Source of the DNA: Paludibacteraceae bacterium
GTDB lineage: Bacteria; Bacteroidota; Bacteroidia; Bacteroidales; Paludibacteraceae
Length of the DNA: 64,000 bases
NCBI GenBank assembly: GCA_016285885.1
Contig: JAEERP010000001.1
Span: 186,001 to 250,000, forward strand
Direction of reading: 5' to 3'
Part shown: positions 1-64,000 of the stretch, piece after piece
Layout of the letters: every line of letters begins with the position of its first letter
Position numbering within the stretch: the stretch's first letter is position 1
Program-made: the position numbers and the translations under genes
The notes under the pieces: model-generated
The model's database searches: none
Told to the model about the DNA's origin: nothing
Seen by the model: the letters and a program-made list of their open reading frames with translations, nothing else

Positions 1-266
1 ACCCACGTCCATTTGGGTTCCGGCGGAATCGTTGACTTCTTTGATTTCTTGCAATGGTGGATGAGGGTCCATCCTTTTATGTTCACTTTCTCTTTCCCGT
101 CGTTGTAGAATTCAACCCATCCGCTGTATTCTTTTTCGCTGTTTCTGTAGGTGCTAATGTTACATGGCATTATCTCTGATATGATAACGCTTGTATTGGG
201 GTATAAGCTGATGCTCGTGGTTAGCATGATGGCTACCACAAATGCCCTTATTAATACTGTTTTCAT
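1..266 (-). CDS. Secreted lamin-tail-domain (LTD) protein, N-terminal part only
   Basis: The gene runs off the left edge, so only 88 N-terminal codons are visible. The start is an ATG at 266, preceded on the coding strand by GGGAAAAG. Residues 1-24 form a signal peptide (MKTVLIRAFVVAIMLTTSIS). They are followed by VIISEIMPCN and then YSGWVEFYNDGKEKVNIKGW. The pattern ISEI...WVE.YN....V...GW is typical of the start of bacterial lamin-tail domains, an Ig-like fold found in secreted nucleases and CotH-type surface proteins. The enzymatic part, if any, lies outside the window, so the function stays open. An LTD fold is an inference from the motif. Confidence 0.6.
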   Translation of the reverse strand, partial: MKTVLIRAFVVAIMLTTSISLYPNTSVIISEIMPCNISTYRNSEKEYSGWVEFYNDGKEKVNIKGWTLIHHCKKSKKSTIPPEPKWTW

Positions 267-543
267 CTTTTCCCGATATCTAATACTTTATTTGGACGTT
301 TTTATCCACACGCCACATCTGAAAATTATGCTAATATATGTGAAGTTTTGTTATAATCCAAAAAATGTGTTTTAAAATGAATCGATAATATGCCTTATGT
401 CTATATTTTTTCGGATTGTTTTTACTTGTCTTACCGAAAATTCCGGATGGATTTTCTCTTCTTTATATGCTGTTGCTTCTGTGAAAAGAGATGTTCTTCT
501 CTCTATGGATGGATCGCTCTGCTGGCTTTTCTCTCTCCGCTCG

Positions 544-1179
544 TTAAGGTGTCTCATCCCCCAACTCTTTGTAGAATTCCGCTAGGAATTGGTGCAGGAA
601 CTCGGTGCGTTCTTTCGCCATCTCCTTGGCGGTGGGGGTGTGCATCAATGATTCCAATTTGAGTAGTTTTTCATAGAAATGGGAGAGGGAGGTGTCGGTC
701 GGATGATTCCAACCGACTTCCCCTCCCTCTCTCTTGATGTTGTCGTTGTCGTAGAACAGCCTGCCTTTCGCCGCTCCATACTCGATGGTGCGGATGATGC
801 CCATCGCTCCGATGGCGTCGAGCCTGTCCGCGTCACGGACTATCATGGCGTTAAGACTGGTTAGCGGACGGTTCTCTCCTTTGTTGTAGGAGATGTTCTG
901 GATGATGTACATCACCTCCGCCACCTCGTCCGAACGGTACCCCTGCGCTTCAAGGAATTGCTCGACTTTGCTGATTTGCCCCGCTACATCCGGATATAGT
1001 TTCTTGTCGATGCAGTCGTGCAACCAAGCTGCGGTGAGGATGATCTTTTCGTCGCCTCCCTCTCTCCGAAGAATCTGTTTGGCGTTGCTGACGACTCTCT
1101 CCGCATGCTGGTGGTTGTGGCCGCTATGGTCTTTCGACAACTCGGCCACGACAAACCGCTCTATGGCTGTGTACTCCAC
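544..1179 (-). CDS. HD-domain phosphohydrolase (YedJ-like)
   Basis: A 211-residue cytoplasmic protein of the HD metal-dependent phosphohydrolase superfamily. The metal ligands are visible: His25 in HAERV, the His54-Asp55 doublet in WLHDCID, and Asp116 in VRDADRLDAIGA. That arrangement and the length match the YedJ-type group of stand-alone HD hydrolases, which are thought to act on nucleotides or similar phosphoesters; the real substrate is unknown. The start lies 5 bases after the stop of the lipoprotein gene upstream (1185-1634), so the two may share a transcript although their functions look unrelated. No signal peptide or membrane helix is seen. Confidence 0.8.
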   Translation of the reverse strand: MEYTAIERFVVAELSKDHSGHNHQHAERVVSNAKQILRREGGDEKIILTAAWLHDCIDKKLYPDVAGQISKVEQFLEAQGYRSDEVAEVMYIIQNISYNKGENRPLTSLNAMIVRDADRLDAIGAMGIIRTIEYGAAKGRLFYDNDNIKREGGEVGWNHPTDTSLSHFYEKLLKLESLMHTPTAKEMAKERTEFLHQFLAEFYKELGDETP

Positions 1180-1184
1180 TCTGA

Positions 1185-1634
1185 TTACCTGCCTCTGTTG
1201 CTACTTCTTTGGTTGCTTGAGCTCCTTGAGCTTCTTGAACTGGATGAAGTGGAATTGCTAGGTTGTGCACTCTGCTGTTGAGAGGATCCGCTTCTTACGC
1301 TCGACGATCTTTCCTGCCTTTGTTGTGCGGGACGGGTCGTGCCGCTGTTGCGCATGTTGTTGTTCTCCACGTCTCGTACACTTGGCTTTTGTTTAGGCGG
1401 TGGCGGCGCTTGTGGACCTTTGTGGTGTGGCGCCTGCGGACCTTTCCTGAATTGGTCTATCGGATAACGTTTCGGCCCGTGCCCTGGACTTGGATGCCCA
1501 TAGTGCGGATGCCTGTAGTGTGGTGGCGGCGGTGGTGGCGTCGGACGAGACGTCGTGTGTGTCGTAACCGTACATGAAGCCATCATGATCGCGATGATAC
1601 ACGATGTGATGATCGCTGAAATCTTATGTTTCAT
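1185..1634 (-). CDS. Low-complexity Pro/His/Ser-rich lipoprotein
   Basis: A 149-residue predicted lipoprotein. Residues 1-21 give a lipoprotein signal ending in the lipobox IMMASC, with Cys21 as the likely lipidation site. The mature part has no recognisable fold: a Pro-rich then His/Pro/Gly-rich stretch (about 32-55), a segment with two GPQAP motifs (about 65-80), and a C-terminal tail rich in Ser, Gln and Arg. Such tails are usually disordered. The amino acid bias resembles the N-terminal part of the DUF6515 protein at 51651-52877. No function can be assigned. The HD hydrolase gene follows after 5 bases. Confidence 0.65.
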   Translation of the reverse strand: MKHKISAIITSCIIAIMMASCTVTTHTTSRPTPPPPPPHYRHPHYGHPSPGHGPKRYPIDQFRKGPQAPHHKGPQAPPPPKQKPSVRDVENNNMRNSGTTRPAQQRQERSSSVRSGSSQQQSAQPSNSTSSSSRSSRSSSNQRSSNRGR

Positions 1635-1720
1635 TTCCTTCTAATTTGTTTGTTAATTATATTGCATAGGTAAATATAGGCGAAATCTCTCTTCGCTCCA
1701 AATTTTTTTCTCTCGTATTT

Positions 1721-3463
1721 CTAAAAATCCCATCCGAGTGTGACGCCAATGTAATTCCTTTGACAGTCTTTCGAGAAGTCGTTTAAGATTGTTTTCGATA
1801 GGGCCTCGACGCCAACGTGTACTTGGTAATATTTCCTGTATCGCCACCCGAATCGTACACCTCCTCGTAACTCTGCATAGAAATCTCTTGTGACATTTAA
1901 TCCAATGCCCGGAAGAATGTATGGTGTCACTGTGAATACTTTGCCGAATCCAATCGGAAGGCCGGCTCCCATGTTATATCCTATGTATATCATCGTCTCC
2001 AAATCGCTTGGCATAGTGTATTCTTCGTAATCTTCTGTGTAATAATACTCTGGATATCTGTCTTTCCCTCCGCCGATACAAAATCCTAACATGGCGTAAT
2101 CGGCGAAATAGTTAATGAACATTAATTCTATGATGTGCCCCGCATACTCGTTGGTGCCGATCTGTGCGCTGAAACGTATGCATCTATCGTCTAAATCGAG
2201 GATATGTACATTGCCCGTTGACTCTTTGAGGCTCGTGCTGCCGCTTTTCAGTGCTTTGAAATCGGAGAGCGTGCTTGAAATGATTTTCCATTTGCCGTCC
2301 TCTTTCTTCCAGTTGAAGGCCATCTTCTCGTTCTTTTTCCTGTATGTCGTTGTCGCGTGCACTCCATCCTCTTCTATGTTGCTGCTTTCCAGCTTCAGTG
2401 GTTCATCGTTTTTCCGCATCCTCTTGAGGAAGTATTCTGTCAGAAGGGCTTTTATCGCTTTCTCTCCTTCCGCGTCTTGCAGGAATCCTTTCGCTTTCAT
2501 GCGGGTCACTGAACTCGCGTTGTCTAGCAGTTGTTCTAAACTGCTTTTGTTTATGTCATACAGATATTCGTCTGCGATATAGGGAGTGATCTTCTCTTCT
2601 TCTGCCGAATTGAGCGCCTTGATGAACTCTATGGCTGCCTGCTCGATCTCTTCGTCTTGCTTGCTGCTCCCTGCTTGCTCATTTTTATTGCTGGTCGCTT
2701 GCTCGATGAATTCCAGGATAAACTTCGATGGTATTGCGAAGTTCGTGTTTTCCCTTCCTCCTGCTTTCCAGGTGTTGATGCCTATGACGGTGTAGTTCGG
2801 TTGCCCATCTTTTTCTCCTTTTCTGAGCATTAGCGGTCCCCCTGAGTTGCCTGCGTCTACCTGCGCTGTGTGCTGGATGACGTATATCTTCTCCTCATCG
2901 CCGAACGTCTCGTTCTTCACCTTCATGTTCGAAATGATTCCTTTGCCTAGCTGCCATGTGGGGTTGTCGCTTAACCCCGGGTATCCTGCCGTCCATACGT
3001 CGTTGCCTTCGATGATCGCTTCCTGTGATATTTCAAGGGCGTTCTCTACCGGATGCTCCTGGGGTATCTCGATGATCGCCAAATCGATATCTTCACACTC
3101 TTTTATGACGGGACATGCGTTGTAGGTGACGGGCTTGCTGGCCTCCATGAATTCGACCTTGACTTTCCCCGTTCCTCTCGTCACGTGTTTGTTGGTCAGG
3201 ATGTAGTTCTTCCCATCCTTCCCTTTGATAATGAATCCTGAGCCAAACCAACCTAACTCAAGCCTTTTGTATGTGTCTCCTGCGTCATAGTACTTCATGT
3301 CGTAGAGGATGCTGGACATCTCCTTGACGTACTTTTTCTGCGCTTCCGGTATGTCTGGCCTGACGACGACTATCTGTTCCTTGATATTTGTGGCTGCGGA
3401 GGCGTGTGTGGGAATGAGCGCCCCTACGAGTAGTATGAATATTCCTGTAGCTATTTTCTTCAT
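1721..3463 (-). CDS. Secreted trypsin-like serine protease with NTF2-like and beta-barrel-like C-terminal regions
   Basis: A 580-residue secreted protein. After a signal peptide (1-23), residues about 30-255 form a trypsin-like (S1C/HtrA-type) protease with the full triad: His93 in LTNKHVT, Asp127 in DIDLAII, and Ser207 in AGNSGGPL. There is no PDZ domain. Residues about 265-415 (AAIEFIKALNSAEEEKI to WKIISSTLSDF) look like an NTF2/SnoaL-type cone. Residues about 425-580 contain alternating aromatic/glycine strands and end in GVTLGWDF, a terminal aromatic like that of outer membrane beta-barrels. The protease call is firm; the two later domains are inferred from pattern. A good promoter lies just upstream (3504-3534). 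Possible roles are envelope quality control or processing at the outer membrane. Confidence 0.75.
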   Translation of the reverse strand: MKKIATGIFILLVGALIPTHASAATNIKEQIVVVRPDIPEAQKKYVKEMSSILYDMKYYDAGDTYKRLELGWFGSGFIIKGKDGKNYILTNKHVTRGTGKVKVEFMEASKPVTYNACPVIKECEDIDLAIIEIPQEHPVENALEISQEAIIEGNDVWTAGYPGLSDNPTWQLGKGIISNMKVKNETFGDEEKIYVIQHTAQVDAGNSGGPLMLRKGEKDGQPNYTVIGINTWKAGGRENTNFAIPSKFILEFIEQATSNKNEQAGSSKQDEEIEQAAIEFIKALNSAEEEKITPYIADEYLYDINKSSLEQLLDNASSVTRMKAKGFLQDAEGEKAIKALLTEYFLKRMRKNDEPLKLESSNIEEDGVHATTTYRKKNEKMAFNWKKEDGKWKIISSTLSDFKALKSGSTSLKESTGNVHILDLDDRCIRFSAQIGTNEYAGHIIELMFINYFADYAMLGFCIGGGKDRYPEYYYTEDYEEYTMPSDLETMIYIGYNMGAGLPIGFGKVFTVTPYILPGIGLNVTRDFYAELRGGVRFGWRYRKYYQVHVGVEALSKTILNDFSKDCQRNYIGVTLGWDF

Positions 3464-3503
3464 TCTAATTGGTTTTTTTTGGTATTTGTTCTTTATTATT
3501 CTT

Positions 3504-3534
3504 CAAAGATAGTATTCTTTTTGATAATGACAAA
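3504..3534 (-). promoter_or_regulatory. Promoter of the protease gene
   Basis: On the minus strand TTTG (3531-3534) and TATCTTTG (3504-3511) are separated by exactly 19 bases, which matches the Bacteroidota -33/-7 consensus TTTG-N19-TAnnTTTG. The predicted transcript start is about 30 bases ahead of the ATG at 3463. Confidence 0.7.
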
Positions 3535-3659
3535 TTTTATATGGCTTTATTGCTCTTCTTTTTGGATATTCCTGTGGAATGTAAAAAAAAGAAGAAGCCC
3601 CCTTTTTTAGTTATAGAGGTCTATAATGTTTTAGATTGGAATTTGGTTTTTCCACATGG

Positions 3660-5582
3660 CTATTCTTTCGTCAATGATTCTGCTTTCTTTTCATCCGTCG
3701 CGGCTAAGATTTCTAATTTTGTTTTTTTCTCCACATCTTTTTCTCCATTGGCCATGAGTTTATAACATTTAGCTCGAGTAATGTATCTGTTGGCATTATT
3801 AGGCTCTAATTCAATGGCTTTGTTGTAGTCTTCCATGGCTTCATCAAGTTTACCCAATTCTATTTTCAAGTTGCCACGGTTGTTGTATGCTTCAGCATAG
3901 TCTGGCTTGATTTCAATAGCTTTGTTGTAGTCCTTCATGGCACCTTCAAAATCTTCCAATTTTTTTTTCAGGATGCCACGGTTGTTGTATGCTTCAGCAT
4001 AGTCTGGCTTGATTTCAATAGCTTTGTTGTAGTCCTTCATGGCACCTTCAAAATCTTCCAATTTCTTTTTCAGGTTGCCGCGGTTGTTGTATGCATCAGC
4101 AAAGTCAGGCATTAGTTCAATGGCTTTGTTGTAGTCTTCCATGGCTTCATCAAGTTTACCCAATCTTTTTTTCAAGATACCACGGTTGTTGTATGTGTCA
4201 GCAAAGTCAGGCATTAGCTCAATGACTTTGTTGTAGTCTCCCATGGCTTCATCAAGTTTACCTAATTCTATATTCAAAATGCCACGGTTGTTGTATGTTC
4301 TAGCTATGTTTGGATTAATCTCAATGGCTTTGTTGTAGTCTTTCATGGCTTCATCAAGTTTACCCAATTTTTTTTTCAAGATGCCACGATTAATGTATGT
4401 TTTTTCACTGTCTGGTTTAATTTCAATAGCCCTGTTGTAGTCGTTCATGGCACCCTCAAAATCTTCCAAACTTTCTTTCAGAATGCCACGGTTTTTGTAT
4501 GCATCAGCAGAGTTAGGCATTATCTCAATGGCTTTGTTGTAGTCTTTCATGGCTTCATCAAGTTTACCCAATCTTTTTTTCAAGATGCCACGATTAATGT
4601 ATGTTATTTCACTGTCTGGTTTAATCTCAATAGCCTTGTTGTAGTCATTCATGGCACCCTCAAAATCTTCCAAACTTTCTTTCAGAATGCCACGGTTGTT
4701 GTATGCATCAGCATAGTCAGGCATTAGCTCAATGGCTTTGTTGTAGTCTTTCATGGCTTCATTAAGTTTACCTAGCCTTTTTTTCAGGATGCCACGGTTT
4801 TGGTATGCCCTTGCATAGTCTGGTTTAATTTCAATAGCCTTGTTGTAGTCTTCCATGGCTTCATCAAGTTTACCCAATTTCATTTTCAAGTTGCCGCGGT
4901 TGTTATATGCGCTTCTATTGTGTGGAGATAGTTCGATTACTTGGTTATACAACTTTATAGCTTCTGTGGGTTCCTTTTCGTTTAAAGCCTGGGCAAATAG
5001 CTCACTTTCTTTCGCTTTTTTTGCTGCCTTTTTAGCTTCTTGTTTTTCCTTGGTTATTTCATCTTTGATTCTGTTGATTTCGTCCTTGATTTTTTCTATT
5101 TCGTCTTTGAAATTTTCTATAATGGATACTGATTCTTTTGCCGAGTTGGCATCTTTCTGTGCGGACTCAATTTGTTTTTTCAGTTCTTCTTTTGCTTTGT
5201 CAAGGTCTTTTTCAAATCCTTTTTCTTTTATATGCATTATAAGGAACGGAGCCCCAATACCAATTAGGGCCACAAGAATACCAATGATGCCTACGAAAAG
5301 ATCCATAGAGTTAATCCATCGCCCTGCTTTTTCATCCATTTCTACGACCTTTGCCCTCACATCCTCACGATACAACTCGATCTCCTTCTCCATTTGGTCT
5401 AATTGTTTTTTCAATGTCTCGTTTTCTATTTGCAATTGTTTCAATGTCTGTTGATAATCATTGGTAATTGTGTTTGCTGTTGTGAGGGATCTTTCTTGAA
5501 CTGGAAGACTTTGGATTGTTTGCCCGAGTATGTTTAGGCATGCTAATAGCATCAAAAGGGTTGTTATGTTCCGTGCTTTCAT
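3660..5582 (-). CDS. Membrane-anchored coiled-coil TPR protein with 11 near-identical repeats
   Basis: A 640-residue protein with four parts. Residues 1-20 look like a signal peptide. Residues 40-85 are a coiled coil. A single membrane helix lies at about 95-117 (DLFVGIIGILVALIGIGAPF). Residues 118-195 are a charged coiled coil. TPRs fill the rest: one diverged unit at about 195-225, then eleven 34-residue units at 226-599, each reading roughly YNNRGxLKxxLGKLDEAMxDYNKAIEIxPD. The signal peptide plus one helix suggests the TPRs face the cytoplasm. TPRs bind other proteins; the partner is unknown. Two repeat flavours, LGKLDEAM and LEDFEGAM, are interleaved. No operon partner is obvious. Confidence 0.8.
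   Translation of the reverse strand: MKARNITTLLMLLACLNILGQTIQSLPVQERSLTTANTITNDYQQTLKQLQIENETLKKQLDQMEKEIELYREDVRAKVVEMDEKAGRWINSMDLFVGIIGILVALIGIGAPFLIMHIKEKGFEKDLDKAKEELKKQIESAQKDANSAKESVSIIENFKDEIEKIKDEINRIKDEITKEKQEAKKAAKKAKESELFAQALNEKEPTEAIKLYNQVIELSPHNRSAYNNRGNLKMKLGKLDEAMEDYNKAIEIKPDYARAYQNRGILKKRLGKLNEAMKDYNKAIELMPDYADAYNNRGILKESLEDFEGAMNDYNKAIEIKPDSEITYINRGILKKRLGKLDEAMKDYNKAIEIMPNSADAYKNRGILKESLEDFEGAMNDYNRAIEIKPDSEKTYINRGILKKKLGKLDEAMKDYNKAIEINPNIARTYNNRGILNIELGKLDEAMGDYNKVIELMPDFADTYNNRGILKKRLGKLDEAMEDYNKAIELMPDFADAYNNRGNLKKKLEDFEGAMKDYNKAIEIKPDYAEAYNNRGILKKKLEDFEGAMKDYNKAIEIKPDYAEAYNNRGNLKIELGKLDEAMEDYNKAIELEPNNANRYITRAKCYKLMANGEKDVEKKTKLEILAATDEKKAESLTKE
3786..4907 (-). repeat. 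Tandem 102-bp repeat array (11 copies) encoding TPRs
   Basis: Eleven head-to-tail 102-bp units (1122 bp) inside the TPR gene. Long stretches are identical or nearly so at DNA level, for example the segment encoding AMKDYNKAIE, which argues for recent duplication. Copy number is likely to vary between strains. Confidence 0.85.
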
Positions 5583-5649
5583 TCTATGTTTTATCTTTAT
5601 TAATATCTCTTGTTTGGGTTCCCTTAATTCTTAGAGTTAACCTATTTGA

Positions 5650-5657
5650 CAAAGATA
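5650..5657 (-). promoter_or_regulatory. -7 box of the TPR gene
   Basis: TATCTTTG on the minus strand matches TAnnTTTG, 68 bases upstream of the ATG at 5582. No clear -33 element is seen at the usual distance. The rest of the 306-base gap between the TPR and nuoN genes holds only the terminator at 5808-5843. Confidence 0.45.
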
Positions 5658-5807
5658 CATCTTTTTATGAAGTTGGTGTGCTGATGATTGTAAATATATG
5701 GTTTCTCCAATGGTTTTGTAGAATAACCATGTATGTGCTGTTTCCTCCGTTTCCTAAGCTTCGTCTTGTCTCATGATACTATCCGTGTGTAGTATCGCCC
5801 AATATGA

Positions 5808-5843
5808 AAAGGGCGTATCAGAAAAAGATTTGATACGCCCTTT
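5808..5843 (-). terminator. Terminator of the nuo operon
   Basis: A perfect 13-bp stem (AAAGGGCGTATCA at 5808-5820 against TGATACGCCCTTT at 5831-5843) with a 10-base loop lies 45 bases beyond the nuoN stop. It is followed on the minus strand by a short T-rich stretch. It closes the eleven-gene operon. Confidence 0.75.
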
Positions 5844-5888
5844 GGATGATATTGCTCTGAAGGGTCTTCCCTTCCTGAGCCTGTTGGT

Positions 5889-7316
5889 TTAGAATCCGAA
5901 GCTCCTCTCTGAAATGTACGTGTAGAGCGGACTGATGAATCCTAATGCCAAGATGCAGATCGTACAGATGATGAGTCCGACCTTGGACATGCTGTCGATC
6001 TTGATGGTCGGAATCGGATTGTCTGACTTCTTGATGAACATGGCCTTCACCACCAACAAATAGTAGTAGAGTGAGATGATGGTGTTCAACAAGGCAAGGA
6101 AGACGAGCAGGTATTGACCTTGTTCGGCCGCTGCCATGAAGATGAAGAACTTGCTGAAGAATCCTGCGAACGGAGGAATTCCTCCCAAGGAGAACATGGC
6201 GAGCATCATGACTACGGCCAACTTAGGGTTGGTGTCGTAGAGTCCGTCGTAGTCGTCCATCGAAACCTTGCCTGTCTGGTCCTCGATGCTGGAGATGATT
6301 CCGAAGGCGGCGAGGTTGGTGAACATGTAGATCAACGTGTAGAATACGAGCGATGCCATACCTTGGTCGCTTCCCGCAATCACACCGAGCATGATGTAGC
6401 CGGCTTGTGAGATGGAGGAGAAGGCCAAGAATCTCTTCAGGTTCTTCTGACGGATGGCGAACAAGTTACCCACGGTGATGGTGACAACGATGATCCACCA
6501 AAGGATCTCCTTCCATACGTCTGGGTAGTTGCTGAATGCCTTCATCAAGATGCACATGAACGCGAAGGCTGCGGCTCCCTTGGAGATGACGGAGAGGTAA
6601 GCGGTCACCGAAGTTGGCGCTCCCTGGTAGGTGTCTGCTGTCCACAAGTGGAATGGCACCAAGGAAATCTTGAAGCCGATGCCGGCGATGAAGAATATCA
6701 AGCCCATGATCGTGAGCGGTGTCTCGGAGAATGACTCTGACACGCCGTCGAAATAGAGCGTTCCGCAGGTTGCGTAGAGCATGGAGATACCGAAGATCAT
6801 AACGCCTGAAGAGAAGGCTGCGGTCAAGATGTACTTAGCTGCCGCCTCGGCTGATTCCTCTCTCTTCTTGTTGAGCGCCACCAATGTGGCCATTGGGATG
6901 GAGGCGGTCTCCAAACCGATGTAGAATAGGAGGAAGTTGCCCGACGAGATCATCAGGTACATACCCAATAGGGTGGAGAGTGTCAGGAAGTAGAACTCCC
7001 CGGCGTGGCTCTCATTCTCGTGCGTGTTCCAATAGTAGGCGTACAAGAAGACGAGCACGGTGCCTATGTTCAGCATGTTCTTGACGAACATGTGAATCTC
7101 TGACGTGAGGTACATTCCTGAGAATGCCTCTGTCGGACTATAGCTGTTTGACCATTGGAAACATACGATGGTGTGAGCCAAGAATAGTCCTATTGACGCG
7201 ATTTGGCAAATCTTTTTGTTCTTGTCGCCGATGATCAAGTCGGCCAACAAAACCAATGTCATAACCACTACTAATGATATTTCGTGGTTCATCGATAAAA
7301 AATTACTATAGTCCAT
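5889..7316 (-). CDS. nuoN: NADH-quinone oxidoreductase-like subunit N
   Basis: NuoN is one of the three antiporter-like membrane subunits that pump protons in complex I. About 14 hydrophobic helices run through the protein, and the antiporter signature is present (GIGFKISLVPFHLWTADTYQ, with the conserved Lys). The start at 7316 (MDYSNFLSMNHEIS) is preferred because it overlaps the nuoM stop by only 11 bases; an in-frame ATG at 7343 would overlap it by 38. The protein is then 475 residues, normal for the family. It is the last gene of the operon, followed by the terminator at 5808-5843. Confidence 0.93.
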   Translation of the reverse strand: MDYSNFLSMNHEISLVVVMTLVLLADLIIGDKNKKICQIASIGLFLAHTIVCFQWSNSYSPTEAFSGMYLTSEIHMFVKNMLNIGTVLVFLYAYYWNTHENESHAGEFYFLTLSTLLGMYLMISSGNFLLFYIGLETASIPMATLVALNKKREESAEAAAKYILTAAFSSGVMIFGISMLYATCGTLYFDGVSESFSETPLTIMGLIFFIAGIGFKISLVPFHLWTADTYQGAPTSVTAYLSVISKGAAAFAFMCILMKAFSNYPDVWKEILWWIIVVTITVGNLFAIRQKNLKRFLAFSSISQAGYIMLGVIAGSDQGMASLVFYTLIYMFTNLAAFGIISSIEDQTGKVSMDDYDGLYDTNPKLAVVMMLAMFSLGGIPPFAGFFSKFFIFMAAAEQGQYLLVFLALLNTIISLYYYLLVVKAMFIKKSDNPIPTIKIDSMSKVGLIICTICILALGFISPLYTYISERSFGF

Positions 7317-8832
7317 AAGTGAATAATTTTGCGATGTTTTCAATTCCGCCGCCGATCATGTTAGACAGCCATAGCGGAGCCATACCTATTGCTGCGATTG
7401 CTGCGATGAGCCCGAATGCCGCCACCTTCTCGTACCATACTGCGTCGGTGAGCGTCTCGTGGTGCTTGTCTTGTACAGGTCCCATGAGGATCTTGCCGAC
7501 CACTCTCAAAATGTAAACGGCTGTGATCACGATGGAGCTGCATCCGAGGATCACGAATGTTCTGTGGAAGAAGTCGGTGTGCTCGAACGCTCCGACGAAG
7601 ATGGTCATCTCCGCAACGAATCCGCTCAAGCCAGGCAATCCTAATGAGGCTAGACCTGCAATGACGTAGCATACGCAGAGGATAGGCATTATCTTCATCA
7701 AACCGCCCATCTCACGGATGTCACGCGTGTGCGTCCTTCCGTAGATCATACCGATCAGGGCGAAGAAGAGTGCCGTCATGAGTCCGTGTGATACCATCTG
7801 TAGGATGGCTCCCGTCATGGCGGTCTTGTTCATCATCAAAAGGGCGAAGAGAACCAAGCCGCAGTGGCTCACGGATGAATAGGCGTTGATGTACTTCAAA
7901 TCGTTCTGTACACAGGCGCTGAAGGCTCCGTACACGACGCTGATACCTGTCAGGATGATGAAGATCCATGCTTGCTCCTGCGCCGCATCTGGCATCAGAT
8001 ACATGGCGATTCGGAAACATCCGTATCCTCCCAACTTCATCAACACGCCTGCGTGGAGCATTGAAACGGCTGTCGGCGCGGAGGCGTGACCGTCAGGCGA
8101 CCACGTGTGGAATGGGAACATGGCTCCCAACACGCCGAATCCCACGAAAGTGAGCGGGAAGAAGATGTATTCCCAACTGATGTCTCCTCCCTCCGCTTTC
8201 AACGCTTGCACGTTCGCCGCGATCTCTTGGATGTTGAAGGTGCCTTCGCCTCCCGCTGGGATGGAGTTGTAGTAGATGCCGAAGATGCCGACCATCAGGA
8301 AGGCCGATCCTCCCATCAACATCAGCGTCAACTTCATGGCTGAGTATTCTTTCTTGCCGCTTCCCCACAATCCGATGAGTAGGTACATTGGAATCAAGGC
8401 TACCTCGTAGAAGAGGAACATCGTGAAGAGGTCCAACGAGATGAAGAACCCGTATACTCCGATGCTCAACATCAGGAACCAGAGGAAATACTCTTTCACC
8501 TTCTCTTCCATGGCGTAGGATACGAAGACGCCGGTGATCACTACGATGGAGGAGAGCAGTAGCATGGCTACGGATATGCCGTCCACACCGACTGAGTAGT
8601 GGATGTTGAATCGCTCATACCACATGGCGGATTCCGTGAAGAGGAACTCCGACGTGGTGTCGATTTGCCTTAACTCCAAGAATTGAATCGTCAAGTAGGC
8701 GGAGGTGCAGAGCAATGCGAATCCGCCGATGGACATGATCGTCCTGATCAGACTCTTTTTTTCGCCATTGACGCAGAATATGACTGCCATCATGACGAGC
8801 GGAATGATTACAAATAATGATAATATATTCAT
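7306..8832 (-). CDS. nuoM: NADH-quinone oxidoreductase-like subunit M
   Basis: A 508-residue polytopic membrane protein, the second antiporter-like subunit of the complex I membrane arm. Expected conserved segments are visible: the FYEVALIPMYLLIGLWG segment with its key Glu in helix 5, and the FPFHTWSPDGHASAPT region. About 14 membrane helices fill the length. It sits 18 bases after nuoL, and its stop overlaps the start of nuoN (ATGGACTATAG), which suggests translational coupling. The role is proton translocation driven by quinone reduction. Confidence 0.95.
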   Translation of the reverse strand: MNILSLFVIIPLVMMAVIFCVNGEKKSLIRTIMSIGGFALLCTSAYLTIQFLELRQIDTTSEFLFTESAMWYERFNIHYSVGVDGISVAMLLLSSIVVITGVFVSYAMEEKVKEYFLWFLMLSIGVYGFFISLDLFTMFLFYEVALIPMYLLIGLWGSGKKEYSAMKLTLMLMGGSAFLMVGIFGIYYNSIPAGGEGTFNIQEIAANVQALKAEGGDISWEYIFFPLTFVGFGVLGAMFPFHTWSPDGHASAPTAVSMLHAGVLMKLGGYGCFRIAMYLMPDAAQEQAWIFIILTGISVVYGAFSACVQNDLKYINAYSSVSHCGLVLFALLMMNKTAMTGAILQMVSHGLMTALFFALIGMIYGRTHTRDIREMGGLMKIMPILCVCYVIAGLASLGLPGLSGFVAEMTIFVGAFEHTDFFHRTFVILGCSSIVITAVYILRVVGKILMGPVQDKHHETLTDAVWYEKVAAFGLIAAIAAIGMAPLWLSNMIGGGIENIAKLFTYGL

Positions 8833-8850
8833 TGTCGTACTGTTTTTCGA

Positions 8851-10809
8851 TTAGAGATATATTGAGAGTAATGTGATGGTGATAACTCCCATAATGAATA
8901 CCCAAGCGTACTGTTGTACGTATCCACTCTGAACTTCCTTCGTCTCTTGCGAAGCTTTGTTCGTAACCCATGACAACAGGTTCATGAATCCGTCGATGAT
9001 GTGGCGGTCGAACCATGCGATAGGTTGACAGATGCGTTGGAAGATGATATTGTTGGTCACAAAGAGATATATCTCATCGATATAGAATTTGTTGTAGGCC
9101 CAAAGATACGGTTTCTTGATGTAGGATACCGCCTTGTTCGGCCTGCCTGTCTTCTCCAAGTAGAGGAATGTGGCGATGAGGATACCGATCACGCCCGCTC
9201 CGATGCTTGGCAATGCGATGTTCCAGTGTGTGTGGATCTCGTAGCTTGTGAAGTCGCTTGAGATCAACTCGGTGAAGGATACCTTGCCGAACGCCCAACT
9301 GATACCGGTGATGACCGTTACTGCAGCTAAGAACATCAACGGGAAGGTCATGTTCAACGGTGCCTCGTGTGGCTCGTGCTCATATCCCTCCTCAGGCTCG
9401 CCGAACCAGAAGATTCTGTAGTAGAGACGGAACATGTAGAAGGCGGTCAGACCTGCCACGAAGTACTCTACGGCGAATACCCATTTGTTGGTCTCGAACG
9501 CTGCCACCAGGATCTCATCCTTCGAGAAGAAGCCTGAGAACGGAGGTATGCCGGCGATGGCCAAGCAGGCGATGAGGAACGTGATGTGGGTGATAGGCAA
9601 TTTCTTTCTGAGGTTGCCCATCGCATCCATCTCGTTGCTGTGCACGGCGTGGATGATGGCTCCTGCCGCCATGAAGAGCAATGCCTTGAACATGGCGTGC
9701 GTGAAGAGGTGCCACATGGAGGCCGTGTAACCGAGTCCGTTGACGCCTCCGTAGCCGGAAACACCCAACGCTACCATCATGTAGGCGATTTGTGAAATCG
9801 TGGAGAAGGCGAGCACTCGCTTGATGTCGGTCTGCGCACAGGCGATGATCGCGGCGAAGATGCTGGTGAACGCTCCGATGTAGGAGATCATCTGCAACAC
9901 ATGCGGTGTCTCGAACGAATAGATCGGGAAGAGCCTTGCCACCAAATAGACACCCGCTACGACCATCGTGGCCGCATGGATCAACGCTGAAGCTGGTGTC
10001 GGACCTTCCATAGCGTCCGGCAACCAAATGTGCAATGGGAACATGGCTGACTTACCCGCACCTCCTAAGAAGATGAGGAACATGGCGATCGAAATCACAG
10101 GGAACCCGAGAAAGGTCATCGTCCTCAAGTCTGAGTTGAACACCGCGTCAACATGTCCTTCGTTGATGAAGGTGAGTTTGTCGAAATCGAAGGTCCTCGT
10201 GTAGTAGGAGAGGATCAGGATACCGATCAGGAAGAACATATCCGCGAATCTCGTCACGATGAAGGCTTTCTTCGCCGCGCGCACTGCGGAATGTTTGAAG
10301 TAGTAGAAACTGATCAGGAGGAAGGAGGATACGCCCACCAACTCCCAGAAGATGTACATCTGGAAGATGTTGGTTGCCACCACCAATCCTAACATGGCGA
10401 AGGAGAAGAGCGAGAGGATGGCGTAGAAACGCTGGAATCCGCCCTCTCCGTGCATGTAACCCATGCTGTAGATGTGGACCATCAGGGAGACGGTCGAGAT
10501 GACGATCAACATGATGGCGGACAACGGATCCAAAAGGAATCCGATGCTGATCACCAAGTCTTGGTTCATCCGCAACCACTCCATGTTGAAGAGCGTCACC
10601 TGCTGGTAGGTGTCCCCCACTTGAAATTCTCCGCTGAAGAAGTATTGGAGCGCTATGTAATAGCTGATGACGGATACGACTCCGAAAACAGTCGTTCCCA
10701 CGATGCCCGAAACCTTCGGACACATCTTTTTACCGAATAGTCCTAGGATAAGGAACATGCAGAGCGGTAAAATTAAAACATAAGGAGCTAAATTCGCTAA
10801 CTGTTCCAT
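8851..10809 (-). CDS. nuoL: NADH-quinone oxidoreductase-like subunit L
   Basis: A 652-residue protein, the largest antiporter-like subunit, which carries the long lateral helix of complex I. The core has the typical FWELVGVSSFLLISFYY (key Glu) and FPLHIWLPDAMEGPTPASALIHAATMV-type segments. The C-terminal third contains a hydrophilic linker rich in His and Glu (EPEEGYEHEPHEAP), an amphipathic stretch and a final transmembrane helix, as expected. It starts 4 bases after nuoK. The length is normal for the family. Confidence 0.95.
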   Translation of the reverse strand: MEQLANLAPYVLILPLCMFLILGLFGKKMCPKVSGIVGTTVFGVVSVISYYIALQYFFSGEFQVGDTYQQVTLFNMEWLRMNQDLVISIGFLLDPLSAIMLIVISTVSLMVHIYSMGYMHGEGGFQRFYAILSLFSFAMLGLVVATNIFQMYIFWELVGVSSFLLISFYYFKHSAVRAAKKAFIVTRFADMFFLIGILILSYYTRTFDFDKLTFINEGHVDAVFNSDLRTMTFLGFPVISIAMFLIFLGGAGKSAMFPLHIWLPDAMEGPTPASALIHAATMVVAGVYLVARLFPIYSFETPHVLQMISYIGAFTSIFAAIIACAQTDIKRVLAFSTISQIAYMMVALGVSGYGGVNGLGYTASMWHLFTHAMFKALLFMAAGAIIHAVHSNEMDAMGNLRKKLPITHITFLIACLAIAGIPPFSGFFSKDEILVAAFETNKWVFAVEYFVAGLTAFYMFRLYYRIFWFGEPEEGYEHEPHEAPLNMTFPLMFLAAVTVITGISWAFGKVSFTELISSDFTSYEIHTHWNIALPSIGAGVIGILIATFLYLEKTGRPNKAVSYIKKPYLWAYNKFYIDEIYLFVTNNIIFQRICQPIAWFDRHIIDGFMNLLSWVTNKASQETKEVQSGYVQQYAWVFIMGVITITLLSIYL

Positions 10810-10813
10810 ATCA

Positions 10814-11125
10814 TTAGTACTTTAATTCGTTAATACTCTTGGCATCGATGTTTCTCTTCTGACGATAAACATTGATGATGATTGAAATGGCTACCGCAGT
10901 CTCCGCCGCCGCTATCGCGATGACGAAGAGGCTGTAGATGTGTCCCTCCATGAACTCCGGGTAGAGGAACCTGTTGGCCACTACGAAATTGATGTTTGCG
11001 GCGTTGAGGACGAGCTCTACCGACATCAGTATGCTGATGAGGTTCTTGCGTGCCACGAACCCATACACGCCTATGAAGAATAGGAGTGTGCTCAGAATAA
11101 AATATGCTTCTACTGGTATGTTCAT
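10814..11125 (-). CDS. nuoK: NADH-quinone oxidoreductase-like subunit K
   Basis: A 103-residue protein with three membrane helices, the usual size for NuoK. The conserved Glu residues within the helices are visible (LMSVELVLNAANINF and AAAETAVAISIIINVY); in other species these are needed for proton transfer. The start overlaps the nuoJ stop by 4 bases (ATGA), a sign of coupled translation within the nuo operon. Confidence 0.95.
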   Translation of the reverse strand: MNIPVEAYFILSTLLFFIGVYGFVARKNLISILMSVELVLNAANINFVVANRFLYPEFMEGHIYSLFVIAIAAAETAVAISIIINVYRQKRNIDAKSINELKY

Positions 11126-11667
11126 TTGTTGACCTCCTTACTCTTTGTTGCTATTGCAATACTTCCGACGATGCATGCGAGCAAAAGGATACTCGCCGCC
11201 TCGAATGGTAACAGATATTCGAACTTCTCCGTGCCCATCAGCGTGGTTCCGATAAGTTTCATGTCCACTGACTTCGCCATTTCTGTCGCTATCTCATACT
11301 CTGGCATGAAACCGAACTTGATGATCGTGATGGCACAGGTGAACGAACCGACGATGGCTGCCACAAGTCCCATGATTCGGCGTTGCCCTAGGTTGATTTC
11401 CTTGTCTTCTCCCAATCCCTTGATCAGCAGGATGGCGAAGACGATGAGAATCACAATGCCTCCCGCATATACGGAGAGCTGGACTGCCGCCAAGAACTCA
11501 TAGCTGAGCTGCAGATAGAGCCCCGCTATGCTGAACAGCGTGAAGAACAAGTAGGTGGCCGCCCGTAGAATCTTGGTGGATGTCACCGTCAAGATGCCAA
11601 AGAGCAATATGGCCGCCGCAAGTATGAAAAATATGATGTTGCTTGCTGTTAAATATTCCATGGTCAT
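11122..11667 (-). CDS. nuoJ: NADH-quinone oxidoreductase-like subunit J
   Basis: A 181-residue membrane protein with five helices. It contains the family segment LQLSYEFLAAVQLSVYAGGIV, which includes the pi-bulge helix involved in coupling quinone reduction to pumping. It overlaps nuoK by 4 bases and touches nuoI at a single base. Part of the complex I membrane arm. Confidence 0.93.
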   Translation of the reverse strand: MTMEYLTASNIIFFILAAAILLFGILTVTSTKILRAATYLFFTLFSIAGLYLQLSYEFLAAVQLSVYAGGIVILIVFAILLIKGLGEDKEINLGQRRIMGLVAAIVGSFTCAITIIKFGFMPEYEIATEMAKSVDMKLIGTTLMGTEKFEYLLPFEAASILLLACIVGSIAIATKSKEVNK

Positions 11668-12149
11668 TATTGTTGTGGGGTTGATATTGCTTTTTTCTCT
11701 TCTACCTTGGAACCCTCTTTGTTCAGTTGCTTGACTAATGTCTCTCTCCTGAATACCGAGTGCTCGAAGTTATTGCTCCAAACGATCGCCTTTTGTGGGC
11801 ACCCCATCGTGCATAATCCGCAGAAGGTGCAGCTTCCCAAGTCGTATAGGTATTTGTCCAATGCCTTCTTGGTCTTGCCATCTTCTGTGGTGATTTGCTT
11901 GGAGACCACCTTGATGGTTCCGTTCGGACAGTTCATCTGGCAGATTCCGCACGCTGTGCACTTGTGCTCGTTGTTAGCGTTGTGCGGCATCGTCAGCTCT
12001 CCCCTGAACCGTTCAGCGTATTCCTTCACCCCGCGGTTCTCCGGGTATTGTTCCGTGATAGGCTTCCTGATGAAGTTGATCATCGTGATGCGCATACCCT
12101 GTAGCAGGTTCCATATCCCGGAAAATAGATCTTTGATATACTGTATCAT
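11667..12149 (-). CDS. nuoI: NADH-quinone oxidoreductase-like subunit I (2x[4Fe-4S])
   Basis: A 160-residue ferredoxin-like subunit. Two complete [4Fe-4S] motifs are seen: CTACGICQMNCPNGTI and CTFCGLCTMGCPQKAI. They carry electrons through the peripheral arm towards the NuoB cluster and quinone. An amphipathic N-terminus (GIWNLLQGMRITMINFIRKP) likely lies along the membrane. As no NuoEFG genes are present in this operon, the electron donor is probably a reduced ferredoxin-like carrier or another dehydrogenase rather than the standard NADH module; that is inference. The gene lies 18 bases after nuoH. Confidence 0.95.
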   Translation of the reverse strand: MIQYIKDLFSGIWNLLQGMRITMINFIRKPITEQYPENRGVKEYAERFRGELTMPHNANNEHKCTACGICQMNCPNGTIKVVSKQITTEDGKTKKALDKYLYDLGSCTFCGLCTMGCPQKAIVWSNNFEHSVFRRETLVKQLNKEGSKVEEKKAISTPQQ

Positions 12150-12167
12150 CTTTCTTTCCCTTTAGAT

Positions 12168-13259
12168 TTAAATTATAACCCACACTGCCATGATGAGCAG
12201 GTTCAATATACTGATTGGCATCAGGATCTTCCACTCCAACTTGAGCAGTTGGTCGATCCTGAGCCTTGGGAATGTCCATCTCACCCATAGGCTGAGAAGC
12301 ACGAGTGCGAAGGTCTTGCCCATGAACCATATCCATGAAGGAATCTGTCCCATAAGCTCGTTGAACCCGGATGCCCATCCTGCGTTGATCTGCAAAGGTT
12401 GCCATCCTCCGAGGAAGACTGTCGCCGCGATACCTGCGATGATGAACATGTTCAAATATTCCGCCAAGTAGAAGAATCCGAACTGGATACCGGAGTATTC
12501 CGTGTGGTATCCTGCCGTCAACTCTGACTCGGCTTCCGGAAGGTCGAATGGGCCACGGTTGGTCTCCGCATGTCCTGCGATCAAATAGATGATGAAGGCG
12601 ATGATGGCGGTCGGCGCCTGGAAGATGTACCAAGTGTTGTATCCGCCTTCAGCGTTCATGCCGCCTTGTCCGGCGATGATGTCCGAGATGCTCAATGATC
12701 CTGCGAGAATGACCATCGTCATGATGGAGAGTCCCGCAGACAGCTCGTAACTGATGAGCTGGGCACCGCTACGCATCGCACCGATCAGGGTGTACTTGTT
12801 GTTGCTGGACCATCCCGCCAAGAGGATGCCGACCACGCCTAACGAGGAGATCGCCAGGATGTAGAAGACTCCGACGTTGAAGTCGATGCAGGCTAATCCG
12901 TCACCGAACTGTAATGCGCCGAATGTGCAGAAGGAACCTGCAATGGCGAGGAACAACGCTGTCTTGAATAGGATGTTGTCCGTGTTCTTGATTGAGATGA
13001 TTTCCTTCAAAAGGATCTTGACCATGTCGGCCACGCTCTGCAACAATCCCCAAGGACCTACTCGGTTAGGACCGATTCGGCATTGGAACCGGGCGCAAAT
13101 CTTTCTCTCCAAAAGGATGAGGATCAATGCAAGTACACAATAGAGACCCAGCAGGGCGGCGCCTATGATGACATATTCGATTGTCGTCGCCAGCCATCCG
13201 GGTAGGGCGTCCGTGAGTCCCTCGTGTATTGTACTTATTATTTCACTAAATGTTAACAT
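12168..13259 (-). CDS. nuoH: NADH-quinone oxidoreductase-like subunit H
   Basis: A 363-residue membrane subunit that forms much of the quinone-binding chamber. Conserved loops are present: [21 protein letters not shown] in the first large loop, and the acidic loop [20 protein letters not shown] that contacts the peripheral arm. Eight or so membrane helices are seen. It begins 33 bases after the nuoCD stop and is followed by nuoI. Confidence 0.96.
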
Positions 13260-13292
13260 ATCCTTTATTCTTTATTTTGTCTGTGAAAAGAA

Positions 13293-14921
13293 TTATCTGT
13301 CCGCACATGGGATTACGTAGTCCAAAGAGGCTCCGATCATGATGAGGTCGGCGATCTTCTCGTTCCTGCACAACGGATCCAATGCGGAGATTAGCGTCAT
13401 GCATGGTGAGCGGAACTTCACGCGGTAAGGGTTCTTGTCTCCCTTGCTGTTGATGTAGACGCCGAAGTCTCCCCTCGCGTTCTCCACCCGCTGGTAGTAC
13501 TCTCCCTCCGGCAACTTGATGATCGCCGGTGTCTTCGCCTTGAAGTCTCCCTCCGGCAGGTTGTCGATGAGTTGCTCGATGATGCGGAGTGACTGCTCGA
13601 TCTCGTCCAAACGGATGAGGTATCGGTCGAACGTGCCACCCTCTGAGCGAAGCATCTCTTGGAAGTCTACCTGGTCGTACACCGCATATGGCTCGATCTT
13701 ACGTACGTCGCATGACCATCCGGATGCTCTTCCCGCAGGTCCTGTCACGCCCAATGAAGCGGCGGTCTCCTTGGTGAGGAATCCGATGTTCTCCATACGT
13801 CCCTTCGCGATTGGGTTGTTGGTGAAGAGGATATGGTACTCTTTGATCATCTTACGCATATAAGGTATAAACTCCTTGACCTGGTCCACGAATTTAGGAC
13901 TCACCTCGTTGGCCAATCCTCCGATGACGTTGTAGCCCACCATGAGGCGGCCACCACCGGTCTCTTCGAATATGTCCATGATCTTTTCACGGTCGCGCAT
14001 TCCGTAGATGAAGGCGGTGATGGAACCCATATCCATGCACATACATCCCCATCCCAACAAGTGGGAAGCGATACGGGTCAACTCGTCGAAGATGACGCGG
14101 ACCACTTGCGCCCTTTTCGGCACCTCGATGCCAAGGGCTTTCTCTACGCAGAGGCAGAAGGCGTGGCGGTTCATCGTTCCTGACAGATAGTCGAGACGCT
14201 CTGTCAGTTGGAGGATCTGCGGGTAGGTCTTGCTCTCGCACATCTTCTCGATGCCTCGGTGGATATAGCCGAAGTTCGGGTCCACCTTCTTGATGATCTC
14301 TCCATCCAACGATACCCTCAGGTGAAGCACACCGTGGGTGGCTGGGTGCTGAGGACCTATGTTCACCACGTATTCGTTTTTGTCGAACAGCGCTTTGTGT
14401 TCAGTAATCAGTTTGCCCTCCTTGTCGAATCGGATGGAAGGAAGGTCCTCCATCGCGTCCGCTGTTTGGTTGACAAGCGGAACAGGGTTCAGCTTCGGAT
14501 CCGCATCATAGTCCTTCCTGAATGGGAAGCCGTTCCAGTCTGCCCGTAAGAAGAGGCGGCGCAGGTCTGGGTGGTTGACGAATTGCAGGCCGAAGAAGTC
14601 GTAAGCCTCACGCTCGTACAGGTTGGCGGATGCCCAGAGGTCGCTCACCGTCGGAATGGCGAGGTTCTCCCTGTCTGGCGTGTTCACTTTCACGACGACC
14701 ATCGCTTTCTTGTCTTGGGTGGAGGTGAAGTGGTAAATCACTCCGAAATACTCCTTGTAGTCCATTCCTGTTAGGTTCAACAGGACATCGAACCCGTTCT
14801 CTTTCAGTTTCTCCGCCAATTTCCTCAATTGGTTAGGGGAAACGCAGATGGTAGGGTATTGTTGCTCTTCGATAGTGAGACTGGAGTCCACTGACGAAAT
14901 TATCTCTTTTATCTTTTTCAT
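13293..14921 (-). CDS. nuoCD: Fused NADH-quinone oxidoreductase-like subunit C/D
   Basis: A 542-residue fusion of NuoC (about 1-150) and NuoD (about 185-542). The NuoC part contains the conserved YEREAYDFFGLQFVNHPDLR region. The NuoD part has the quinone-site segment NIGPQHPATHGVLHLRVSLDG with its His residues, and the GWGCMCMDMGSITAFIYGMRDREKIMD region. Fused CD subunits occur in many bacteria, including E. coli and Bacteroidota, so this is not a frameshift artefact. The gene sits 3 bases after nuoB. It forms part of the quinone-reducing site with NuoB and NuoH. Confidence 0.95.
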   Translation of the reverse strand: MKKIKEIISSVDSSLTIEEQQYPTICVSPNQLRKLAEKLKENGFDVLLNLTGMDYKEYFGVIYHFTSTQDKKAMVVVKVNTPDRENLAIPTVSDLWASANLYEREAYDFFGLQFVNHPDLRRLFLRADWNGFPFRKDYDADPKLNPVPLVNQTADAMEDLPSIRFDKEGKLITEHKALFDKNEYVVNIGPQHPATHGVLHLRVSLDGEIIKKVDPNFGYIHRGIEKMCESKTYPQILQLTERLDYLSGTMNRHAFCLCVEKALGIEVPKRAQVVRVIFDELTRIASHLLGWGCMCMDMGSITAFIYGMRDREKIMDIFEETGGGRLMVGYNVIGGLANEVSPKFVDQVKEFIPYMRKMIKEYHILFTNNPIAKGRMENIGFLTKETAASLGVTGPAGRASGWSCDVRKIEPYAVYDQVDFQEMLRSEGGTFDRYLIRLDEIEQSLRIIEQLIDNLPEGDFKAKTPAIIKLPEGEYYQRVENARGDFGVYINSKGDKNPYRVKFRSPCMTLISALDPLCRNEKIADLIMIGASLDYVIPCADR

Positions 14922-14924
14922 ATC

Positions 14925-15545
14925 CTACTCGTTTTCTGCTGTATTGTTTTCTTGTTTGATGGCTTCTTCCTTCTCCTCTTTCTTGTTGTTAGGCAATTTG
15001 AAGAAGTTCTCCAACTTGATTTTCCTTTGTAGTTGCATCATGCCGTAGAGCATGGCGTCTGGTCTTGGCGGACATCCCGGTACGTATACGTCCACTGGAA
15101 TGATTTCGTTCACACCGTTTACGACGTGGTAGGTGTCCTTGAACGGTCCGCCGCTGATGGCGCATCCGCCAACGGCGATGACGTATTTCGGCTCAGCCAT
15201 CTGATCGTACAGACGTTTGAGCACCGGAGCCATCTTGTGCACGATTGTTCCTGCCACGAAGATGACGTCGGCCTGACGTGGTGAGTTACGTGTGACCTCC
15301 CATCCGAAACGGGCGAAGTCGGTACGAGCGGCACCGACGCACATGAACTCGATACCGCAACAGCTGGTGGCGAAGGTCAACGGCCATACGGAGTTGGACC
15401 GTCCCCAGTTGATGATGTCGTCTAATACGCCGACCACCACATTCACACCACCCGCGCGAAGTTCTTCAACATACTGCTCTAAGTATTCGTTGTCGTTGAA
15501 GTCCTCCGTCTTCATGTTTTTTATTTTGATGTTCTTTACTTCCAT
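14925..15545 (-). CDS. nuoB: NADH-quinone oxidoreductase-like subunit B (N2 cluster)
   Basis: NuoB holds the N2 [4Fe-4S] cluster next to the quinone site. The cluster motif is intact: the TSCCGIEFM pair of cysteines, then [21 protein letters not shown] and VPGCPPRPD. The start at 15545 ([10 protein letters not shown]) is preferred because it overlaps the nuoA stop by 10 bases (GAATGGAAGTAA), like the nuoM/nuoN overlap; an in-frame ATG at 15566 would add 7 residues. The C-terminal tail is long and charged ([14 protein letters not shown]), which adds length compared with most NuoB proteins. Confidence 0.94.
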
Positions 15546-15889
15546 TCCAATGCTCCTTTCTTCCATGCGTAGGCTAATCCAAGAACAAGAACGAAGAGAA
15601 AGAACGATACGCTAACCAACCCCATCGCACCCAATGACTTCATGATGGTCGCCCATGGGAACAGCAGAACTGTCTCCACATCGAACATCAGGAAGAGGAT
15701 GGCGAAGAGGTAGTAGCCTATCTTGAACTGCATCCACGACGTGCCTCTCGTAGGGATACCACATTCGTACGGCTCTCCTTTTTGCGCATTGGTCGACTTA
15801 GGTGCCAGCAGCTTGCCGATGATCAGCGCGGCTACCACCATGATGACGGCTGTCACCAATACGACGATAAAAATTTCACCTGAACTCAT
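15536..15889 (-). CDS. nuoA: NADH-quinone oxidoreductase-like subunit A
   Basis: A 117-residue protein with three membrane helices and the conserved loop [20 protein letters not shown], whose Cys and Glu face the quinone chamber; the [12 protein letters not shown] segment is also typical. It is the first gene of the nuo operon. Its 5' region contains an unusual hairpin with a T-run (15926-15958) about 40 bases ahead of the ATG. No exact TAnnTTTG box is found between that hairpin and the ATG. Confidence 0.94.
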
Positions 15890-15925
15890 TGTTATAAACT
15901 GTTTTTGTTATTGATATTCTATGAC

Positions 15926-15958
15926 AAAAAAAAACTATACCTTTTGGGGGTATAGTTT
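15926..15958 (-). terminator. Terminator-like hairpin upstream of nuoA (possible attenuator)
   Basis: A perfect 9-bp stem (AAACTATAC at 15932-15940 with GTATAGTTT at 15950-15958) and a 9-base loop, followed on the minus strand by a run of about six Ts. It points towards nuoA, only about 40 bases away, and no minus-strand gene lies upstream of it. It could end a short leader RNA and so regulate nuo, or simply shield the operon from antisense reading through the lysC region. Confidence 0.6.
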
Positions 15959-16343
15959 CGCATGGTAGTGTGACCTTCCACAAACCATTGTTTCCAACGA
16001 TTTGTTTTTCAAGCATTTCCTTAGGGTGACTTGTTTTTTCATCACACTGAATTTTCTTGTTATGTATCTCTTTTATACAATCGTAATTTTACGTACGCAA
16101 AATTGGAAAAGTTATTTGATTTGGACAAATAATTCCCCACGTTTTTTTTCTTCAATTTTGACAATTTGAAAGTCTTTTCTCATAAATGGGTTTAAAATGG
16201 CTTTTGTTTTTGCCTTTTTGTATGTTTGAAATGCCTGTTTGTGTCAAAATGTAAGTTTTGCTCCTCTCTTTGTTCGCAATTAGAAAGTTTTCCACAGGTG
16301 GATTTTTTTACCTTAATACTAAATGTTCATATTGATATTTCGT
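15959..16343. other. Intergenic region between nuoA and the aspartate kinase gene
   Basis: About 385 AT-rich bases with no convincing coding frame. The two flanking operons diverge from here. I find no exact TAnnTTTG on the minus strand, so the nuo promoter is not located. Two similar words (GTGACCTTCC and GGTGACTTGT) occur at about 15970 and 16024, which I could not interpret. Confidence 0.5.
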
Positions 16344-16351
16344 TATCTTTG
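16344..16351 (+). promoter_or_regulatory. -7 box of the aspartate kinase gene
   Basis: TATCTTTG fits TAnnTTTG and lies 27 bases ahead of the ATG at 16378. No TTTG is found at the ideal -33 distance. AAAGGATGATAAT just before the ATG may serve as a purine-rich ribosome-binding site. Confidence 0.55.
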
Positions 16352-16377
16352 CAAAAAAACAATTAAAGGATGATAAT

Positions 16378-17769
16378 ATGTTGACTGTAGAAAAAATTGG
16401 CGGAACGTCCATGTCTGAGTTCAAGGATGTCTTGAACAACATTATTATAGGGAAAAGATCGGGGTCGGATTTTTATAACCGTATCTTCGTCGTGTCCGCT
16501 TACAACAATGTCACAAACTGGTTGCTGGAACATAAGAAAACGGGCGAGCCAGGTATTTATGTGAAATTCTTGAGGGATGAGAATTATAATGAGGCGCTCG
16601 ACGAACTCTGTGGAAAGCTGATCGCTCTGAACCGCAAGTATGAGGAGATCAAGCTGGACCAAAAGGTCGCGGACGAATTCATCATCAACAGAATCGCTAA
16701 GGCGAAGTCTTATTTGGCCGCTATGCACAGTGTGGTGGCTTCGGGCTATGTGAATAAGCGTGATTTGTTCCTCGCTGCCCGTGAGATCTTGTCTTCTATC
16801 GGCGAGGCTCACTCTGCCTTCAATTCGGTCAATATCATCAGGAACCATGGCATTGACGCTACTTTCATCGACCTCTGCGGATTCGACGACTCTGAGGCGC
16901 TTACGATCGATGAACGTATCCACAAGGCTTTCGTTGGCGTCGATTTCTCTAAAACGCTTTGCGTCGCCACTGGCTACACGAAGGGCGTCGAGGGGATCAT
17001 GCGCGCTTTCGACCGTGGCTACTCTGAGGTGACCTTCTCTAAAATAGCTGTCGAGGTGAAGGCCGACGAGGCGGTTATCCATAAGGAGTTCCACTTGTCT
17101 TCGGCTGATCCTAAACTGGTCGGTAAGGATAAGTCCATCCCTGTCGGTCATACGAACTTCATGGTGGCGGACCAATTGGCGGATGTCGGCATGGAGGCTA
17201 TCCATCCGAAGGCTTCTAAGCCATTGGAGTTGGCTGGTATCAACATCCGTATAAAAAATACATTTGAACCGGAACACCCGGGCACCCTGATCTCTAAGGA
17301 TTATGTGGCGCAACAATCCCGCATCGAAATTGTCTCTGGTACGGATAAGGTGCTGGCGGTGGAGATCCATGACCCGATGATGGTGGGTGAGGTTGGTTTC
17401 GACCTCCGTATCATGCAGGTCTTCGAGAAACACCACGTTAGTTATATCCTGAAGTCTACAAATGCTAATAGCATCACGATGGTGATCTGGGATAAGCCAA
17501 GCTCCATGCCTTTGGTGGATGAACTGCAACGTCTCTTCTATCAAGTGACGGTCAAGGAGGTCTCCTTGGTTTGCTGCATGGGTACGAACATCGCTCATCC
17601 GGGCTTCCTCTATAGAGCGGCCAAGGCTTTGTGCGATAATAATATTAATATCGAATGCTTCGCCCAGTCTTTGCGACAGGTGAATATGCAGTTCGTGCTG
17701 AAACGTGAGGATTATGCTGCCGCTATCTGCGCATTGAACGATGCGTTGTGCGTGCAGAAGATCGGATGA
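16378..17769 (+). CDS. Aspartate kinase, divergent (ectoine-type-like) subfamily
   Basis: A 463-residue kinase that phosphorylates L-aspartate, the first step to lysine, threonine, methionine and diaminopimelate. The N-terminus reads VEKIGGTSM instead of the usual KFGGTS, and ATGYTKGVEGIMRAFDRGYSEVT matches the nucleotide-binding region. The EAIHPKASKPLELAGINIRIKNT segment is typical of aspartokinases. Two ACT domains, about 310-463, suggest allosteric control by an amino acid end product. The VEKIGGTSM start recalls the Ask_Ect subfamily linked to ectoine synthesis, but no ect genes are nearby. It has its own promoter and terminator, so it appears monocistronic. Confidence 0.8.
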   Translation: MLTVEKIGGTSMSEFKDVLNNIIIGKRSGSDFYNRIFVVSAYNNVTNWLLEHKKTGEPGIYVKFLRDENYNEALDELCGKLIALNRKYEEIKLDQKVADEFIINRIAKAKSYLAAMHSVVASGYVNKRDLFLAAREILSSIGEAHSAFNSVNIIRNHGIDATFIDLCGFDDSEALTIDERIHKAFVGVDFSKTLCVATGYTKGVEGIMRAFDRGYSEVTFSKIAVEVKADEAVIHKEFHLSSADPKLVGKDKSIPVGHTNFMVADQLADVGMEAIHPKASKPLELAGINIRIKNTFEPEHPGTLISKDYVAQQSRIEIVSGTDKVLAVEIHDPMMVGEVGFDLRIMQVFEKHHVSYILKSTNANSITMVIWDKPSSMPLVDELQRLFYQVTVKEVSLVCCMGTNIAHPGFLYRAAKALCDNNINIECFAQSLRQVNMQFVLKREDYAAAICALNDALCVQKIG

Positions 17770-17806
17770 TTCCATCTTGTGTGATGGGGCTCCTGTAATT
17801 ATATGG

Positions 17807-17840
17807 CGGCAAATCGTTGGATTTGCCGTCTCTTTTTTTT
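17807..17840 (+). terminator. Terminator of the aspartate kinase gene
   Basis: A perfect 9-bp stem (CGGCAAATC, 17807-17815, with GATTTGCCG, 17820-17828) and GTTG loop, followed by TCTC and a run of eight Ts. It lies 38 bases past the stop codon. Confidence 0.85.
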
Positions 17841-17861
17841 AACATCGAAATGCTCTTTTGA

Positions 17862-18785
17862 ATGCGTATGGCTTCTTTGTCGGGTGACGGTCGCGGAATC
17901 ATGTGCGGACATGCCGCCGCTTTCACTTCTTATTTGATCTTTGGATTTAATATATTGGCCTGCAAACTGATTGCCCAGTCTGGCCTTGTCCCTCCGATTT
18001 GCCTCTTCACCTTCCGGGCATTGGGCGCAGTGATACTCTTCTCCTTGCTCTCCTTGTTCCTGCCTAAAGAACCGGTGGAGCGGAAGGACCTTCTGCGCAT
18101 ATTCATCGCCTCGATGCTGGGACTCTTCCTCACGCAGATCACTTTCCTTGTCGCGATTAAGGTCACCACTCCTTTCGACGTCTCCGTGGTGGCTTCGTTG
18201 ACGCCTATCTTTACGATGTTTGTGGCGGCTATCTATCTGAAGGAACCTATCACGTGGAAGAAGGCTCTTGGTGTGGCCCTGAGTTTCACGGGGGTGCTTT
18301 GGCTGATCTTCAACTCTGTCGGCGTCTCTTCTGGAGTCGAGACTTCCTCCCCTTGGGGGATCTTCCTGGTGGTGCTGAATGGCCTCTTCTTCTCCATTTA
18401 TCTGAGCATTTCGAAGCCTATCGTTACGAAATATAGCGTGGTGACTTACATGAAGTGGATGTTCCTCTTCTCTCTTCTGATCTCTTTGCCTTTTGATGTG
18501 GGGGATTTGTTGTCGCTGGAATATGGCAGCTTCTCGACCAGCTTGGTGCTTTCGATCCTTTTTGTCGTTTTTTTTGCTACGTTCGTGGCATATCTTTCCA
18601 TCTCATTCGCCCAACGTTTGATTCGTCCGACGCTCGTGAGCCTCTATTCGTACGTGCAGCCCATCGTGGCGGCTTGCCTTGGGGTTTATTGGGGTATGGA
18701 TGTGATGACTTGGCAGAAGGTTTGCGCCGCTTTGCTGGTCTTCGTGGGTGTGGCGATCGTGAACGCTAGTAGAAAGAAGGCGTGA
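17862..18785 (+). CDS. EamA/DMT-family transporter
   Basis: A 307-residue inner membrane protein with about ten hydrophobic helices in two homologous halves, the hallmark of the EamA branch of drug/metabolite transporters. Typical segments are seen (FRALGAVILFSLLSLFL, ISFAQRLIRPTLVSLYSYVQPIVAACLGV). Such proteins export amino acids, metabolites or drugs; the substrate cannot be read here. The start at 17862 gives 13 residues before the first helix. A later ATG at 17901 (MCGHAAAFTSY) would start closer to the helix and is also possible. The lysC terminator upstream implies a separate transcript. Confidence 0.85.
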   Translation: MRMASLSGDGRGIMCGHAAAFTSYLIFGFNILACKLIAQSGLVPPICLFTFRALGAVILFSLLSLFLPKEPVERKDLLRIFIASMLGLFLTQITFLVAIKVTTPFDVSVVASLTPIFTMFVAAIYLKEPITWKKALGVALSFTGVLWLIFNSVGVSSGVETSSPWGIFLVVLNGLFFSIYLSISKPIVTKYSVVTYMKWMFLFSLLISLPFDVGDLLSLEYGSFSTSLVLSILFVVFFATFVAYLSISFAQRLIRPTLVSLYSYVQPIVAACLGVYWGMDVMTWQKVCAALLVFVGVAIVNASRKKA

Positions 18786-18804
18786 GCCTCTTCTCTCCTT
18801 ATAA

Positions 18805-18849
18805 CAATGGAAACGGGCGATTCCTGTGAGGGGTCGCCCGTTTCCATTG
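18805..18849. terminator. Long perfect inverted repeat between convergent genes
   Basis: A 16-bp perfect stem (CAATGGAAACGGGCGA at 18805-18820 and its complement at 18834-18849) with a 13-base loop, 20 bases after the transporter stop. It lies between two genes that converge. There is no T-run on either side, so it may act as a structural or factor-aided terminator for both. Confidence 0.5.
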
Positions 18850-18897
18850 CATGATTCCGAGGAATCAATATGCACGTTGTTTAATTTTTTGTCTCTT

Positions 18898-19554
18898 CTA
18901 CTTGATGGATATGGTTGGCAGGATGTCCAGACACTTCTGGAAACTGGACTCAATCCGCTCGTCGTCTATCTTAATGAGTACACCATATAATCTTGGTTTC
19001 TTGTACATGAAGTATAAGTCCTCGATGCCATCAGTTACGTTTAATCCTCTCTTGGCGACGAAGTGGGTGGCCTTGTAGTTGCCTTTCCCTATTGTCGTGT
19101 CCGCTTTCTGGGTAATGCCGGTGTAGTAGGCTCCCATGAGATTGTCGTAACAGAGCTCTTTGTATTTCTTTATGAACTCGTCGCATGATGCTTGATCCTC
19201 AAACGTGTTGTGGAATCGCATGAAATATATGGTCGTTAGATATTTCGGTTCGCCACCTTCCTCTGTTTGCGCATTGTCGTTGAGATAGGATGCGAGGATG
19301 GCGTTGTAGCGAATTTCATCGAAGTATTTGTCCGGATTGGTTGGCATGGTGTCCGTATAGGTGTTGGTCCATTGGTCTACAGGGAATATGGCAGTGATGC
19401 CATACTTGTCGTTCAGGGCCACATGCTCTTTATCTACTAAGTTCTCGGGCTTCCCGTTTAGTGTCTCGTCGTCGTCATCTTTTTTGCAAGAAAAAAGAAG
19501 GACGCTTGTTAGGGCGAGAAATAAGATGTTCTTCTTTGAAAATAATGTTTTCAT
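18898..19554 (-). CDS. Lipoprotein of unknown function
   Basis: A 218-residue predicted lipoprotein. The signal ends in VLLFSC with Cys23 as the lipidation site, followed by an acidic KKDDDDE stretch; such sequences after the Cys often mark surface export in Bacteroidota. The remaining part is a single soluble domain without motifs I recognise. It contains three Cys and has a pattern of a mixed alpha/beta fold, for example KATHFVAKRGLNVTDGIEDLYFMYK. It is flanked by a convergent transporter gene and by tRNA genes, so the context gives no clue. Confidence 0.7.
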   Translation of the reverse strand: MKTLFSKKNILFLALTSVLLFSCKKDDDDETLNGKPENLVDKEHVALNDKYGITAIFPVDQWTNTYTDTMPTNPDKYFDEIRYNAILASYLNDNAQTEEGGEPKYLTTIYFMRFHNTFEDQASCDEFIKKYKELCYDNLMGAYYTGITQKADTTIGKGNYKATHFVAKRGLNVTDGIEDLYFMYKKPRLYGVLIKIDDERIESSFQKCLDILPTISIK

Positions 19555-19640
19555 GAGTTTCCCTTATTTATATTTAAATATAACTATTTGACGTAGATTT
19601 CGACAACCGATTTTTACTGAAGTCTATTGGTTTTGAAAGG

Positions 19641-19725
19641 TGCCCAAGATGAGATTCGAACTCACACGCCGAAACCGGCACTACCCCCTCAAAGTAGCGT
19701 GTCTACCAATTCCACCACCTGGGCA
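19641..19725 (-). tRNA. tRNA-Leu (GAG)
   Basis: An 85-base class II tRNA read on the minus strand: acceptor TGCCCAG paired with CTTGGGCA (one wobble pair), D-arm GGTGGAATTGGTAGACAC, anticodon loop TTGAGGG (anticodon GAG), a variable arm GTGCCGGTTTCGGCGT and T-arm GAGTTCGAATCTC. The layout is that of E. coli tRNA-Leu(GAG). No encoded CCA. Confidence 0.93.
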
Positions 19726-19766
19726 AAAAAATCGACAGAACCATTAGCTCTGCCTTTTTCGATTTG

Positions 19767-19839
<73 letters not shown>

Positions 19840-19877
19840 AAATATGTTAGTCTCAAATCTAATAGAATCACGTTTTT

Positions 19878-19950
<73 letters not shown>

Positions 19951-20124
19951 TTTGCATCCCCTCTTTCGGTTTTTGCGTTGCAAAGGTAAGTTTATTTTTC
20001 ATACCAAACAATAGAGTTTGCTCTTTTTTTTGCTTTTCTTGCATTGTATTTTCCCTTTTTGTTGGTAACTCTCTTTCTTGCAGATGGTTGGATTCCTTTG
20101 GATTTATGGAATCTCCTTTCTGGA

Positions 20125-20610
20125 CTATCTTATTTCGTCAATATCTGCGCTTATGATCTTGTTGTAATAGAAATATAGCGGCAAATAGAAGGGTATGCCC
20201 AATGTGAGGAATTGGCTTATGTTGAATGGACATTCTTTCCCTTGTATGTGTATGTAGCAGTTCTCAATGGCTTTGCATGCGGCGATGACCTCTACGATAA
20301 AGGCTATGATCAGGATGATCATTGCGATGTATAATTCGCTTATATTCGTGATGGTGGCGATTATTGGACATAGTATATATGCGGTGTATAGCCCGCCGGC
20401 GATCATGCTGTGCCGCTTGTATTGGGAGAAGTGGAGTAGGGCGTTCTCTCGATCGACGTTGTTTAGATATCCGTTGTTCTGAAGATAGTCCATGCTATAG
20501 CCTCTTTCCTTCAGTAGATCGATCGCCTTGTTTCTCAACTCTTCCGGATAGTTGTATGCCTTGTAGTTCTTTACAATGTCGCATAGCTTTTGATCGCTTA
20601 ATTTATCAAT
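20125..20610 (-). CDS. Small membrane protein, apparent ATT start
   Basis: Open frame for a protein of about 161 residues with two hydrophobic helices (MIAGGLYTAYILCPIIATI; LYIAMIILIIAFIVEVIAA) and a third hydrophobic stretch near the C-terminus (FLTLGIPFYLPLYFYY). The N-terminal part, KLSDQKLCDIVKNYKAYNYP followed by EELRNKAIDLLKERGYS, looks like a real folded domain, yet it has no ATG, GTG or TTG before an in-frame stop at about 20630. An ATT at 20610 has AGGAGAG 4 bases upstream and is the best candidate start. The alternative is TTG at 20538 (137 residues), which would cut this domain. The gene could also be mutated. Function unknown. Confidence 0.55.
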   Translation of the reverse strand: MDKLSDQKLCDIVKNYKAYNYPEELRNKAIDLLKERGYSMDYLQNNGYLNNVDRENALLHFSQYKRHSMIAGGLYTAYILCPIIATITNISELYIAMIILIIAFIVEVIAACKAIENCYIHIQGKECPFNISQFLTLGIPFYLPLYFYYNKIISADIDEIR

Positions 20611-20909
20611 GTTCTCTCCTATACGTATTTTGCTTTTTTATTGTATCATTGTCTTGCTTCAACTCAACCTTCCCTCTCGTTGATAAAGTCCGCTTGGCGG
20701 AGGTCGTTCGGGAAGTTTATGTTGCTTCTTTTACGAAGATAATATTCTCATTGACAATATACAAATCGTGCGTGTTGAAATGTGAAGCGGGTAATTGCCG
20801 GATGCCTCCTGAGGTGTTGCGCTAGGGTTGGGCGGTCGCTTCTCTTTTGTGTATAACCGCAAGAATTTGGAAGAATCTTTCCCTTGTTCATGGAATTTTT
20901 GGCTAATCA

Positions 20910-20942
20910 TTGCACGGAAACAAAAGAAATGGAGTATATTTG
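20910..20942 (+). promoter_or_regulatory. Candidate promoter upstream of the glycosyltransferase
   Basis: TTG (20910-20912) and TATATTTG (20935-20942) are 22 bases apart, a little longer than ideal. The next gene starts at 21112, so the leader would be about 160 bases and contain the hairpin at 20973-20997. Other than these elements, the 501-base gap 20611-21111 shows nothing I can call. Confidence 0.5.
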
Positions 20943-20972
20943 TAGTGCTCAATTTATACGCAGCATGATGTC

Positions 20973-20997
20973 GCTGGCGAAAGTCGGCTTTTTTTTT
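20973..20997 (+). terminator. Intrinsic terminator in the leader of the glycosyltransferase
   Basis: A 6-bp stem with two wobble pairs (GCTGGC/GTCGGC) and a GAAA tetraloop, followed directly by nine Ts. It lies about 25 bases after the expected transcript start of the 20910-20942 promoter and 115 bases before the ATG. Confidence 0.55.
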
Positions 20998-21111
20998 GCT
21001 CATACATGGCCTATGAATAATAGGTGTGTCGAGCGTGATTTCTAATGTGTGCGTCTCTCCGTTATATGGGAAGGGGCGAAAATGTGTATTGAATAATAAT
21101 AGAGGTTTCGC

Positions 21112-22107
21112 ATGAAACAGCCATTGGTTAGTATCATACTTCCCACCTACAACGTGGAGAGGTTCTTGAAAAAATGTTTGGATAGTTTAGCTGATCAAAC
21201 ATATAAGAATACAGAGGTGATTATCGTCATTGACGGTGCGACGGATAACTCTTACGATATCGCGAAGGAGTATTGTCAGACTCATCCTCATTTTTCTGTT
21301 TATTGGCAGGAGAATCAAGGAAGTGGACCTGCGAGAAACAATGGACTGTCAAGGGCAAAAGGTGAACTGATCATGTTTGTCGATCCTGATGATTGGTGTG
21401 AACCGGACTATGTGGAAACCTTGGTGCGGTATCAGGTGGAGCACGATTGTGATCTGGTTATCTCCAGGGATATTATCGCTGAATGTTCAAGCTCGGGTGA
21501 GATCTTGCAATATACCAACAAGGAAGGCAAATTCGAGATGTGCGAATCCCAAACCCAGGCGAGAAAAGATTATGCTCGTCTGCTGACCTCCGACTTGATC
21601 AGCTCGCCTCATGCGAAGCTTTACAAGAAGTCTGTCATAGACGAGAATTCTGTCTCCTTCCCGGCTTTAAGACGTTCTCAAGACATTGCCTTTAACTATC
21701 GTTTCTTTTCTTGTATCAACAATTATTGCATGTGCCCTAAAAACGGATATGTCTATCGTATAATACCATCCGAAAGAAGCACTAAGATTAGAAAAGATTA
21801 TTATCAGATTATATCTGTATTGTATGGTGACTTACAATTAATGTATAGGAATTGGGGGATGGATTTTGATTCCGCACTCATTCCTAATCATTTTTTCACA
21901 AGACTTTGCGGCCATTTCTATTTGACGAAGCCGTCGTCGCAAACTATTCGAGAAATCATGTCGGATCCTGTCTTGCAAGATCTCGTGAAGGATGCGCACC
22001 CTATAAGAACGGATAGGAAAATATGTCACTCCTTGCTGAAGAGCAAGAGTTATCGCATGGCATCGCTCTCCTTCTCGTTCTTTTCGTTGGTGAAGCGGTT
22101 CGCATGA
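21112..22107 (+). CDS. Family 2 (GT-A) glycosyltransferase
   Basis: A 331-residue glycosyltransferase. The N-terminal GT-A domain shows VSIILPTYNVERFLKKCLDS, the nucleotide-binding Asp41 in VIIVIDGATDNS, and the DxD-type motif DPDD at 91-94. The QENQGSGPARNNGLSRAKGE segment is typical of GT2. It presumably adds a sugar to a surface polysaccharide or lipid-linked glycan. The C-terminal 100 residues lack membrane helices. It stands alone rather than in a polysaccharide cluster. The 5' leader contains a promoter-like site and a terminator, so expression may be regulated. Confidence 0.85.
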   Translation: MKQPLVSIILPTYNVERFLKKCLDSLADQTYKNTEVIIVIDGATDNSYDIAKEYCQTHPHFSVYWQENQGSGPARNNGLSRAKGELIMFVDPDDWCEPDYVETLVRYQVEHDCDLVISRDIIAECSSSGEILQYTNKEGKFEMCESQTQARKDYARLLTSDLISSPHAKLYKKSVIDENSVSFPALRRSQDIAFNYRFFSCINNYCMCPKNGYVYRIIPSERSTKIRKDYYQIISVLYGDLQLMYRNWGMDFDSALIPNHFFTRLCGHFYLTKPSSQTIREIMSDPVLQDLVKDAHPIRTDRKICHSLLKSKSYRMASLSFSFFSLVKRFA

Positions 22108-22158
22108 TTGTTGTAGACCGCATAGGGCGTCTCCGGACTGGATGCAACCCATGCAATC

Positions 22159-22766
22159 CTAAAAGCCGACGATGTTGCTGAATTTTCCCCAGACAGGATG
22201 TCCCTTGTGGGCTTTTAAAGAATTATTAGGCACATATAAGACGCACTTCTGTTTGCTCACCATCGCAAATGACGATTCATGGACAGTGGGTGGAATGTCA
22301 GCGGAAATTCTAATGGTTCCCAAATCCTTGCAGTTCGAAAATGTGGCTCGCTCAATCACTTTCAGTTGAGAAGACAACTGGATACTCTTTAGATTTACGC
22401 AGTCATAGAATGAACAACTGCCTATTTTTTCGACCGACACGGGTATTTCATAGTCGCTTCCCTTTGCGTTTGGATATGCCACCAACACCATCCCTGCCTT
22501 GTCAAATTTTGGGTGCAATAGAATTTATTGCTTGGGCTTATGCTCACATTCCGAAGCGTGGGGCAGTTGACAAAAGCCATGGGCCGTGTCTCCTTTAACG
22601 AATCCGGCAAAACAATCGTATGAAGGTTCGGACACTCTTCAAACAGATGGGAACCTGTCGTCGTCAGGTTTTTCGGGAAAACGATGTGTTTTAGCGTCTT
22701 GCAACCTTTTAGGGCATAATTGTCGATGACGTATCCTCCCTCGTCATAGTTCTCGTTAATGATCAC
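22159..22766 (-). pseudogene. BspA-like leucine-rich-repeat gene remnant
   Basis: Two minus-strand frames together give one LRR_5 (BspA/TpLRR) sequence. Frame A (22766 downwards) reads ALKGCKTLKHIVFPKNL, then FEECPNLHTIVLPDSL and FVNCPTLRNVSISPSNKFYC. Frame B (to 22159) reads FDKAGMVLVAYPNAKGSDYE, then SVEKIGSCSFYDCVNLKSIQ and a normal C-terminal end. The switch near 22510 looks like a deletion of about 10 bases, since intact homologues have a few residues between YC and FDKAG. Upstream, frame A runs into a stop at once with no signal peptide, so the 5' end is also missing. Intact relatives are surface adhesins. Confidence 0.75.
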
Positions 22767-22811
22767 GGATTTAGATAGTTACGAGTCTGCTTACTTGAAT
22801 TCTTTCCACTC

Positions 22812-23519
22812 TTATCTTATATATTTTACCATCGGGTCATCCTCATGGTCGCATTGGTAATATCTTCGGTGTTTCAACGAATGGGTCTTTGTGTCACCGA
22901 TCTGTTTGAATTTTCCTTCCTTTGTTATTTCATATGCTTTTTCATGTGCCCATTCGGTTGGCTCATCATTGTTTTTCTGTTTATCTTTTCCCTCGTCATA
23001 TTTGTTTTTGTTGTATTCATATTCAAAGGTTCTTATTTTGTTTTTATCCGTAAGAACATATTGTTTGTTTATATAATGGCTTGGTTCTGTGTGGCAGATT
23101 AGAAGTCTGTCTGTGAAAAAACCTTCGTCAGAAAATGTGCAGATATATGTTTTGCCATCTAATATGGGAGATGAATCTTCGAATGTGCTGACTATAATGC
23201 ATCTGAACCCCAAGTATCTATATTTTCCAATGACGTCAACATCAACTGGTTCTTTTCGGCAATTTGTTTTGATGTCATTGTCCATGTCATAATCGCAGGT
23301 CTCAAACCCAACTTCTTCCGACCGGAATCTAAAAACCTTCTTTAATGTCGTGGTATCAATTGTATATGGCTGCCCGTATGCTTCTCTCCCGCACTTTGAT
23401 TGGTACGGGAACTCTATTTGTTCCGCCTTGTTGTATATCTCGTCCAGACTCTCCTGTGCGTGAGCGTTCGTCGCGATCAGCGCAACAAATAAGCATGCGG
23501 TCAATACGATTCTTGCCAT
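22812..23519 (-). CDS. Secreted protein of unknown function
   Basis: A 235-residue protein with a clear signal peptide (MARIVLTACLFVALIATNAHA, cleavage after AHA). The mature part has six or seven Cys, which could form disulfides, and a charged Asn/Lys/Asp-rich region at about 165-190 (YEYNKNKYDEGKDKQKNNDE). No known domain is recognised. It is not a lipoprotein, as no Cys follows the cleavage site. The LRR remnant lies downstream. Function unknown. Confidence 0.65.
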   Translation of the reverse strand: MARIVLTACLFVALIATNAHAQESLDEIYNKAEQIEFPYQSKCGREAYGQPYTIDTTTLKKVFRFRSEEVGFETCDYDMDNDIKTNCRKEPVDVDVIGKYRYLGFRCIIVSTFEDSSPILDGKTYICTFSDEGFFTDRLLICHTEPSHYINKQYVLTDKNKIRTFEYEYNKNKYDEGKDKQKNNDEPTEWAHEKAYEITKEGKFKQIGDTKTHSLKHRRYYQCDHEDDPMVKYIR

Positions 23520-23817
23520 GGTGGTGGTTTTTAGTGGTTATGTGGATAGCTATTGGCGTTTTATACTAAATGTTCCTATCACCAATTAGGCGAATATAGA
23601 TTTTTTTTGTGCGAATAGACAAGAATAGCGTCTCGGAAAAGATTATTTATTCATTGGTATTGTTTAAATATGCATACATTATTCATTATTCATTCGGTTG
23701 TCTGACAAAGTGTATGTTTATTGTGTGTCTATTTGCGCTTTAATGTGCTAAAATAGTGTCATTTTGCTACCGAAAATAAAAATTTTACACTCTGTGATAA
23801 AATTTTTGTCGTTTTTG
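23520..23817. other. AT-rich intergenic stretch
   Basis: About 300 bases with no supported gene. It has AT-rich repeats of the word ATTCATT near 23685-23696 and many stops in all frames. The only clear signal comes at its end, where the micropeptide promoter begins. Confidence 0.6.
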
Positions 23818-23848
23818 TTTGTCATATTGAAAATAATGCATATATTTG
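23818..23848 (+). promoter_or_regulatory. Strong consensus promoter of the micropeptide gene
   Basis: TTTG (23818-23821), exactly 19 bases, then TATATTTG (23841-23848): a near-perfect Bacteroidota promoter. The expected transcript start is at about 23855, only 13 bases ahead of the ATG at 23868. Confidence 0.7.
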
Positions 23849-23867
23849 TATTGTTGTTAAACGAAAG

Positions 23868-23984
23868 ATGTTTCACTTATTAAAATTTACGACTATGGTA
23901 CTAGGATTATTTTTTTCGGTAGTGTTGGCTTTTTCTGTTGCAAGAATTTGTGTAGAGGCAAAGGATTTGAAAAACAACTATTAA
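23868..23984 (+). CDS. 38-residue single-helix membrane micropeptide
   Basis: A short frame with ATG at 23868 and TAA at 23982-23984. The product has a short basic-aromatic start (MFHLLKF), one hydrophobic helix (about 9-28, TMVLGLFFSVVLAFSVARIC) and a charged tail (VEAKDLKNNY). It is framed by a strong promoter and an intrinsic terminator (24023-24060), which makes a transcript of about 200 bases. A second tiny frame, MDQTENDN, follows at 23995-24021. This could be a membrane micropeptide, a type I toxin-like peptide or a leader; I know no homologue. Confidence 0.5.
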   Translation: MFHLLKFTTMVLGLFFSVVLAFSVARICVEAKDLKNNY

Positions 23985-24022
23985 TTTAAATGTTATGGAT
24001 CAGACAGAAAATGACAACTAAA

Positions 24023-24060
24023 AAGCCTCAGTGTTCGGGAGTAAACATTGAGGCTTTTTT
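24023..24060 (+). terminator. Terminator of the micropeptide transcript
   Basis: A 13-bp stem with one G-T pair (AAGCCTCAGTGTT at 24023-24035; AACATTGAGGCTT at 24044-24056) and an 8-base loop, ending in a run of six Ts. Confidence 0.85.
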
Positions 24061-24155
24061 GTATCCTTGAATATCGTTTTTTGTATGTTTCCGTAAAAAT
24101 CTATTCTGCTTGTATTTAACGTTTTGCGTTTGTTTCCCTTGGTTGGGTATCTCTC

Positions 24156-25304
24156 TCAATCCATCCTGCTCTTGTAATCTTCGTAGCCGAATTTCCGTAG
24201 CATCTCCATTTTGTCGTCCTGGGTCCACAGTACGATGGAAGGGTGGGAGACTCCGTTGAATAGGGTGGTCTTGACGGTCGTGTAGTGGATCATGTCCATG
24301 AAGACGATCTTCTCCCCGACCTGCAGCTCGTGGTCGAAGGACCATGATCCCACGAAGTCGCCGGAAAGGCAGCTGTTGCCTCCCATGCGGTAGGTGGGTT
24401 TCCCCTCCACTTCGTCCGTTGCTCCTAAGATGGCTGGCTTGTAAGGCATTTCAAGGCAGTCGGGCATGTGGCAGGCGAAGGAGACGTTGAGAATGGCCGT
24501 CTTGATGCCATGGTTCTCCACGATGTCCACGACGGTGGAGACGAGTTCTCCCGTCTGCCAGGCGAATGCGCTTCCGGGCTCGAGGATCACCTTCAGCCAA
24601 GGGTAGCGGCTCCTGAACCCTTTGACGATCTTGATGAGGTGCTCCACATCGTAGTCCTTCCGTGTCATCAGGTGTCCGCCTCCGAAGTTCACCCATTTCA
24701 GTTGCGGTAGGAATTGGGTGAATTTCTCCTCGAAAGCTTGCATGAGCTTCTCGAACTCGTAGGAGGAGGATTCGCAGAGCGCATGGCAGTGGAATCCTTC
24801 GATGCCTTCGGGTAGCTTGCCGCCGAACTGGTCGACCGTGACTCCTAGCCTGGAGCCTGGTGCGCAAGGGTTGTAGAGGTCGGTCTCCACCTGCGAGATC
24901 TCCGGGTTGACTCTTATGCCGCAGGATATGTGCCGGTCGAATCCTTCGATCTCAGCCTTCCTCCGCTCGTATTGTTGGATGGAGTTGAAGGTGATATGGC
25001 TGCTCAGCGAGGCGATCTCAGCGAACTCCTCGTTCGTGTAGGCGGGGGAGTAGGTGTGGGCGTAGTTTCCCATCTCCTCGTATGCGAGTCGGGCCTCCGA
25101 GAGGGAGCTGGCGGTGGAGTAGGGTATGTACTCCCTCACGATGGGGAATAACTTCCACAACGCGAAAGCCTTGAAGGCGAGGATGATGTCCGCTCCGGAT
25201 CGCTCTTTTACCGATTTTATCAGCGATAAGTTTTTTCGTAGTCTGACTTCGTCCACCACGTATGCGGGGGATGGTATTTGTCTATAGTTTATCATGATTT
25301 TCAT
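24156..25304 (-). CDS. nspC: Carboxynorspermidine decarboxylase
   Basis: A 382-residue fold-III PLP decarboxylase that turns carboxyspermidine/carboxynorspermidine into spermidine/norspermidine, the alternative polyamine route used by many Bacteroidota. The PLP lysine is Lys45 in LAFKAFALW. The phosphate-binding and active-site segments WVNFGGGHLMTR, ILEPGSAFAWQTGELV and the C-terminal GNSCLSGDFVGSW (catalytic Cys from the partner subunit) are all present. The protein may start at Met4 (MINYRQIPSPAY, 25295), which aligns better with the family. A -7 box lies at 25318-25325. The partner dehydrogenase gene is not next to it. Confidence 0.92.
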   Translation of the reverse strand: MKIMINYRQIPSPAYVVDEVRLRKNLSLIKSVKERSGADIILAFKAFALWKLFPIVREYIPYSTASSLSEARLAYEEMGNYAHTYSPAYTNEEFAEIASLSSHITFNSIQQYERRKAEIEGFDRHISCGIRVNPEISQVETDLYNPCAPGSRLGVTVDQFGGKLPEGIEGFHCHALCESSSYEFEKLMQAFEEKFTQFLPQLKWVNFGGGHLMTRKDYDVEHLIKIVKGFRSRYPWLKVILEPGSAFAWQTGELVSTVVDIVENHGIKTAILNVSFACHMPDCLEMPYKPAILGATDEVEGKPTYRMGGNSCLSGDFVGSWSFDHELQVGEKIVFMDMIHYTTVKTTLFNGVSHPSIVLWTQDDKMEMLRKFGYEDYKSRMD

Positions 25305-25317
25305 CGTTTAAATTGTT

Positions 25318-25325
25318 CAAAGGTA
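25318..25325 (-). promoter_or_regulatory. -7 box of nspC
   Basis: TACCTTTG on the minus strand fits TAnnTTTG. The predicted start of transcription falls at about 25311, so the start at 25295 (Met4) would leave a more usual leader than 25304. Confidence 0.45.
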
Positions 25326-25368
25326 CATAATTTTGGGCATACATGACCATATATCCCATACAATTTTG

Positions 25369-25376
25369 TAATTTTG
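25369..25376 (+). promoter_or_regulatory. -7 box of gltX
   Basis: TAATTTTG fits TAnnTTTG. Transcription would begin near 25383, downstream of the longest open-frame ATG at 25343 and upstream of the ATG at 25400. This supports 25400 as the true start. Confidence 0.55.
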
Positions 25377-25399
25377 CACCCCGAATCAATAACATTAAT

Positions 25400-26920
25400 A
25401 TGGCAGAAAGAAAAGTTCGTGTGCGTTTCGCACCAAGTCCGACTGGACCATTGCATATTGGAGGTGTAAGGACATGCTTGTACAACTATTTGTTCGCTAA
25501 GAAAAACGGGGGCGACTTGTTGCTTAGAATTGAAGATACTGATTCTCAGCGTTTTGTCCCTGGAGCGGAAGAGTATATCATCGAAGCCTTCAAATGGTTG
25601 GGTATCACTTTCGACGAAGGTGTGGGCGTGGGTGGCCCTAACGGACCGTACCGCCAAAGCGAGCGCCGCGACATTTACAAGATATATGTGAAGCAGTTGA
25701 TCGAGAGCGGTCATGCATATTATGCATTCGACACGCCGGAGGAGTTGGATGCGAAACGTAACGCTATCCCTAATTTCCAATATGATTCACATACCCGTAT
25801 GCAAGGGGTTAACTCCTTGACGTTGAGCGAGGATGAAGTGAACCGACGCATTGCGGCCGGTGAGAAGTATGTGGTTCGTATCAAGGTGGAGCCGGATGAG
25901 GACATCGAGGTGGACGACTTGGTGCGTGGCAAGGTGGTCATCAATTCCAACATCTTGGACGACAAGGTTTTATACAAGGCGGCGGATGAGTTGCCTACCT
26001 ATCACTTGGCGAATATTGTGGACGACCACTTGATGGAGATCACCCATGTGATCCGTGGTGAGGAGTGGTTGCCTTCCGCACCGCTCCACGTGTTGCTCTA
26101 CCGTTACTTGGGTTGGGCGGACACGATGCCTCGATTCGCGCACTTGCCGTTGTTGCTCAAGCCTGAGGGCAATGGTAAGCTGAGCAAACGTGATGGTGAC
26201 AAGTTAGGTTTCCCTGTCTTTCCGTTGCAATGGAAGGATCCTAAGAGCGGTGATATCTCCTCAGGCTACCGCGAGTCTGGCTATCTGCCTGAGGCGGTTG
26301 TCAACTTCCTCGCATTGTTGGGCTGGAACCCTGGCAACGATCAGGAGATGCTCTCGATGGACGAGCTGATCGATCTCTTCTCCATCGACCGTATCAGCAA
26401 GTCTGGCGCCCGCTTCAACTATGAGAAGGGCAAATGGTTCAACCATGAGTACTTGATTAGAAAATCTGACGAGGAGGTGGCGCATATGTTCGAGCCTATC
26501 CTGAAGGAGAAGGGCATCACTTGCGCATTCGATAAGCTGAAATATATCGTCTCTTTGGTGAAGGAGCGCATCACGTTCCCGGCCGACTTGTGGGAGCAGG
26601 CAAGCTTCTTCTTTGAGGCGCCGACCGCATATGATGAGAAATCGTTGAAGAAACGTTGGAAAGAGGAGAGCCCTCAGTGCCTGCGTGAGTTGGTGGAGGT
26701 GTTGAAAGGCATTGATGATTATTCTAAGGTTAATGAAAACGAACAATTGGTGCTCGATTGGGTCGCTTCGAAAGGCTACAATTTGGGTACGGTGATGAAC
26801 TCTTTCCGTATCACCTTGGTGGGTGCGGCGAAGGGTCCACATATTTTCAACATTATAGATATTCTTGGTAAAGAAGAAACAATAGCCCGTGTGAACAGGG
26901 CGTTGGAAGTAATTAAATGA
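25400..26920 (+). CDS. gltX: Glutamate--tRNA ligase
   Basis: A 506-residue class I aminoacyl-tRNA synthetase that charges tRNA-Glu. The HIGH-type motif is at residues 19-22 ([10 protein letters not shown]) and the KMSKS-type motif is KLSKRDGDK. The anticodon-binding C-terminal half is complete. The start [16 protein letters not shown] at 25400 is chosen over the in-frame ATG at 25343 because the promoter box lies between them and family members begin just before RFAPSPTG. The waaA gene follows after one base, so the two form an operon. Confidence 0.96.
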
Positions 26921-26921
26921 C

Positions 26922-28154
26922 ATGGTTAAGTTGTTGTACAATTTAGGTATGCTCATATACCATTTCGGTGTGTGGGTGGCCTCTTTTTGGAACGAAAAGG
27001 CTTCCAAATTCTGCAAGGGTAGGCAAGGAGTACTTGAATACATTGCGGAGAAGGTGGATAAGAACAGCAAGTATGTTTGGGTCCATGCCGCCTCTTTGGG
27101 AGAGTTTGAGCAGGGACGTCCTATTATTGAGAAACTTAGGCAGATGAAGCCTGAGTACAAGATTGTTCTGACGTTCTTCTCCCCTTCTGGTTATGAGGTC
27201 AGAAAAAATTACGAGGGGGCGGACGTGGTCTGTTACCTTCCCATCGACACGTCATGGAGCGCTAATCGTTTCTTGGACGTAGTGAATCCGACATATGCGA
27301 TCTTCATCAAGTATGAGTTTTGGATGAATTATATCGTCGGACTGAAACGGAGAAAAATACCGACTTACATAGTCTCAGCCATTTTCCGTCCGAACCAGGT
27401 TTTCTTCAAGTGGTATGGTTCTTGGTACCGGAAGGTGCTTCATTGCTTCACCCATTTGTTTGTCCAAAACCAGGTATCGCTGGATTTGCTCTCTTCTATA
27501 GGCGTGAAGAACGTTTCATTGACGGGTGATACCCGTTTCGACCGTGTCGCTGACATCGCCGCCAAGTCCAAGGAGTTGCCTATTGTCTCTGCATTCGCGC
27601 AGGGTTCCAAGGTGATCGTGGCGGGTAGTTCATGGCCGAAGGATGAGGATATCCTTTGTGACTATTTCAACCGCCATCCTGGCGTGAAACTGATCTTGGC
27701 GCCACATGAGATCCACCAGTCTCATTTGGACGATATCCTCTCAAAACTGAAGCGTCCGTATGTCTTCTACAACCAGACGAACGAGGCGGAGGCTGCTAAG
27801 GCGGATTGCTTGATTATCAATTGCTTCGGATTGCTCTCTTCCGTCTATCGCTATGGTGATTTTGCCTATATCGGAGGCGGCTTTGGTGTGGGCATCCACA
27901 ATACGTTGGAGGCTGCTGTATATGGCATGCCGATACTCTTCGGCCCTAATTTTGGTCGATTCCAGGAGGCGGTGGACATGGTGAACCGTCGTGCCGCATT
28001 CCCTGTCCATAACTTATCTGAGTTTGAGGCTTTGGCTGATGACTTATTGACTGATGGATCAGAGACTTTACGCTCAGCTTCCGCAAATGCGTCAGACTAT
28101 GTTAGGGAGAATCGAGGCGCCACAGGGAAAATCATCGATGAAATTTTTCAATGA
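26922..28154 (+). CDS. waaA: 3-deoxy-D-manno-octulosonic acid (Kdo) transferase
   Basis: A 410-residue GT30 enzyme that adds Kdo to lipid A precursor at the inner membrane, needed for LPS assembly. A hydrophobic N-terminal anchor (KLLYNLGMLIYHFGVWVASF) precedes the two Rossmann domains. The catalytic-base region HAASLGEFEQGRP has Glu61 at the expected place. VIVAGSSWPKDEDIL and the C-terminal GGGFGVGIHNTLEAAVYGMP motif (sugar-nucleotide binding) are intact. The gene starts one base after gltX. Length is normal for the family. Confidence 0.93.
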   Translation: MVKLLYNLGMLIYHFGVWVASFWNEKASKFCKGRQGVLEYIAEKVDKNSKYVWVHAASLGEFEQGRPIIEKLRQMKPEYKIVLTFFSPSGYEVRKNYEGADVVCYLPIDTSWSANRFLDVVNPTYAIFIKYEFWMNYIVGLKRRKIPTYIVSAIFRPNQVFFKWYGSWYRKVLHCFTHLFVQNQVSLDLLSSIGVKNVSLTGDTRFDRVADIAAKSKELPIVSAFAQGSKVIVAGSSWPKDEDILCDYFNRHPGVKLILAPHEIHQSHLDDILSKLKRPYVFYNQTNEAEAAKADCLIINCFGLLSSVYRYGDFAYIGGGFGVGIHNTLEAAVYGMPILFGPNFGRFQEAVDMVNRRAAFPVHNLSEFEALADDLLTDGSETLRSASANASDYVRENRGATGKIIDEIFQ

Positions 28155-28179
28155 TTGGGTGAAAAAATGTCGCGTTCTA

Positions 28180-28211
28180 TTTGCTGGATTCAGTAATTAA
28201 TGCTACATTTG
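28180..28211 (+). promoter_or_regulatory. Promoter of tRNA-Ser
   Basis: TTTG (28180-28183), a 20-base spacer, then TACATTTG (28204-28211), 23 bases ahead of the mature tRNA 5' end. Good match to the -33/-7 consensus. Confidence 0.65.
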
Positions 28212-28234
28212 CACTGCAAATCCGAAAGGGGTTT

Positions 28235-28321
28235 GGTGAGATGGGTGAGTGGCTGAAACCACCAGTTTGCTAAACTGACGTACGGGTTACCGTACCGGGG
28301 GTTCGAATCCCCCTCTCACCG
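28235..28321 (+). tRNA. tRNA-Ser (GCU)
   Basis: An 87-base class II tRNA: acceptor GGTGAGA/TCTCACC with discriminator G, D-arm, anticodon loop TTGCTAA (anticodon GCT), long variable arm TACGGGTTACCGTA, T-arm GGGGGTTCGAATCCCCC. CCA is not encoded. It sits between waaA and mltG with its own promoter. Confidence 0.95.
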
Positions 28322-28384
28322 CTTTTGCATTAAATATGTTAGTTCGTTTTCGAGCTAACTTTTTTTTTATAATGATGTGGTGCC

Positions 28385-29437
28385 ATGAAAAAGAAATCAT
28401 CAAAGAAAAAGCATAAGGGAACAAAACGTATTGTCTGTTTAGCGATAGGATTCGTGGCTTTGTTGGTTGGTGCATTCTCTCTCTACGCTTTGTTTTCTCC
28501 TAACGTTCGGGTGAGCGATAAGTCGAAGTGCCTATTGGTGTATGAAGAGGCGAATTATGATGACGTTCTCGATTCCTTGAAGAGCATGAATGCGTTGCGT
28601 TCGGAGTGGTCTTTCCGCTTCGTCTCTAGGTTGTTGAATTATCAGAACAATGTGATATCGGGCCGTTACGAGTTGGTGGAAGGGGAGAGCTCCCTTAAGT
28701 TCGTCCATAAGCTGATGTATGGACAGCAGTCGCCCGTCCGCCTGACATTCAATAACATACGTACGAAGAAGGATTTGGCGGAGAAGGTCACTAAGAATCT
28801 GCGGATGTCGCAGAGTGATATGCTTACCGCTCTATGTGACCAGAATATCTGCGCTAAATATGGTACGAACCCGGAGAATATCGTTTCGTTGTTCATCCCG
28901 AACACGTATGAGGTCTATTGGGACATCTCTCCGGAGGATCTTATCCATCGCATGAAGAAGGAGTATGATAAGTTTTGGACGAATGAGCGTATGGACAAGC
29001 TGGCGGAGGTCGGATTGACCCAGCAGCAGGTCAGCACATTGGCCTCTATCGTTGATGAGGAGACGCGTAAACCGGACGAGAAGCCTCGCGTGGCGGGCCT
29101 ATATCTGAATCGTTACCATAAGGGTATTCCTCTGCAGGCGGACCCTACGGTGAAGTTCGCTTTGCAGAATTTCTCCTTGAAACGTATCTATAAGGGTCAT
29201 CTTGAGTATGACTCTCCGTATAACACATACAAGTATGAGGGTTTGCCTCCAGGACCGATTCGTATCCCTTCCGTGGAGGGCATCGATGCGGTGCTCAATT
29301 TCGAGAACCATGATTATCTCTATATGTGCGCTAGGGAGGATTTCTCTGGCTACCATAACTTCGCCGCTACCTATGAGGCGCACCAAGCGAATGCTAATAA
29401 GTATCGGAAGGCTTTGAATAGGAGGGGGATTAGGTAA
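28385..29437 (+). CDS. mltG: Endolytic murein transglycosylase MltG
   Basis: A 350-residue YceG-family enzyme that cuts nascent glycan strands and thereby limits their length. After a basic N-terminus, one membrane helix (about 16-37) anchors it with the catalytic domain in the periplasm. A LysM-like region is followed by the catalytic segment ASIVDEETRKPDEKPRVAGL with the conserved Glu, and by LQADPTVKFAL and YNTYKYEGLPPGPI, which are classic for the family. It begins 63 bases after tRNA-Ser and may be read from the same promoter. A terminator follows at 29509-29552. Confidence 0.94.
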   Translation: MKKKSSKKKHKGTKRIVCLAIGFVALLVGAFSLYALFSPNVRVSDKSKCLLVYEEANYDDVLDSLKSMNALRSEWSFRFVSRLLNYQNNVISGRYELVEGESSLKFVHKLMYGQQSPVRLTFNNIRTKKDLAEKVTKNLRMSQSDMLTALCDQNICAKYGTNPENIVSLFIPNTYEVYWDISPEDLIHRMKKEYDKFWTNERMDKLAEVGLTQQQVSTLASIVDEETRKPDEKPRVAGLYLNRYHKGIPLQADPTVKFALQNFSLKRIYKGHLEYDSPYNTYKYEGLPPGPIRIPSVEGIDAVLNFENHDYLYMCAREDFSGYHNFAATYEAHQANANKYRKALNRRGIR

Positions 29438-29442
29438 TTTTG

Positions 29443-29469
29443 AATTAAGAATTAAGAATTAAGAATTTT
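29443..29469. repeat. Short AT-rich tandem repeat
   Basis: Three copies of AATTAAG/AATTAAGA directly after the mltG stop. A small low-complexity spacer without visible function. Confidence 0.6.
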
Positions 29470-29508
29470 GAAATGAGGGTTCGTTGATTGAGCTTGTTTA
29501 AATAAAGA

Positions 29509-29552
29509 GGACGATGTACATCTTGGATGGTGTGTACATCGTCCTTTTTTTT
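29509..29552 (+). terminator. Terminator of mltG
   Basis: A perfect 12-bp stem (GGACGATGTACA at 29509-29520; TGTACATCGTCC at 29533-29544), 12-base loop, then eight Ts. The mltG and rpiB genes converge on it; on the minus strand the T-run is weaker. Confidence 0.9.
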
Positions 29553-29604
29553 GTGCATTGCCTATTGACAATCTGCACGTAGTTCCTTCATGTCTTGCGA
29601 TGGT

Positions 29605-30054
29605 TTATTTCACAGCTATCTTAGCGACCCTGCGCTCGTGTCTGCCTCCTTCGAAATCGGTGGTGAGGAATGCCTTCACGATCTCCAACGCCTTCTCTTT
29701 GGAGATGAAGCGGGCAGGAATACCTACCACGTTGGCGTTGTTGTGTTGGCGGCCCAATTTGGCGATTTCCACTTCCCATGAGAGGGCGGCGCGTATGCCT
29801 TGGTGCTTGTTGCAGGTCATGGAGATACCGTTGCCTGTTCCACAGATGGCGATGCCCATGTCGCATTGTCCGTTTTCTATCGCTTCAGCCATGGGATGCG
29901 CATAGTCAGGGTAGTCGCAACTGTCGGTCGTGTTGGTTCCGAAGTTCATGAACGCTTGTACTTGGTCGCCTAATTGCTCGATGATGTAGTTCTTCACTTC
30001 CACGCCTGCGTGGTCGTTACAGATGCCTATCACCATGTCTTTTAATTCTTTCAT
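29605..30054 (-). CDS. rpiB: Ribose-5-phosphate isomerase B
   Basis: A 149-residue LacA/RpiB-family isomerase that interconverts ribose-5-phosphate and ribulose-5-phosphate in the pentose phosphate pathway. The motif AICGTGNGISMTCNKHQGIR contains the catalytic Cys and the phosphate-binding GTGxG loop, and ICNDHAGVEVKNYI matches the N-terminal substrate loop. An alternative start is Met7 (MVIGICNDHAG, 30036), closer to most homologues. It lies 29 bases after parE and may belong to the same transcript. Confidence 0.93.
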   Translation of the reverse strand: MKELKDMVIGICNDHAGVEVKNYIIEQLGDQVQAFMNFGTNTTDSCDYPDYAHPMAEAIENGQCDMGIAICGTGNGISMTCNKHQGIRAALSWEVEIAKLGRQHNNANVVGIPARFISKEKALEIVKAFLTTDFEGGRHERRVAKIAVK

Positions 30055-30083
30055 TGTAATAATTGATGTTATATTTCTCAGTG

Positions 30084-31976
30084 TTATTCGTTAGGTGCGT
30101 CTTCCTCGATCACTAGGTTCTCGATGATGAAGTCCTGACGTTGCTGGGTGTTGTTGCCCATGTAGAACTCCAGCATGTTGCTGAGGTCATCGTCTTTCCT
30201 CATGGAGACTTGGTCGAGCCTGATATTGTCGCCGATGAATCCCTTGAACTCGTCTGGCGATATCTCTCCCAAACCTTTGAATCGGGTGATCTCCACTTTC
30301 GAACCAGACTTCTCGAGCGTCTTGATAGCGTCGATTCTCTCCTCGTCCGAGTAGCAGTAGAAGGTTTGTTTCTTGTCCCTCACGCGGAACAGAGGGGTCT
30401 CTAGGATGTAGACGTGTCCGTTGCGCACGAGGTCGGGGAAGAATTGCAGGAAGAAGGTGAGCAAGAGCAGACGGATGTGCATTCCGTCGACATCGGCATC
30501 GGTGGCGATGATCACCTTGTTGTAGCGGAGTCCTTCCATGCCGTCTTCGATGTTCAGTGCGGCTTGTAGAAGGTTCAGCTCCTCGTTCTCGTAGACGATG
30601 GTACGTTTCTTCCCGTAACTGTTTTCTGGCTTTCCTCGCAGGGAGAATACGGCCTGTAGGTTGGCGTCTCGGCTCTTCGTGATGGAACCGCTCGCGGAGT
30701 CTCCCTCGGTGATGAAGATGCAGGTCTTCTCCTGATTCTCTCCTTTGGTGTCGTTGTAGTGGATCCTGCAGTCGCGTAGTTTACGGTTGCAGAGGCTCAC
30801 TTTCTTCACGCGCTCGCGGGCGGCTTTGGTGATGCCGGCGATCGCTTTGCGCTCTTTTTCAGCGTCCTGTATCTTTTTCAGCAGGATATCTGCCGTGTCT
30901 TGGTTCTTGTGTAGATAGTTGTCGAGTTGCTCCTTGACGAAGTCGTTGACGAACTTGTTGATGGACACACCATCCGTCGGGTTCATGTCGCGTGAGCCCA
31001 GTTTTGTTTTTGTTTGGCTCTCGAAGACCGGCTCCTCCACGCTGATGGAGATTGCGGCCACTAGACCTGCGCGGATGTCAGGCAACTCCATGTTCTTGTT
31101 GTAGAACTCCTTGATGGTCTTACCGATCGCCTCACGGAAAGCGGATTGGTGCGTACCGCCTTGGGTGGTATGCTGACCGTTGACGAAGGAGTAGTAATCC
31201 TCTCCGTACTGCATGCAGTGGGTGAAGGCTATTTCGATGTCCTCACCCTTGAAGTGTATGATAGGGTAGAGGGGGTTCTCCACCAGATTGGCGTTGAGCA
31301 AGTCCAGCAATCCATGTCTTGAAGTGAACTTTTGACCGTTGAAGATCATGGTCAGACCCGTGTTCAGGTAACTGTAGTTGCGGAGCATGGTCTCCACGAA
31401 CTCCTCCTTGTATTTGTAGTTCCCGAAAATCTTCGGGTCATTGTCTGGTTTGAAGTAGGTGATGGTACCGTTCTCGCCTTCACCGTCGATGATTCCGGTG
31501 TCGCTGACGAGTTCGCCACGGCAGAATTCAGCGATTCTTGTTTTCCCTTCACGGAAACTCTGTACCCTGAAACTCTCGGAGAGGGCGTTGACCGCCTTGG
31601 TACCCACACCGTTCAGTCCGACGGATTTCTTGAATGATTTATTGTCGTATTTGGCACCCGTGTTCATGATGGAGACCGCTTCCACGATCTTGCCTAACGG
31701 AATGCCTCGACCATAGTCACGAACGGTTATCGCACCGTCCTGCAGGGTGATTTCGATCTGTTTGCCGACGCCCATTCTGAACTCGTCGATACTGTTGTCT
31801 ATCACCTCTTTCAGCAGCACATAGATTCCGTCGTCGTAGTGGGAACCGTCACCCAGTTTTCCGATGTACATACCTGGGCGGAGCCTGACGTGCTCAAGAC
31901 CTTCCAAGTGCTTGATGTCGTCGTCGGTGTAATTCTTGATAGCCGCTTGCGTCTCGTTGAAATCCAATTCTGCCAT
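30084..31976 (-). CDS. parE: DNA topoisomerase IV subunit B
   Basis: A 630-residue type IIA topoisomerase ATPase subunit, which unlinks daughter chromosomes with ParC. The GHKL ATPase site is seen ([10 protein letters not shown] with Asn61; [25 protein letters not shown]), followed by the TOPRIM domain with [19 protein letters not shown] and [16 protein letters not shown]. The length and lack of a GyrB-type insert favour ParE over GyrB. Start 31976 ([10 protein letters not shown]) is chosen because the in-frame ATG at 32060 would overlap batE by 74 bases. It is 10 bases after batE, so it is co-oriented with the Bat operon. Confidence 0.88.
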
Positions 31977-31986
31977 GTTGTTTATG

Positions 31987-32739
31987 CTATATGATTTCCA
32001 CTTTCTTGGAAGAAACCCAGCCTGTGTTTCCGTCTTCCATTTGTATCTCGACCCAATCACCGATTTTACTCTTGATACGCACCTTTGTGCCTTCGTGCAA
32101 TACGAAGAGGTCCTTCCCTGATTCGTCAGGCGTGCTTTTCCCTGTGATGGTTGGGGATATGATGATGGCGCTCTCGTCCTTTGTCATGGCGTTGTTCTGC
32201 GCTTTGGCGTAGCCGAATGCGATGATGGAAAACACCAAGGTCACGATGGCGGAGAAGAAGGCGATCTTCTTCATCAATATTTTGGTCGAGAAAATGTATA
32301 GTCCGATGAGTATCAACGTGAGGATGAAGGCGAAGATGCTCCATTTCGCCCAACCGTTGGAGGAGGTGCCGTTTTGGATGGACTGGTTCCATTCCGAGAG
32401 GACGAACTTCTCCATGGTCTCGATTTTGTCCACCGTCTGGCTCTTCGCCAATTCGAGGTTGTATTTGGCGTCCTCATTGTCCGGGCTGACTTTGAGCGCC
32501 TTCTCGTAGTAGAGTATGGCGTACGCTATTTCCCCCCGTTTATACTTTGCATTTCCCAAGTTGTAGTACAGTGCGGACGAAACACCCTCTTTGTTCATCA
32601 CTTCGGTGTAAAGACTGTCCGCCAACTCATATTTACCCTCTTTATAGGCTTCGTTGGCTTGCTTCATCTTGCTTGATTCCGCCGCGAATGTGCTAACCGA
32701 CAGCAGTGTCAATGCGAGCAATATAATTATCTTCTTCAT
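31987..32739 (-). CDS. batE: BatE: TPR and SH3-domain membrane protein
   Basis: A 250-residue envelope protein. It has a signal peptide (1-19), TPR repeats at about 25-100 ([20 protein letters not shown]), two membrane helices (about 133-152 and 160-178) and a C-terminal SH3-like domain (about 190-250: [20 protein letters not shown]...[11 protein letters not shown]). This architecture is that of BatE in the Bacteroides aerotolerance (Bat) operon. It starts 4 bases after batD. The Bat proteins form a membrane complex whose biochemical role is still unclear. Confidence 0.9.
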
Positions 32740-32743
32740 AATC

Positions 32744-34573
32744 TTACTTCCTTACTTGTTCTTCCAATTTTCCTATTACGTCAACGGTCTGGTTGTAGAG
32801 ATCGTCCATCGAGTTCTGACTGTCTGATTTGGCGAATCGTGCGAACTCGCATGTGCGGAGGATATCCATGAACGATTGGATGGTGTCGTCCTCCACTTTC
32901 CGATTCGTCAGTTCCTCTTCGATGGTCTCTTTGTTGAGTTGAGACAGAGGTATGCTTAGCTTGTCGCTTACGTATCCCCATAGAGCTTTCAGCACTTCTT
33001 CGTAGAACAACTCGCTTTCTCCGCTCTGCAGGTATGTGTCAGCCTTCTTCAGACGTTTCTTCGCTTGCTTGTTCGCCCTCTTGTTTTTCACCAATGCGAC
33101 GTTAGCGTTCTCCTTGATTTGCTTTCTGTACAATATCACTAGAACGATGAACAATAGGAGCGGGATGATGTACCAGAGCCAGAATCCGAGCGAACCATAG
33201 ATATTCTTTTCGCTTTTCTCCACTGACGTGTTGTTTGCGTTGATGTATCGTATCTCCTTGCCGAGGAACTTAACGTTCTCTTTGTTTGTGTAGTTGGAGA
33301 TGACTTGGCTATTATCCGTGTTGTTGTCTCCCTTTTCCACGTTCAATGTGAACGCTTTTGTCTTGAGGGTGTTATATTTCCTTGTGTTCAGATCAAAGTA
33401 GGAGAAGGTTGCGGCTGGGATCTCGAATGTGCCGGCGTGGCGAGGGATGACCAGATAGTCGATTTCCCTTGTTCCCGAGTTGCCATTGACCTTCTGGTTC
33501 TCCTTCGGAGGATAGGTGTCGAAGTCTGAAGGGAATTCAAATGTAGGGCTTTTTACGTACTTGATATTACCCGTTCCAGATATCTTCACCTTGATAGTGA
33601 TTGGCTCGTAGGCTTTCGTCTCAGTCTTACTGATATCGCTTTCCATCTTGAAGGAGCCCACCGCATTGTTGAAGTCGGCCGGTTTGCCTTCCGATGGCAG
33701 CGCTTTAACCTCTATTTTGGTTCCCTCTATAGGGATGATCTTACGAACCCTCTTCATGGTGTTGAAGATGTCGTCGAATCCCCAGAAGCCTCTTCTTTGG
33801 CCACCCGTAGGCACTTGGATGATGGCGGTGAGTTGTCCTTTCTCGATTTCTATCGGACCGCTCTTCTGAGGATAGAGGATTGTCTGTTTCAGTTTGAATG
33901 TTTGGTATTTGACACCGTTCACGACATCAGTTCCAGGTTGCTCCTCTCTCTTTAATTGAATGTCTTTGCTGATGAAGCCCTTGTATTCAGGCATCTTGGC
34001 ATCTTCTATTTCAAGGACATTGCCCCTGTGGTAGAGCGTGATGGTTGCCACGAGTTCTTCTTGCTCGTAGACGGTTTTCTTCGAGAAGGTGGTTCGGATG
34101 AACACGTCGTTTCCTGCGGTTGTCGCAGCGGACTGCCCGTTAGCGTTGCTTTGTCCCTGTGCGTGTTGAGCCGAGTTTTGTCCTGCAGGGACCACCTTGA
34201 TCGTGGTTGCGTTGGACATGATGGTTTCGCCGTTCAGTTTAAAGCTGGATGGCGATATGGTGAAGGTTCCCTCCTTTTTTGGGGTGAGTATGTACGTGAT
34301 GGATAGGGAAGATTGTCTTGTGTAGCTTCCGTTCGTCATGTAGACGGAACTGGATTGCGATTGTGACGGTCCAGCCAATACGACGAAGTCCTTTAAGTCT
34401 GGTGCTGAGATCTGAGGAGAGGCATTGGTGATGGTGTATTCAATCTTGAATTGTTGGTTCATTTCCACTACCGACGGCGCACTGAGCTTGAATGACACGT
34501 TGTCGTTGTTGGCCCTCAGCATGTTGATGCCTCCCATCAGGAGAAGCAGTGTTATCAATATCCTATTTTTCAT
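32744..34573 (-). CDS. batD: BatD: oxygen-tolerance domain membrane protein
   Basis: A 609-residue protein with a signal peptide (MKNRILITLLLLMGGINMLRA), several beta-sandwich BatD domains in the periplasm (for example VSFKLSAPSVVEMNQQFKIEYT and VFIRTTFSKKTVYEQEELVATI), a membrane helix near residue 450 (LGFWLWYIIPLLLFIVLVIL) and a basic cytoplasmic tail of about 140 residues with helical repeats. The order and size fit BatD. It lies between batC and batE; the 144-base gap to batC is unusually wide for this operon. Confidence 0.9.
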   Translation of the reverse strand: MKNRILITLLLLMGGINMLRANNDNVSFKLSAPSVVEMNQQFKIEYTITNASPQISAPDLKDFVVLAGPSQSQSSSVYMTNGSYTRQSSLSITYILTPKKEGTFTISPSSFKLNGETIMSNATTIKVVPAGQNSAQHAQGQSNANGQSAATTAGNDVFIRTTFSKKTVYEQEELVATITLYHRGNVLEIEDAKMPEYKGFISKDIQLKREEQPGTDVVNGVKYQTFKLKQTILYPQKSGPIEIEKGQLTAIIQVPTGGQRRGFWGFDDIFNTMKRVRKIIPIEGTKIEVKALPSEGKPADFNNAVGSFKMESDISKTETKAYEPITIKVKISGTGNIKYVKSPTFEFPSDFDTYPPKENQKVNGNSGTREIDYLVIPRHAGTFEIPAATFSYFDLNTRKYNTLKTKAFTLNVEKGDNNTDNSQVISNYTNKENVKFLGKEIRYINANNTSVEKSEKNIYGSLGFWLWYIIPLLLFIVLVILYRKQIKENANVALVKNKRANKQAKKRLKKADTYLQSGESELFYEEVLKALWGYVSDKLSIPLSQLNKETIEEELTNRKVEDDTIQSFMDILRTCEFARFAKSDSQNSMDDLYNQTVDVIGKLEEQVRK

Positions 34574-34717
34574 ATTCTATTTTGTTTGCACCTACAAAGG
34601 TACTAAATTACCTCTTATTCTCAATCATTTTTACAGCCAATCATTCTCTCGGAATGATCAGTTTGGACCCATTGGCATTGAGCGTCGGCCCTCCTTGCGT
34701 GAGCCTAGACCGATCGA

Positions 34718-35719
34718 TTACCAGTTCTTCTCGATGCGACGTCTCTGATGCTCTTTGTTCCTTTGCAGACGAATTTTTTTCAAGGTGTTCTCTTCGTCCT
34801 TTTCCATTGCCTTCAGGATCTGCTCTGCGTTCTCTTTGGACAATTCAGCGTTTAGATCCTTCTCTCCGTTCTTCTCTTCGGTATTTCTCCGTTCATCCTC
34901 TTTGCTGTTTTGATCCTGGTTCTGCTGATCCTGCTGGTCTTGGTTCTGCTGGTTTTGTTGATTCTGGTTTTGCTTGTCTTGGTTCTGTTGCTGCTGGTTG
35001 TCTGGAGGAGTCATATCCTTCAAGATATCCAACAATCTCTTTTCGTACTCCTGTGCGTAAGCGAGGTTGTACCTTGTGCTATCGTTTTTCGAGTCCTTTC
35101 GTAAGGAATTCTTATAATCCTCAACTGCGTTGTGTACGTTTTTCAGATCATCGGTCAACTTTTTATAAGCCTCCTGCATAAGAGATTGCATGAATGAATT
35201 CTGTCCAGACATCTGTTGTGCGTTCATCTGTACATTAGCCTGTGCGAAGACTTTATTCAATGAGTCCATATTCCCGTTCATCTGTTTGTATTCTTCTTCC
35301 ATCATGATGAGGGAGTCCATCGGTGGAACTTTACGCATGTTCGAGTTCCCTTTGTTGTGATAGGTTTTTGCCAAGAATTCGTCCTCCAGGCTCTCCGCAC
35401 TTTGGGGATAGTTCATCATGTATTTGCGGGCCGCATTTTTGTATGTGGAGTCCGCCAAGTCATAGCGTTTCTTTTGGCAGTAGGTGTTAGCCTTGTTGTA
35501 TTCTGCCGCTTGGTATAGGGAGTCTGCGGCCAATAATAAGTTGTATCGGGCTAAAGCGTTTTCGTACTGCGACTTGTCGTAGAATTTATTTCCCTCCTTG
35601 AGTGTGTCCTCTTTTTGCTCGAATGAGAAGTTGGAAATATTCAGTATGTTGAAAATAATCAGTGCCAGCAATATTGCGATAGTGCTTCCGACGATTATTA
35701 TATATTTCTTCTTATCCAT
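34718..35719 (-). CDS. batC: BatC: TPR protein with Gln/Asn/Asp-rich tract
   Basis: A 333-residue protein anchored by an N-terminal helix (about 5-27, IIIVGSTIAILLALIIFNIL). TPR-like repeats cover about 35-120 and 180-230 (KFYDKSQYENALARYNLLLA). At about 240-275 there is an extreme Gln/Asn/Asp tract (QQQNQDKQNQNQQNQQNQ...), encoded by a low-complexity DNA run at 34900-35000, and then a charged helical tail. BatC in relatives interacts with BatA/BatB. It lies 12 bases after batB. Confidence 0.85.
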   Translation of the reverse strand: MDKKKYIIIVGSTIAILLALIIFNILNISNFSFEQKEDTLKEGNKFYDKSQYENALARYNLLLAADSLYQAAEYNKANTYCQKKRYDLADSTYKNAARKYMMNYPQSAESLEDEFLAKTYHNKGNSNMRKVPPMDSLIMMEEEYKQMNGNMDSLNKVFAQANVQMNAQQMSGQNSFMQSLMQEAYKKLTDDLKNVHNAVEDYKNSLRKDSKNDSTRYNLAYAQEYEKRLLDILKDMTPPDNQQQQNQDKQNQNQQNQQNQDQQDQQNQDQNSKEDERRNTEEKNGEKDLNAELSKENAEQILKAMEKDEENTLKKIRLQRNKEHQRRRIEKNW

Positions 35720-35731
35720 AATATGTCACAA

Positions 35732-36757
35732 TTATTTGTTGAATAATTTGAGGTTCCTGAACAGTCTGTTTTTCTTTTCCATGATGAACAATTCCAATGC
35801 GAGGATCATGAGGGCGATCCATGCGAATGTGGGGTATTGTTCTTCATATTCCGAGTAAACTTTGACGTCCACTTCATTTTTGGATATCTTGTTGATCTCT
35901 TCTTGAATGATCTTCAGGGCATTGTTTGAATTGTCCGCGCGAACATAGATGCCGTTGCCCGCTTGGGCGATTTTCATACACATGTTCTCGTTGAGGGCGG
36001 AACTGATGTAGTTGCCCGCTTGGTCTCTGATGTAGTCGTTTGTTCCCTCGATCGGAACAGGAGCTCCGTTGACGGATCCGATTCCCACCACGTTCACTTG
36101 TATGCCCTTTTCGGCGGCTTTCTTTGCGGCTGATTCCGCATCGTCTTCGTGGTTTTCTCCATCCGTGATGACGATGATCGCCTTCCCGTTTTCGGTCTCC
36201 TCCGAGAATGCGCTGCAGGCCTTCTCCAACGCTCCGCCTATTGCCGTTCCTTGCAGGTCAATCAGTTTTGGGGAGATGGAGGAGATGAACATCCTCGATG
36301 ATTGATAATCGGTCGTGATGGGTAGTTGCGTGAAGGCTGTTCCCGCGAACACGACGACACCGATCTTGTCGTTCTCTAATCCGTCCAGGATCTGGTATAG
36401 CATGTTTTTTGAGCGTTCCAATCGGTTCGGTTTGATGTCTTCCGCCAACATGGAGTTGGAGATGTCCAGCGCCACCATCACCTCGACGCCTTTCTTCTTG
36501 ACGGTATCCAGTTTGGAACCGAATTGAGGGCGTGCCGCACAGATGATGATAGCTACTAAAGCGAGCATCAGCAGGGAGAATTTCGTGATCTCTCTTACGC
36601 TGGACACGCCAGGCATTAGTGATTGCATCAGATTGGAGTCTCCGAATTTTTTTATGTTTCTTGTCCTCAATATTCTTGTGACGATAAAGCCTATGATGAA
36701 GGCTGGCACGATGAACAGCAGAAATAGAAGATCTGGATTTGCGAATTTGAATAACAT
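35732..36757 (-). CDS. batB: BatB: VWA-domain membrane protein
   Basis: A 341-residue protein with two N-terminal helices (about 9-28 and 58-75), a periplasmic von Willebrand A domain and a C-terminal helix (about 312-330). The MIDAS metal site is complete: Asp98-x-Ser100-x-Ser102 (DISNSM), with downstream TAF-TQLPITTD and TDGENHEDDA. The same topology occurs in BatA next door; the two are paralogues. Role: part of the Bat complex linked to aerotolerance. Confidence 0.92.
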   Translation of the reverse strand: MLFKFANPDLLFLLFIVPAFIIGFIVTRILRTRNIKKFGDSNLMQSLMPGVSSVREITKFSLLMLALVAIIICAARPQFGSKLDTVKKKGVEVMVALDISNSMLAEDIKPNRLERSKNMLYQILDGLENDKIGVVVFAGTAFTQLPITTDYQSSRMFISSISPKLIDLQGTAIGGALEKACSAFSEETENGKAIIVITDGENHEDDAESAAKKAAEKGIQVNVVGIGSVNGAPVPIEGTNDYIRDQAGNYISSALNENMCMKIAQAGNGIYVRADNSNNALKIIQEEINKISKNEVDVKVYSEYEEQYPTFAWIALMILALELFIMEKKNRLFRNLKLFNK

Positions 36758-36773
36758 CTCTCTTCCTCCTCTT

Positions 36774-37757
36774 TTATGGTATGTGACGTAATAATGTTTT
36801 GCGGAGCACTATTTCAAGTATGAGCATTGAGAGTGCGAAGAGGGCCCATGGCAGGTACTCTTCGTTCTTTTTGCAATACTCCGTCACCTGTATTTTCGTT
36901 TTCTCTAATTGGTCTATCTCTTGGTAAATGGACTTCAACGACTCGTTGTTTGTCGCCCTATAGTACCTTCCGCCTGTCTTCTTCGCAATTTCCTGCAACG
37001 TGCCTTCGTCGATGTCGACTGGCATCATCATCCTTTGTCCGTTGATTCGGATAGGCGCTTGGGGAGCGTTCGTGCCGACGCCGATGGTGTAGACTCTGAC
37101 TTTATAGGTCGCTGCAAGGTCTGCCGCCGTTAGCGGGTCGATCTCTCCTCTGTTGTTGGATCCGTCCGTCAGTAGGATGATGACTTTGGACGGGGCGTCC
37201 ACGTCTTTGATTCTATTGACTGCGTTGGCGATACCGAGGCCGATGGCGGTTCCTTTGTCCTCCATCATGTCGTCGCTCACGTTGTTGAGTAGGCTGACCA
37301 AGGCTGTCTTGTCGGTGGTGAGTGGGCTTTGTGTGAAGCTCTCGCCTGCGAAAACGACCAAGCCGATGTTATCGTTTGGCCTGTTCATGATGAACTCCGC
37401 GCCGATTTTCTTTGCGGCGTCCAATCTCGTCGGTTTCAGGTCTTCGGCCCGCATACTCTCAGAGATATCCAAGGACATTACGATGTTGATACCCTCTACG
37501 TTCTTGTTGGAGAGGTTGTCTGACGATTGAGGTCTTGCCAATGCGAAGACGAGCGCTGTCAGGGCCAATATTCTGAAGATGAAAGGGAGGTGCAAGAGAT
37601 ATACCTTGTAGCTCTTTTTTATTCCCTTTATGGTCTCTGTCGTGGACATTCGCAGACTAGGCGATGTCTTCCCGTTCTTCCAGATATACCAAGCTATGAT
37701 TGGTATTAGAAGTAGCAGTAGGTAAAAATAAGACGGGTGTACGTATGTGACTGTCAT
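36774..37757 (-). CDS. batA: BatA: VWA-domain membrane protein
   Basis: A 327-residue paralogue of BatB: helices at about 10-27 and 58-76, a VWA domain with MIDAS Asp97-x-Ser99-x-Ser101 (DISESM), the TDGSNNRGEIDPLTAA segment, and a C-terminal helix at about 303-320. It lies 16 bases upstream of batB and 11 bases after the DUF4381-like gene. MoxR ATPases often act as chaperones for VWA proteins, and moxR heads this operon, so BatA/BatB are likely MoxR clients. Confidence 0.92.
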   Translation of the reverse strand: MTVTYVHPSYFYLLLLLIPIIAWYIWKNGKTSPSLRMSTTETIKGIKKSYKVYLLHLPFIFRILALTALVFALARPQSSDNLSNKNVEGINIVMSLDISESMRAEDLKPTRLDAAKKIGAEFIMNRPNDNIGLVVFAGESFTQSPLTTDKTALVSLLNNVSDDMMEDKGTAIGLGIANAVNRIKDVDAPSKVIILLTDGSNNRGEIDPLTAADLAATYKVRVYTIGVGTNAPQAPIRINGQRMMMPVDIDEGTLQEIAKKTGGRYYRATNNESLKSIYQEIDQLEKTKIQVTEYCKKNEEYLPWALFALSMLILEIVLRKTLLRHIP

Positions 37758-37768
37758 AATACTAATGC

Positions 37769-38779
37769 TTATTTGGATAACGTAAACGGTTTTCCTTCCT
37801 CCTCATTTGAGCCATCCTGCGGTGTGCCGCTTTCTGGCTCCTGATTTTGGACTTGGGTCGTCTGTTGTACGATGAACATTGCGTTGACGATGCTTAATTC
37901 GTTCTCTTCCTCGGATGGTTTGTATTTAGCGAACTTGACCATGTCGGATATCTGGAATACTTGAGCGATCTTATCCTCGACACGTTTAGCGTCTTCGTCT
38001 TCCTTCAGTTCCTCGATGATCTGTCGAGAGGTCATTTCCCACGCACCGATGTGGAATCGTTCCATGAAATAGTTACGCAGTGTATCCGTAATCTGGGTGT
38101 AGTAGGTCTTTTGCTGCCCCTGTTCCCAGATCTTCTCCTCCTTGATGCTCATGAGGGATGACAAGGCCACCTCTTCTGGGGTTCTCTTGTCTTTCGTGTC
38201 GAAAGAGAGGATATCCTGTTCTTTCTTCTTGGAGAAGAACATGATGGAGACGATGCCGATGAAAACCAATCCTGCCAGGATGAGTAGAAGTGTGAAGTAT
38301 TGGAATATCCGTTTGAAGTTGAATCCGGGGCGAATGAGGTCGTGGCTGCCTTTGATGCTTGCCTTGGAAAAATCTTCCTCGATGGTGACTACATTGACGA
38401 TGATCTTTTCGGTAGGGTACACGGAGGAGTATCCAGGCTCGTGTGTCTCGAACTTGAAAGGAGGTATTTCATAGCGTCCTGTGTCGAAGGCGGTGACGAT
38501 TAGGTCCTCTCGAACCCGGATGCTTCCGTTTTTGATCACGGTCGTGTCTTTCCCCATAGAACGGAGCACCTCGATGCCTCCCCCCAATAGATTGTCTTTT
38601 TTTATGTCGGGGAATTGTACTGCGATGATTTTCGGTTGTTCCACCTCCAAATGGATGATCCTCTGCTCTCCGATGAGTATGGTGGTTGAGTCCATCGTAG
38701 CCCTAGCGGTTATTGGGCCTGCCGAGGCGGAGGTTGTCGCCGCAAGTAGTATCCCGATGAGATATTTCAGTCTTTTCAT
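37769..38779 (-). CDS. BatD-like/DUF4381-like membrane protein of the Bat operon
   Basis: A 336-residue protein with a signal peptide (1-20), a periplasmic beta-sandwich (about 25-135, ATMDSTTILIGEQRIIHLEV) resembling a single BatD domain, one membrane helix (about 158-180, FTLLLILAGLVFIGIVSIMF) and a cytoplasmic helical tail ending in a Glu/Gln-rich stretch. The tail segment YYTQITDTLRNYFMERFHIG...MTSRQIIEEL matches the type of C-terminus found in DUF4381 proteins near VWA genes. It is placed between the DUF58 gene and batA, as in other Bacteroidota Bat operons. Its exact role is unknown. Confidence 0.75.
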   Translation of the reverse strand: MKRLKYLIGILLAATTSASAGPITARATMDSTTILIGEQRIIHLEVEQPKIIAVQFPDIKKDNLLGGGIEVLRSMGKDTTVIKNGSIRVREDLIVTAFDTGRYEIPPFKFETHEPGYSSVYPTEKIIVNVVTIEEDFSKASIKGSHDLIRPGFNFKRIFQYFTLLLILAGLVFIGIVSIMFFSKKKEQDILSFDTKDKRTPEEVALSSLMSIKEEKIWEQGQQKTYYTQITDTLRNYFMERFHIGAWEMTSRQIIEELKEDEDAKRVEDKIAQVFQISDMVKFAKYKPSEEENELSIVNAMFIVQQTTQVQNQEPESGTPQDGSNEEEGKPFTLSK

Positions 38780-38792
38780 TTCTGATGTCCTT

Positions 38793-39662
38793 TTACATGC
38801 GTTGTTGGAAGAGTTTCATTAACGCCTTCACGTAGTCTTCGCCGGTGGAGATGGCGATGGAGTTCACTCCGCATTGGGAGAAGGTTTGTTTGATCTGCTC
38901 CTGTCGTTCTTTCCAGTTGCTGTGGTAGATGCTCCTGGCCTTTGCGTTGGAGGTGTCTATCCACATGTCTTTGCCGGTCTCCGCGTCCTTCATTTTGATC
39001 AAGCCCACAGAAGGCAGTTCGGTTTCCCTTTTGTCGTAGATGTGCAGTGCCACGACGTCATGTTTCCTGTTGGCGATGGTCAGTGACTGGCGGAAGTCTT
39101 TGCAGATGAAGTCAGATATGATGAAAGTTGTACATTTCTTCTTGATGGCGTTGGTCAGGTAGACCAATGCGCATTCTAGGTCGGTCTTGTTGCTTTCCGG
39201 CTCGAAACCGAGCAACTCGCGGATGATGTACAGCACGTGCTTCTTGCCTTTTTGGGGCGGAATGAATTTCTCTATTTTGTCGGAGAAGAAGATGACGCCG
39301 ATCTTATCGTTGTTTTGGATGGCGGAGAAAGCTATGGTGGCGGCTAGTTCCGTCATCATCTCCCTCTTCTTCTGGACTTGTGTTCCGAAGTCTCCGCTGG
39401 CTGACACGTCGACGAGGAGCATCATGGTCATTTCACGCTCTTCCTCAAATACTTTGATGAAGGGTTTGTTGAAACGAGCGGTCACGTTCCAGTCGATGTT
39501 TCGGATGTCGTCGCCATATTGGTATTCGCGGACTTCCGAGAAGGTCATACCCCGACCCTTGAAGGCCGAGTGGTACTCTCCTGCGAAGATGTTCCGAGAA
39601 AGGCCTTTGGTCTTGATCTCTATCTTCCGAACCTTTTTTAGTATTTCGTTTGTGTCTTGCAT
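38793..39662 (-). CDS. DUF58 (VWA-like) protein
   Basis: A 289-residue cytoplasmic protein. The DUF58 signature is clear: VREYQYGDDIRNIDWNVTAR (about 44-63), followed by a VWA fold with a MIDAS-like Asp85-x-Ser87-x-Ser89 (DVSAS). It has no membrane helix. DUF58 genes usually sit next to moxR, and the pair is thought to work as ATPase and adaptor. It starts 31 bases after the moxR stop and ends 13 bases before the next gene. Confidence 0.9.
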   Translation of the reverse strand: MQDTNEILKKVRKIEIKTKGLSRNIFAGEYHSAFKGRGMTFSEVREYQYGDDIRNIDWNVTARFNKPFIKVFEEEREMTMMLLVDVSASGDFGTQVQKKREMMTELAATIAFSAIQNNDKIGVIFFSDKIEKFIPPQKGKKHVLYIIRELLGFEPESNKTDLECALVYLTNAIKKKCTTFIISDFICKDFRQSLTIANRKHDVVALHIYDKRETELPSVGLIKMKDAETGKDMWIDTSNAKARSIYHSNWKERQEQIKQTFSQCGVNSIAISTGEDYVKALMKLFQQRM

Positions 39663-39693
39663 CTTGGTCTGATTCAGCTATTCCCTTCTTTGA

Positions 39694-40689
39694 TCATGGT
39701 ACCTCTACCGCATTGATGATCTCGCTGACGATGTCCTCGCTGGTCACGTTGTTCGCTTCCGCCTCGTAGCTCAATCCGATACGGTGTCTCAGCACGTCGT
39801 GTGCGATGGCTCTCACATCTTCTGGGATAACGTAGCCTCTTCTCATCAGGAATGCGTATGTGCGGGCTGCCAACGCCAAGTTGATGGATGCACGTGGAGA
39901 ACCTCCGAAGGAGATCATGTCCTGCAAGTGTCCCAAGTTCTTCTCCTTCGGGAATCGGGTGGCGTGTACGATGTCTACGATGTAGCGCTCGATCTTTTCG
40001 TCCACATAGACTTCTTGAACGACTTTCCTTGCTTTGATGATGTCCTCTGGCTTGAGGATCGGCTCAATCTTCACCTCCTCACGTTGGATGTTCTGCTTGA
40101 TGATCTCCATCTCCTCTTTTGGCTTTGGATAGGTGATGTGCACCTTCAGCATGAAACGGTCCAACTGCGCCTCTGGCAATGGGTAGGTTCCCTCTTGCTC
40201 GATTGGGTTCTGGGTGGCTAACACGAGGAATGGGGACGGCAACTTGAAGGTCTCTTCTCCGATGGTTACCTGTCTCTCCTGCATGGCCTCCAATAGGGCA
40301 CTCTGCACTTTCGCAGGCGCACGGTTGATCTCATCGGCCAATACCAGGTTGGCGAAGACAGGTCCCTTCTTGATGCTGAATTCCTCTGTTTTCTGGCTAT
40401 AGATCATGGTTCCGATCACGTCGGCTGGCAAAAGGTCTGGCGTGAACTGGATTCTGTTGTATTTGGCTTCGATCAGTTGCCCTAATGTCTTAATGGCTAA
40501 TGTCTTGGCTAGTCCTGGTACGCCTTCCAAGAGGACGTGTCCATCTGCCAACAATCCGATCAATAATGATTCCACTAGGTGTTTTTGCCCGACGATGGAT
40601 TTGTTCATGCCCATCATCAAGAGATCTACGAACTCACTGTGCTTCTTGATTTTCTCATCTAGAGCCTTGAAGTCTACTGACTGATTCAT
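39694..40689 (-). CDS. moxR: MoxR-family AAA+ ATPase
   Basis: A 331-residue AAA+ ATPase. Walker A is GVPGLAKT (56-63), Walker B is LVLADEINRA (about 115-124), sensor 1 is VLATQNPIEQEGTYPLPEAQLDRF, and the C-terminal lid domain (about 225-331) is present. MoxR proteins act as chaperones that mature VWA-domain partners, here most likely BatA, BatB and the DUF58 protein. It is the first gene of the operon, with candidate -7 boxes at 40759-40774. Confidence 0.94.
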   Translation of the reverse strand: MNQSVDFKALDEKIKKHSEFVDLLMMGMNKSIVGQKHLVESLLIGLLADGHVLLEGVPGLAKTLAIKTLGQLIEAKYNRIQFTPDLLPADVIGTMIYSQKTEEFSIKKGPVFANLVLADEINRAPAKVQSALLEAMQERQVTIGEETFKLPSPFLVLATQNPIEQEGTYPLPEAQLDRFMLKVHITYPKPKEEMEIIKQNIQREEVKIEPILKPEDIIKARKVVQEVYVDEKIERYIVDIVHATRFPKEKNLGHLQDMISFGGSPRASINLALAARTYAFLMRRGYVIPEDVRAIAHDVLRHRIGLSYEAEANNVTSEDIVSEIINAVEVP

Positions 40690-40758
40690 ATTGTTTTGTA
40701 TTTTAATATTTATATTTTCTTATTATTTGTTTTTTTCTTGCCTGCATTTACTGATACG

Positions 40759-40774
40759 CAAATGTACAAAATTA
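40759..40774 (-). promoter_or_regulatory. Candidate -7 boxes of the moxR-bat operon
   Basis: Two adjacent minus-strand matches to TAnnTTTG: TACATTTG (40759-40766) and TAATTTTG (40767-40774), 70-85 bases ahead of the moxR ATG. No matching -33 element is clear, so which one is used is open. Confidence 0.45.
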
Positions 40775-40845
40775 TAGCCTATCTTTTTCTCCGTTTAATA
40801 ACAATTATAATTTTTTTAAATTGCTTTAACTTTTCATTTGTTTTC

Positions 40846-40884
40846 ATGAAAAAGAGCCACCTGAAATATGTTCCAAGTGGCTCT
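40846..40884 (-). terminator. Terminator of the HU-LysM gene
   Basis: An 8-bp perfect stem (AGAGCCAC at 40853-40860; GTGGCTCT at 40877-40884) with a 16-base loop, followed on the minus strand by five Ts. It lies 18 bases beyond the stop. Confidence 0.75.
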
Positions 40885-40901
40885 CCCTCTAATTCGTTTT
40901 T

Positions 40902-42878
40902 TTAATTGAATAGTCTCAAATAACTCTCTTTGACGTCTTTGGCGGCATTGATGCACTCGTAGGAGTCTGGGTTGATGACAGATTCGTCCAGTTGCGGTAT
41001 CTTCACGACCGTTCCGGCGGATACGTTGTCTGGCCTACGGATCACATCTTTGTTGTAGAGATAGATGTAAACCCAAAAGTCTTTTACTCCGTCGTAGTGC
41101 TTACGCGACAGGGATGCGAGCGTCTGACCGTTTCTGATGGTGTCTATCGCTGGTTCTCCCGTGACCTCAAAATTGATTTTCGGATATTCTTTCTTGATGA
41201 ATTTCTTCAAGCCCTCTTCGAACCAATCCCAGTTCTGCTCTATCTCGACAACTTCAGGGAATGCTTGGTCTGCTTGAGCCGCTTCGTACATGTCCTCTAT
41301 TTTCTCGTCGAAGTATTCATCCTCTGGCTTAACCACAGGTGTGGTGTCCTTCGGAATGAGGGTGTCTGTGTTTTGTTTCACAGGCGTGTTGACGAATAGA
41401 TGCGTGATCTTTGACTTGATCTCGTCGAGGCTGGTGGAGACTCCTTTGCTTCCCTTGAATGCGTAGAAGAGGCAGGCAAGGATGAGAAGGACTAATATGA
41501 TGATGACGATCAATAGATTTTTGTTCTTCTCCTTTTTCCTTTTCTTTGGACGACCTTTCTGCTTGATGTCGTTCACATTGGCAGTGTTGAGGGGCTCCGT
41601 TTTCTCCGTGGATTCTTTTCCTTGTGGCTCGCTTGCTCCCCCTGTTTCTGTGGTCGCCTCACTGTTGCCGGTTGGTGCCGTGTTTGGTGCCTCTGTTTGC
41701 TCTCCTGCAGAGGTGGTGGATGCTTCTACCTTCTCTGTCTGCTCTTTGCTCGGAACCTCTTGCTCTGTGGTCTGTTGGATCTCCTCGGTTGGGGTAGGAC
41801 CAACTGGAGCGCACTCCTCTGTTGCGGGAGGTGTGATGGTCGTCGCTTCTGGAGCCGCTTGCTCGCTTGTTCCCTGTGGAGTGGTGGCCTCTGGAACTGT
41901 AGTGTTCGGAACCTCACTCTTTTCCACGATTGGATCGTTAACGGTCGATGCTTGATCGTTTGCAGGGGCTGTGTACTGCGGTGTTTCCGTCACAGGGGCA
42001 GTGTATTGCGGTGTTTCCGTCACAGGGGCAGTGTATTGCGGTGTTTTCGTCACAGGGGCAGTGTACTGCGGTGTCTCCGTCACAGGGGCGGTGTATTGCG
42101 GTGTCTCTGCCACAGGCGCGGTGTACTGCGGTGTTTCCGTCACAGGGGCTGTGTACTGCGGTGCCTCTGTTGCTGGGGCTGTGTACTGCGGTGTCTCCGT
42201 CACAGGGGCAGTGTATTGCGGTGTTTCTGTCACAGGGGCGGTGTGCTGCGGTGTTTCCGTCACAGGGGCGGTGTACTGCGGTGTCTCCGTCACAGGGGCG
42301 GTGTATTGCGGTGTCTCTGCCACAGGTGCGGTGTACTGCAGTGTTTCCGTCACAGGGGCGGTGTACTGCGGTGTTTCCGTCACAGGGGCAGTGTACTGCG
42401 GTGTCTCCGTCACAGGGGCGGTGTACTGCGGTGTTTCCACAACCGGTGTGCTGTAGGGTTGCACAGGAGTGGATGCTATGTCATCGGTTGAGTTGGCGAT
42501 CTCATCAGCCTCCTCTTCATCCTCATCGTCCACAAAGGGCCCGTCTACAGGTCCGTCGCTTGGGAGAATATAGGTTTCGAGGTCTTCGAACGGCTTGTTG
42601 ACCGCCTCTTTGAGTTCTTTTTCGGGTGTGAATGTAATTTTTTTATGGGCAGGAATAATAACTGCGCTACCATCTGTCACGCTAACACTTTTTCTTTCTT
42701 CGATGGCGACAATCTTGAATGTGCCGATTCCTTTTACTTTTGCGATACCGTCTTTGGCGAGTGCCTCTTCCACTATTTCGGTGAGCGCTCGCAGGAACCC
42801 TTCGGAGAGTTTTTTAGATTGCCCGGAAATTGCGGATAGTTGTTCCGCCAAATCTTGTAGTGTGACTTTGTTATTCAT
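40902..42878 (-). CDS. HU-domain protein with decapeptide repeats, membrane helix and LysM domain
   Basis: A 658-residue protein of unusual build. Residues 1-95 are an HU/IHF-type domain (VTLQDLAEQLSAISGQSKKL, then AKVKGIGTFKIV). An acidic linker (DDEDEEEADE) leads to sixteen 10-residue repeats of ETPQYTAPVT type (about 146-305), a Thr/Glu/Pro-rich spacer to about 440, a basic stop-transfer patch (KGRPKKRKKEKNKN), one membrane helix (454-474) and a periplasmic part with a LysM-like domain (about 579-629, IRNGQTLASLSRKHYDG...AGTVVKIPQ). The charge pattern puts HU inside and LysM outside. It could link the nucleoid to peptidoglycan; this is inference. It follows an ordinary HU gene. Confidence 0.8.
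   Translation of the reverse strand: MNNKVTLQDLAEQLSAISGQSKKLSEGFLRALTEIVEEALAKDGIAKVKGIGTFKIVAIEERKSVSVTDGSAVIIPAHKKITFTPEKELKEAVNKPFEDLETYILPSDGPVDGPFVDDEDEEEADEIANSTDDIASTPVQPYSTPVVETPQYTAPVTETPQYTAPVTETPQYTAPVTETLQYTAPVAETPQYTAPVTETPQYTAPVTETPQHTAPVTETPQYTAPVTETPQYTAPATEAPQYTAPVTETPQYTAPVAETPQYTAPVTETPQYTAPVTKTPQYTAPVTETPQYTAPVTETPQYTAPANDQASTVNDPIVEKSEVPNTTVPEATTPQGTSEQAAPEATTITPPATEECAPVGPTPTEEIQQTTEQEVPSKEQTEKVEASTTSAGEQTEAPNTAPTGNSEATTETGGASEPQGKESTEKTEPLNTANVNDIKQKGRPKKRKKEKNKNLLIVIIILVLLILACLFYAFKGSKGVSTSLDEIKSKITHLFVNTPVKQNTDTLIPKDTTPVVKPEDEYFDEKIEDMYEAAQADQAFPEVVEIEQNWDWFEEGLKKFIKKEYPKINFEVTGEPAIDTIRNGQTLASLSRKHYDGVKDFWVYIYLYNKDVIRRPDNVSAGTVVKIPQLDESVINPDSYECINAAKDVKESYLRLFN
41971..42450 (-). 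repeat. 30-bp minisatellite, 16 copies
   Basis: Sixteen tandem 30-bp units coding for ETPQYTAPVT-type decapeptides in the HU-LysM gene. Most differences are single substitutions, and length is always 30, so the frame is kept. The array is open in other frames too, giving false reading frames on the plus strand. Confidence 0.92.
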
Positions 42879-42892
42879 GATATGTTTAGGAA

Positions 42893-43168
42893 CTACTGAT
42901 TAAATTTCTCTTTTATTGTGCTGCTTGGTTTGAATGCGATGGATTGTTTCGGAGGAATCAGCATCCTCTTTTTGGTTGCGGGGTTGACGGATATACGTTC
43001 CGCTTTTCGTCTTGCCTCAAATGAACCGAATCCTTGTAGCGATACTACATTGTTGGCAAGTAGTTCTTTCTTTAATGCTTCGGCAAAGCCTCTGAATAGC
43101 GAGTCCGAAGTCGCAGCGTCGATTTGTAGCCGTGCTTTTATTTCTGCTATGATTTCTTTTGTATTCAC
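42893..43168 (-). CDS. HU-family DNA-binding protein
   Basis: A 91-residue HU/IHF-family protein with the standard layout: helical dimer part (MNTKEIIAEIKARLQIDAAT), the loop VVSLQGFGSFEARRKAERIS, the DNA-binding arm NPATKKRMLIPPKQSIAFKP with its basic residues and Pro tip, and the C-terminal helix. Nucleoid-associated proteins of this type bend and compact DNA. It lies 14 bases upstream of the HU-LysM gene and is likely co-transcribed with it, so the two HU domains could form mixed dimers (inference). Confidence 0.93.
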   Translation of the reverse strand: MNTKEIIAEIKARLQIDAATSDSLFRGFAEALKKELLANNVVSLQGFGSFEARRKAERISVNPATKKRMLIPPKQSIAFKPSSTIKEKFNQ

Positions 43169-43264
43169 AGTCCCTGTATTTTAGTATAAATTTCGGTCAC
43201 GATATTACAAAAAAAAATTTACAAGAAAAAATTTTTGCGTAAAAAGCCTTGATTTATTTCCCTA

Positions 43265-43292
43265 ATTCATAATTCAAAATTCATAATTCAAA
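43265..43292. repeat. 14-bp tandem repeat
   Basis: Two direct copies of ATTCATAATTCAAA between the nitroreductase stop and the HU gene. AT-rich spacer without visible gene function. Confidence 0.7.
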
Positions 43293-43293
43293 A

Positions 43294-44034
43294 TTATCTA
43301 AATCCTTGCGCTTGAATGAACTCTTTCAACTTTTGGGAGAAGAACTCCATGTCTTTCTTCGTGTATCGGATATCTGTGAAGATTTGCGCAAGGTTTTCCT
43401 TGCCGTTTACCTCCACGAAGTTTTTGTTCTCCTGCAAGGCTTCTTTCCCTTGGAATAGTTTGTCGATGCGTTCTGGGGTGTAGTCTTCGTATGTTTCGTA
43501 GTGTACGATTCCTTCGAGAGGCAGGCGGTCTGACACGGGCGGGTTCTCGTCCGGGTAGCCTACGGAGAGTGTTACGATCGGTACGACCAGTTTGGGGAGG
43601 TTCAATGCCTTGGCGATCTGGTCTGGATTGTATGTCGTCGTGCCCAAGTAGCAGATGCCTAATCCTTTCCTTTCCGCCGCCACGCAGAAGGTCTGTGCCA
43701 CTATGGTGGTGTCGAGGATGGCGCAGATGAGCGACTCCGCATTGTCATATCCTGGGGTTGCGTTCCTTTGCTCGCACCACTTGGTGAATCGGTTGAAGTC
43801 CGCACAGAAGGTCAGAACCATTGGCGCGTTCGCGTAGGCGGGTTGGTTGAAGTGGGCGGGTGCCAGTTCCTCCCTTTTCTTCTTGTCCTTGGTTACGACG
43901 ACGCTGTACAGCTGCATGTTGCCCGTCGTCGAGGCTTGGAATGCAGCGGTGAACAATTCGTTGAGTAGCTCGTCCGGCACTTCGGTCGCCTTGAACTTGC
44001 GGATGGATCGTCTCTTTAAAAGGTCTTCTATCAT
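43294..44034 (-). CDS. Nitroreductase-family FMN oxidoreductase
   Basis: A 246-residue flavin enzyme of the nitroreductase fold. The FMN-binding N-terminal motif RRSIRKFKATEVPDELL, the central ASTTGNMQLYSVVV and the RKGLGICYLGTTTYNPDQIA segment (FMN phosphate loop) are present. The C-terminal extension (about 185-246) is typical of NADPH-dependent NfsA/FRP-type members. Substrates are likely quinones or nitro compounds. It lies 24 bases after dsbD, so it may be transcribed with that gene and share an oxidative-stress role. Confidence 0.88.
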   Translation of the reverse strand: MIEDLLKRRSIRKFKATEVPDELLNELFTAAFQASTTGNMQLYSVVVTKDKKKREELAPAHFNQPAYANAPMVLTFCADFNRFTKWCEQRNATPGYDNAESLICAILDTTIVAQTFCVAAERKGLGICYLGTTTYNPDQIAKALNLPKLVVPIVTLSVGYPDENPPVSDRLPLEGIVHYETYEDYTPERIDKLFQGKEALQENKNFVEVNGKENLAQIFTDIRYTKKDMEFFSQKLKEFIQAQGFR

Positions 44035-44058
44035 TCTATTGGCTTGATTCGTGTTTGA

Positions 44059-46110
44059 TTATTCTCCAACTGTTTTCATTGTGAAGGGTAGGGTGTGTGC
44101 AGCCTCTTTGTGCTTTTTCACCCCTTCTTGAAGGAATTGTGCGAATGCGTCCGCGTCTTCGGAGAACCCGTATGGTTTGCTTAGTGCGTTGCCCTCCTTG
44201 TCGACGATTACGTAGAAAGGCATTGAATTGGCCCCGAATTTGTATTCCTCAAGGAAACTCCACTTCTCTCCGTAGGTGGTTACGTATGCCTCTTTCTCCC
44301 CTTTCTTGATGGTGATAGGCTCCGGCAGACTGCGTTTGTCGTCCACGAAGAGGGATACGAGAATGAACTCATTGTCGATCAGTTCCTTCACTTGAGGCTT
44401 GTTCCATACGGCGCTCTCCATTTTCCTGCAGTTCACGCAGCCGTAGCCTGTGAAGTCCACCAAAACGGGTTTCCCTTTCTCTTTGGCGTATGCGATGGCC
44501 TCGTCGTAGTCGTAGAATTGCGCCTCTTCCGCATGGTGTAGGTTGAACTCTTGCGTCATCATAGGTGGTGCGAATGCGCTCACGATCTTTAGCGGTGCGC
44601 CCCAAAGTCCTGGAACGAGGTAGATGGCGAAAGCCAACGACGCCCCGCCTCCGAATAGTCTCCAGACGGAGATGCCCTCCAATGGCTCTTCGTCCTTGAA
44701 CCTTATCTTGCCTAAGATGTAGAGACCGACCAAGACGAATATGATGATCCAAATGGAGAGGAACGTTTCTCTGCTGAGGATGCCCCAACCGTAAGCCATG
44801 TCGGCCACGGAGAGGAATTTAAGCGAAAAGGCCAATTCGAAGAATCCAAGGAGCACTTTGGTGGTGTTCAGCCAACTTCCGGAGCGTGGCAGTTTCTTCA
44901 ACAGGTTCGGGAAGAAGGCGAAGATGGTGAATGGCACCGCAAGCGCGATGGAGAATCCCAACATGCCTACCGTCGGTGCGAGGATGTTCCCTCCCGTGGA
45001 GACCTCTACCAGCAATGTTCCGACTATCGGTCCGGTGCAGGAGAAGGATACGACCACCAGTGTCAGCGCCATGAGTAGAATGCCTAGGATGCCTGCGGTC
45101 TCTTCCGCCTTGCTGTCAATCTTCGTGCTCCATGATGCCGGCAGTGTCAGTTCGAACCCTCCGAAGAAGGAGATGGCGAAGAGGATGAGCAGCAGGAATA
45201 GGAACAGATTGAAGATTGCGCTGGTGGAGAGCGCATTGAGTGCGTTGGCGCCGAATAGCAATGTCAGCACGACGCCTAAGCCCACGTATATGAGTATGAT
45301 GGAGCTTCCATAGAGGATGGCGGACATTCGACCGCTCTTTGCGTCACCGTCTTTCTTCAGGAAGAAACTGACTGTCATAGGGATGATGGGCCATACGCAT
45401 GGGGTGAGTATGGCTAATATGCCTCCGAGCATTCCTAAGCAGAAGATTAGCCAGAGCGAGCTGTTCGACGATTGTCCGGTAGTGTCGCTCGCACTCATTT
45501 GGTCTATGACGGGCTTCCAAGTGTCGGTCTCCTCATTGACGTCAGGAAGCTGTAGTGGAGCGATGGTGGCCGTCGGTTCGGACGTTGCCTCGCCCTCTTG
45601 GCTGTTTGCGGGCGTTGCGGCTTTCTCTTCCGTTTTCCCCGTACCGTCCAATTGGAAGGAGAAAGGCTCTTTTGTCGGGGAGAGACAGTTGGTGTTGTCG
45701 CAGGCCATGTACTCCACGTATCCGGCTATCTTATATCCTTTCTCCTTGGAGACTTTTGCTTTTTGTTGGAAGGTGACCTCTTTGTTGTATTCGCAGAGCT
45801 CCATCCCGAATAGGGCATCCATACCACACTTCGTCTTCTTGTCCGCCTCGACGGTTCCCTCTAAGGAGACACCCTTTTTCTCTGTGAAATGGAAGGAGGT
45901 TGGTATCGGTCCCTCTTCAGGCATCTGCATGCCGTAGATATGCCATCCCTCCTCGATGTTGGCTTTGAAGGTTAAGGTGATCGTGCCGTTCTTGTCTATT
46001 TCACCACATTGGATGTTCCATTTGACAGGTTTTTGGATCTGTGCGCTTAAAATTGTGGTGAGTAGGCATGCTACAAAGAATGATATTGTTTTTTTCATCT
46101 TGGTTTTCAT
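44059..46110 (-). CDS. dsbD: Thiol:disulfide interchange protein DsbD
   Basis: A 683-residue protein that moves reducing power from the cytoplasm to the periplasm. After a signal peptide (1-23) comes the N-terminal sensor domain (WNIQCGEIDKNG... with CGMDALFGMELC), then an eight-helix membrane domain with the two key cysteines (LTPCVWPIIPMT and VVSFSCTGPIVGTLL), and a C-terminal thioredoxin domain with Cys558-Val-Asn-Cys561 (DFTGYGCVNCRK). All redox cysteines are in place. Met5 (MKKTISFF) is an alternative start. A consensus promoter lies at 46123-46154. Confidence 0.93.
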   Translation of the reverse strand: MKTKMKKTISFFVACLLTTILSAQIQKPVKWNIQCGEIDKNGTITLTFKANIEEGWHIYGMQMPEEGPIPTSFHFTEKKGVSLEGTVEADKKTKCGMDALFGMELCEYNKEVTFQQKAKVSKEKGYKIAGYVEYMACDNTNCLSPTKEPFSFQLDGTGKTEEKAATPANSQEGEATSEPTATIAPLQLPDVNEETDTWKPVIDQMSASDTTGQSSNSSLWLIFCLGMLGGILAILTPCVWPIIPMTVSFFLKKDGDAKSGRMSAILYGSSIILIYVGLGVVLTLLFGANALNALSTSAIFNLFLFLLLILFAISFFGGFELTLPASWSTKIDSKAEETAGILGILLMALTLVVVSFSCTGPIVGTLLVEVSTGGNILAPTVGMLGFSIALAVPFTIFAFFPNLLKKLPRSGSWLNTTKVLLGFFELAFSLKFLSVADMAYGWGILSRETFLSIWIIIFVLVGLYILGKIRFKDEEPLEGISVWRLFGGGASLAFAIYLVPGLWGAPLKIVSAFAPPMMTQEFNLHHAEEAQFYDYDEAIAYAKEKGKPVLVDFTGYGCVNCRKMESAVWNKPQVKELIDNEFILVSLFVDDKRSLPEPITIKKGEKEAYVTTYGEKWSFLEEYKFGANSMPFYVIVDKEGNALSKPYGFSEDADAFAQFLQEGVKKHKEAAHTLPFTMKTVGE

Positions 46111-46122
46111 TTATGTTTCTTG

Positions 46123-46154
46123 CAAAAATAGGTTGATTTTGCAAAAAATGCAAA
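46123..46154 (-). promoter_or_regulatory. Promoter of dsbD
   Basis: On the minus strand TTTG (46151-46154), a 20-base spacer and TATTTTTG (46123-46130), 13 bases ahead of the dsbD ATG at 46110. It lies back to back with the promoter of the PagL-like gene. Confidence 0.6.
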
Positions 46155-46184
46155 TGGGACCCTCGTCAATATGCTGTTTTTTCT

Positions 46185-46192
46185 TACTTTTG
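46185..46192 (+). promoter_or_regulatory. -7 box of the PagL-like gene
   Basis: TACTTTTG fits TAnnTTTG. Transcription would start near 46199, which rules out the upstream in-frame ATG at 46171 as the start of the next gene. Confidence 0.5.
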
Positions 46193-46248
46193 CAGTGTCG
46201 GATTGCGCATGTGGAATGCGATGGTTCTTCCGACATCGGTTATTAACT

Positions 46249-47583
46249 ATGCAGACTGAAAAGAATCGGGGTCTGTCTCAAGAAAAATGTAGGATGAGAA
46301 TCTTTTGGAATACATTCTCTTTATTTCGGTTGTTCCTTTTTTTCGGATGTTTATCGTTCCTGCTAGTCGATGCCTCTGCTGAAGATAGTTGTGCCGTCTC
46401 ACAAAAAAACAAACTGCCCATCTCTTTCGGCGCGAAGCTGGATGTGGGGGGTGTCTTTCAAACAAATGATTTCGTGAAGGGTGGCCATTTCGATTTGCAG
46501 AAGCAGCAGTGGGAGTATGCGCCGGAGCGTGAAGTCCATGATTTCTCGCAAATATCGGTTCAGTTGAACTGGGGTGTGCGTCCCGACAAATGGCAGGCCC
46601 GTACTTACCGCAATCCATACTATGGCGTGGGGGTCTCATTTCCTCGTTTCCATGACGAGCGTTTGGGAAAGCCGGTCTCTTTCTTCGGCACCTATGGGGC
46701 AAGGATTGTCCAGCTAACAAATTGGCTGAAACTCAATTATGAGATCAATTTCGGATATTCCACCAATTGGAACCATTACGATCGGTTCAAGAACCCTGAC
46801 AATGTGGCGGTTGGTTGGAAACACAATGCGCATGTCTCCCTCTTCCCGTATCTAAAGTTCACTCTTCCGGGGGGCATTGACCTGAATACGGGTCTCTCCA
46901 TTGTCCACTTCTCCAATGGTGCCACCACCATGCCGAATAGGGGATTGAACAATTATGCGTTCTCCGTCGCCTTGATGTATAGCCTGAACGATTCGGAGAA
47001 CCGTGTGCGGAGAGACTCCTCGTTGCGCACGCCTTCCGTCCCGCTTCGTTTGGAGCATGATTTCATCCTTACGCGTTCCTTCCGTCAGGTGTATTATGAT
47101 AAGCAGGGAACGAACCTTAGCACGCAGTATGTCCAGTATCGCCATCCGATCTTCGCTTTTAGCTATGCGCCGATGTTGAGGTGCTCCTACCGCTACAAGT
47201 GTGGCTTGAGTCTGGATTTCTTGTATGACGAGAGTGTCGGGGCACGTGCCGATTATGTGTTGGACGAGAGTGACGGTAAGTTGTATGAGCGTGTTTGGCT
47301 AGGCAATAAGAAAGACCGTATGAATCTCGGCCTTTCAGCGAAGAATGAGTTGGTTATGTATGGTTTCTCCTTCTTCCTGAATATCGGCTTTGATTTTCTG
47401 CATGGAGATGAGAGTCTGACAAGGATGTATGAGGTGGTTGGCGTGAAGATCCAGCCAAGGGGACCGGTGTTTGCGAGTGTCGGTGTCCGTGCCGCCTACT
47501 TCTCGAAGGCGCAGTTCATCGCATGGAGCCTGGGATACACCCTCAACGGTAAGCCGTTGCGGAAGGAAAACAGGGTGGAGTGA
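46249..47583 (+). CDS. PagL-like acyloxyacyl hydrolase (lipid A deacylase)
   Basis: An outer membrane protein of about 444 residues. After a signal peptide (best from Met16, 46294: MRIFWNTFSLFRLFLFFGCL) it has alternating beta strands. The segment GLSIVHFSNGATTMPNRGLN contains the His-Phe-Ser-Asn signature of PagL, where His and Ser form the catalytic site that removes an acyl chain from lipid A. The protein is about twice the length of Proteobacterial PagL, as seen in other Bacteroidota members. The start could be 46249 or 46294. It is divergent from dsbD. Confidence 0.65.
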   Translation: MQTEKNRGLSQEKCRMRIFWNTFSLFRLFLFFGCLSFLLVDASAEDSCAVSQKNKLPISFGAKLDVGGVFQTNDFVKGGHFDLQKQQWEYAPEREVHDFSQISVQLNWGVRPDKWQARTYRNPYYGVGVSFPRFHDERLGKPVSFFGTYGARIVQLTNWLKLNYEINFGYSTNWNHYDRFKNPDNVAVGWKHNAHVSLFPYLKFTLPGGIDLNTGLSIVHFSNGATTMPNRGLNNYAFSVALMYSLNDSENRVRRDSSLRTPSVPLRLEHDFILTRSFRQVYYDKQGTNLSTQYVQYRHPIFAFSYAPMLRCSYRYKCGLSLDFLYDESVGARADYVLDESDGKLYERVWLGNKKDRMNLGLSAKNELVMYGFSFFLNIGFDFLHGDESLTRMYEVVGVKIQPRGPVFASVGVRAAYFSKAQFIAWSLGYTLNGKPLRKENRVE

Positions 47584-47669
47584 GACCCCTCGAATCCGTG
47601 CTTAACGGGCGATTCGTCCATGATTGTGGCCATTTCGTCGATTGCGTATGGATAAGTACGTAATATTCG

Positions 47670-47677
47670 TAATTTTG
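47670..47677 (+). promoter_or_regulatory. -7 box of the 17-kDa lipoprotein gene
   Basis: TAATTTTG fits TAnnTTTG, about 36 bases ahead of the ATG at 47713. No clear -33 element. Confidence 0.45.
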
Positions 47678-47712
47678 TGAGTGTTTTAATAACCCACTAA
47701 ATGTTAAACGTC

Positions 47713-48162
47713 ATGAAAAGTATATTGTACAAACTCATATTTGCCCTTCCTCTCATCGCAATGTGTTCGTGCATCGGATACTATGACGATGATCGGGACG
47801 AGGATCTCCTGGTGGGAGAGCCGTGGCATTGGACCAAAACGGTCTACTATGATGATGTGCCGGGCGCTGTCGCTCAGACGGAATATGCGAAAGAGGAACT
47901 GACTTACCATTTCCACTATGATGGTGCGCTTTCGATAAAAAGCACGTTTGTCTCCCACTTCGGACGTGTCTTTTCTGATTGGGAACATGCGGATTGGGAT
48001 TGCCGTGGCGGCGAATTGCGCATCTCCACGCATGATGGTGATTGGTACTACACTATCGACCGTCTTAGCCGTTGGACACTGGTCCTTGTCTACTACGACT
48101 CGTATGTGGATGATTGGGGACGTCGAGTGGATTATAGGGCGGAAGAGTACTACGAGAGATAA
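47713..48162 (+). CDS. Small lipoprotein of unknown function
   Basis: A 149-residue predicted lipoprotein. The signal MKSILYKLIFALPLIAMCSC has two possible lipidation cysteines, Cys18 and Cys20, followed by a run of Asp (YYDDDRDEDLL) typical of surface lipoprotein export in Bacteroidota. The mature domain is rich in Trp, Tyr and Asp, with strands such as ELTYHFHYDGALSIKSTF and GDWYYTIDRLSRWTLVLVYY that suggest a small beta barrel or lipocalin-like fold. Start 47713 is chosen over 47701 because it gives a better signal peptide. The hairpin at 48169-48189 separates it from purine biosynthesis. Confidence 0.7.
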   Translation: MKSILYKLIFALPLIAMCSCIGYYDDDRDEDLLVGEPWHWTKTVYYDDVPGAVAQTEYAKEELTYHFHYDGALSIKSTFVSHFGRVFSDWEHADWDCRGGELRISTHDGDWYYTIDRLSRWTLVLVYYDSYVDDWGRRVDYRAEEYYER

Positions 48163-48168
48163 ATATGG

Positions 48169-48189
48169 CGGGGGGCTTATGGTCCCCCG
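48169..48189 (+). terminator. GC-rich hairpin after the lipoprotein gene
   Basis: A 6-bp perfect stem CGGGGG/CCCCCG with a 9-base loop directly after the stop, followed by TGTTT. A weak T-tract makes the terminator call uncertain. Confidence 0.45.
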
Positions 48190-48210
48190 TGTTTAATAAA
48201 TTAGCTAAAA

Positions 48211-49386
48211 ATGGCGAAAGAATTAGAGTTGAAGTATGGGTGTAATCCCAACCAGAAGCCTTCCCGTATCTACATGGAGGAGGGCGAGTTGCCGATTCAG
48301 GTCTTGAATGGCCGTCCGGGGTATATTAATTTCCTGGATGCCTTCAATAGCTGGCAGTTAGTGAAGGAATTGAAGGAGGCTACGGGCTTGCCAGCCGCAG
48401 CTTCCTTTAAGCATGTTAGCCCTGCGGGTGCCGCTGTGGCGGTGGAGATGTCTGAGACGTTGAAGAAGATCTACTTCGTGAACGATGCGAAGCTCTCTCC
48501 GTTAGCTACTGCCTATGCCCGTGCGAGGGGTGCCGACCGCATGTCTTCCTATGGTGATTTCATCGCACTCTCTGATGAGTGTGACGAGGAGACCGCTTTC
48601 CTAATCAACAGGGAAGTCTCCGACGGTGTGATCGCACCTGGGTATTCGGACAGGGCTTTGGAGATCCTGAAGAATAAGCGTAAGGGCACTTATAATGTGA
48701 TTCAAATCGATCCTTCTTACAAGCCTAACCCGATCGAGCGCAAGCAGGTGTTCGGTGTGACCTTCGAGCAGGGACGTAACGAGGTGAAGATCGACGACTC
48801 TTTGTTCTCCGAGTTCCCTACTAAGGCGAATTCGTTTTCCGCTGAGGCTAAACGTGATCTGTTGATCGCCCTGATCACCCTGAAATACACGCAGTCTAAT
48901 TCTGTATGTTACGCGAAGGACGGACAGGCCATCGGTATCGGCGCCGGACAGCAGTCTCGTATCCACTGCACCCGTTTGGCGGGCAACAAGGCGGATATAT
49001 GGTTCCTCCGTCAACATCCGAAGGTGATGGGCTTGCCTTTCAAGGAGGGTATCCGCCGCGCGGATAGGGACAATACAATCGATGTCTATATCTCCGACGA
49101 CTACGATGATGTCTTGGCGGATGGCGTATGGGAGCAGTTCTTCACGGAGAAGCCGGAACCAATCTCCCGTGAGGAAAAGAAGTCTTGGCTGACGAAGCTG
49201 GACAACGTGGCGTTGGGCTCCGATGCCTTTTTCCCTTTCGGCGACAACATCGAGCGTGCGCATAAGAGCGGTGTGCGTTTCATCGCGCAGCCGGGTGGTT
49301 CCGTACGTGATGACAATGTGATCGAGACTTGTGATAAATATGGGATGGCGATGGCCTTCACGCATGTGCGTCTCTTCCACCATTGA
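48211..49386 (+). CDS. Stand-alone AICAR formyltransferase
   Basis: A 391-residue protein covering only the AICAR transformylase half of PurH; the IMP cyclohydrolase domain is absent. It should transfer a formyl group from 10-formyl-THF to AICAR, the ninth step of purine synthesis. The catalytic Lys67-His68 pair lies in ASFKHVSPAGAA, and the AICAR-binding GAGQQSRIHCTRLAGNKAD and GSDAFFPFGDNIERAHKSGV segments are intact. The frame begins with MAKELELKYGCNPNQ right where the domain starts, so this is not a truncation. Bacteria may keep this next to a full-length PurH elsewhere. A terminator follows. Confidence 0.88.
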   Translation: MAKELELKYGCNPNQKPSRIYMEEGELPIQVLNGRPGYINFLDAFNSWQLVKELKEATGLPAAASFKHVSPAGAAVAVEMSETLKKIYFVNDAKLSPLATAYARARGADRMSSYGDFIALSDECDEETAFLINREVSDGVIAPGYSDRALEILKNKRKGTYNVIQIDPSYKPNPIERKQVFGVTFEQGRNEVKIDDSLFSEFPTKANSFSAEAKRDLLIALITLKYTQSNSVCYAKDGQAIGIGAGQQSRIHCTRLAGNKADIWFLRQHPKVMGLPFKEGIRRADRDNTIDVYISDDYDDVLADGVWEQFFTEKPEPISREEKKSWLTKLDNVALGSDAFFPFGDNIERAHKSGVRFIAQPGGSVRDDNVIETCDKYGMAMAFTHVRLFHH

Positions 49387-49409
49387 TTCTCCATAAACGA
49401 TATGTTTGG

Positions 49410-49444
49410 GCGGGTGTCTCTTCATGGGACATCCGCTTTTTTTT
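49410..49444 (+). terminator. Terminator of the AICAR formyltransferase gene
   Basis: A 9-bp stem with one wobble (GCGGGTGTC at 49410-49418; GACATCCGC at 49428-49436) and a 9-base loop, then eight Ts. Confidence 0.88.
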
Positions 49445-49518
49445 GCCCTTATTATGCTTCTTCTCTTAAAAATATATAAAAAAGAGTGCCGTTACGGTGG
49501 TTTTTCTTGGGCGAGAGG

Positions 49519-49548
49519 TTGCGGGAGTTTCGTTTGGTTTTATCTTTG
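49519..49548 (+). promoter_or_regulatory. Promoter of the membrane protein/Skp-like pair
   Basis: TTG (49519-49521), a 19-base spacer and TATCTTTG (49541-49548), 65 bases ahead of the ATG at 49614. Confidence 0.55.
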
Positions 49549-49613
49549 TGTCGTGAAAGTTCTTTGTAGACTTCAGTGTATGTAAAGGCTATAAATTAGT
49601 AGCAATCGTATTT

Positions 49614-49865
49614 ATGAATAGTTTCGGAATTCTTGTGGTCATCACGGTGGTGATTGTGGGTTTGTCGCTTCTATTGCTAGGTGTCCAAACTTTTTTTTCG
49701 AAAAAGAAGAAATTCCCTCATACGCATGTCGGAGGAAATAAGGCTTTGGCGAAGAGAGGGGTCTATTGTGTGCAGACACAGGATGCGATGGCTCGTCGAA
49801 ACCCAGTCTCAATGAAGAACGATAGTTTGGAAGACGAAGAAGATTCTAGTGAAATCGAAAAATAA
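49614..49865 (+). CDS. Small conserved-looking membrane protein
   Basis: An 83-residue protein with one N-terminal helix (about 4-27, FGILVVITVVIVGLSLLLLG) and a short cytoplasmic tail. The segment FFSKKKKFPHTHVGGNKALAKRGVYCVQTQD looks structured and I believe similar tails occur in other Bacteroidales proteins of unknown function, but no name can be given. The end is acidic (LEDEEDSSEIEK). It precedes the Skp-like lipoprotein gene by 11 bases, so they form an operon. It could be an assembly factor for the envelope, which is only a guess. Confidence 0.65.
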   Translation: MNSFGILVVITVVIVGLSLLLLGVQTFFSKKKKFPHTHVGGNKALAKRGVYCVQTQDAMARRNPVSMKNDSLEDEEDSSEIEK

Positions 49866-49876
49866 ATTATTAAGAT

Positions 49877-50509
49877 ATGAAGTATTTTAACTCATTATGT
49901 GTGGCGATTATTACAATCGCAGTTTTATCTCTATACGGTTGCAAGGACAAATCATCTGCCCAACAACCTGTTAATGCGTCTACGGAGGTCGAGCCTGCCG
50001 TGGATAGCGCTGTGGTTGAAAGCCCTTCGGTTTTCCCTGTCGCTTATGTGGACGTGGATTCCTTGTTGCTCGGATATGACTTCGCAAAGAAGTTGAACGA
50101 AGTGTTGCTGAAGAAACAGGAGAAGGCCCGTAAGGAAATGACGAATGCTCAAGTGAAGTTCCAAAAGGATTATGAGGCGTTTCAGAAGAAATACCAATCC
50201 GGAGGTTTCTTGACGGAGGCGACCTTGCAGAGCGAGCAGACAAATCTTTACAAGCAAAACCAGGAGTTGGAGATGTTGGAGAAGAAGTTGACCCAAGAGT
50301 TTTTGGAGGAGCAACAGAAGATGAACATCCAATTGCGCGACACGGTGGCCGCTTTCTTCAAGATTTATAATGCGGACAAGCGTTTCAAACTCATCTTGAG
50401 CAATGCGAACTCGGACAATGTGTTGTTCGCTGATGAGGCGTTGAACATCACGAAGGATGTGATTGAGCAGTTGAACCTTCGTTACGCTGAACAACAAAAG
50501 ACAAAGTAA
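49877..50509 (+). CDS. Skp/OmpH-like periplasmic chaperone, lipoprotein form
   Basis: A 210-residue protein of the OmpH/Skp family. The signal ends in LSLYGC with Cys22 as lipidation site, so this member is membrane-tethered, unlike soluble Skp. The OmpH start VAYVDVDSLLLGYDFAKKLN is clear, followed by a long coiled-coil arm (about 80-150, rich in Lys, Glu and Gln) that forms the tentacles, and a C-terminal strand-helix (FKLILSNANSDNVLFADEAL). Skp proteins hold unfolded outer membrane proteins. It follows the small membrane protein and ends at a terminator. Confidence 0.88.
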   Translation: MKYFNSLCVAIITIAVLSLYGCKDKSSAQQPVNASTEVEPAVDSAVVESPSVFPVAYVDVDSLLLGYDFAKKLNEVLLKKQEKARKEMTNAQVKFQKDYEAFQKKYQSGGFLTEATLQSEQTNLYKQNQELEMLEKKLTQEFLEEQQKMNIQLRDTVAAFFKIYNADKRFKLILSNANSDNVLFADEALNITKDVIEQLNLRYAEQQKTK

Positions 50510-50576
50510 ATTTTGTTAAAATATTTTTGCGGAAGAGGGTGTGCCAAATTGCAAGTTGATTCTCTTCCCACAATAT

Positions 50577-50627
50577 AGCCGTTTCAGAAACTTAACTGTT
50601 ATTTGTTAAGTCCTGAAACGGCTTTTA
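50577..50627 (+). terminator. Terminator of the Skp-like gene
   Basis: A long hairpin: outer 10-bp stem AGCCGTTTCA/TGAAACGGCT (50577-50586 and 50614-50623), inner 7-bp stem ACTTAAC/GTTAAGT, then TTTATT. Confidence 0.8.
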
Positions 50628-50653
50628 TTCACATGAAAATAAGGGGGGGACTC

Positions 50654-50683
50654 TTTGTTCCTTGCCGATTTTTCCTATTTTTG
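50654..50683 (+). promoter_or_regulatory. Promoter of the Usp-like gene
   Basis: TTTG (50654-50657), an 18-base spacer and TATTTTTG (50676-50683), 22 bases ahead of the ATG at 50706. It excludes the earlier in-frame ATG at 50655. Confidence 0.65.
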
Positions 50684-50705
50684 CATTCACGAAAAGAATT
50701 ATGAT

Positions 50706-51497
50706 ATGTTGAAAGCAGAAGAGTTATCAAAAGAGCAGATATATGTGTTCGCCCATCCTGATTATTTTCCGGAGACAGCGCTGAGTTTGGCCAAACGATT
50801 GGCGGATGCCCATGATAAGCAGATTTGCTTGTTGGGTGTTCTTGGCAAAAAGGAGAGCGTGGCTTCTTATGAGGAGTCGTTCGAATCGTGGAAGCGTAGT
50901 AGGATCGCCTTCCCTGTCAACTATTATGTGCTTGATGATGATTTCACGGACTTTATGGAGTTCGTTGAGGCGGTTATCCTGATCTTCGAAGTGTCGGATG
51001 TGCCCCCTTATAATAAGCCGATGAACCACTTGAAACTCTGCCGTGAGTTGCGGATTCCTTACTATTTCGTGAAACCGGGGCAGCAGATCGCCTTCGATCG
51101 TGTGCTCGTGCCGATAGGTTTCCTGGTGGAGGAGCGGGAGAAGGGCGTCTTTTGCCGTGGCATGGGACTGCATTTCCACTCCCATATTATGTTGATGGTA
51201 GCCCATGATTACGGAACGAGGGCGCAACAGAATGCGGAGTCCATTAAGGCATTGATGGATAAAGGCTCCGTCGAGTATGAAGATGTGGAGGCACATAAGA
51301 ATAGTTTCAAGATTGAACTGGAAGCGGTTGACCGTGTGATGGAGCTGAATGCGGACCTTTTGATGATCTCCGCCTCCCGCGATTATGGCATGGACGATAT
51401 TCTTTTTGGTCCGAAGGAATTGAAGGTTATAAAGAAATCTATTGTTCCTTTGATGGTTATTAATCCAAGAAAAGACCTCTACACGCTCTGTAACTAG
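50706..51497 (+). CDS. Universal-stress-protein-like protein
   Basis: A 263-residue protein with two alpha/beta halves that recall a tandem UspA protein. The C-terminal half has DRVLVPIGFLVEEREKG, then ADLLMISASRDYGMDDILFG and a hydrophobic last strand KSIVPLMVINPRKDL, which is the usual Usp end. The ATP-loop motif G-2x-G-9x-G(S/T) is not clear, so nucleotide binding is doubtful. No signal peptide. It is monocistronic with a good promoter. Such proteins respond to starvation or redox stress; the specific role is unknown. Confidence 0.65.
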   Translation: MLKAEELSKEQIYVFAHPDYFPETALSLAKRLADAHDKQICLLGVLGKKESVASYEESFESWKRSRIAFPVNYYVLDDDFTDFMEFVEAVILIFEVSDVPPYNKPMNHLKLCRELRIPYYFVKPGQQIAFDRVLVPIGFLVEEREKGVFCRGMGLHFHSHIMLMVAHDYGTRAQQNAESIKALMDKGSVEYEDVEAHKNSFKIELEAVDRVMELNADLLMISASRDYGMDDILFGPKELKVIKKSIVPLMVINPRKDLYTLCN

Positions 51498-51578
51498 GAA
51501 TCTCGTCGAACAAAACATCCTGCTCATCGACGATTTGTGCCATTTGGTATGTAAAATGATGGTAATCAGTCTATTTGG

Positions 51579-51610
51579 TTTGCTTTGGCACGTTGTTTGT
51601 ACTATTTTTG
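51579..51610 (+). promoter_or_regulatory. Promoter of the DUF6515 gene
   Basis: TTTG (51579-51582), a 20-base spacer, TATTTTTG (51603-51610), 40 bases ahead of the ATG at 51651. Confidence 0.6.
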
Positions 51611-51650
51611 ATATACAAACAAGAAGTAAAACATTCTAAATATTACGGTC

Positions 51651-52877
51651 ATGAAAACAAATCGATTCATCGCAATTCTCATTACAGTTTTGGTAATGGT
51701 TTGCACCTCAGCAGCCGCCCAGAGACAAGGGGGTCGTCAGGGTGGACATCAGAGAATGGAAATGAGAAACAGTGGTTCTCGCAGTAATAACAATGCTAAT
51801 AACAATGCTAATTATAGACCATCGCAAAGGCAAAATAATCAGTCTTCCTTTAGCAGGCCAGCATCTTCTGGTTCGAATATGAATAGGTCGGCTAATGTGA
51901 ACCCACAACGTAATAACACAATGCGAGGTGGTGGTAATGCGCCACATAATCGTGTGAGTCATGCACCAGCACCTTCTCATCATCAGATGGCGCAACATCA
52001 ACGTCCGCCTCAGTCGGCGGCGGCAAATAGGCCAAGCAATACTGGTTCTCGTCCGGCTGCGCCAGCTCCGCGCAAAGCGACTGTGACACCGCACCATAGA
52101 CCAGCTGCACCGGCACCTCGTCCTTCAGCTGCACCGCATCATGCACCGGCACCGCATCATGCACCTGCACCGCACCATGCGCCTGCACCGCGTCCTCACG
52201 GACCAGCTGTGGGTCATCATCACCCAATTCCACGTGGTGTGGTTCGTCCAAGGACAGTGCATCATCACCCAGTGGTGGTTCCGCGTGGACCTTCTCCGAT
52301 TGTATACCACAATGGTAGACCATATCGTTCAGCTATGCATCCACACGCTCATCACTTCGTTGACTCTCACGGTGTAAGATTCTATGTTCATAACGGACAT
52401 TTCTATCGCCATCACCCAACCTTCGGATTCGAGTTGGTTCATCGTCCGGTCAATATGGTGTTAACCGCTCTTCCGTTCGCTTGCGTGACAGTCACCTTGG
52501 GTGGTGTGGACTACTGGTACGGAAATGGTGTTTGGTTCGCTAAGAGAGTAGGCGGTTACGCAGTGATAGAAAGGCCAGTGGCTGCCGCCAACGAGGTATA
52601 TGTGCAAGTGCTCCCAGTGGGTGCTGTGGCTGTCGCTCTCAATGGTGTCACCTACTACAATTACAACGAGACTTGGTTCATGCCTACCGCTCAAGGATAT
52701 GTCATCGTTGGTAGCCCAGAAGATGATGTGATGCTCCCTGACGCAAATATCGTCACGACGTTGCCGGAGGGCAGCAAGCGAGTAGTCGTAAACAACCGTC
52801 TTTATTGGTTTGGCGCAGACACATGGTTCCAGCCTGTGACCGGAGGCTATATGATCGTGGATGAGCCATACAAATAA
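51651..52877 (+). CDS. DUF6515-type secreted protein with His/Pro/Asn-rich N-terminal half
   Basis: A 408-residue secreted protein. After a signal peptide (1-23, cleaved after SAAA) comes a disordered region to about 215 rich in Asn, Pro, Ala and His, including three direct HHAPAP repeats near residue 165. The C-terminal half has the DUF6515 pattern of short repeats: VTLGGVDYWYGNGVWFAKRVG, then VALNGVTYYNYNETWFMPTA and VVVNNRLYWFGADTWFQPVT, each about 45-60 residues apart. The His-rich stretch could bind metal ions. Function is unknown. Strong promoter and terminator suggest a well-expressed single gene. Confidence 0.75.
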   Translation: MKTNRFIAILITVLVMVCTSAAAQRQGGRQGGHQRMEMRNSGSRSNNNANNNANYRPSQRQNNQSSFSRPASSGSNMNRSANVNPQRNNTMRGGGNAPHNRVSHAPAPSHHQMAQHQRPPQSAAANRPSNTGSRPAAPAPRKATVTPHHRPAAPAPRPSAAPHHAPAPHHAPAPHHAPAPRPHGPAVGHHHPIPRGVVRPRTVHHHPVVVPRGPSPIVYHNGRPYRSAMHPHAHHFVDSHGVRFYVHNGHFYRHHPTFGFELVHRPVNMVLTALPFACVTVTLGGVDYWYGNGVWFAKRVGGYAVIERPVAAANEVYVQVLPVGAVAVALNGVTYYNYNETWFMPTAQGYVIVGSPEDDVMLPDANIVTTLPEGSKRVVVNNRLYWFGADTWFQPVTGGYMIVDEPYK

Positions 52878-52903
52878 TTGCATGTGACTTGATTTGATAG
52901 ATG

Positions 52904-52944
52904 GAGGCACCCTCTCGGTTTTTCGGGAGGGTGCCTCTCCTTTT
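52904..52944 (+). terminator. Terminator of the DUF6515 gene
   Basis: An 11-bp perfect stem (GAGGCACCCTC at 52904-52914; GAGGGTGCCTC at 52927-52937) with a 12-base loop, then TCCTTTT. Confidence 0.85.
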
Positions 52945-53109
52945 GAACCGATTGTCCATGTTTTTGCTTTTTTTGTCCATGTCTAAATCCCTCATTCATA
53001 CTATTTTTGTCACGTTCAATGATATTAATACTTTTAGAAAACCATGTGACTTTACTAAACCGGGATAATGTTTGCCTATTGATTGCAATATTTTTGGGTT
53101 ATTATAGGG

Positions 53110-53141
53110 GGAGACGGTACAAATCGTCTCCTTTTGTTTTT
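53110..53141 (+). terminator. Second intrinsic terminator, ahead of tex
   Basis: A perfect 7-bp stem (GGAGACG at 53110-53116; CGTCTCC at 53125-53131), 8-base loop, then TTTTGTTTTT. No gene ends just before it. A TATTTTTG box at 53002-53009 lies upstream, so it may end a short RNA (see findings). Confidence 0.7.
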
Positions 53142-53171
53142 CCAGCCCTCCCTTATTTCACTATATTTTCG

Positions 53172-53179
53172 TACATTTG
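53172..53179 (+). promoter_or_regulatory. -7 box of tex
   Basis: TACATTTG fits TAnnTTTG and lies 21 bases ahead of the ATG at 53201. It overlaps the earlier in-frame ATG at 53177, which therefore cannot be the start. Confidence 0.6.
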
Positions 53180-53200
53180 TGTTGTACTAATATTGATTGT

Positions 53201-55318
53201 ATGCAGTTTGACTCAGTTATTGCGCAGACGCTGAATATCCAGCAGAAACAGGTGGCGAACACCTTGAAACTATTGACGGATGGGGCAACCATCCCTTTCA
53301 TCAGCCGTTATCGTAAGGAGATGACGGGTGGACTCACGGAAGTGGACATCCAGGAGATACAGATTCAATATGAGAAGCTCGTCGAACTTGAGAAACGTAA
53401 GGCGAGTGTCTTGAAGAGCATAGAGGAACAGGGCAAACTCACGCCCGAACTGAAGAAGCGTATCGAAGGATGCGTTACCTTGACGGAGGTCGAGGACATC
53501 TACCTCCCCTATAAACCGAAACGCCGTACCCGCGCTGAGGTGGCGAGGAACAAGGGATTGGAGCCTTTGGCTAAGATTCTCATGTGTCAGGTGAATAACG
53601 ATGTGGAGGGCAAGGCGCTTCCTTTCGTGAAGGGTGATGTGCAGGATGTGGAAGACGCATTGCAGGGCGCTCGTGACATTATCGCGGAGTGGGTGAGTGA
53701 GCAGGAGAATGCTCGCGGTCGTATCCGCCGCCTCTTCTCTTATGAGGCGATCATTCAATCGAAGGTGGTGAAGGGCAAAGAGAAGGAGGCCGAGAAGTAT
53801 CGTGACTATTTCGATATGAAGGAGTCGGTGCGTCGCTGTTCTTCCCATCGCCTGCTTGCGATGCGCCGCGGTGAGGCGGAGGGTTTCCTCCGTGTGGATA
53901 TATCTCCGGATAGCGATGTGGCCTTGGAACGTTTATATCCCCTCTTTGTCAAGGGGAATACGGAGGCTTCCCAACAGGTGAAGATGGCTGTTGCGGATGC
54001 CTATAAACGATTGATCAAACCATCCATCGAGACGGAGTTCGCCGCCACGATGAAGGAGAAGGCTGATGACGATGCTATTAAGGTCTTCTCGGAGAACCTG
54101 CGACAATTGTTGCTCTCCCCTCCGTTGGGCGAGAAGCGTGTCTTAGCGATCGATCCTGGTTATCGGACAGGTTGTAAGGTGGTCTGCTTGGATGCGCAGG
54201 GCAATCTGTTGCATAATGAGACGATCTATCCGCACCCGCCACAGAACGAACGTGCCCAGGCGATGACGAAGATAGCCAAACTGGTGGAGGCGTACAAGAT
54301 AGAGGCGATATCCATTGGCAATGGCACGGCGGGTCGCGAGACGGAACAGTTCATCCAGAGTATTCGGTTCGATCATAAGGTGCAGGTCTTCGTCGTGAGC
54401 GAGAGCGGCGCCTCCATCTATTCCGCTTCGGCGGTGGCGAGGGAGGAGTTCCCGAACTACGACGTGACGGTGCGTGGCGCAGTGTCCATCGGTCGCCGCC
54501 TTATGGATCCTTTGGCGGAACTGGTGAAGATTGACGCTAAATCGATCGGTGTGGGGCAATACCAGCATGATGTGGACCAGACGAAACTGAAGCGCTCGTT
54601 GGACCAGACGGTGGAGAATAGCGTGAATCTTGTGGGGGTAAACCTCAACACGTCGAGCAAGCATCTCTTGAATTATATTTCCGGCCTGGGGCCGCAATTG
54701 GCGCAGAACATAGTGGATTATCGCGCCGCCAATGGGGCTTTCACATCTCGTAAAGAATTGTTGAATGTGCCACGCCTAGGCGCTAAGGCATTTGAACAGT
54801 GTGCGGGCTTCCTACGCATTCCTGACGCTGAGAATCCGCTCGACAACACAGCGGTGCATCCGGAGAGTTATGGCATCGTGGAGAAGATGGCTAAGTCGCT
54901 GAAATGTACTGTTCCTGAGTTGATTCAAAACAAGGACCTCAAGAAGAGTCTGAACCTGAATGATTATGTGAGCGATACGGTGGGTCTTCCCACCCTGAAG
55001 GATATCATGGAGGAACTGGATAAGCCTGGGTTGGATAGACGTAAGGCCATCAAGGTGTTCGAGTTCGACCCTACCATCCACGTGATCGAGGATGTGAAGG
55101 TGGGGCAGGTCTATCCGGGCATCGTCACGAATGTCACGAACTTCGGCGCTTTCGTGGATATAGGGGTAAAGGAGAATGGGTTAGTGCACATCTCCCAGAT
55201 GGCGGACCATTTCGTCAGCAACCCCGCGGATGTGGTTTCCCTTCATCAACATGTGGAGGTGAAGGTCATCAACGTGGATTTGGAGAGAAAAAGAATCCAG
55301 CTATCCATGGTTCTGTGA
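53201..55318 (+). CDS. tex: Tex-family RNA-binding protein
   Basis: A 705-residue Tex (YhgF) protein, a nucleic-acid-binding factor linked to transcription. Domains in order: N-terminal helical part with ATIPFISRYRKEMTGGLTEVDI, the central YqgF-like RNase H fold (VLAIDPGYRTGCKVVCLDA), helix-hairpin-helix motifs (SGLGPQLAQNIVDYRAANGAF with VPRLGAKAFEQCAGFLRI) and a C-terminal S1 domain (about 630-705, VGQVYPGIVTNVTNFGAFVDIG). All family parts are complete. The start MQFDSVIAQTL at 53201 is set by the promoter. It converges with nhaD on a shared terminator. Confidence 0.94.
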   Translation: MQFDSVIAQTLNIQQKQVANTLKLLTDGATIPFISRYRKEMTGGLTEVDIQEIQIQYEKLVELEKRKASVLKSIEEQGKLTPELKKRIEGCVTLTEVEDIYLPYKPKRRTRAEVARNKGLEPLAKILMCQVNNDVEGKALPFVKGDVQDVEDALQGARDIIAEWVSEQENARGRIRRLFSYEAIIQSKVVKGKEKEAEKYRDYFDMKESVRRCSSHRLLAMRRGEAEGFLRVDISPDSDVALERLYPLFVKGNTEASQQVKMAVADAYKRLIKPSIETEFAATMKEKADDDAIKVFSENLRQLLLSPPLGEKRVLAIDPGYRTGCKVVCLDAQGNLLHNETIYPHPPQNERAQAMTKIAKLVEAYKIEAISIGNGTAGRETEQFIQSIRFDHKVQVFVVSESGASIYSASAVAREEFPNYDVTVRGAVSIGRRLMDPLAELVKIDAKSIGVGQYQHDVDQTKLKRSLDQTVENSVNLVGVNLNTSSKHLLNYISGLGPQLAQNIVDYRAANGAFTSRKELLNVPRLGAKAFEQCAGFLRIPDAENPLDNTAVHPESYGIVEKMAKSLKCTVPELIQNKDLKKSLNLNDYVSDTVGLPTLKDIMEELDKPGLDRRKAIKVFEFDPTIHVIEDVKVGQVYPGIVTNVTNFGAFVDIGVKENGLVHISQMADHFVSNPADVVSLHQHVEVKVINVDLERKRIQLSMVL

Positions 55319-55360
55319 TTCATTGCGCAAACCATCATCGCACGCCCGTTGATTCACACC

Positions 55361-55472
55361 GTAGAGACGCAAAATATTGCGTCTCTACCATGTGTTGCCG
55401 TTTGTCCGTTGATTTGCCTTATAGACGCAAAATATTGCGTCTCTACTATGTGTTGCCGTTTGTCCGTTTGAT
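55361..55472. repeat. Two tandem copies of a palindrome-bearing repeat unit
   Basis: Unit 1 starts with a 12-bp palindromic stem, GTAGAGACGCAA (55361-55372) and TTGCGTCTCTAC (55377-55388), loop AATA. It is followed by ATGTGTTGCCGTTTGTCCGT. Unit 2 (from about 55422) repeats the palindrome with a 2-base loss on the left arm, then the same follower. Palindromes based on AGACGCAA/TTGCGTCT occur as dispersed repeats in several bacterial groups. Confidence 0.8.
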
Positions 55473-55492
55473 TCACCGAATCCATCATGCGC

Positions 55493-55533
55493 AAAAAAAA
55501 GGATACCCATGAAAACCATGGGTATCCTTTTTT
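55493..55533. terminator. Bidirectional terminator between tex and nhaD
   Basis: A perfect 11-bp stem (GGATACCCATG at 55501-55511; CATGGGTATCC at 55517-55527) with A-rich bases before and T-rich bases after it. It can end transcription from both converging genes. Confidence 0.88.
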
Positions 55534-55549
55534 ATCGTTTCGTGTCTCG

Positions 55550-56962
55550 TTATAGGCCAAACAATGGACGGATCACCTCCTCTTGCAGAATGAAGAATCC
55601 TGCGCCCGCGAGGTAGCCGACAAGGGCAAGGAGGGAGATGTTCTTCAGGTACCATCCGAAATCAACCTTCTCAAGACCCATTACAACGACGCCAGCCGCG
55701 GAACCGATGATTAGGATGGAACCGCCCACACCTGCACAGTATGCGAGGAACATCCAGAACACACCGTCTGTTGCGAACAATCCATCTGGTGCGATGTCAT
55801 ACATACCCATGCATCCTGCAACCAACGGAACGTTGTCTACGATGGAGGAGAGCACTCCGATGATGATATCGATGAGGTAAGGGTTGCTTACGGTTTGGTC
55901 GAGGAAGTTTGCCAATTCAGCCAAAATACCTGCGCATTGCAAAGCGTTTACGGCCATCAGGATGCCGAGGAAGAAGAGGATCGTGGAGAAGTCCACTTTC
56001 TTCAATACCACGGTGATTCTTGCCTTCGCATTCTCTGGCACATGTTTTTTCTTGTGGTATAGCATTTCAGTGTATACCCAAAGTACGCCTAGTCCGAATA
56101 ACACACCAATGAATGGTGGCAAATGGGTGATCGTCTTGAAGATAGGGACAAAGATAAGGGCGCCAATGCCAAGGATAAAGATCGTTTTTCTCTCCCTGTC
56201 GGTGATGACATCCGTTGTGTTGGCCGTCGTGCTCGCGCTTGTCTTAGGTGATGTCACCTCTCCCTTGACAGACAAACTCTCTATCAGCAGAGGAACGATC
56301 ATGGCAATTAACGAAGGAACGAACAAGTTCGGAATCACTCCTGCAGTCGTGATATTGCCCTTTACCCAAAGCATGATGGTCGTCACGTCTCCGATAGGGG
56401 AGAAGGCACCACCCGCATTGGCGGCTATGACGATCAGACAAGCGAACTTCCATCTCTCCGCTTTGTCTGCGACAAGTTTGCGGAGCAACATGACCATGAC
56501 GATGGTTGTCGTAAGGTTGTCTAATACGGCTGACATGAAGAAGGTGATGATGGATAGCATCCAAAGGAGTTCTTTCTTCTTCTTAGTTGTGATTCTATCT
56601 GTGATAATGGAAAAACCTCTGTGCGCGTCAATGAGTTCGACGATTGTCATCGCACCCATAAGGAAAAATAATGTTGATGCGACATCTCCGAGTCCTTCTA
56701 TGATCTGTACTTCTGTGACATATTTGATTACCTTTTCGTGTATGTCTGGAAGTGAACCTACGGCTTCTCCTAAATTGCTCAGTTTGAAGTGTTCGATGAA
56801 TTCTGAACTAGCCAATAGTATAGGCTCTGCGTTAAGCACATAGATCGTCCAAAGTATAGCGCAAAGTAATAATGCGGACGCTGCTTTGTTGACCTTTAAT
56901 GAATGTTCCATCGCGATACTGGAATATCCGATCAGGAACACTGCGATCATTAAAATTTCCAT
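55550..56962 (-). CDS. nhaD: Na+/H+ antiporter, NhaD family
   Basis: A 470-residue inner membrane protein with about 11-13 helices, of the NhaD group in the ion transporter superfamily. Conserved segments are visible: STLFFLMGAMTIVELIDAHRGF, FFMSAVLDNLTTTIVMVMLLRKL (with the Asp-Asn-Leu-Thr-Thr motif), IVIAANAGGAFSPIGDVTTIMLW and GVLSSIVDNVPLVAGCMGMY. It exchanges Na+ for H+, which helps with salt and alkaline conditions. A -7 box lies at 57015-57022. It stands alone. Confidence 0.92.
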   Translation of the reverse strand: MEILMIAVFLIGYSSIAMEHSLKVNKAASALLLCAILWTIYVLNAEPILLASSEFIEHFKLSNLGEAVGSLPDIHEKVIKYVTEVQIIEGLGDVASTLFFLMGAMTIVELIDAHRGFSIITDRITTKKKKELLWMLSIITFFMSAVLDNLTTTIVMVMLLRKLVADKAERWKFACLIVIAANAGGAFSPIGDVTTIMLWVKGNITTAGVIPNLFVPSLIAMIVPLLIESLSVKGEVTSPKTSASTTANTTDVITDRERKTIFILGIGALIFVPIFKTITHLPPFIGVLFGLGVLWVYTEMLYHKKKHVPENAKARITVVLKKVDFSTILFFLGILMAVNALQCAGILAELANFLDQTVSNPYLIDIIIGVLSSIVDNVPLVAGCMGMYDIAPDGLFATDGVFWMFLAYCAGVGGSILIIGSAAGVVVMGLEKVDFGWYLKNISLLALVGYLAGAGFFILQEEVIRPLFGL

Positions 56963-57014
56963 TGTTTAATTATAGTTGTTTTTTAGTATGTTTCCCTTTT
57001 TTTTCTTGCAGTCG

Positions 57015-57022
57015 CAAAATTA
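57015..57022 (-). promoter_or_regulatory. -7 box of nhaD
   Basis: TAATTTTG on the minus strand, 53 bases ahead of the ATG at 56962. No clear -33 element. Confidence 0.45.
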
Positions 57023-57076
57023 ATCTTTTTTTGGAATATTTATACATTACATCTCTACAAAATCCTGCCATGGCAA

Positions 57077-57116
57077 CAAAAAAAAGAGAGGGGAAGAAAT
57101 TGAACTTCTTCCCCTC
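57077..57116 (-). terminator. Terminator of tonB
   Basis: An 11-bp perfect stem (GAGGGGAAGAA at 57088-57098; TTCTTCCCCTC at 57106-57116), 7-base loop, followed on the minus strand by a run of Ts (57077-57085). Confidence 0.85.
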
Positions 57117-57154
57117 CCGAAATGTGTGACCCTTAGAGGGTTATAACTCATGGA

Positions 57155-57859
57155 TTATTTGTTCAACACGAAGTTCACCGGCAAGGTGAAGTAAGATGCG
57201 CAAGGCTTATCGTGCTGTTGTGCAGGTGTCCATTTAGGCATCTCAGACACAACACGGACGGCTTCCTTGTCCAAAAGAGGATCGACGCTACGGATTACCT
57301 TTACGTCCTTGATGGTACCATCCTTGCCAACGACGAATTTCACGAATACCTTTCCCTCCACACCTTCTTCTCTGGCGATGTCTGGATAGCTAAGATTCTT
57401 TTTGAGATATTCTTTCAATTTGTCTTGGCCTCCAGGGAATTCAGCTTTCTTCTGCACCTTAACGAGTGGCACATCATCATCTTTCTCAGCATCGTCACCA
57501 CCATTGAATACTGTAGGTATATTAATGGCTGTGTTTTGATCGCCCTCATTTGGTTGCATGGTGTTTTGAGTCTCCACGCTGTTATCCACCACATTGAGTT
57601 GCTCCGGAACTTCTGGAGTCTCTTGGATTTCAGGTTCCGGCTCTGGTTCTTTGATCTCTTCCTCCTCTTGCGTGGTGTTATCCACTTCCTCTTCTTCATC
57701 CACCCTCGCTGTAAGTTCGTCTGGATTTATCTTCTCCACATTGCTTTTCGACCATTCGAAACAAATGTAAGCGAACCCAAGAGTGATGACAAGACCAATC
57801 AAGGTGAACATTGAACGTTTATTGTTCAAGTCTGCTTGGGGTGATTTCTTAATTCTCAT
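57155..57859 (-). CDS. tonB: Energy transducer TonB
   Basis: A 234-residue TonB protein: short cytoplasmic N-terminus, one membrane helix (about 16-35, SMFTLIGLVITLGFAYICFE), an acidic Glu/Pro-rich spacer (about 50-90, EEEEIKEPEPEPEIQETPEV) and a C-terminal TonB domain (about 145-234: EFPGGQDKLKEYLKKNLSYP, then EGVEGKVFVKFVVGKDG and the end YFTLPVNFVLNK). It transfers energy from the proton gradient to outer membrane receptors. No exbB/exbD genes are adjacent, so it must use a motor encoded elsewhere. One of probably several TonB copies. Confidence 0.9.
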   Translation of the reverse strand: MRIKKSPQADLNNKRSMFTLIGLVITLGFAYICFEWSKSNVEKINPDELTARVDEEEEVDNTTQEEEEIKEPEPEPEIQETPEVPEQLNVVDNSVETQNTMQPNEGDQNTAINIPTVFNGGDDAEKDDDVPLVKVQKKAEFPGGQDKLKEYLKKNLSYPDIAREEGVEGKVFVKFVVGKDGTIKDVKVIRSVDPLLDKEAVRVVSEMPKWTPAQQHDKPCASYFTLPVNFVLNK

Positions 57860-57908
57860 GATTATGTTATTTTTTATTATTAATTTTTCATTTGTTTACT
57901 TCGCTTTG

Positions 57909-57916
57909 CAAATGTA
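57909..57916 (-). promoter_or_regulatory. -7 box of tonB
   Basis: TACATTTG on the minus strand, 50 bases ahead of the ATG at 57859. The nearest TTTG is 24 bases upstream, longer than usual. Confidence 0.45.
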
Positions 57917-57956
57917 ATATTTCTCGTGGAATTTATTCCTCAAAAAACGCTTTTTT

Positions 57957-60014
57957 TTAGTTTAGATTTGGAAGATTCGTATATTCCTTCGCATATCGAA
58001 CCATTTGTTGTACGAACGATTCGTCATATTTAACCTTTATGTCGGTGATATTCCTGTCTTTATCGTATACTGGCTCGTAGCGTGGATTGACAAACCCTTT
58101 GTATGGCGCGATGGCGAGGGCGGCGTAGCGTTCGCGGATCTCCTTGTGGATTTCCGGATCGACCTTCACACCATAGGTCTCAACGAGATTCTTGGCCGCA
58201 TTGAAGTCTCCTTCTGATTTAATGCGTTGTATCTCAGCTAATAATTCTCCGATCAACCCTCTCATCGCCTCGTAGTCGTTGATGATCACGAAGGTCTTTC
58301 CTTCTTTTTTCTTCAGCTCCACCACATTGTTCGCCTTGCCGTGTTCATATACCCATTGGGCGATGAGCTGGCGGTTCCTCATGTGTGCCTCTTCGATGTT
58401 GTTGCCCAATTCTATTCTTGTGAGCTGGGTGAGCATACCGTTCATCATGTACTTGTAATATTCGGCCTTGTAGGCTTCCATATTAGGCAATAGACCCAAT
58501 TCGACCATCTTAGGGTCTGCCGCATAGTAGAGCCCGAAGAGGTCGGCGCGCGCCTCCTCGATGGTGGCGCCATAGGCTCTCAAGGCGTCTTGGCTCACGC
58601 CTGGAAGCAGTTGGCCCGAACCGTGACCGAGGCATTCGTGGAGGTCAGTGTGCAGGTTGTCTGATTGGTAACCGTACTTCTTGATGCGCTCCCTCTCCTC
58701 GTCGTTCCATACGAACTCCTCGTTGAATCCGTTGCCTTGGGCGGCCTTGTCATAGGCTTCGGTGATATTCTCCAACGTGACGGACTTGGAACCGTGCATC
58801 TGGCGGATCCAGTTGGCGTTAGGCAGGTTGATGCCTATTGGGGTGGCTGGGTGGCAGTCTCCACCGAGCATGGCGGCCGTGATCACCTTGGCGGTCACTC
58901 CGTTCACGCTGTCTTTCTTGAATCTTTTGTCGACTGGCGAGTGGTCCTCAAACCATTGCGCGTTTTGGCTGATGGTGATGGTCCTTTGCGTCGCCTCGAG
59001 GTCCTTGAAGTTGACGACGGATTCCCAGCTAGCCTTGATGCCCAACGGATCTCCGTAGGTCTCGATGAATCCGTTGACGAAGTCGATGCGTGACTCCGTG
59101 TCCTCCACCCAAAGGATGCTGTATTCGTCGAAGGTCAGCAGGTCGCCGCTTTCGTAGTAGTCTATCAACGAGTTGATCACCTTCTTCTGTGCGTCGTTCT
59201 CTGCCACTTCTGCCGCTTTCTCCAGCCATCCCACGATCTTTTCGATGGCTGCGGAGTACATGCCTCCGACCTTCCATTGCTTCTCGACGATCTTGCCGTT
59301 CTCCTTCATGAGTTTGCTGTTCAGTCCGTAGGAGAGTGGGGTGGAGTCGTTCGGGTCTCTCATCTTCTCGTAGAAGGCGTCCACCTCCTTCTCCGTCACC
59401 CCTTCGTAATAGTTGTTGGCGGATGTTTTGATGAGGTCTTCTCCCTCTTTCTGGTTAACTCTCTTGGCATATATTTTCTTGTCGAACATGACAGGGGTGA
59501 TGGCCTTCAGCATCTTCTCCACGTCATTGTCATATCCTTCGAGCGGTAATTGGTTGGCTGGGATGGTACGTACCACCATCTCGAAATAGGCTTGGCTGAA
59601 GTTCGGCTCGAACTTGTCGGTGGCGTAGTGGTGGTGGATGCCGTTGGAGAACCATACCCTCTTCAGGTAGGTGGTCATCTCCTCGAAGTCTTTGTTCTTC
59701 CTGTCGCCCGCATAGTTGAGGAACACCGCCTCCAGCGTCCTGCGTATGGTCAGGTTGTATTTGTTGTTTTGGTCGTATAGGATGTCTCTTCCCTCCAATG
59801 CGGCTTGCGATAGGAAGTAGATGAGTTTCTTTTGGTTGAGGGTCAATGATTCGAACCCTGGCACTTTGTAGCGTAGGATTTCTAGATCGGCGAATCTGTC
59901 TACCTTGTATTCGAATGTTGCCTCTTCGTTTGTGCTTGTGTTCTTCTCTCCTTCGTTGGAGCAAGCACTGATTAATGTTGTCGTCATAAGAAATAATGCT
60001 GTTTTTAATTTCAT
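57957..60014 (-). CDS. Dipeptidyl peptidase III (M49), lipoprotein form
   Basis: A 685-residue zinc metallopeptidase that cuts dipeptides from the N-terminus of peptides. The zinc motif His459-Glu-Cys-Leu-Gly-His464 (HECLGHGSGQ) is the Bacteroides form of the M49 motif, and the second motif EEARADLFGLYY (486-497) supplies the third ligand Glu. The signal ends in LISACSN with Cys18, so it is probably a lipoprotein facing the periplasm or surface, whereas most DPP III are cytosolic. It lies 11 bases after the secreted-protein gene, in the operon that starts at rimM. Confidence 0.93.
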   Translation of the reverse strand: MKLKTALFLMTTTLISACSNEGEKNTSTNEEATFEYKVDRFADLEILRYKVPGFESLTLNQKKLIYFLSQAALEGRDILYDQNNKYNLTIRRTLEAVFLNYAGDRKNKDFEEMTTYLKRVWFSNGIHHHYATDKFEPNFSQAYFEMVVRTIPANQLPLEGYDNDVEKMLKAITPVMFDKKIYAKRVNQKEGEDLIKTSANNYYEGVTEKEVDAFYEKMRDPNDSTPLSYGLNSKLMKENGKIVEKQWKVGGMYSAAIEKIVGWLEKAAEVAENDAQKKVINSLIDYYESGDLLTFDEYSILWVEDTESRIDFVNGFIETYGDPLGIKASWESVVNFKDLEATQRTITISQNAQWFEDHSPVDKRFKKDSVNGVTAKVITAAMLGGDCHPATPIGINLPNANWIRQMHGSKSVTLENITEAYDKAAQGNGFNEEFVWNDEERERIKKYGYQSDNLHTDLHECLGHGSGQLLPGVSQDALRAYGATIEEARADLFGLYYAADPKMVELGLLPNMEAYKAEYYKYMMNGMLTQLTRIELGNNIEEAHMRNRQLIAQWVYEHGKANNVVELKKKEGKTFVIINDYEAMRGLIGELLAEIQRIKSEGDFNAAKNLVETYGVKVDPEIHKEIRERYAALAIAPYKGFVNPRYEPVYDKDRNITDIKVKYDESFVQQMVRYAKEYTNLPNLN

Positions 60015-60025
60015 ATACTTATGTG

Positions 60026-60832
60026 TTAACGTTTATTCCTAGCATCGATGTTTTCCTCCAAGTGCCACGTGCCTTTCTTTAATTGGTAGGCGTCGTAGGT
60101 GAAGTCTGGACCGTAATAGACGTGTATGTCTTTGTAGCCTGGCTCGATAGGGGCCAGATGGTCGAATATGATGCGTTTGGAGGATTCGTCGTAAAGCAGG
60201 GATATCTTAGCCTCCGCGCTGTACTCGAGGACGATTCTGGAGTCGTTCTTCCCTTTTTTCTCGAAAACCATCTTCCCGAATGAGACATTGCCCTTCCCGT
60301 CTATGTTCAGCGTCTCTATGAGTTTGTAGTCGGAGGCTGCGTTGTAGCCTGACCATCCCAATGCGATGTAGTAGTTCCCTCCTCTGTTTTTGACGGGGAA
60401 CACTTTGTAGTAGAGTGATCCGTACCAGTCGTTCGCGGCTATCTTGCCCTGTTGGGAGGGCAGGTAGGCTTCCCTGGATAGGGTGAGCGGGGTCGTGGTC
60501 ACCCTATCTTTGCTTTTGGTTTGGATGAAACCTCCGTAGCCATGGGTGCGGTCGGTGTAAGGGAACGACCAAGTGTAGATCCTGACTTTCTTGTCGTCCG
60601 AATAGATCTTCCCTAGGTTGGGGATTTTGTCGAACGGATAGGTGAAGGACTCATTTCCTTTCAGCGCTTCGCCTAGTGTGATTTGTATCTCTTTGTTGAG
60701 CTGGTCTTTTATACTGTCTGTGTCGCAGCTCTTCAGCGAGTCGAAAAGAACAACCAGCCGCTCTTCTCTGATTTCGCCGTGGGCGGAGAGTGCGGTGAGT
60801 AGGCATAATATGGCGAGTAGGCTATGCTTCAT
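60026..60832 (-). CDS. Secreted protein of unknown function
   Basis: A 268-residue secreted protein. The chosen start at 60832 gives a clean signal peptide (MKHSLLAILCLLTALSAHG); the longer frame to 61024 is mostly antisense to the pseudouridine synthase. The mature part shows about ten strands, including VRIYTWSFPYTDRTHGYGGF and GGNYYIALGWSGYNAASDYK, and looks like a single beta-rich domain. No named family is recognised. It overlaps the RluA-family gene by 11 bases and leads into DPP III, so it may act with that envelope peptidase. Confidence 0.7.
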   Translation of the reverse strand: MKHSLLAILCLLTALSAHGEIREERLVVLFDSLKSCDTDSIKDQLNKEIQITLGEALKGNESFTYPFDKIPNLGKIYSDDKKVRIYTWSFPYTDRTHGYGGFIQTKSKDRVTTTPLTLSREAYLPSQQGKIAANDWYGSLYYKVFPVKNRGGNYYIALGWSGYNAASDYKLIETLNIDGKGNVSFGKMVFEKKGKNDSRIVLEYSAEAKISLLYDESSKRIIFDHLAPIEPGYKDIHVYYGPDFTYDAYQLKKGTWHLEENIDARNKR

Positions 60833-61550
60833 GGTCGTCTGCTGTTGAATGGGTTGGTGCATCTTCTTCTCTCGTGTCCATGATCTCCTCGAATGTTTTC
60901 CATAGGGTATCGTCGGGGGTTGGGGCCACGATGTTGATCTCTTTTTGCGAGACCGGGTGTATGAACCGTATGTTACGGGCGTGTAGGCTGATGCCTCCGT
61001 CCTTGTTGGAGCGTTCGAATCCATATTTGAGGTCTCCCCTGATAGGGCATCCTATGTGCGCCAGCTGCGCCCGGATCTGATGGTGCCGCCCCGTCATCAG
61101 GTCGATCTCTAAGAGGTAATACTTCTCAGACTGGGCGATGATCTTGTAGCTCAGTTGGGAGAGCTTCGAACCCTTAACTTGCTTGTCGTATACGAAGGTC
61201 TTGTTTATCCGTTCGTTGCGCAGGAGGTAGTTGGTGAGCAGTTGCTCCTCCTGGGGTGGCCTGTTCTTGACGATGGCCCAATAGCGCTTGGTCAGGTTGT
61301 GGGTGCGGAACATCTCGTTCAGGCGGCTGAGCGCCTTGGAGGTCTTCGCGTATACGACGACACCGCTGACGGGCCGGTCCAGACGATGGGTCACACCGAT
61401 GAAGACATTCCCTGGCTTGTTGTATTTCTCTTTGAGATACGCTTGCACCATCTCGGAGAGGGGTACATCTCCCGACTTGTCTCCCTGTACGATTTCCGTG
61501 CAGGTCTTGTTCACGATGATGATGTGGTTGTCTTCGTATAGGACGTTCAT
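60822..61550 (-). CDS. RluA-family pseudouridine synthase
   Basis: A 242-residue pseudouridine synthase acting on rRNA or tRNA. The catalytic segment THRLDRPVSGVVVYAKTSKA carries the essential Asp, and LIDLMTG-type (YYLLEIDLMTGRHHQIRAQLAHIGCPI) completes the active site. There is no S4 domain at the N-terminus, so it is closer to the short RluA/RluC-like group; the target base cannot be told. It sits 12 bases after rlmB and overlaps the next gene by 11 bases. Confidence 0.9.
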   Translation of the reverse strand: MNVLYEDNHIIIVNKTCTEIVQGDKSGDVPLSEMVQAYLKEKYNKPGNVFIGVTHRLDRPVSGVVVYAKTSKALSRLNEMFRTHNLTKRYWAIVKNRPPQEEQLLTNYLLRNERINKTFVYDKQVKGSKLSQLSYKIIAQSEKYYLLEIDLMTGRHHQIRAQLAHIGCPIRGDLKYGFERSNKDGGISLHARNIRFIHPVSQKEINIVAPTPDDTLWKTFEEIMDTREEDAPTHSTADDHEA

Positions 61551-61562
61551 TTCTTCTCTGAT

Positions 61563-62306
61563 TTATTTAGCCCCTCTTTGTCTTACAGCCTCGTAGATCA
61601 TCACGCCGGCTGCCACGGAGACGTTGAGGGAGGATATTTTGCCGAGGATGGGTATGCTGACCATCTCGTCACAGATGCGCAACACTTCGGGCGATACGCC
61701 TTTGTCCTCCGCTCCCATGACGATGGCGACTGGATCCTTCATGTTGGATTCCGTGTAGGGCAAGGTGCCTTTCTCGCTGGCCGCCACGATCCGCACGCCG
61801 CATTTCTTCATGAACTTGAGCGCGGAAGTCAGACTGCTCTCCTTGCAGACGGGCAATGTGTGGAGCGCTCCCGCCGAGGTCTTGATCGCATCCGCATTGA
61901 CGGAGGCGCCGCCCTTCACTGGGATGATGATCGCATCGACTCCCGCACATTCGCAGGTACGGGCGATGGCTCCGAAGTTGCGCACGTCCGTCACACCGTC
62001 CAACACGACGAAGAAGGGTGATTTCCCTTGCTCGTAGAGGAATGGGACGAGGTCGGCCACCAATTGGTAGTCCGTCTGGCTCACAAAGGCGATGGCGCCT
62101 TGGTGGTTCTTGTGCGTGTATCGGTTCAGCCTTTCGAGCGGTACCCGCTGGATCTGTATGGCATTGTGCCCTTTCACGGCGTTGAGCAACTCTTTCGCCA
62201 ACTCGCTCTGCATATCGTTCTTGATGATGATCTTGTCGATCTGCTTGTCTGAATGGATGGCTTCGATGATGGCGCGTATGCCAAATATCATCTCGTTCTC
62301 TTTCAT
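61563..62306 (-). CDS. rlmB: 23S rRNA 2'-O-methyltransferase RlmB (SpoU family)
   Basis: A 247-residue SPOUT methyltransferase. The N-terminal substrate-binding domain (GIRAIIEAIHSDKQIDKIII) is followed by the three SpoU motifs: NFGAIARTCECAG, IVMGAEDKGVSPEVL and IPILGKISSLNVSVAAGVMIYE, which make the knotted SAM site. It most likely methylates G2251 of 23S rRNA, as in E. coli RlmB. It follows rimM by 28 bases in a run of ribosome-maturation genes. Confidence 0.9.
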   Translation of the reverse strand: MKENEMIFGIRAIIEAIHSDKQIDKIIIKNDMQSELAKELLNAVKGHNAIQIQRVPLERLNRYTHKNHQGAIAFVSQTDYQLVADLVPFLYEQGKSPFFVVLDGVTDVRNFGAIARTCECAGVDAIIIPVKGGASVNADAIKTSAGALHTLPVCKESSLTSALKFMKKCGVRIVAASEKGTLPYTESNMKDPVAIVMGAEDKGVSPEVLRICDEMVSIPILGKISSLNVSVAAGVMIYEAVRQRGAK

Positions 62307-62334
62307 GCTTTCTCCGTTTTTTACGTTTTTGTTT

Positions 62335-62862
62335 CTATAAATCCAATAGGCCTTCCGGCAAAGTCATGCTCATCGTCCTCTTCTCGTCGTTGATCTCGAT
62401 GATGTACTCGTCGGTGGCGGGGATGTAATATTCTTGGTCTTGTGGACCGATTACGAGGAAGAGCACATTTTCCGACGAGTCGTCCACGCCCTCTATCGTC
62501 CCGATCTCCGCACCTTTCGCGTCGAGGAGGCGGAATCCGATGTAGTAGTCTATCCCTTCCACTTCGTTCTGTCCGATCTCCTCCGGCACATATTTTTTCT
62601 CTATGAAAAGCGGCGCCTTGATCAGTTCTTTCGCATCCTCGGACGAGTCTATTCCCTCGAATTTCACCAGGAGGGTATCGTCGTTCTTGTAGCGTAGGTC
62701 CTCGACGAAGAAGGGCACGTATATGCCGTCCAACTCGCAGATGAGACAGGATGGCTCGATCTCATCGAATAGGTCGGAATGAGTGGTGACCGCCAACTCC
62801 CCTTGGAGTCCGTGCGGTTTCACGATCTGCCCGATCTGCATGATGTCATCCCTCGTTATCAT
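62335..62862 (-). CDS. rimM: Ribosome maturation factor RimM
   Basis: A 175-residue factor for 30S subunit maturation. The N-terminal RimM domain (QIGQIVKPHGLQGELAVTTH) and the C-terminal PRC-barrel (YYIGFRLLDAKGAEIGTIEG ... YYIPATDEYIIEIN, ending in TLPEGLLDL) are both complete. Met8 (MQIGQIVKPHG, 62841) is a likely alternative start because most homologues begin there. It is the first gene of the rimM-rlmB-RluA-secreted protein-DPP III run; a -7 box is at 62883-62890. trmD and rpsP, its usual neighbours in other phyla, are not here. Confidence 0.94.
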   Translation of the reverse strand: MITRDDIMQIGQIVKPHGLQGELAVTTHSDLFDEIEPSCLICELDGIYVPFFVEDLRYKNDDTLLVKFEGIDSSEDAKELIKAPLFIEKKYVPEEIGQNEVEGIDYYIGFRLLDAKGAEIGTIEGVDDSSENVLFLVIGPQDQEYYIPATDEYIIEINDEKRTMSMTLPEGLLDL

Positions 62863-62882
62863 ATCTTTTCTGTTTTCCCCTA

Positions 62883-62890
62883 CAAAAATA
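62883..62890 (-). promoter_or_regulatory. -7 box of the rimM operon
   Basis: TATTTTTG on the minus strand, 20 bases ahead of the ATG at 62862. It is divergent from the ttcA promoter 74 bases away. Confidence 0.5.
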
Positions 62891-62963
62891 GTGTTTTTAG
62901 ATGATATTTATTCTTTGTGGCATCGTTTATGGCCCGTTTTTTTATTTGGATGGACTATTTTGT

Positions 62964-62971
62964 TAATTTTG
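62964..62971 (+). promoter_or_regulatory. -7 box of ttcA
   Basis: TAATTTTG, 24 bases ahead of the ATG at 62996. The closest TTTG (62945-62948) gives only a 15-base spacer. It excludes the long open frame from 62783, which is antisense to rimM. Confidence 0.5.
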
Positions 62972-62995
62972 TGCGTTATTAATGTAGTTGGGTTT

Positions 62996-63748
62996 ATGTC
63001 TAATACGAAGGAGGGACTCTTGTTCCATAAGGTTTTCAAGGCCTTTCAGCGCGCCGTTGACTCTTATGGCTTGATCGCCGAGCATGACCATATCCTGGTC
63101 GGCCTTTCAGGTGGAAAGGATTCCTTGGCTTTGCTGGAGCTGCTGGGACAGTATAAGCGAACGGGGCGTGTGGATTTTGAGATGACGGCTTTGCATGTCT
63201 CCATGAGCAACATCCCGTATCAGTCTGACACGGAGTACTTGCGCTCGTTCGCGGAACGGTGTGGCGCTTCGTTCGTCCATTCGGTCACTTCCTTCGACAT
63301 GTCCACCGACAAGCGGAAGACGCCTTGCTTCCTTTGCTCATGGAGCCGCCGCAAGCGTTTCTTCGATGTGGCGAAGGAGCTGGGTTGCCGTAAGATCGCC
63401 TTGGGGCACCATAAGGATGATATCCTCCGCACGTTGTTGATGAACCTTACCTTCCAAGGCTCGTTTGGCACGATGCCTCCGTTGCTGAAGATGGATAAGT
63501 TCGATATGTCCATCATCCGCCCGTTGGCGCTGATCGAGGAACATGAACTGGCGGAGCTGGCGGTGGCGCACCATTACGTGGGACAGAAGGTTGTTTGCCC
63601 TTATGAGACGGCCTCCCACCGTGAGAGTATGAAGGAGGTGATGGATCGCTTGGCGGAGATGAACCCGCATGTGAAAAGTAGTATGTGGAACGCGATGGAG
63701 CATGTTCAATTGGACTATCTCCCGAAAAAGGTTTTTACAAATGATTAA
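62996..63748 (+). CDS. ttcA: TtcA-family tRNA 2-thiolation enzyme
   Basis: A 250-residue PP-loop ATPase. The ATP loop is ILVGLSGGKDSLALLELL, and a CxxC pair lies in TPCFLCSWSRRKRF, followed by LGHHKDDILRTLLMNL; with the Cys in VVCPYE these are the likely ligands of the Fe-S cluster. TtcA thiolates C32 of certain tRNAs. It may also belong to a close relative with another target, since the protein is shorter than E. coli TtcA. The start MSNTKEGLLFHKVF at 62996 is set by the promoter. The next gene overlaps its end by 8 bases. Confidence 0.85.
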   Translation: MSNTKEGLLFHKVFKAFQRAVDSYGLIAEHDHILVGLSGGKDSLALLELLGQYKRTGRVDFEMTALHVSMSNIPYQSDTEYLRSFAERCGASFVHSVTSFDMSTDKRKTPCFLCSWSRRKRFFDVAKELGCRKIALGHHKDDILRTLLMNLTFQGSFGTMPPLLKMDKFDMSIIRPLALIEEHELAELAVAHHYVGQKVVCPYETASHRESMKEVMDRLAEMNPHVKSSMWNAMEHVQLDYLPKKVFTND

Positions 63749-64000
63749 TAGTATATTTGGGACTAAAGCGTTAAGGATCAGAGTGTTTGTTTTGAGGGTT
63801 TTATTTCTCCTCGGAATGGGCTTGTGTGTCTGCTCTTCCATGGCGCAGCAGTATATGAACAAGGCTTATACGCCTGATATTAAGACACTTCAGGTCTATC
63901 TGAATGCAGGGCAGCTGGATTGGCCGGTGATCCGTATGGGAACGAACGACCATGTGACGGTCTCTTTCGACTGGATGTCGCATAAGTTCCCTCATCTCGC
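63741..64000 (+). CDS. DUF5103/type IX secretion plug-like protein, N-terminal part
   Basis: The first 86 codons of a gene cut by the right edge. The start ATG at 63741 overlaps the ttcA stop by 8 bases. A signal peptide follows (about 1-36; LRVLFLLGMGLCVCSSMAQ), then QYMNKAYTPDIKTLQVYLNA and VTVSFDWMSHKF. This arrangement (secreted, IKTLQV, then a strand with SFD..SH) matches the start of DUF5103 proteins, now linked to the plug of the type IX secretion translocon. The call is tentative because most of the protein is missing. Confidence 0.6.
   Translation, partial: MINSIFGTKALRIRVFVLRVLFLLGMGLCVCSSMAQQYMNKAYTPDIKTLQVYLNAGQLDWPVIRMGTNDHVTVSFDWMSHKFPHL

Follow-up and report, generated by a model that had tools for sequence, protein, structure and literature searches.

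A conserved gene pair of Bacteroidales encodes two unequal HU-type proteins, one of them with a predicted membrane helix and a LysM-like domain: a candidate link between chromosome and cell wall

To our knowledge, the way in which the nucleoid is held relative to the cell envelope is understood in few systems. Bacterial HU-CCDC81 proteins with SPOR, credited to Burroughs et al. 2017, are said to combine a pair of HU domains with a membrane helix and a domain of a wall-binding type. The HubP/FimV proteins are portrayed, in the passages of PMC8789113 and PMC12918733 drawn on here, as wall-bound polar landmarks that have a periplasmic LysM domain, one transmembrane helix and, in the cytoplasm, a long acidic part whose repeats vary, with HubP acting on chromosome placement via ParA1. 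Among HU proteins, the nearest printed description that we found is that of the Bacteroidetes clade HU_bacL. According to the relevant passages of PMC5683647, its C-termini are charged, rich in Glu and long, with a mean of 238 residues, and its N-termini are 1–4 residues longer. For a pair composed of an HU gene (HU1) and a gene joining a second HU domain to LysM (HU2-LysM), no description was found in the open-access literature searched, and the main text of an essential-gene paper on P. gingivalis contains no LysM, DNA-binding protein HU, RimO or MiaB. One other paper, in the portion consulted, gives one table row to an HU gene of B. thetaiotaomicron and a different row to a LysM gene of that species.

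Such a pair is present in the window analyzed here, a stretch of 64,000 nucleotides from a Paludibacteraceae bacterium (contig JAEERP010000001.1, positions 186,001 to 250,000), where both genes lie on the minus strand. The upstream gene, HU1 (42893..43168), has a GTG start and encodes 91 aa that match PF00216 at E 2e-22. It is followed after a gap of 14 nt by the HU2-TM-LysM open reading frame (40902..42878, 658 aa), the proposed anchor subunit, in which the HU2 domain (42594..42878, residues 1–95) matches PF00216 at residues 6–94 with E 5.7e-16. The scores, 79.7 bits for HU1 and 59.0 bits for HU2, are both above the curated cut-off of 22.4, and PF00216 is matched at E 0.01 by 43/43 HU1 and 43/43 HU2 relatives. 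Past the last HU helix there is an HU2-specific extension (42564..42599, residues 94–105) with the family motif N-x-P-[FY]-A-H-L-E, and then an acidic Pro/Thr-rich linker (41562..42563, residues 106–439, net charge −46) that is predicted to be cytoplasmic and holds a tandem repeat of a 30-bp unit in 15.9 copies, read as decapeptides (41963..42438). A basic patch evident in the sequence (41520..41561, residues 440–453) leads into the predicted inner-membrane helix (41457..41519, residues 454–474). Its top-scoring 19-residue stretch begins at residue 454 and has a hydropathy of 3.43, and the net charge is +8 on the N-terminal and +1 on the C-terminal side of the helix. The LysM-like domain (40992..41153, residues 576–629), predicted to be periplasmic, and a C-terminal tail (40905..40991) that is conserved in alignments of the relatives complete the protein. 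An HU domain, an acidic linker, about 16 decapeptides, a basic patch, one helix and a LysM-like domain had been read in a single frame by the earlier note, and this reading is borne out.

The order of the parts is not a matter of chance, since it recurs in 52 loci, the window included, and in 194 sequence-unique pairs. A search of near genomes with residues 450–658 gave matches in 54 of 81, the closest named relatives being Paludibacteraceae, mostly from rumen and gut. Among the 60 loci then collected around the matches, together with the window, an HU domain and the LysM tail share an open reading frame in 52, and according to a script 51 of them have an HU gene as their immediate upstream neighbor; at the remaining one (L060) an HU reading frame overlaps an over-extended anchor start. 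In a wider scan the HU1/HU2-LysM pair was present in 291 of 349 loci, many of which overlap, and these were reduced to the 194 unique pairs once identical ends had been removed. The other 58 loci comprise 24 short LysM reading frames, 16 longer ones in which no HU was seen (5 of them cut at the 5′ end) and 18 anchors for which no separate HU1 was found. Those 18 include 9 with less than 250 nt of upstream sequence, and nine of them are six HU1-HU2 fusions, two anchors with an over-extended start (L060 and L153) and L345, which has RimO directly upstream and no HU1. The two frames overlap in 143 of the 194 pairs, with spacings of −8 in 73, −4 in 49, −11 in 17 and other values in 4, and in the rest the genes are 1–96 nt apart. 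The HU gene at 14 nt, which had been noted earlier as an ordinary one, is where it was said to be and is not ordinary: across 194 pairs it is a conserved partner.

In the family of the window, 234 of 250 genomes have a match to a LysM-tail profile at E 1e-14 (156 of 160 among the better genomes), the loci themselves having been read for part of these. In an even sample of the order it matches 74 of 247 genomes at E 0.001 and 45 at E 1e-14; inspection covered 42 of these 45 strong matches (G104, G195 and G271 lying outside that set), and 41 of the 42 have an HU-profile match in the same reading frame, weak in f83, the locus of G171 being cut short with no HU seen. A tally of the loci read gives 17 families of the order with HU and LysM in a single reading frame (f1, f3, f12, f20, f22, f26, f29, f31, f58, f65, f75, f83, f84, f87, f99, f102 and f103). 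At the level of the phylum the LysM profile matches 105 of 198 sampled genomes at E 0.001; the best 29 loci besides that of the window (L205–L233) consist of 8 HU-LysM pairs and 21 loci without HU, and all the pairs come from f135, a single family in another class, in which HU1 lies directly upstream in 19 of 19 loci read, with gaps of −20 to +2. A survey of the domain order and its HU neighbor across Bacteroidota had been suggested; the domain order recurs in 17 families of the order and in f135, and the HU neighbor in 194 unique pairs. The two genes form a conserved module. Of the 118 loci with at least 1300 nt of upstream sequence, 69 have there a gene that we name RimO by its TLGCSKN motif, preceded in several loci by a protein that we take to be FtsY. 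Of the 48 loci with at least 1500 nt of downstream sequence, 36 have MoxR behind the pair and in the same orientation. In the window a MoxR-type AAA ATPase gene (39694..40689, minus strand; PF07726, PF01882) and then a DUF58 gene (38793–39662) lie downstream, with a nitroreductase and a DsbD-like gene upstream.

Over 194 HU2-LysM proteins the best 19-residue hydropathy window has a median of 2.6 and reaches 1.6 in 193, with L062 having a second candidate. The N-terminal side of the helix has more Lys and Arg than the other side in 165 proteins and fewer in 13, and its net charge is the higher one in 154 versus 29. This charge bias predicts that HU lies inside and LysM outside (N-in/C-out), a topology that the comparison of relatives supports. 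With the cut used here the linker measures 0–448 aa, with a median of 143, and is net acidic in 193 of 194 proteins. Its repeats are variable: among the six nearest relatives (L035–L040), five carry units of 36, 108, 78/39, 81/54/27 and 78 bp, and L038 has none. Of the Pro/Thr-rich spacer suggested earlier, the acidic character is kept, and the decapeptide is not conserved in these relatives.

The explanation that we favor, and consider fairly probable, is that HU1 and HU2 form a heterodimer that is anchored through the membrane helix and the periplasmic LysM, so that DNA is held to the wall. HU1, as the soluble subunit, would provide an arm that grips and bends DNA and carries the arm-tip proline, while HU2, with a reduced arm, would complete the dimer and carry the anchor. 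The anchor would consist of the flexible acidic cytoplasmic linker, one inner-membrane helix and a periplasmic LysM holding the wall, and DNA bound by the dimer would thereby be held at the inner membrane and, via LysM, at peptidoglycan. Of this, the HU domains, the pairing of the genes, the helix with its charge bias, the LysM-type domain and the unequal arm residues are visible in the sequence, and comparison supports the heterodimer and the topology. The domain order, the topology and the bridge put forward in the earlier note stand as the reading that we favor. From these sequences we infer that the pair binds DNA, that the LysM domain binds peptidoglycan and that the two together act as a tether, which might be used for example in placing or segregating the nucleoid.

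The outer end of such a tether would be the LysM-like domain. Residues 576–629 of the window protein match the NCBIfam LysM model NF008399 at E 7.5e-4 with 19.9 bits, below the cut-off of 134, and Pfam LysM (PF01476) has no match in the protein at E 0.01. A profile made from 46 relatives matches the solved LysM protein Kbp at E 1.7e-10, followed by phage tail and other LysM proteins, and six of these 46 reach PF01476 at E 0.01. The putative identification as LysM rests on the relatives more than on the window protein. In one phage record, 37% of the C-terminal query was matched at 39% identity. The same LysM subtype also ends reading frames that have no HU; 9 of the 11 listed start with signal-peptide-like stretches as judged by eye (for L168, counting from an inner Met), and in one of them OmpA and beta-barrel domains are present. 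The LysM-like domain may instead bind some other ligand, such as potassium or a protein, in which case HU2 would be a membrane-linked HU without a hold on the wall. The nearest solved relative is a potassium-binding protein, the phage tail LysM proteins come next, and only the six relatives mentioned reach the Pfam family, all of which suits such a reading; against it stand the exported appearance of the HU-less proteins, including the one with OmpA and beta-barrel domains, and the periplasmic LysM of FimV, which has a comparable layout and, according to the part of PMC12918733 used here, binds peptidoglycan. On balance we think a different ligand rather unlikely.

The proposed heterodimer would divide the work between its halves, and the two HU types differ in their arm residues. 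In the 194 pairs, position 63 at the tip of the arm is Pro in 97% of HU1, and in HU2 it is Val in 77%, Ile in 12% and Pro in 10%. Lys or Arg occupies positions 53, 54, 55, 58, 68, 74, 80 and 86 in 88, 75, 96, 87, 84, 98, 84 and 97% of HU1, compared with 9, 9, 1, 96, 7, 3, 4 and 78% of HU2, where bases are also found at 43 (86%) and 76 (96%) and are mainly kept at 43, 58, 76 and 86. HU1 has a median net charge of +3 and the HU2 domain one of 0 (+8 and +2 in the window), and the columns of the HU2 extension are occupied by N in 98%, P in 87% and F/Y in 83% of the 194 HU2. The arm tip Asn-Pro, the basic arm and the near-constant Pro63 are the basis on which HU1 is labeled the predicted DNA-gripping subunit. 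A tree of 72 HU domains places 32 HU2 (three from f135) and three second domains of fusion proteins in one clan (100/94), opposite HU1, the first domains of the fusions and two further HU from the genome. Many forks of this tree are open, and the HU1 sequences by themselves do not make up one clan.

A membrane-held HU that has lost most of its arm bases and its proline could also be a sink or regulator of HU1, limiting the binding of HU1 to DNA or sensing the state of the envelope via LysM. The degraded HU parts of f83, in which LysM is kept, would fit this, and they are so degraded that DNA binding in that family is doubtful. A pure sink would have no need of the R58 that HU2 retains in 99% of ungapped rows, nor of K76 and K86, and we regard this role as unlikely.

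For the anchored heterodimer, a first indication comes from natural fusions. HU1, HU2, linker, helix and LysM occur in one reading frame in L094/L405, L393/L404 (f31) and L381/L403 (f20), and L377/L401, L379/L402 and L382 (f83) resemble degraded HU1-HU2-LysM fusions. By Pfam the first HU is clear in L403, L404 and L405 and L401 is sub-threshold; two PF00216 stretches appear only in L405, the second HU of the other fusions being assigned by the HU2 profile and the tree. A second line of evidence comes from residue coupling in 175 HU1-HU2 pairs. Inter-subunit contacts of HU given in the portion of PMC5093408 consulted were converted to T. maritima numbering and looked up in the coupling matrix, where, written as (HU1,HU2), they lie at the 99.6th percentile for (34,13), the 99.3rd for (14,27), the 95th for (13,34) and the 84th for (75,90), followed by (90,75) at the 82nd, (27,14) at the 81st, (46,33) at the 61st, (33,46) at the 48th and (29,29) at the 25th. 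Five of these nine orderings, (33,46), (46,33), (29,29), (27,14) and (90,75), are unremarkable. Taken as a set the published contacts give p 0.005 (0.003–0.007 at two other pseudocounts), in a test set up after the coupling list containing 34-13 had been seen, and p 0.016 without 34-13. When the set is slid along the matrix its mean is equaled or exceeded in 4 of 280 cases, and the same pairs taken within HU1 or within HU2 lie at the 7th–65th percentile.

A third line of evidence comes from the charges. Between HU1-13 and HU2-34 they are opposite in 127 of the 175 pairs (7 of them reversed) and alike in 3, and between HU1-34 and HU2-13 they are opposite in 71 and alike in 11; the corresponding figures within one subunit type are 72 and 32 for HU1-13 with HU1-34, and 65 and 13 for HU2-13 with HU2-34. 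In the window, as read from the sequence, HU1 has Arg13 and Lys34, and HU2 has Glu at 34. Tests that use the matrix as a whole are weak. Strong couplings number 28 of 7569 between HU1 and HU2, while HU1-LysM and HU2-LysM, taken jointly, have 24 of 14442 (p 0.003), a contrast that vanishes at a pseudocount of 0.3 (37 versus 62, p 0.30) and is given little weight because it depends on settings. Re-pairing HU1 among neighbors lowers the 28 strong couplings to 0–2 in 25 runs, a drop that is not counted because re-pairing also breaks shared ancestry, and the symmetry of the inter-chain matrix is very weak (rho 0.06). The natural fusions, the coupling of the genes, the complementary arm residues and the inter-chain coupling favor a predicted HU1-HU2 heterodimer, and the mixed dimers with the neighboring HU that had been raised as a possibility are strengthened by all four. 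Points against the anchored heterodimer are the near-neutral HU2 domain with its few arm bases, the LysM domain's weak standing in Pfam and its closeness to a potassium-binding protein, the unremarkable contact orderings, L345 with no HU1, and the degraded HU domains of f83. That HU1 and HU2 are each homodimers that merely share an operon is quite improbable. HU is homodimeric in most bacteria (PMC5683647, in the passages used), which speaks for it, but here natural HU1-HU2 fusions exist, the published inter-subunit pairs couple between chains and not within them, and Arg13 and Lys34 of the window HU1 would face each other in a homodimer.

We prefer to put the wider proposal in more tentative terms, as one with slightly less than an even chance of being right: the pair may be a dedicated chromosome-wall tether. 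It would be a heterodimeric HU like IHF, with one subunit to grip and bend DNA and a second that spans the inner membrane once and is fixed to peptidoglycan. Many families of Bacteroidales, and one from another class, would use it for nucleoid positioning or segregation, alongside HU-CCDC81/SPOR and distinct from it. If this is true, a conserved two-gene module composed of a DNA-binding heterodimer, a helix and a domain of wall-binding type would make a direct link from DNA to the wall testable in Bacteroidota. It would also explain the neutral, mostly proline-less arms of the long-tailed Bacteroidetes HU as those of the anchor halves of a pair.

Compared with known systems, the module is like HU alpha-beta of E. 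coli and IHF in that both subunits match PF00216, and its proposed subunits are unequal, as those of IHF are. It is unlike them in its membrane subunit, which ends in a LysM tail and in most relatives no longer has the arm-tip proline. HU_bacL likely overlaps with HU2, the two having been compared through the description in parts of PMC5683647. The words "membrane", "LysM" and "peptidoglycan" have no occurrence in the text of PMC5683647, and in the passages used HU_bacL is not paired with a second HU, whereas HU2 is paired with HU1.

The HU-CCDC81/SPOR proteins have the HU families PF18174 and PF18175 and SPOR, in contrast to the PF00216 and LysM of the pair in the window. HU1 scores 18.5 bits against PF18174, below the cut-off of 26, HU2 has no match to PF18174 or PF18175 at E 0.01, and SPOR has no match in the window protein, nor in the genome of the window at E 0.001. 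That genome also encodes a separate protein of the HU-CCDC81 type (PF18174 62.6 bits, PF18175 33.0 versus 35), and the SPOR-type membrane HU to which the earlier note had referred is a protein separate from HU2-LysM. Two connections between the types were considered. That HU-LysM and HU-CCDC81/SPOR stand in for one another is rejected, as the two kinds coexist: PF18174 is present in 222 of the 247 genomes sampled from the order, that of the window among them, and in 38 of the 45 genomes whose LysM-tail match is strong. The equation of HU1 with CCDC81 domain 1 and HU2 with domain 2 is not supported: at E 0.01, HU1 relatives match PF18175 (19/43) more often than PF18174 (6/43), and the figures for HU2 relatives are 13/43 for PF18175 and 1/43 for PF18174.

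On the LysM side, Kbp (YgaU) is the closest solved LysM protein to the family profile, with a match that covers its LysM part only, and unlike HU2-LysM it has no HU domain. The likeness to HubP/FimV is one of layout. Those proteins run from an N-terminal LysM through the helix and the acidic part to a C-terminal TPR/FimV domain; here the order of the parts is reversed, HU stands in place of the TPR/FimV domain, and the window protein has no TPR/FimV Pfam match at E 0.01. By this analogy, HU2-LysM could work like HubP without being one.

In the anchor protein, which joins an HU domain (HU2) through an acidic linker and a helix to a LysM-like tail, the linker repeat is a fast-changing spacer whose unit length varies among close relatives, with units of 30, 36, 108, 78/39, 81/54/27 and 78 bp in the window (41963-42438) and the related loci L035-L040, where the linker of L038, unlike the others, carries no repeat. 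An open frame of 289 amino acids lies antisense to the linker and spans the repeat (41622-42491, forward strand); we read it as a by-product of the repeated unit and not as a gene.

The anchor proteins of L118 and L120 end in two consecutive LysM-profile matches. The same LysM subtype also ends proteins that have no HU domain (L150, L053, L076, L077, L078, L091 and L159); these are probably exported, and that of L150 (2549-4222) places beta-barrel and OmpA domains ahead of LysM. The C-terminal query is matched over 37% of its length, at 39% identity, by positions 1284-1535 of MT838247.1, a human faecal sequence 5.5 kb long that is catalogued as "Bacteriophage sp."

At L401, L403, L405, L409 and L414 the gene order is RimO, then the small HU gene HU1 where separate, then the anchor gene, in some cases with MoxR-DUF58-Bat-like genes downstream and an FtsY-like gene upstream, gene names that we partly presume.

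The window genome encodes another membrane-type HU protein, of the HU-CCDC81 kind (L395, contig C7, 1522-2493), with domain 1 (PF18174, 62.6 bits), domain 2 (PF18175, 33.0 bits, slightly short of its threshold) and a hydrophobic segment, together with a tail that by eye resembles SPOR, although SPOR gave no match at E 0.001 anywhere in this genome.
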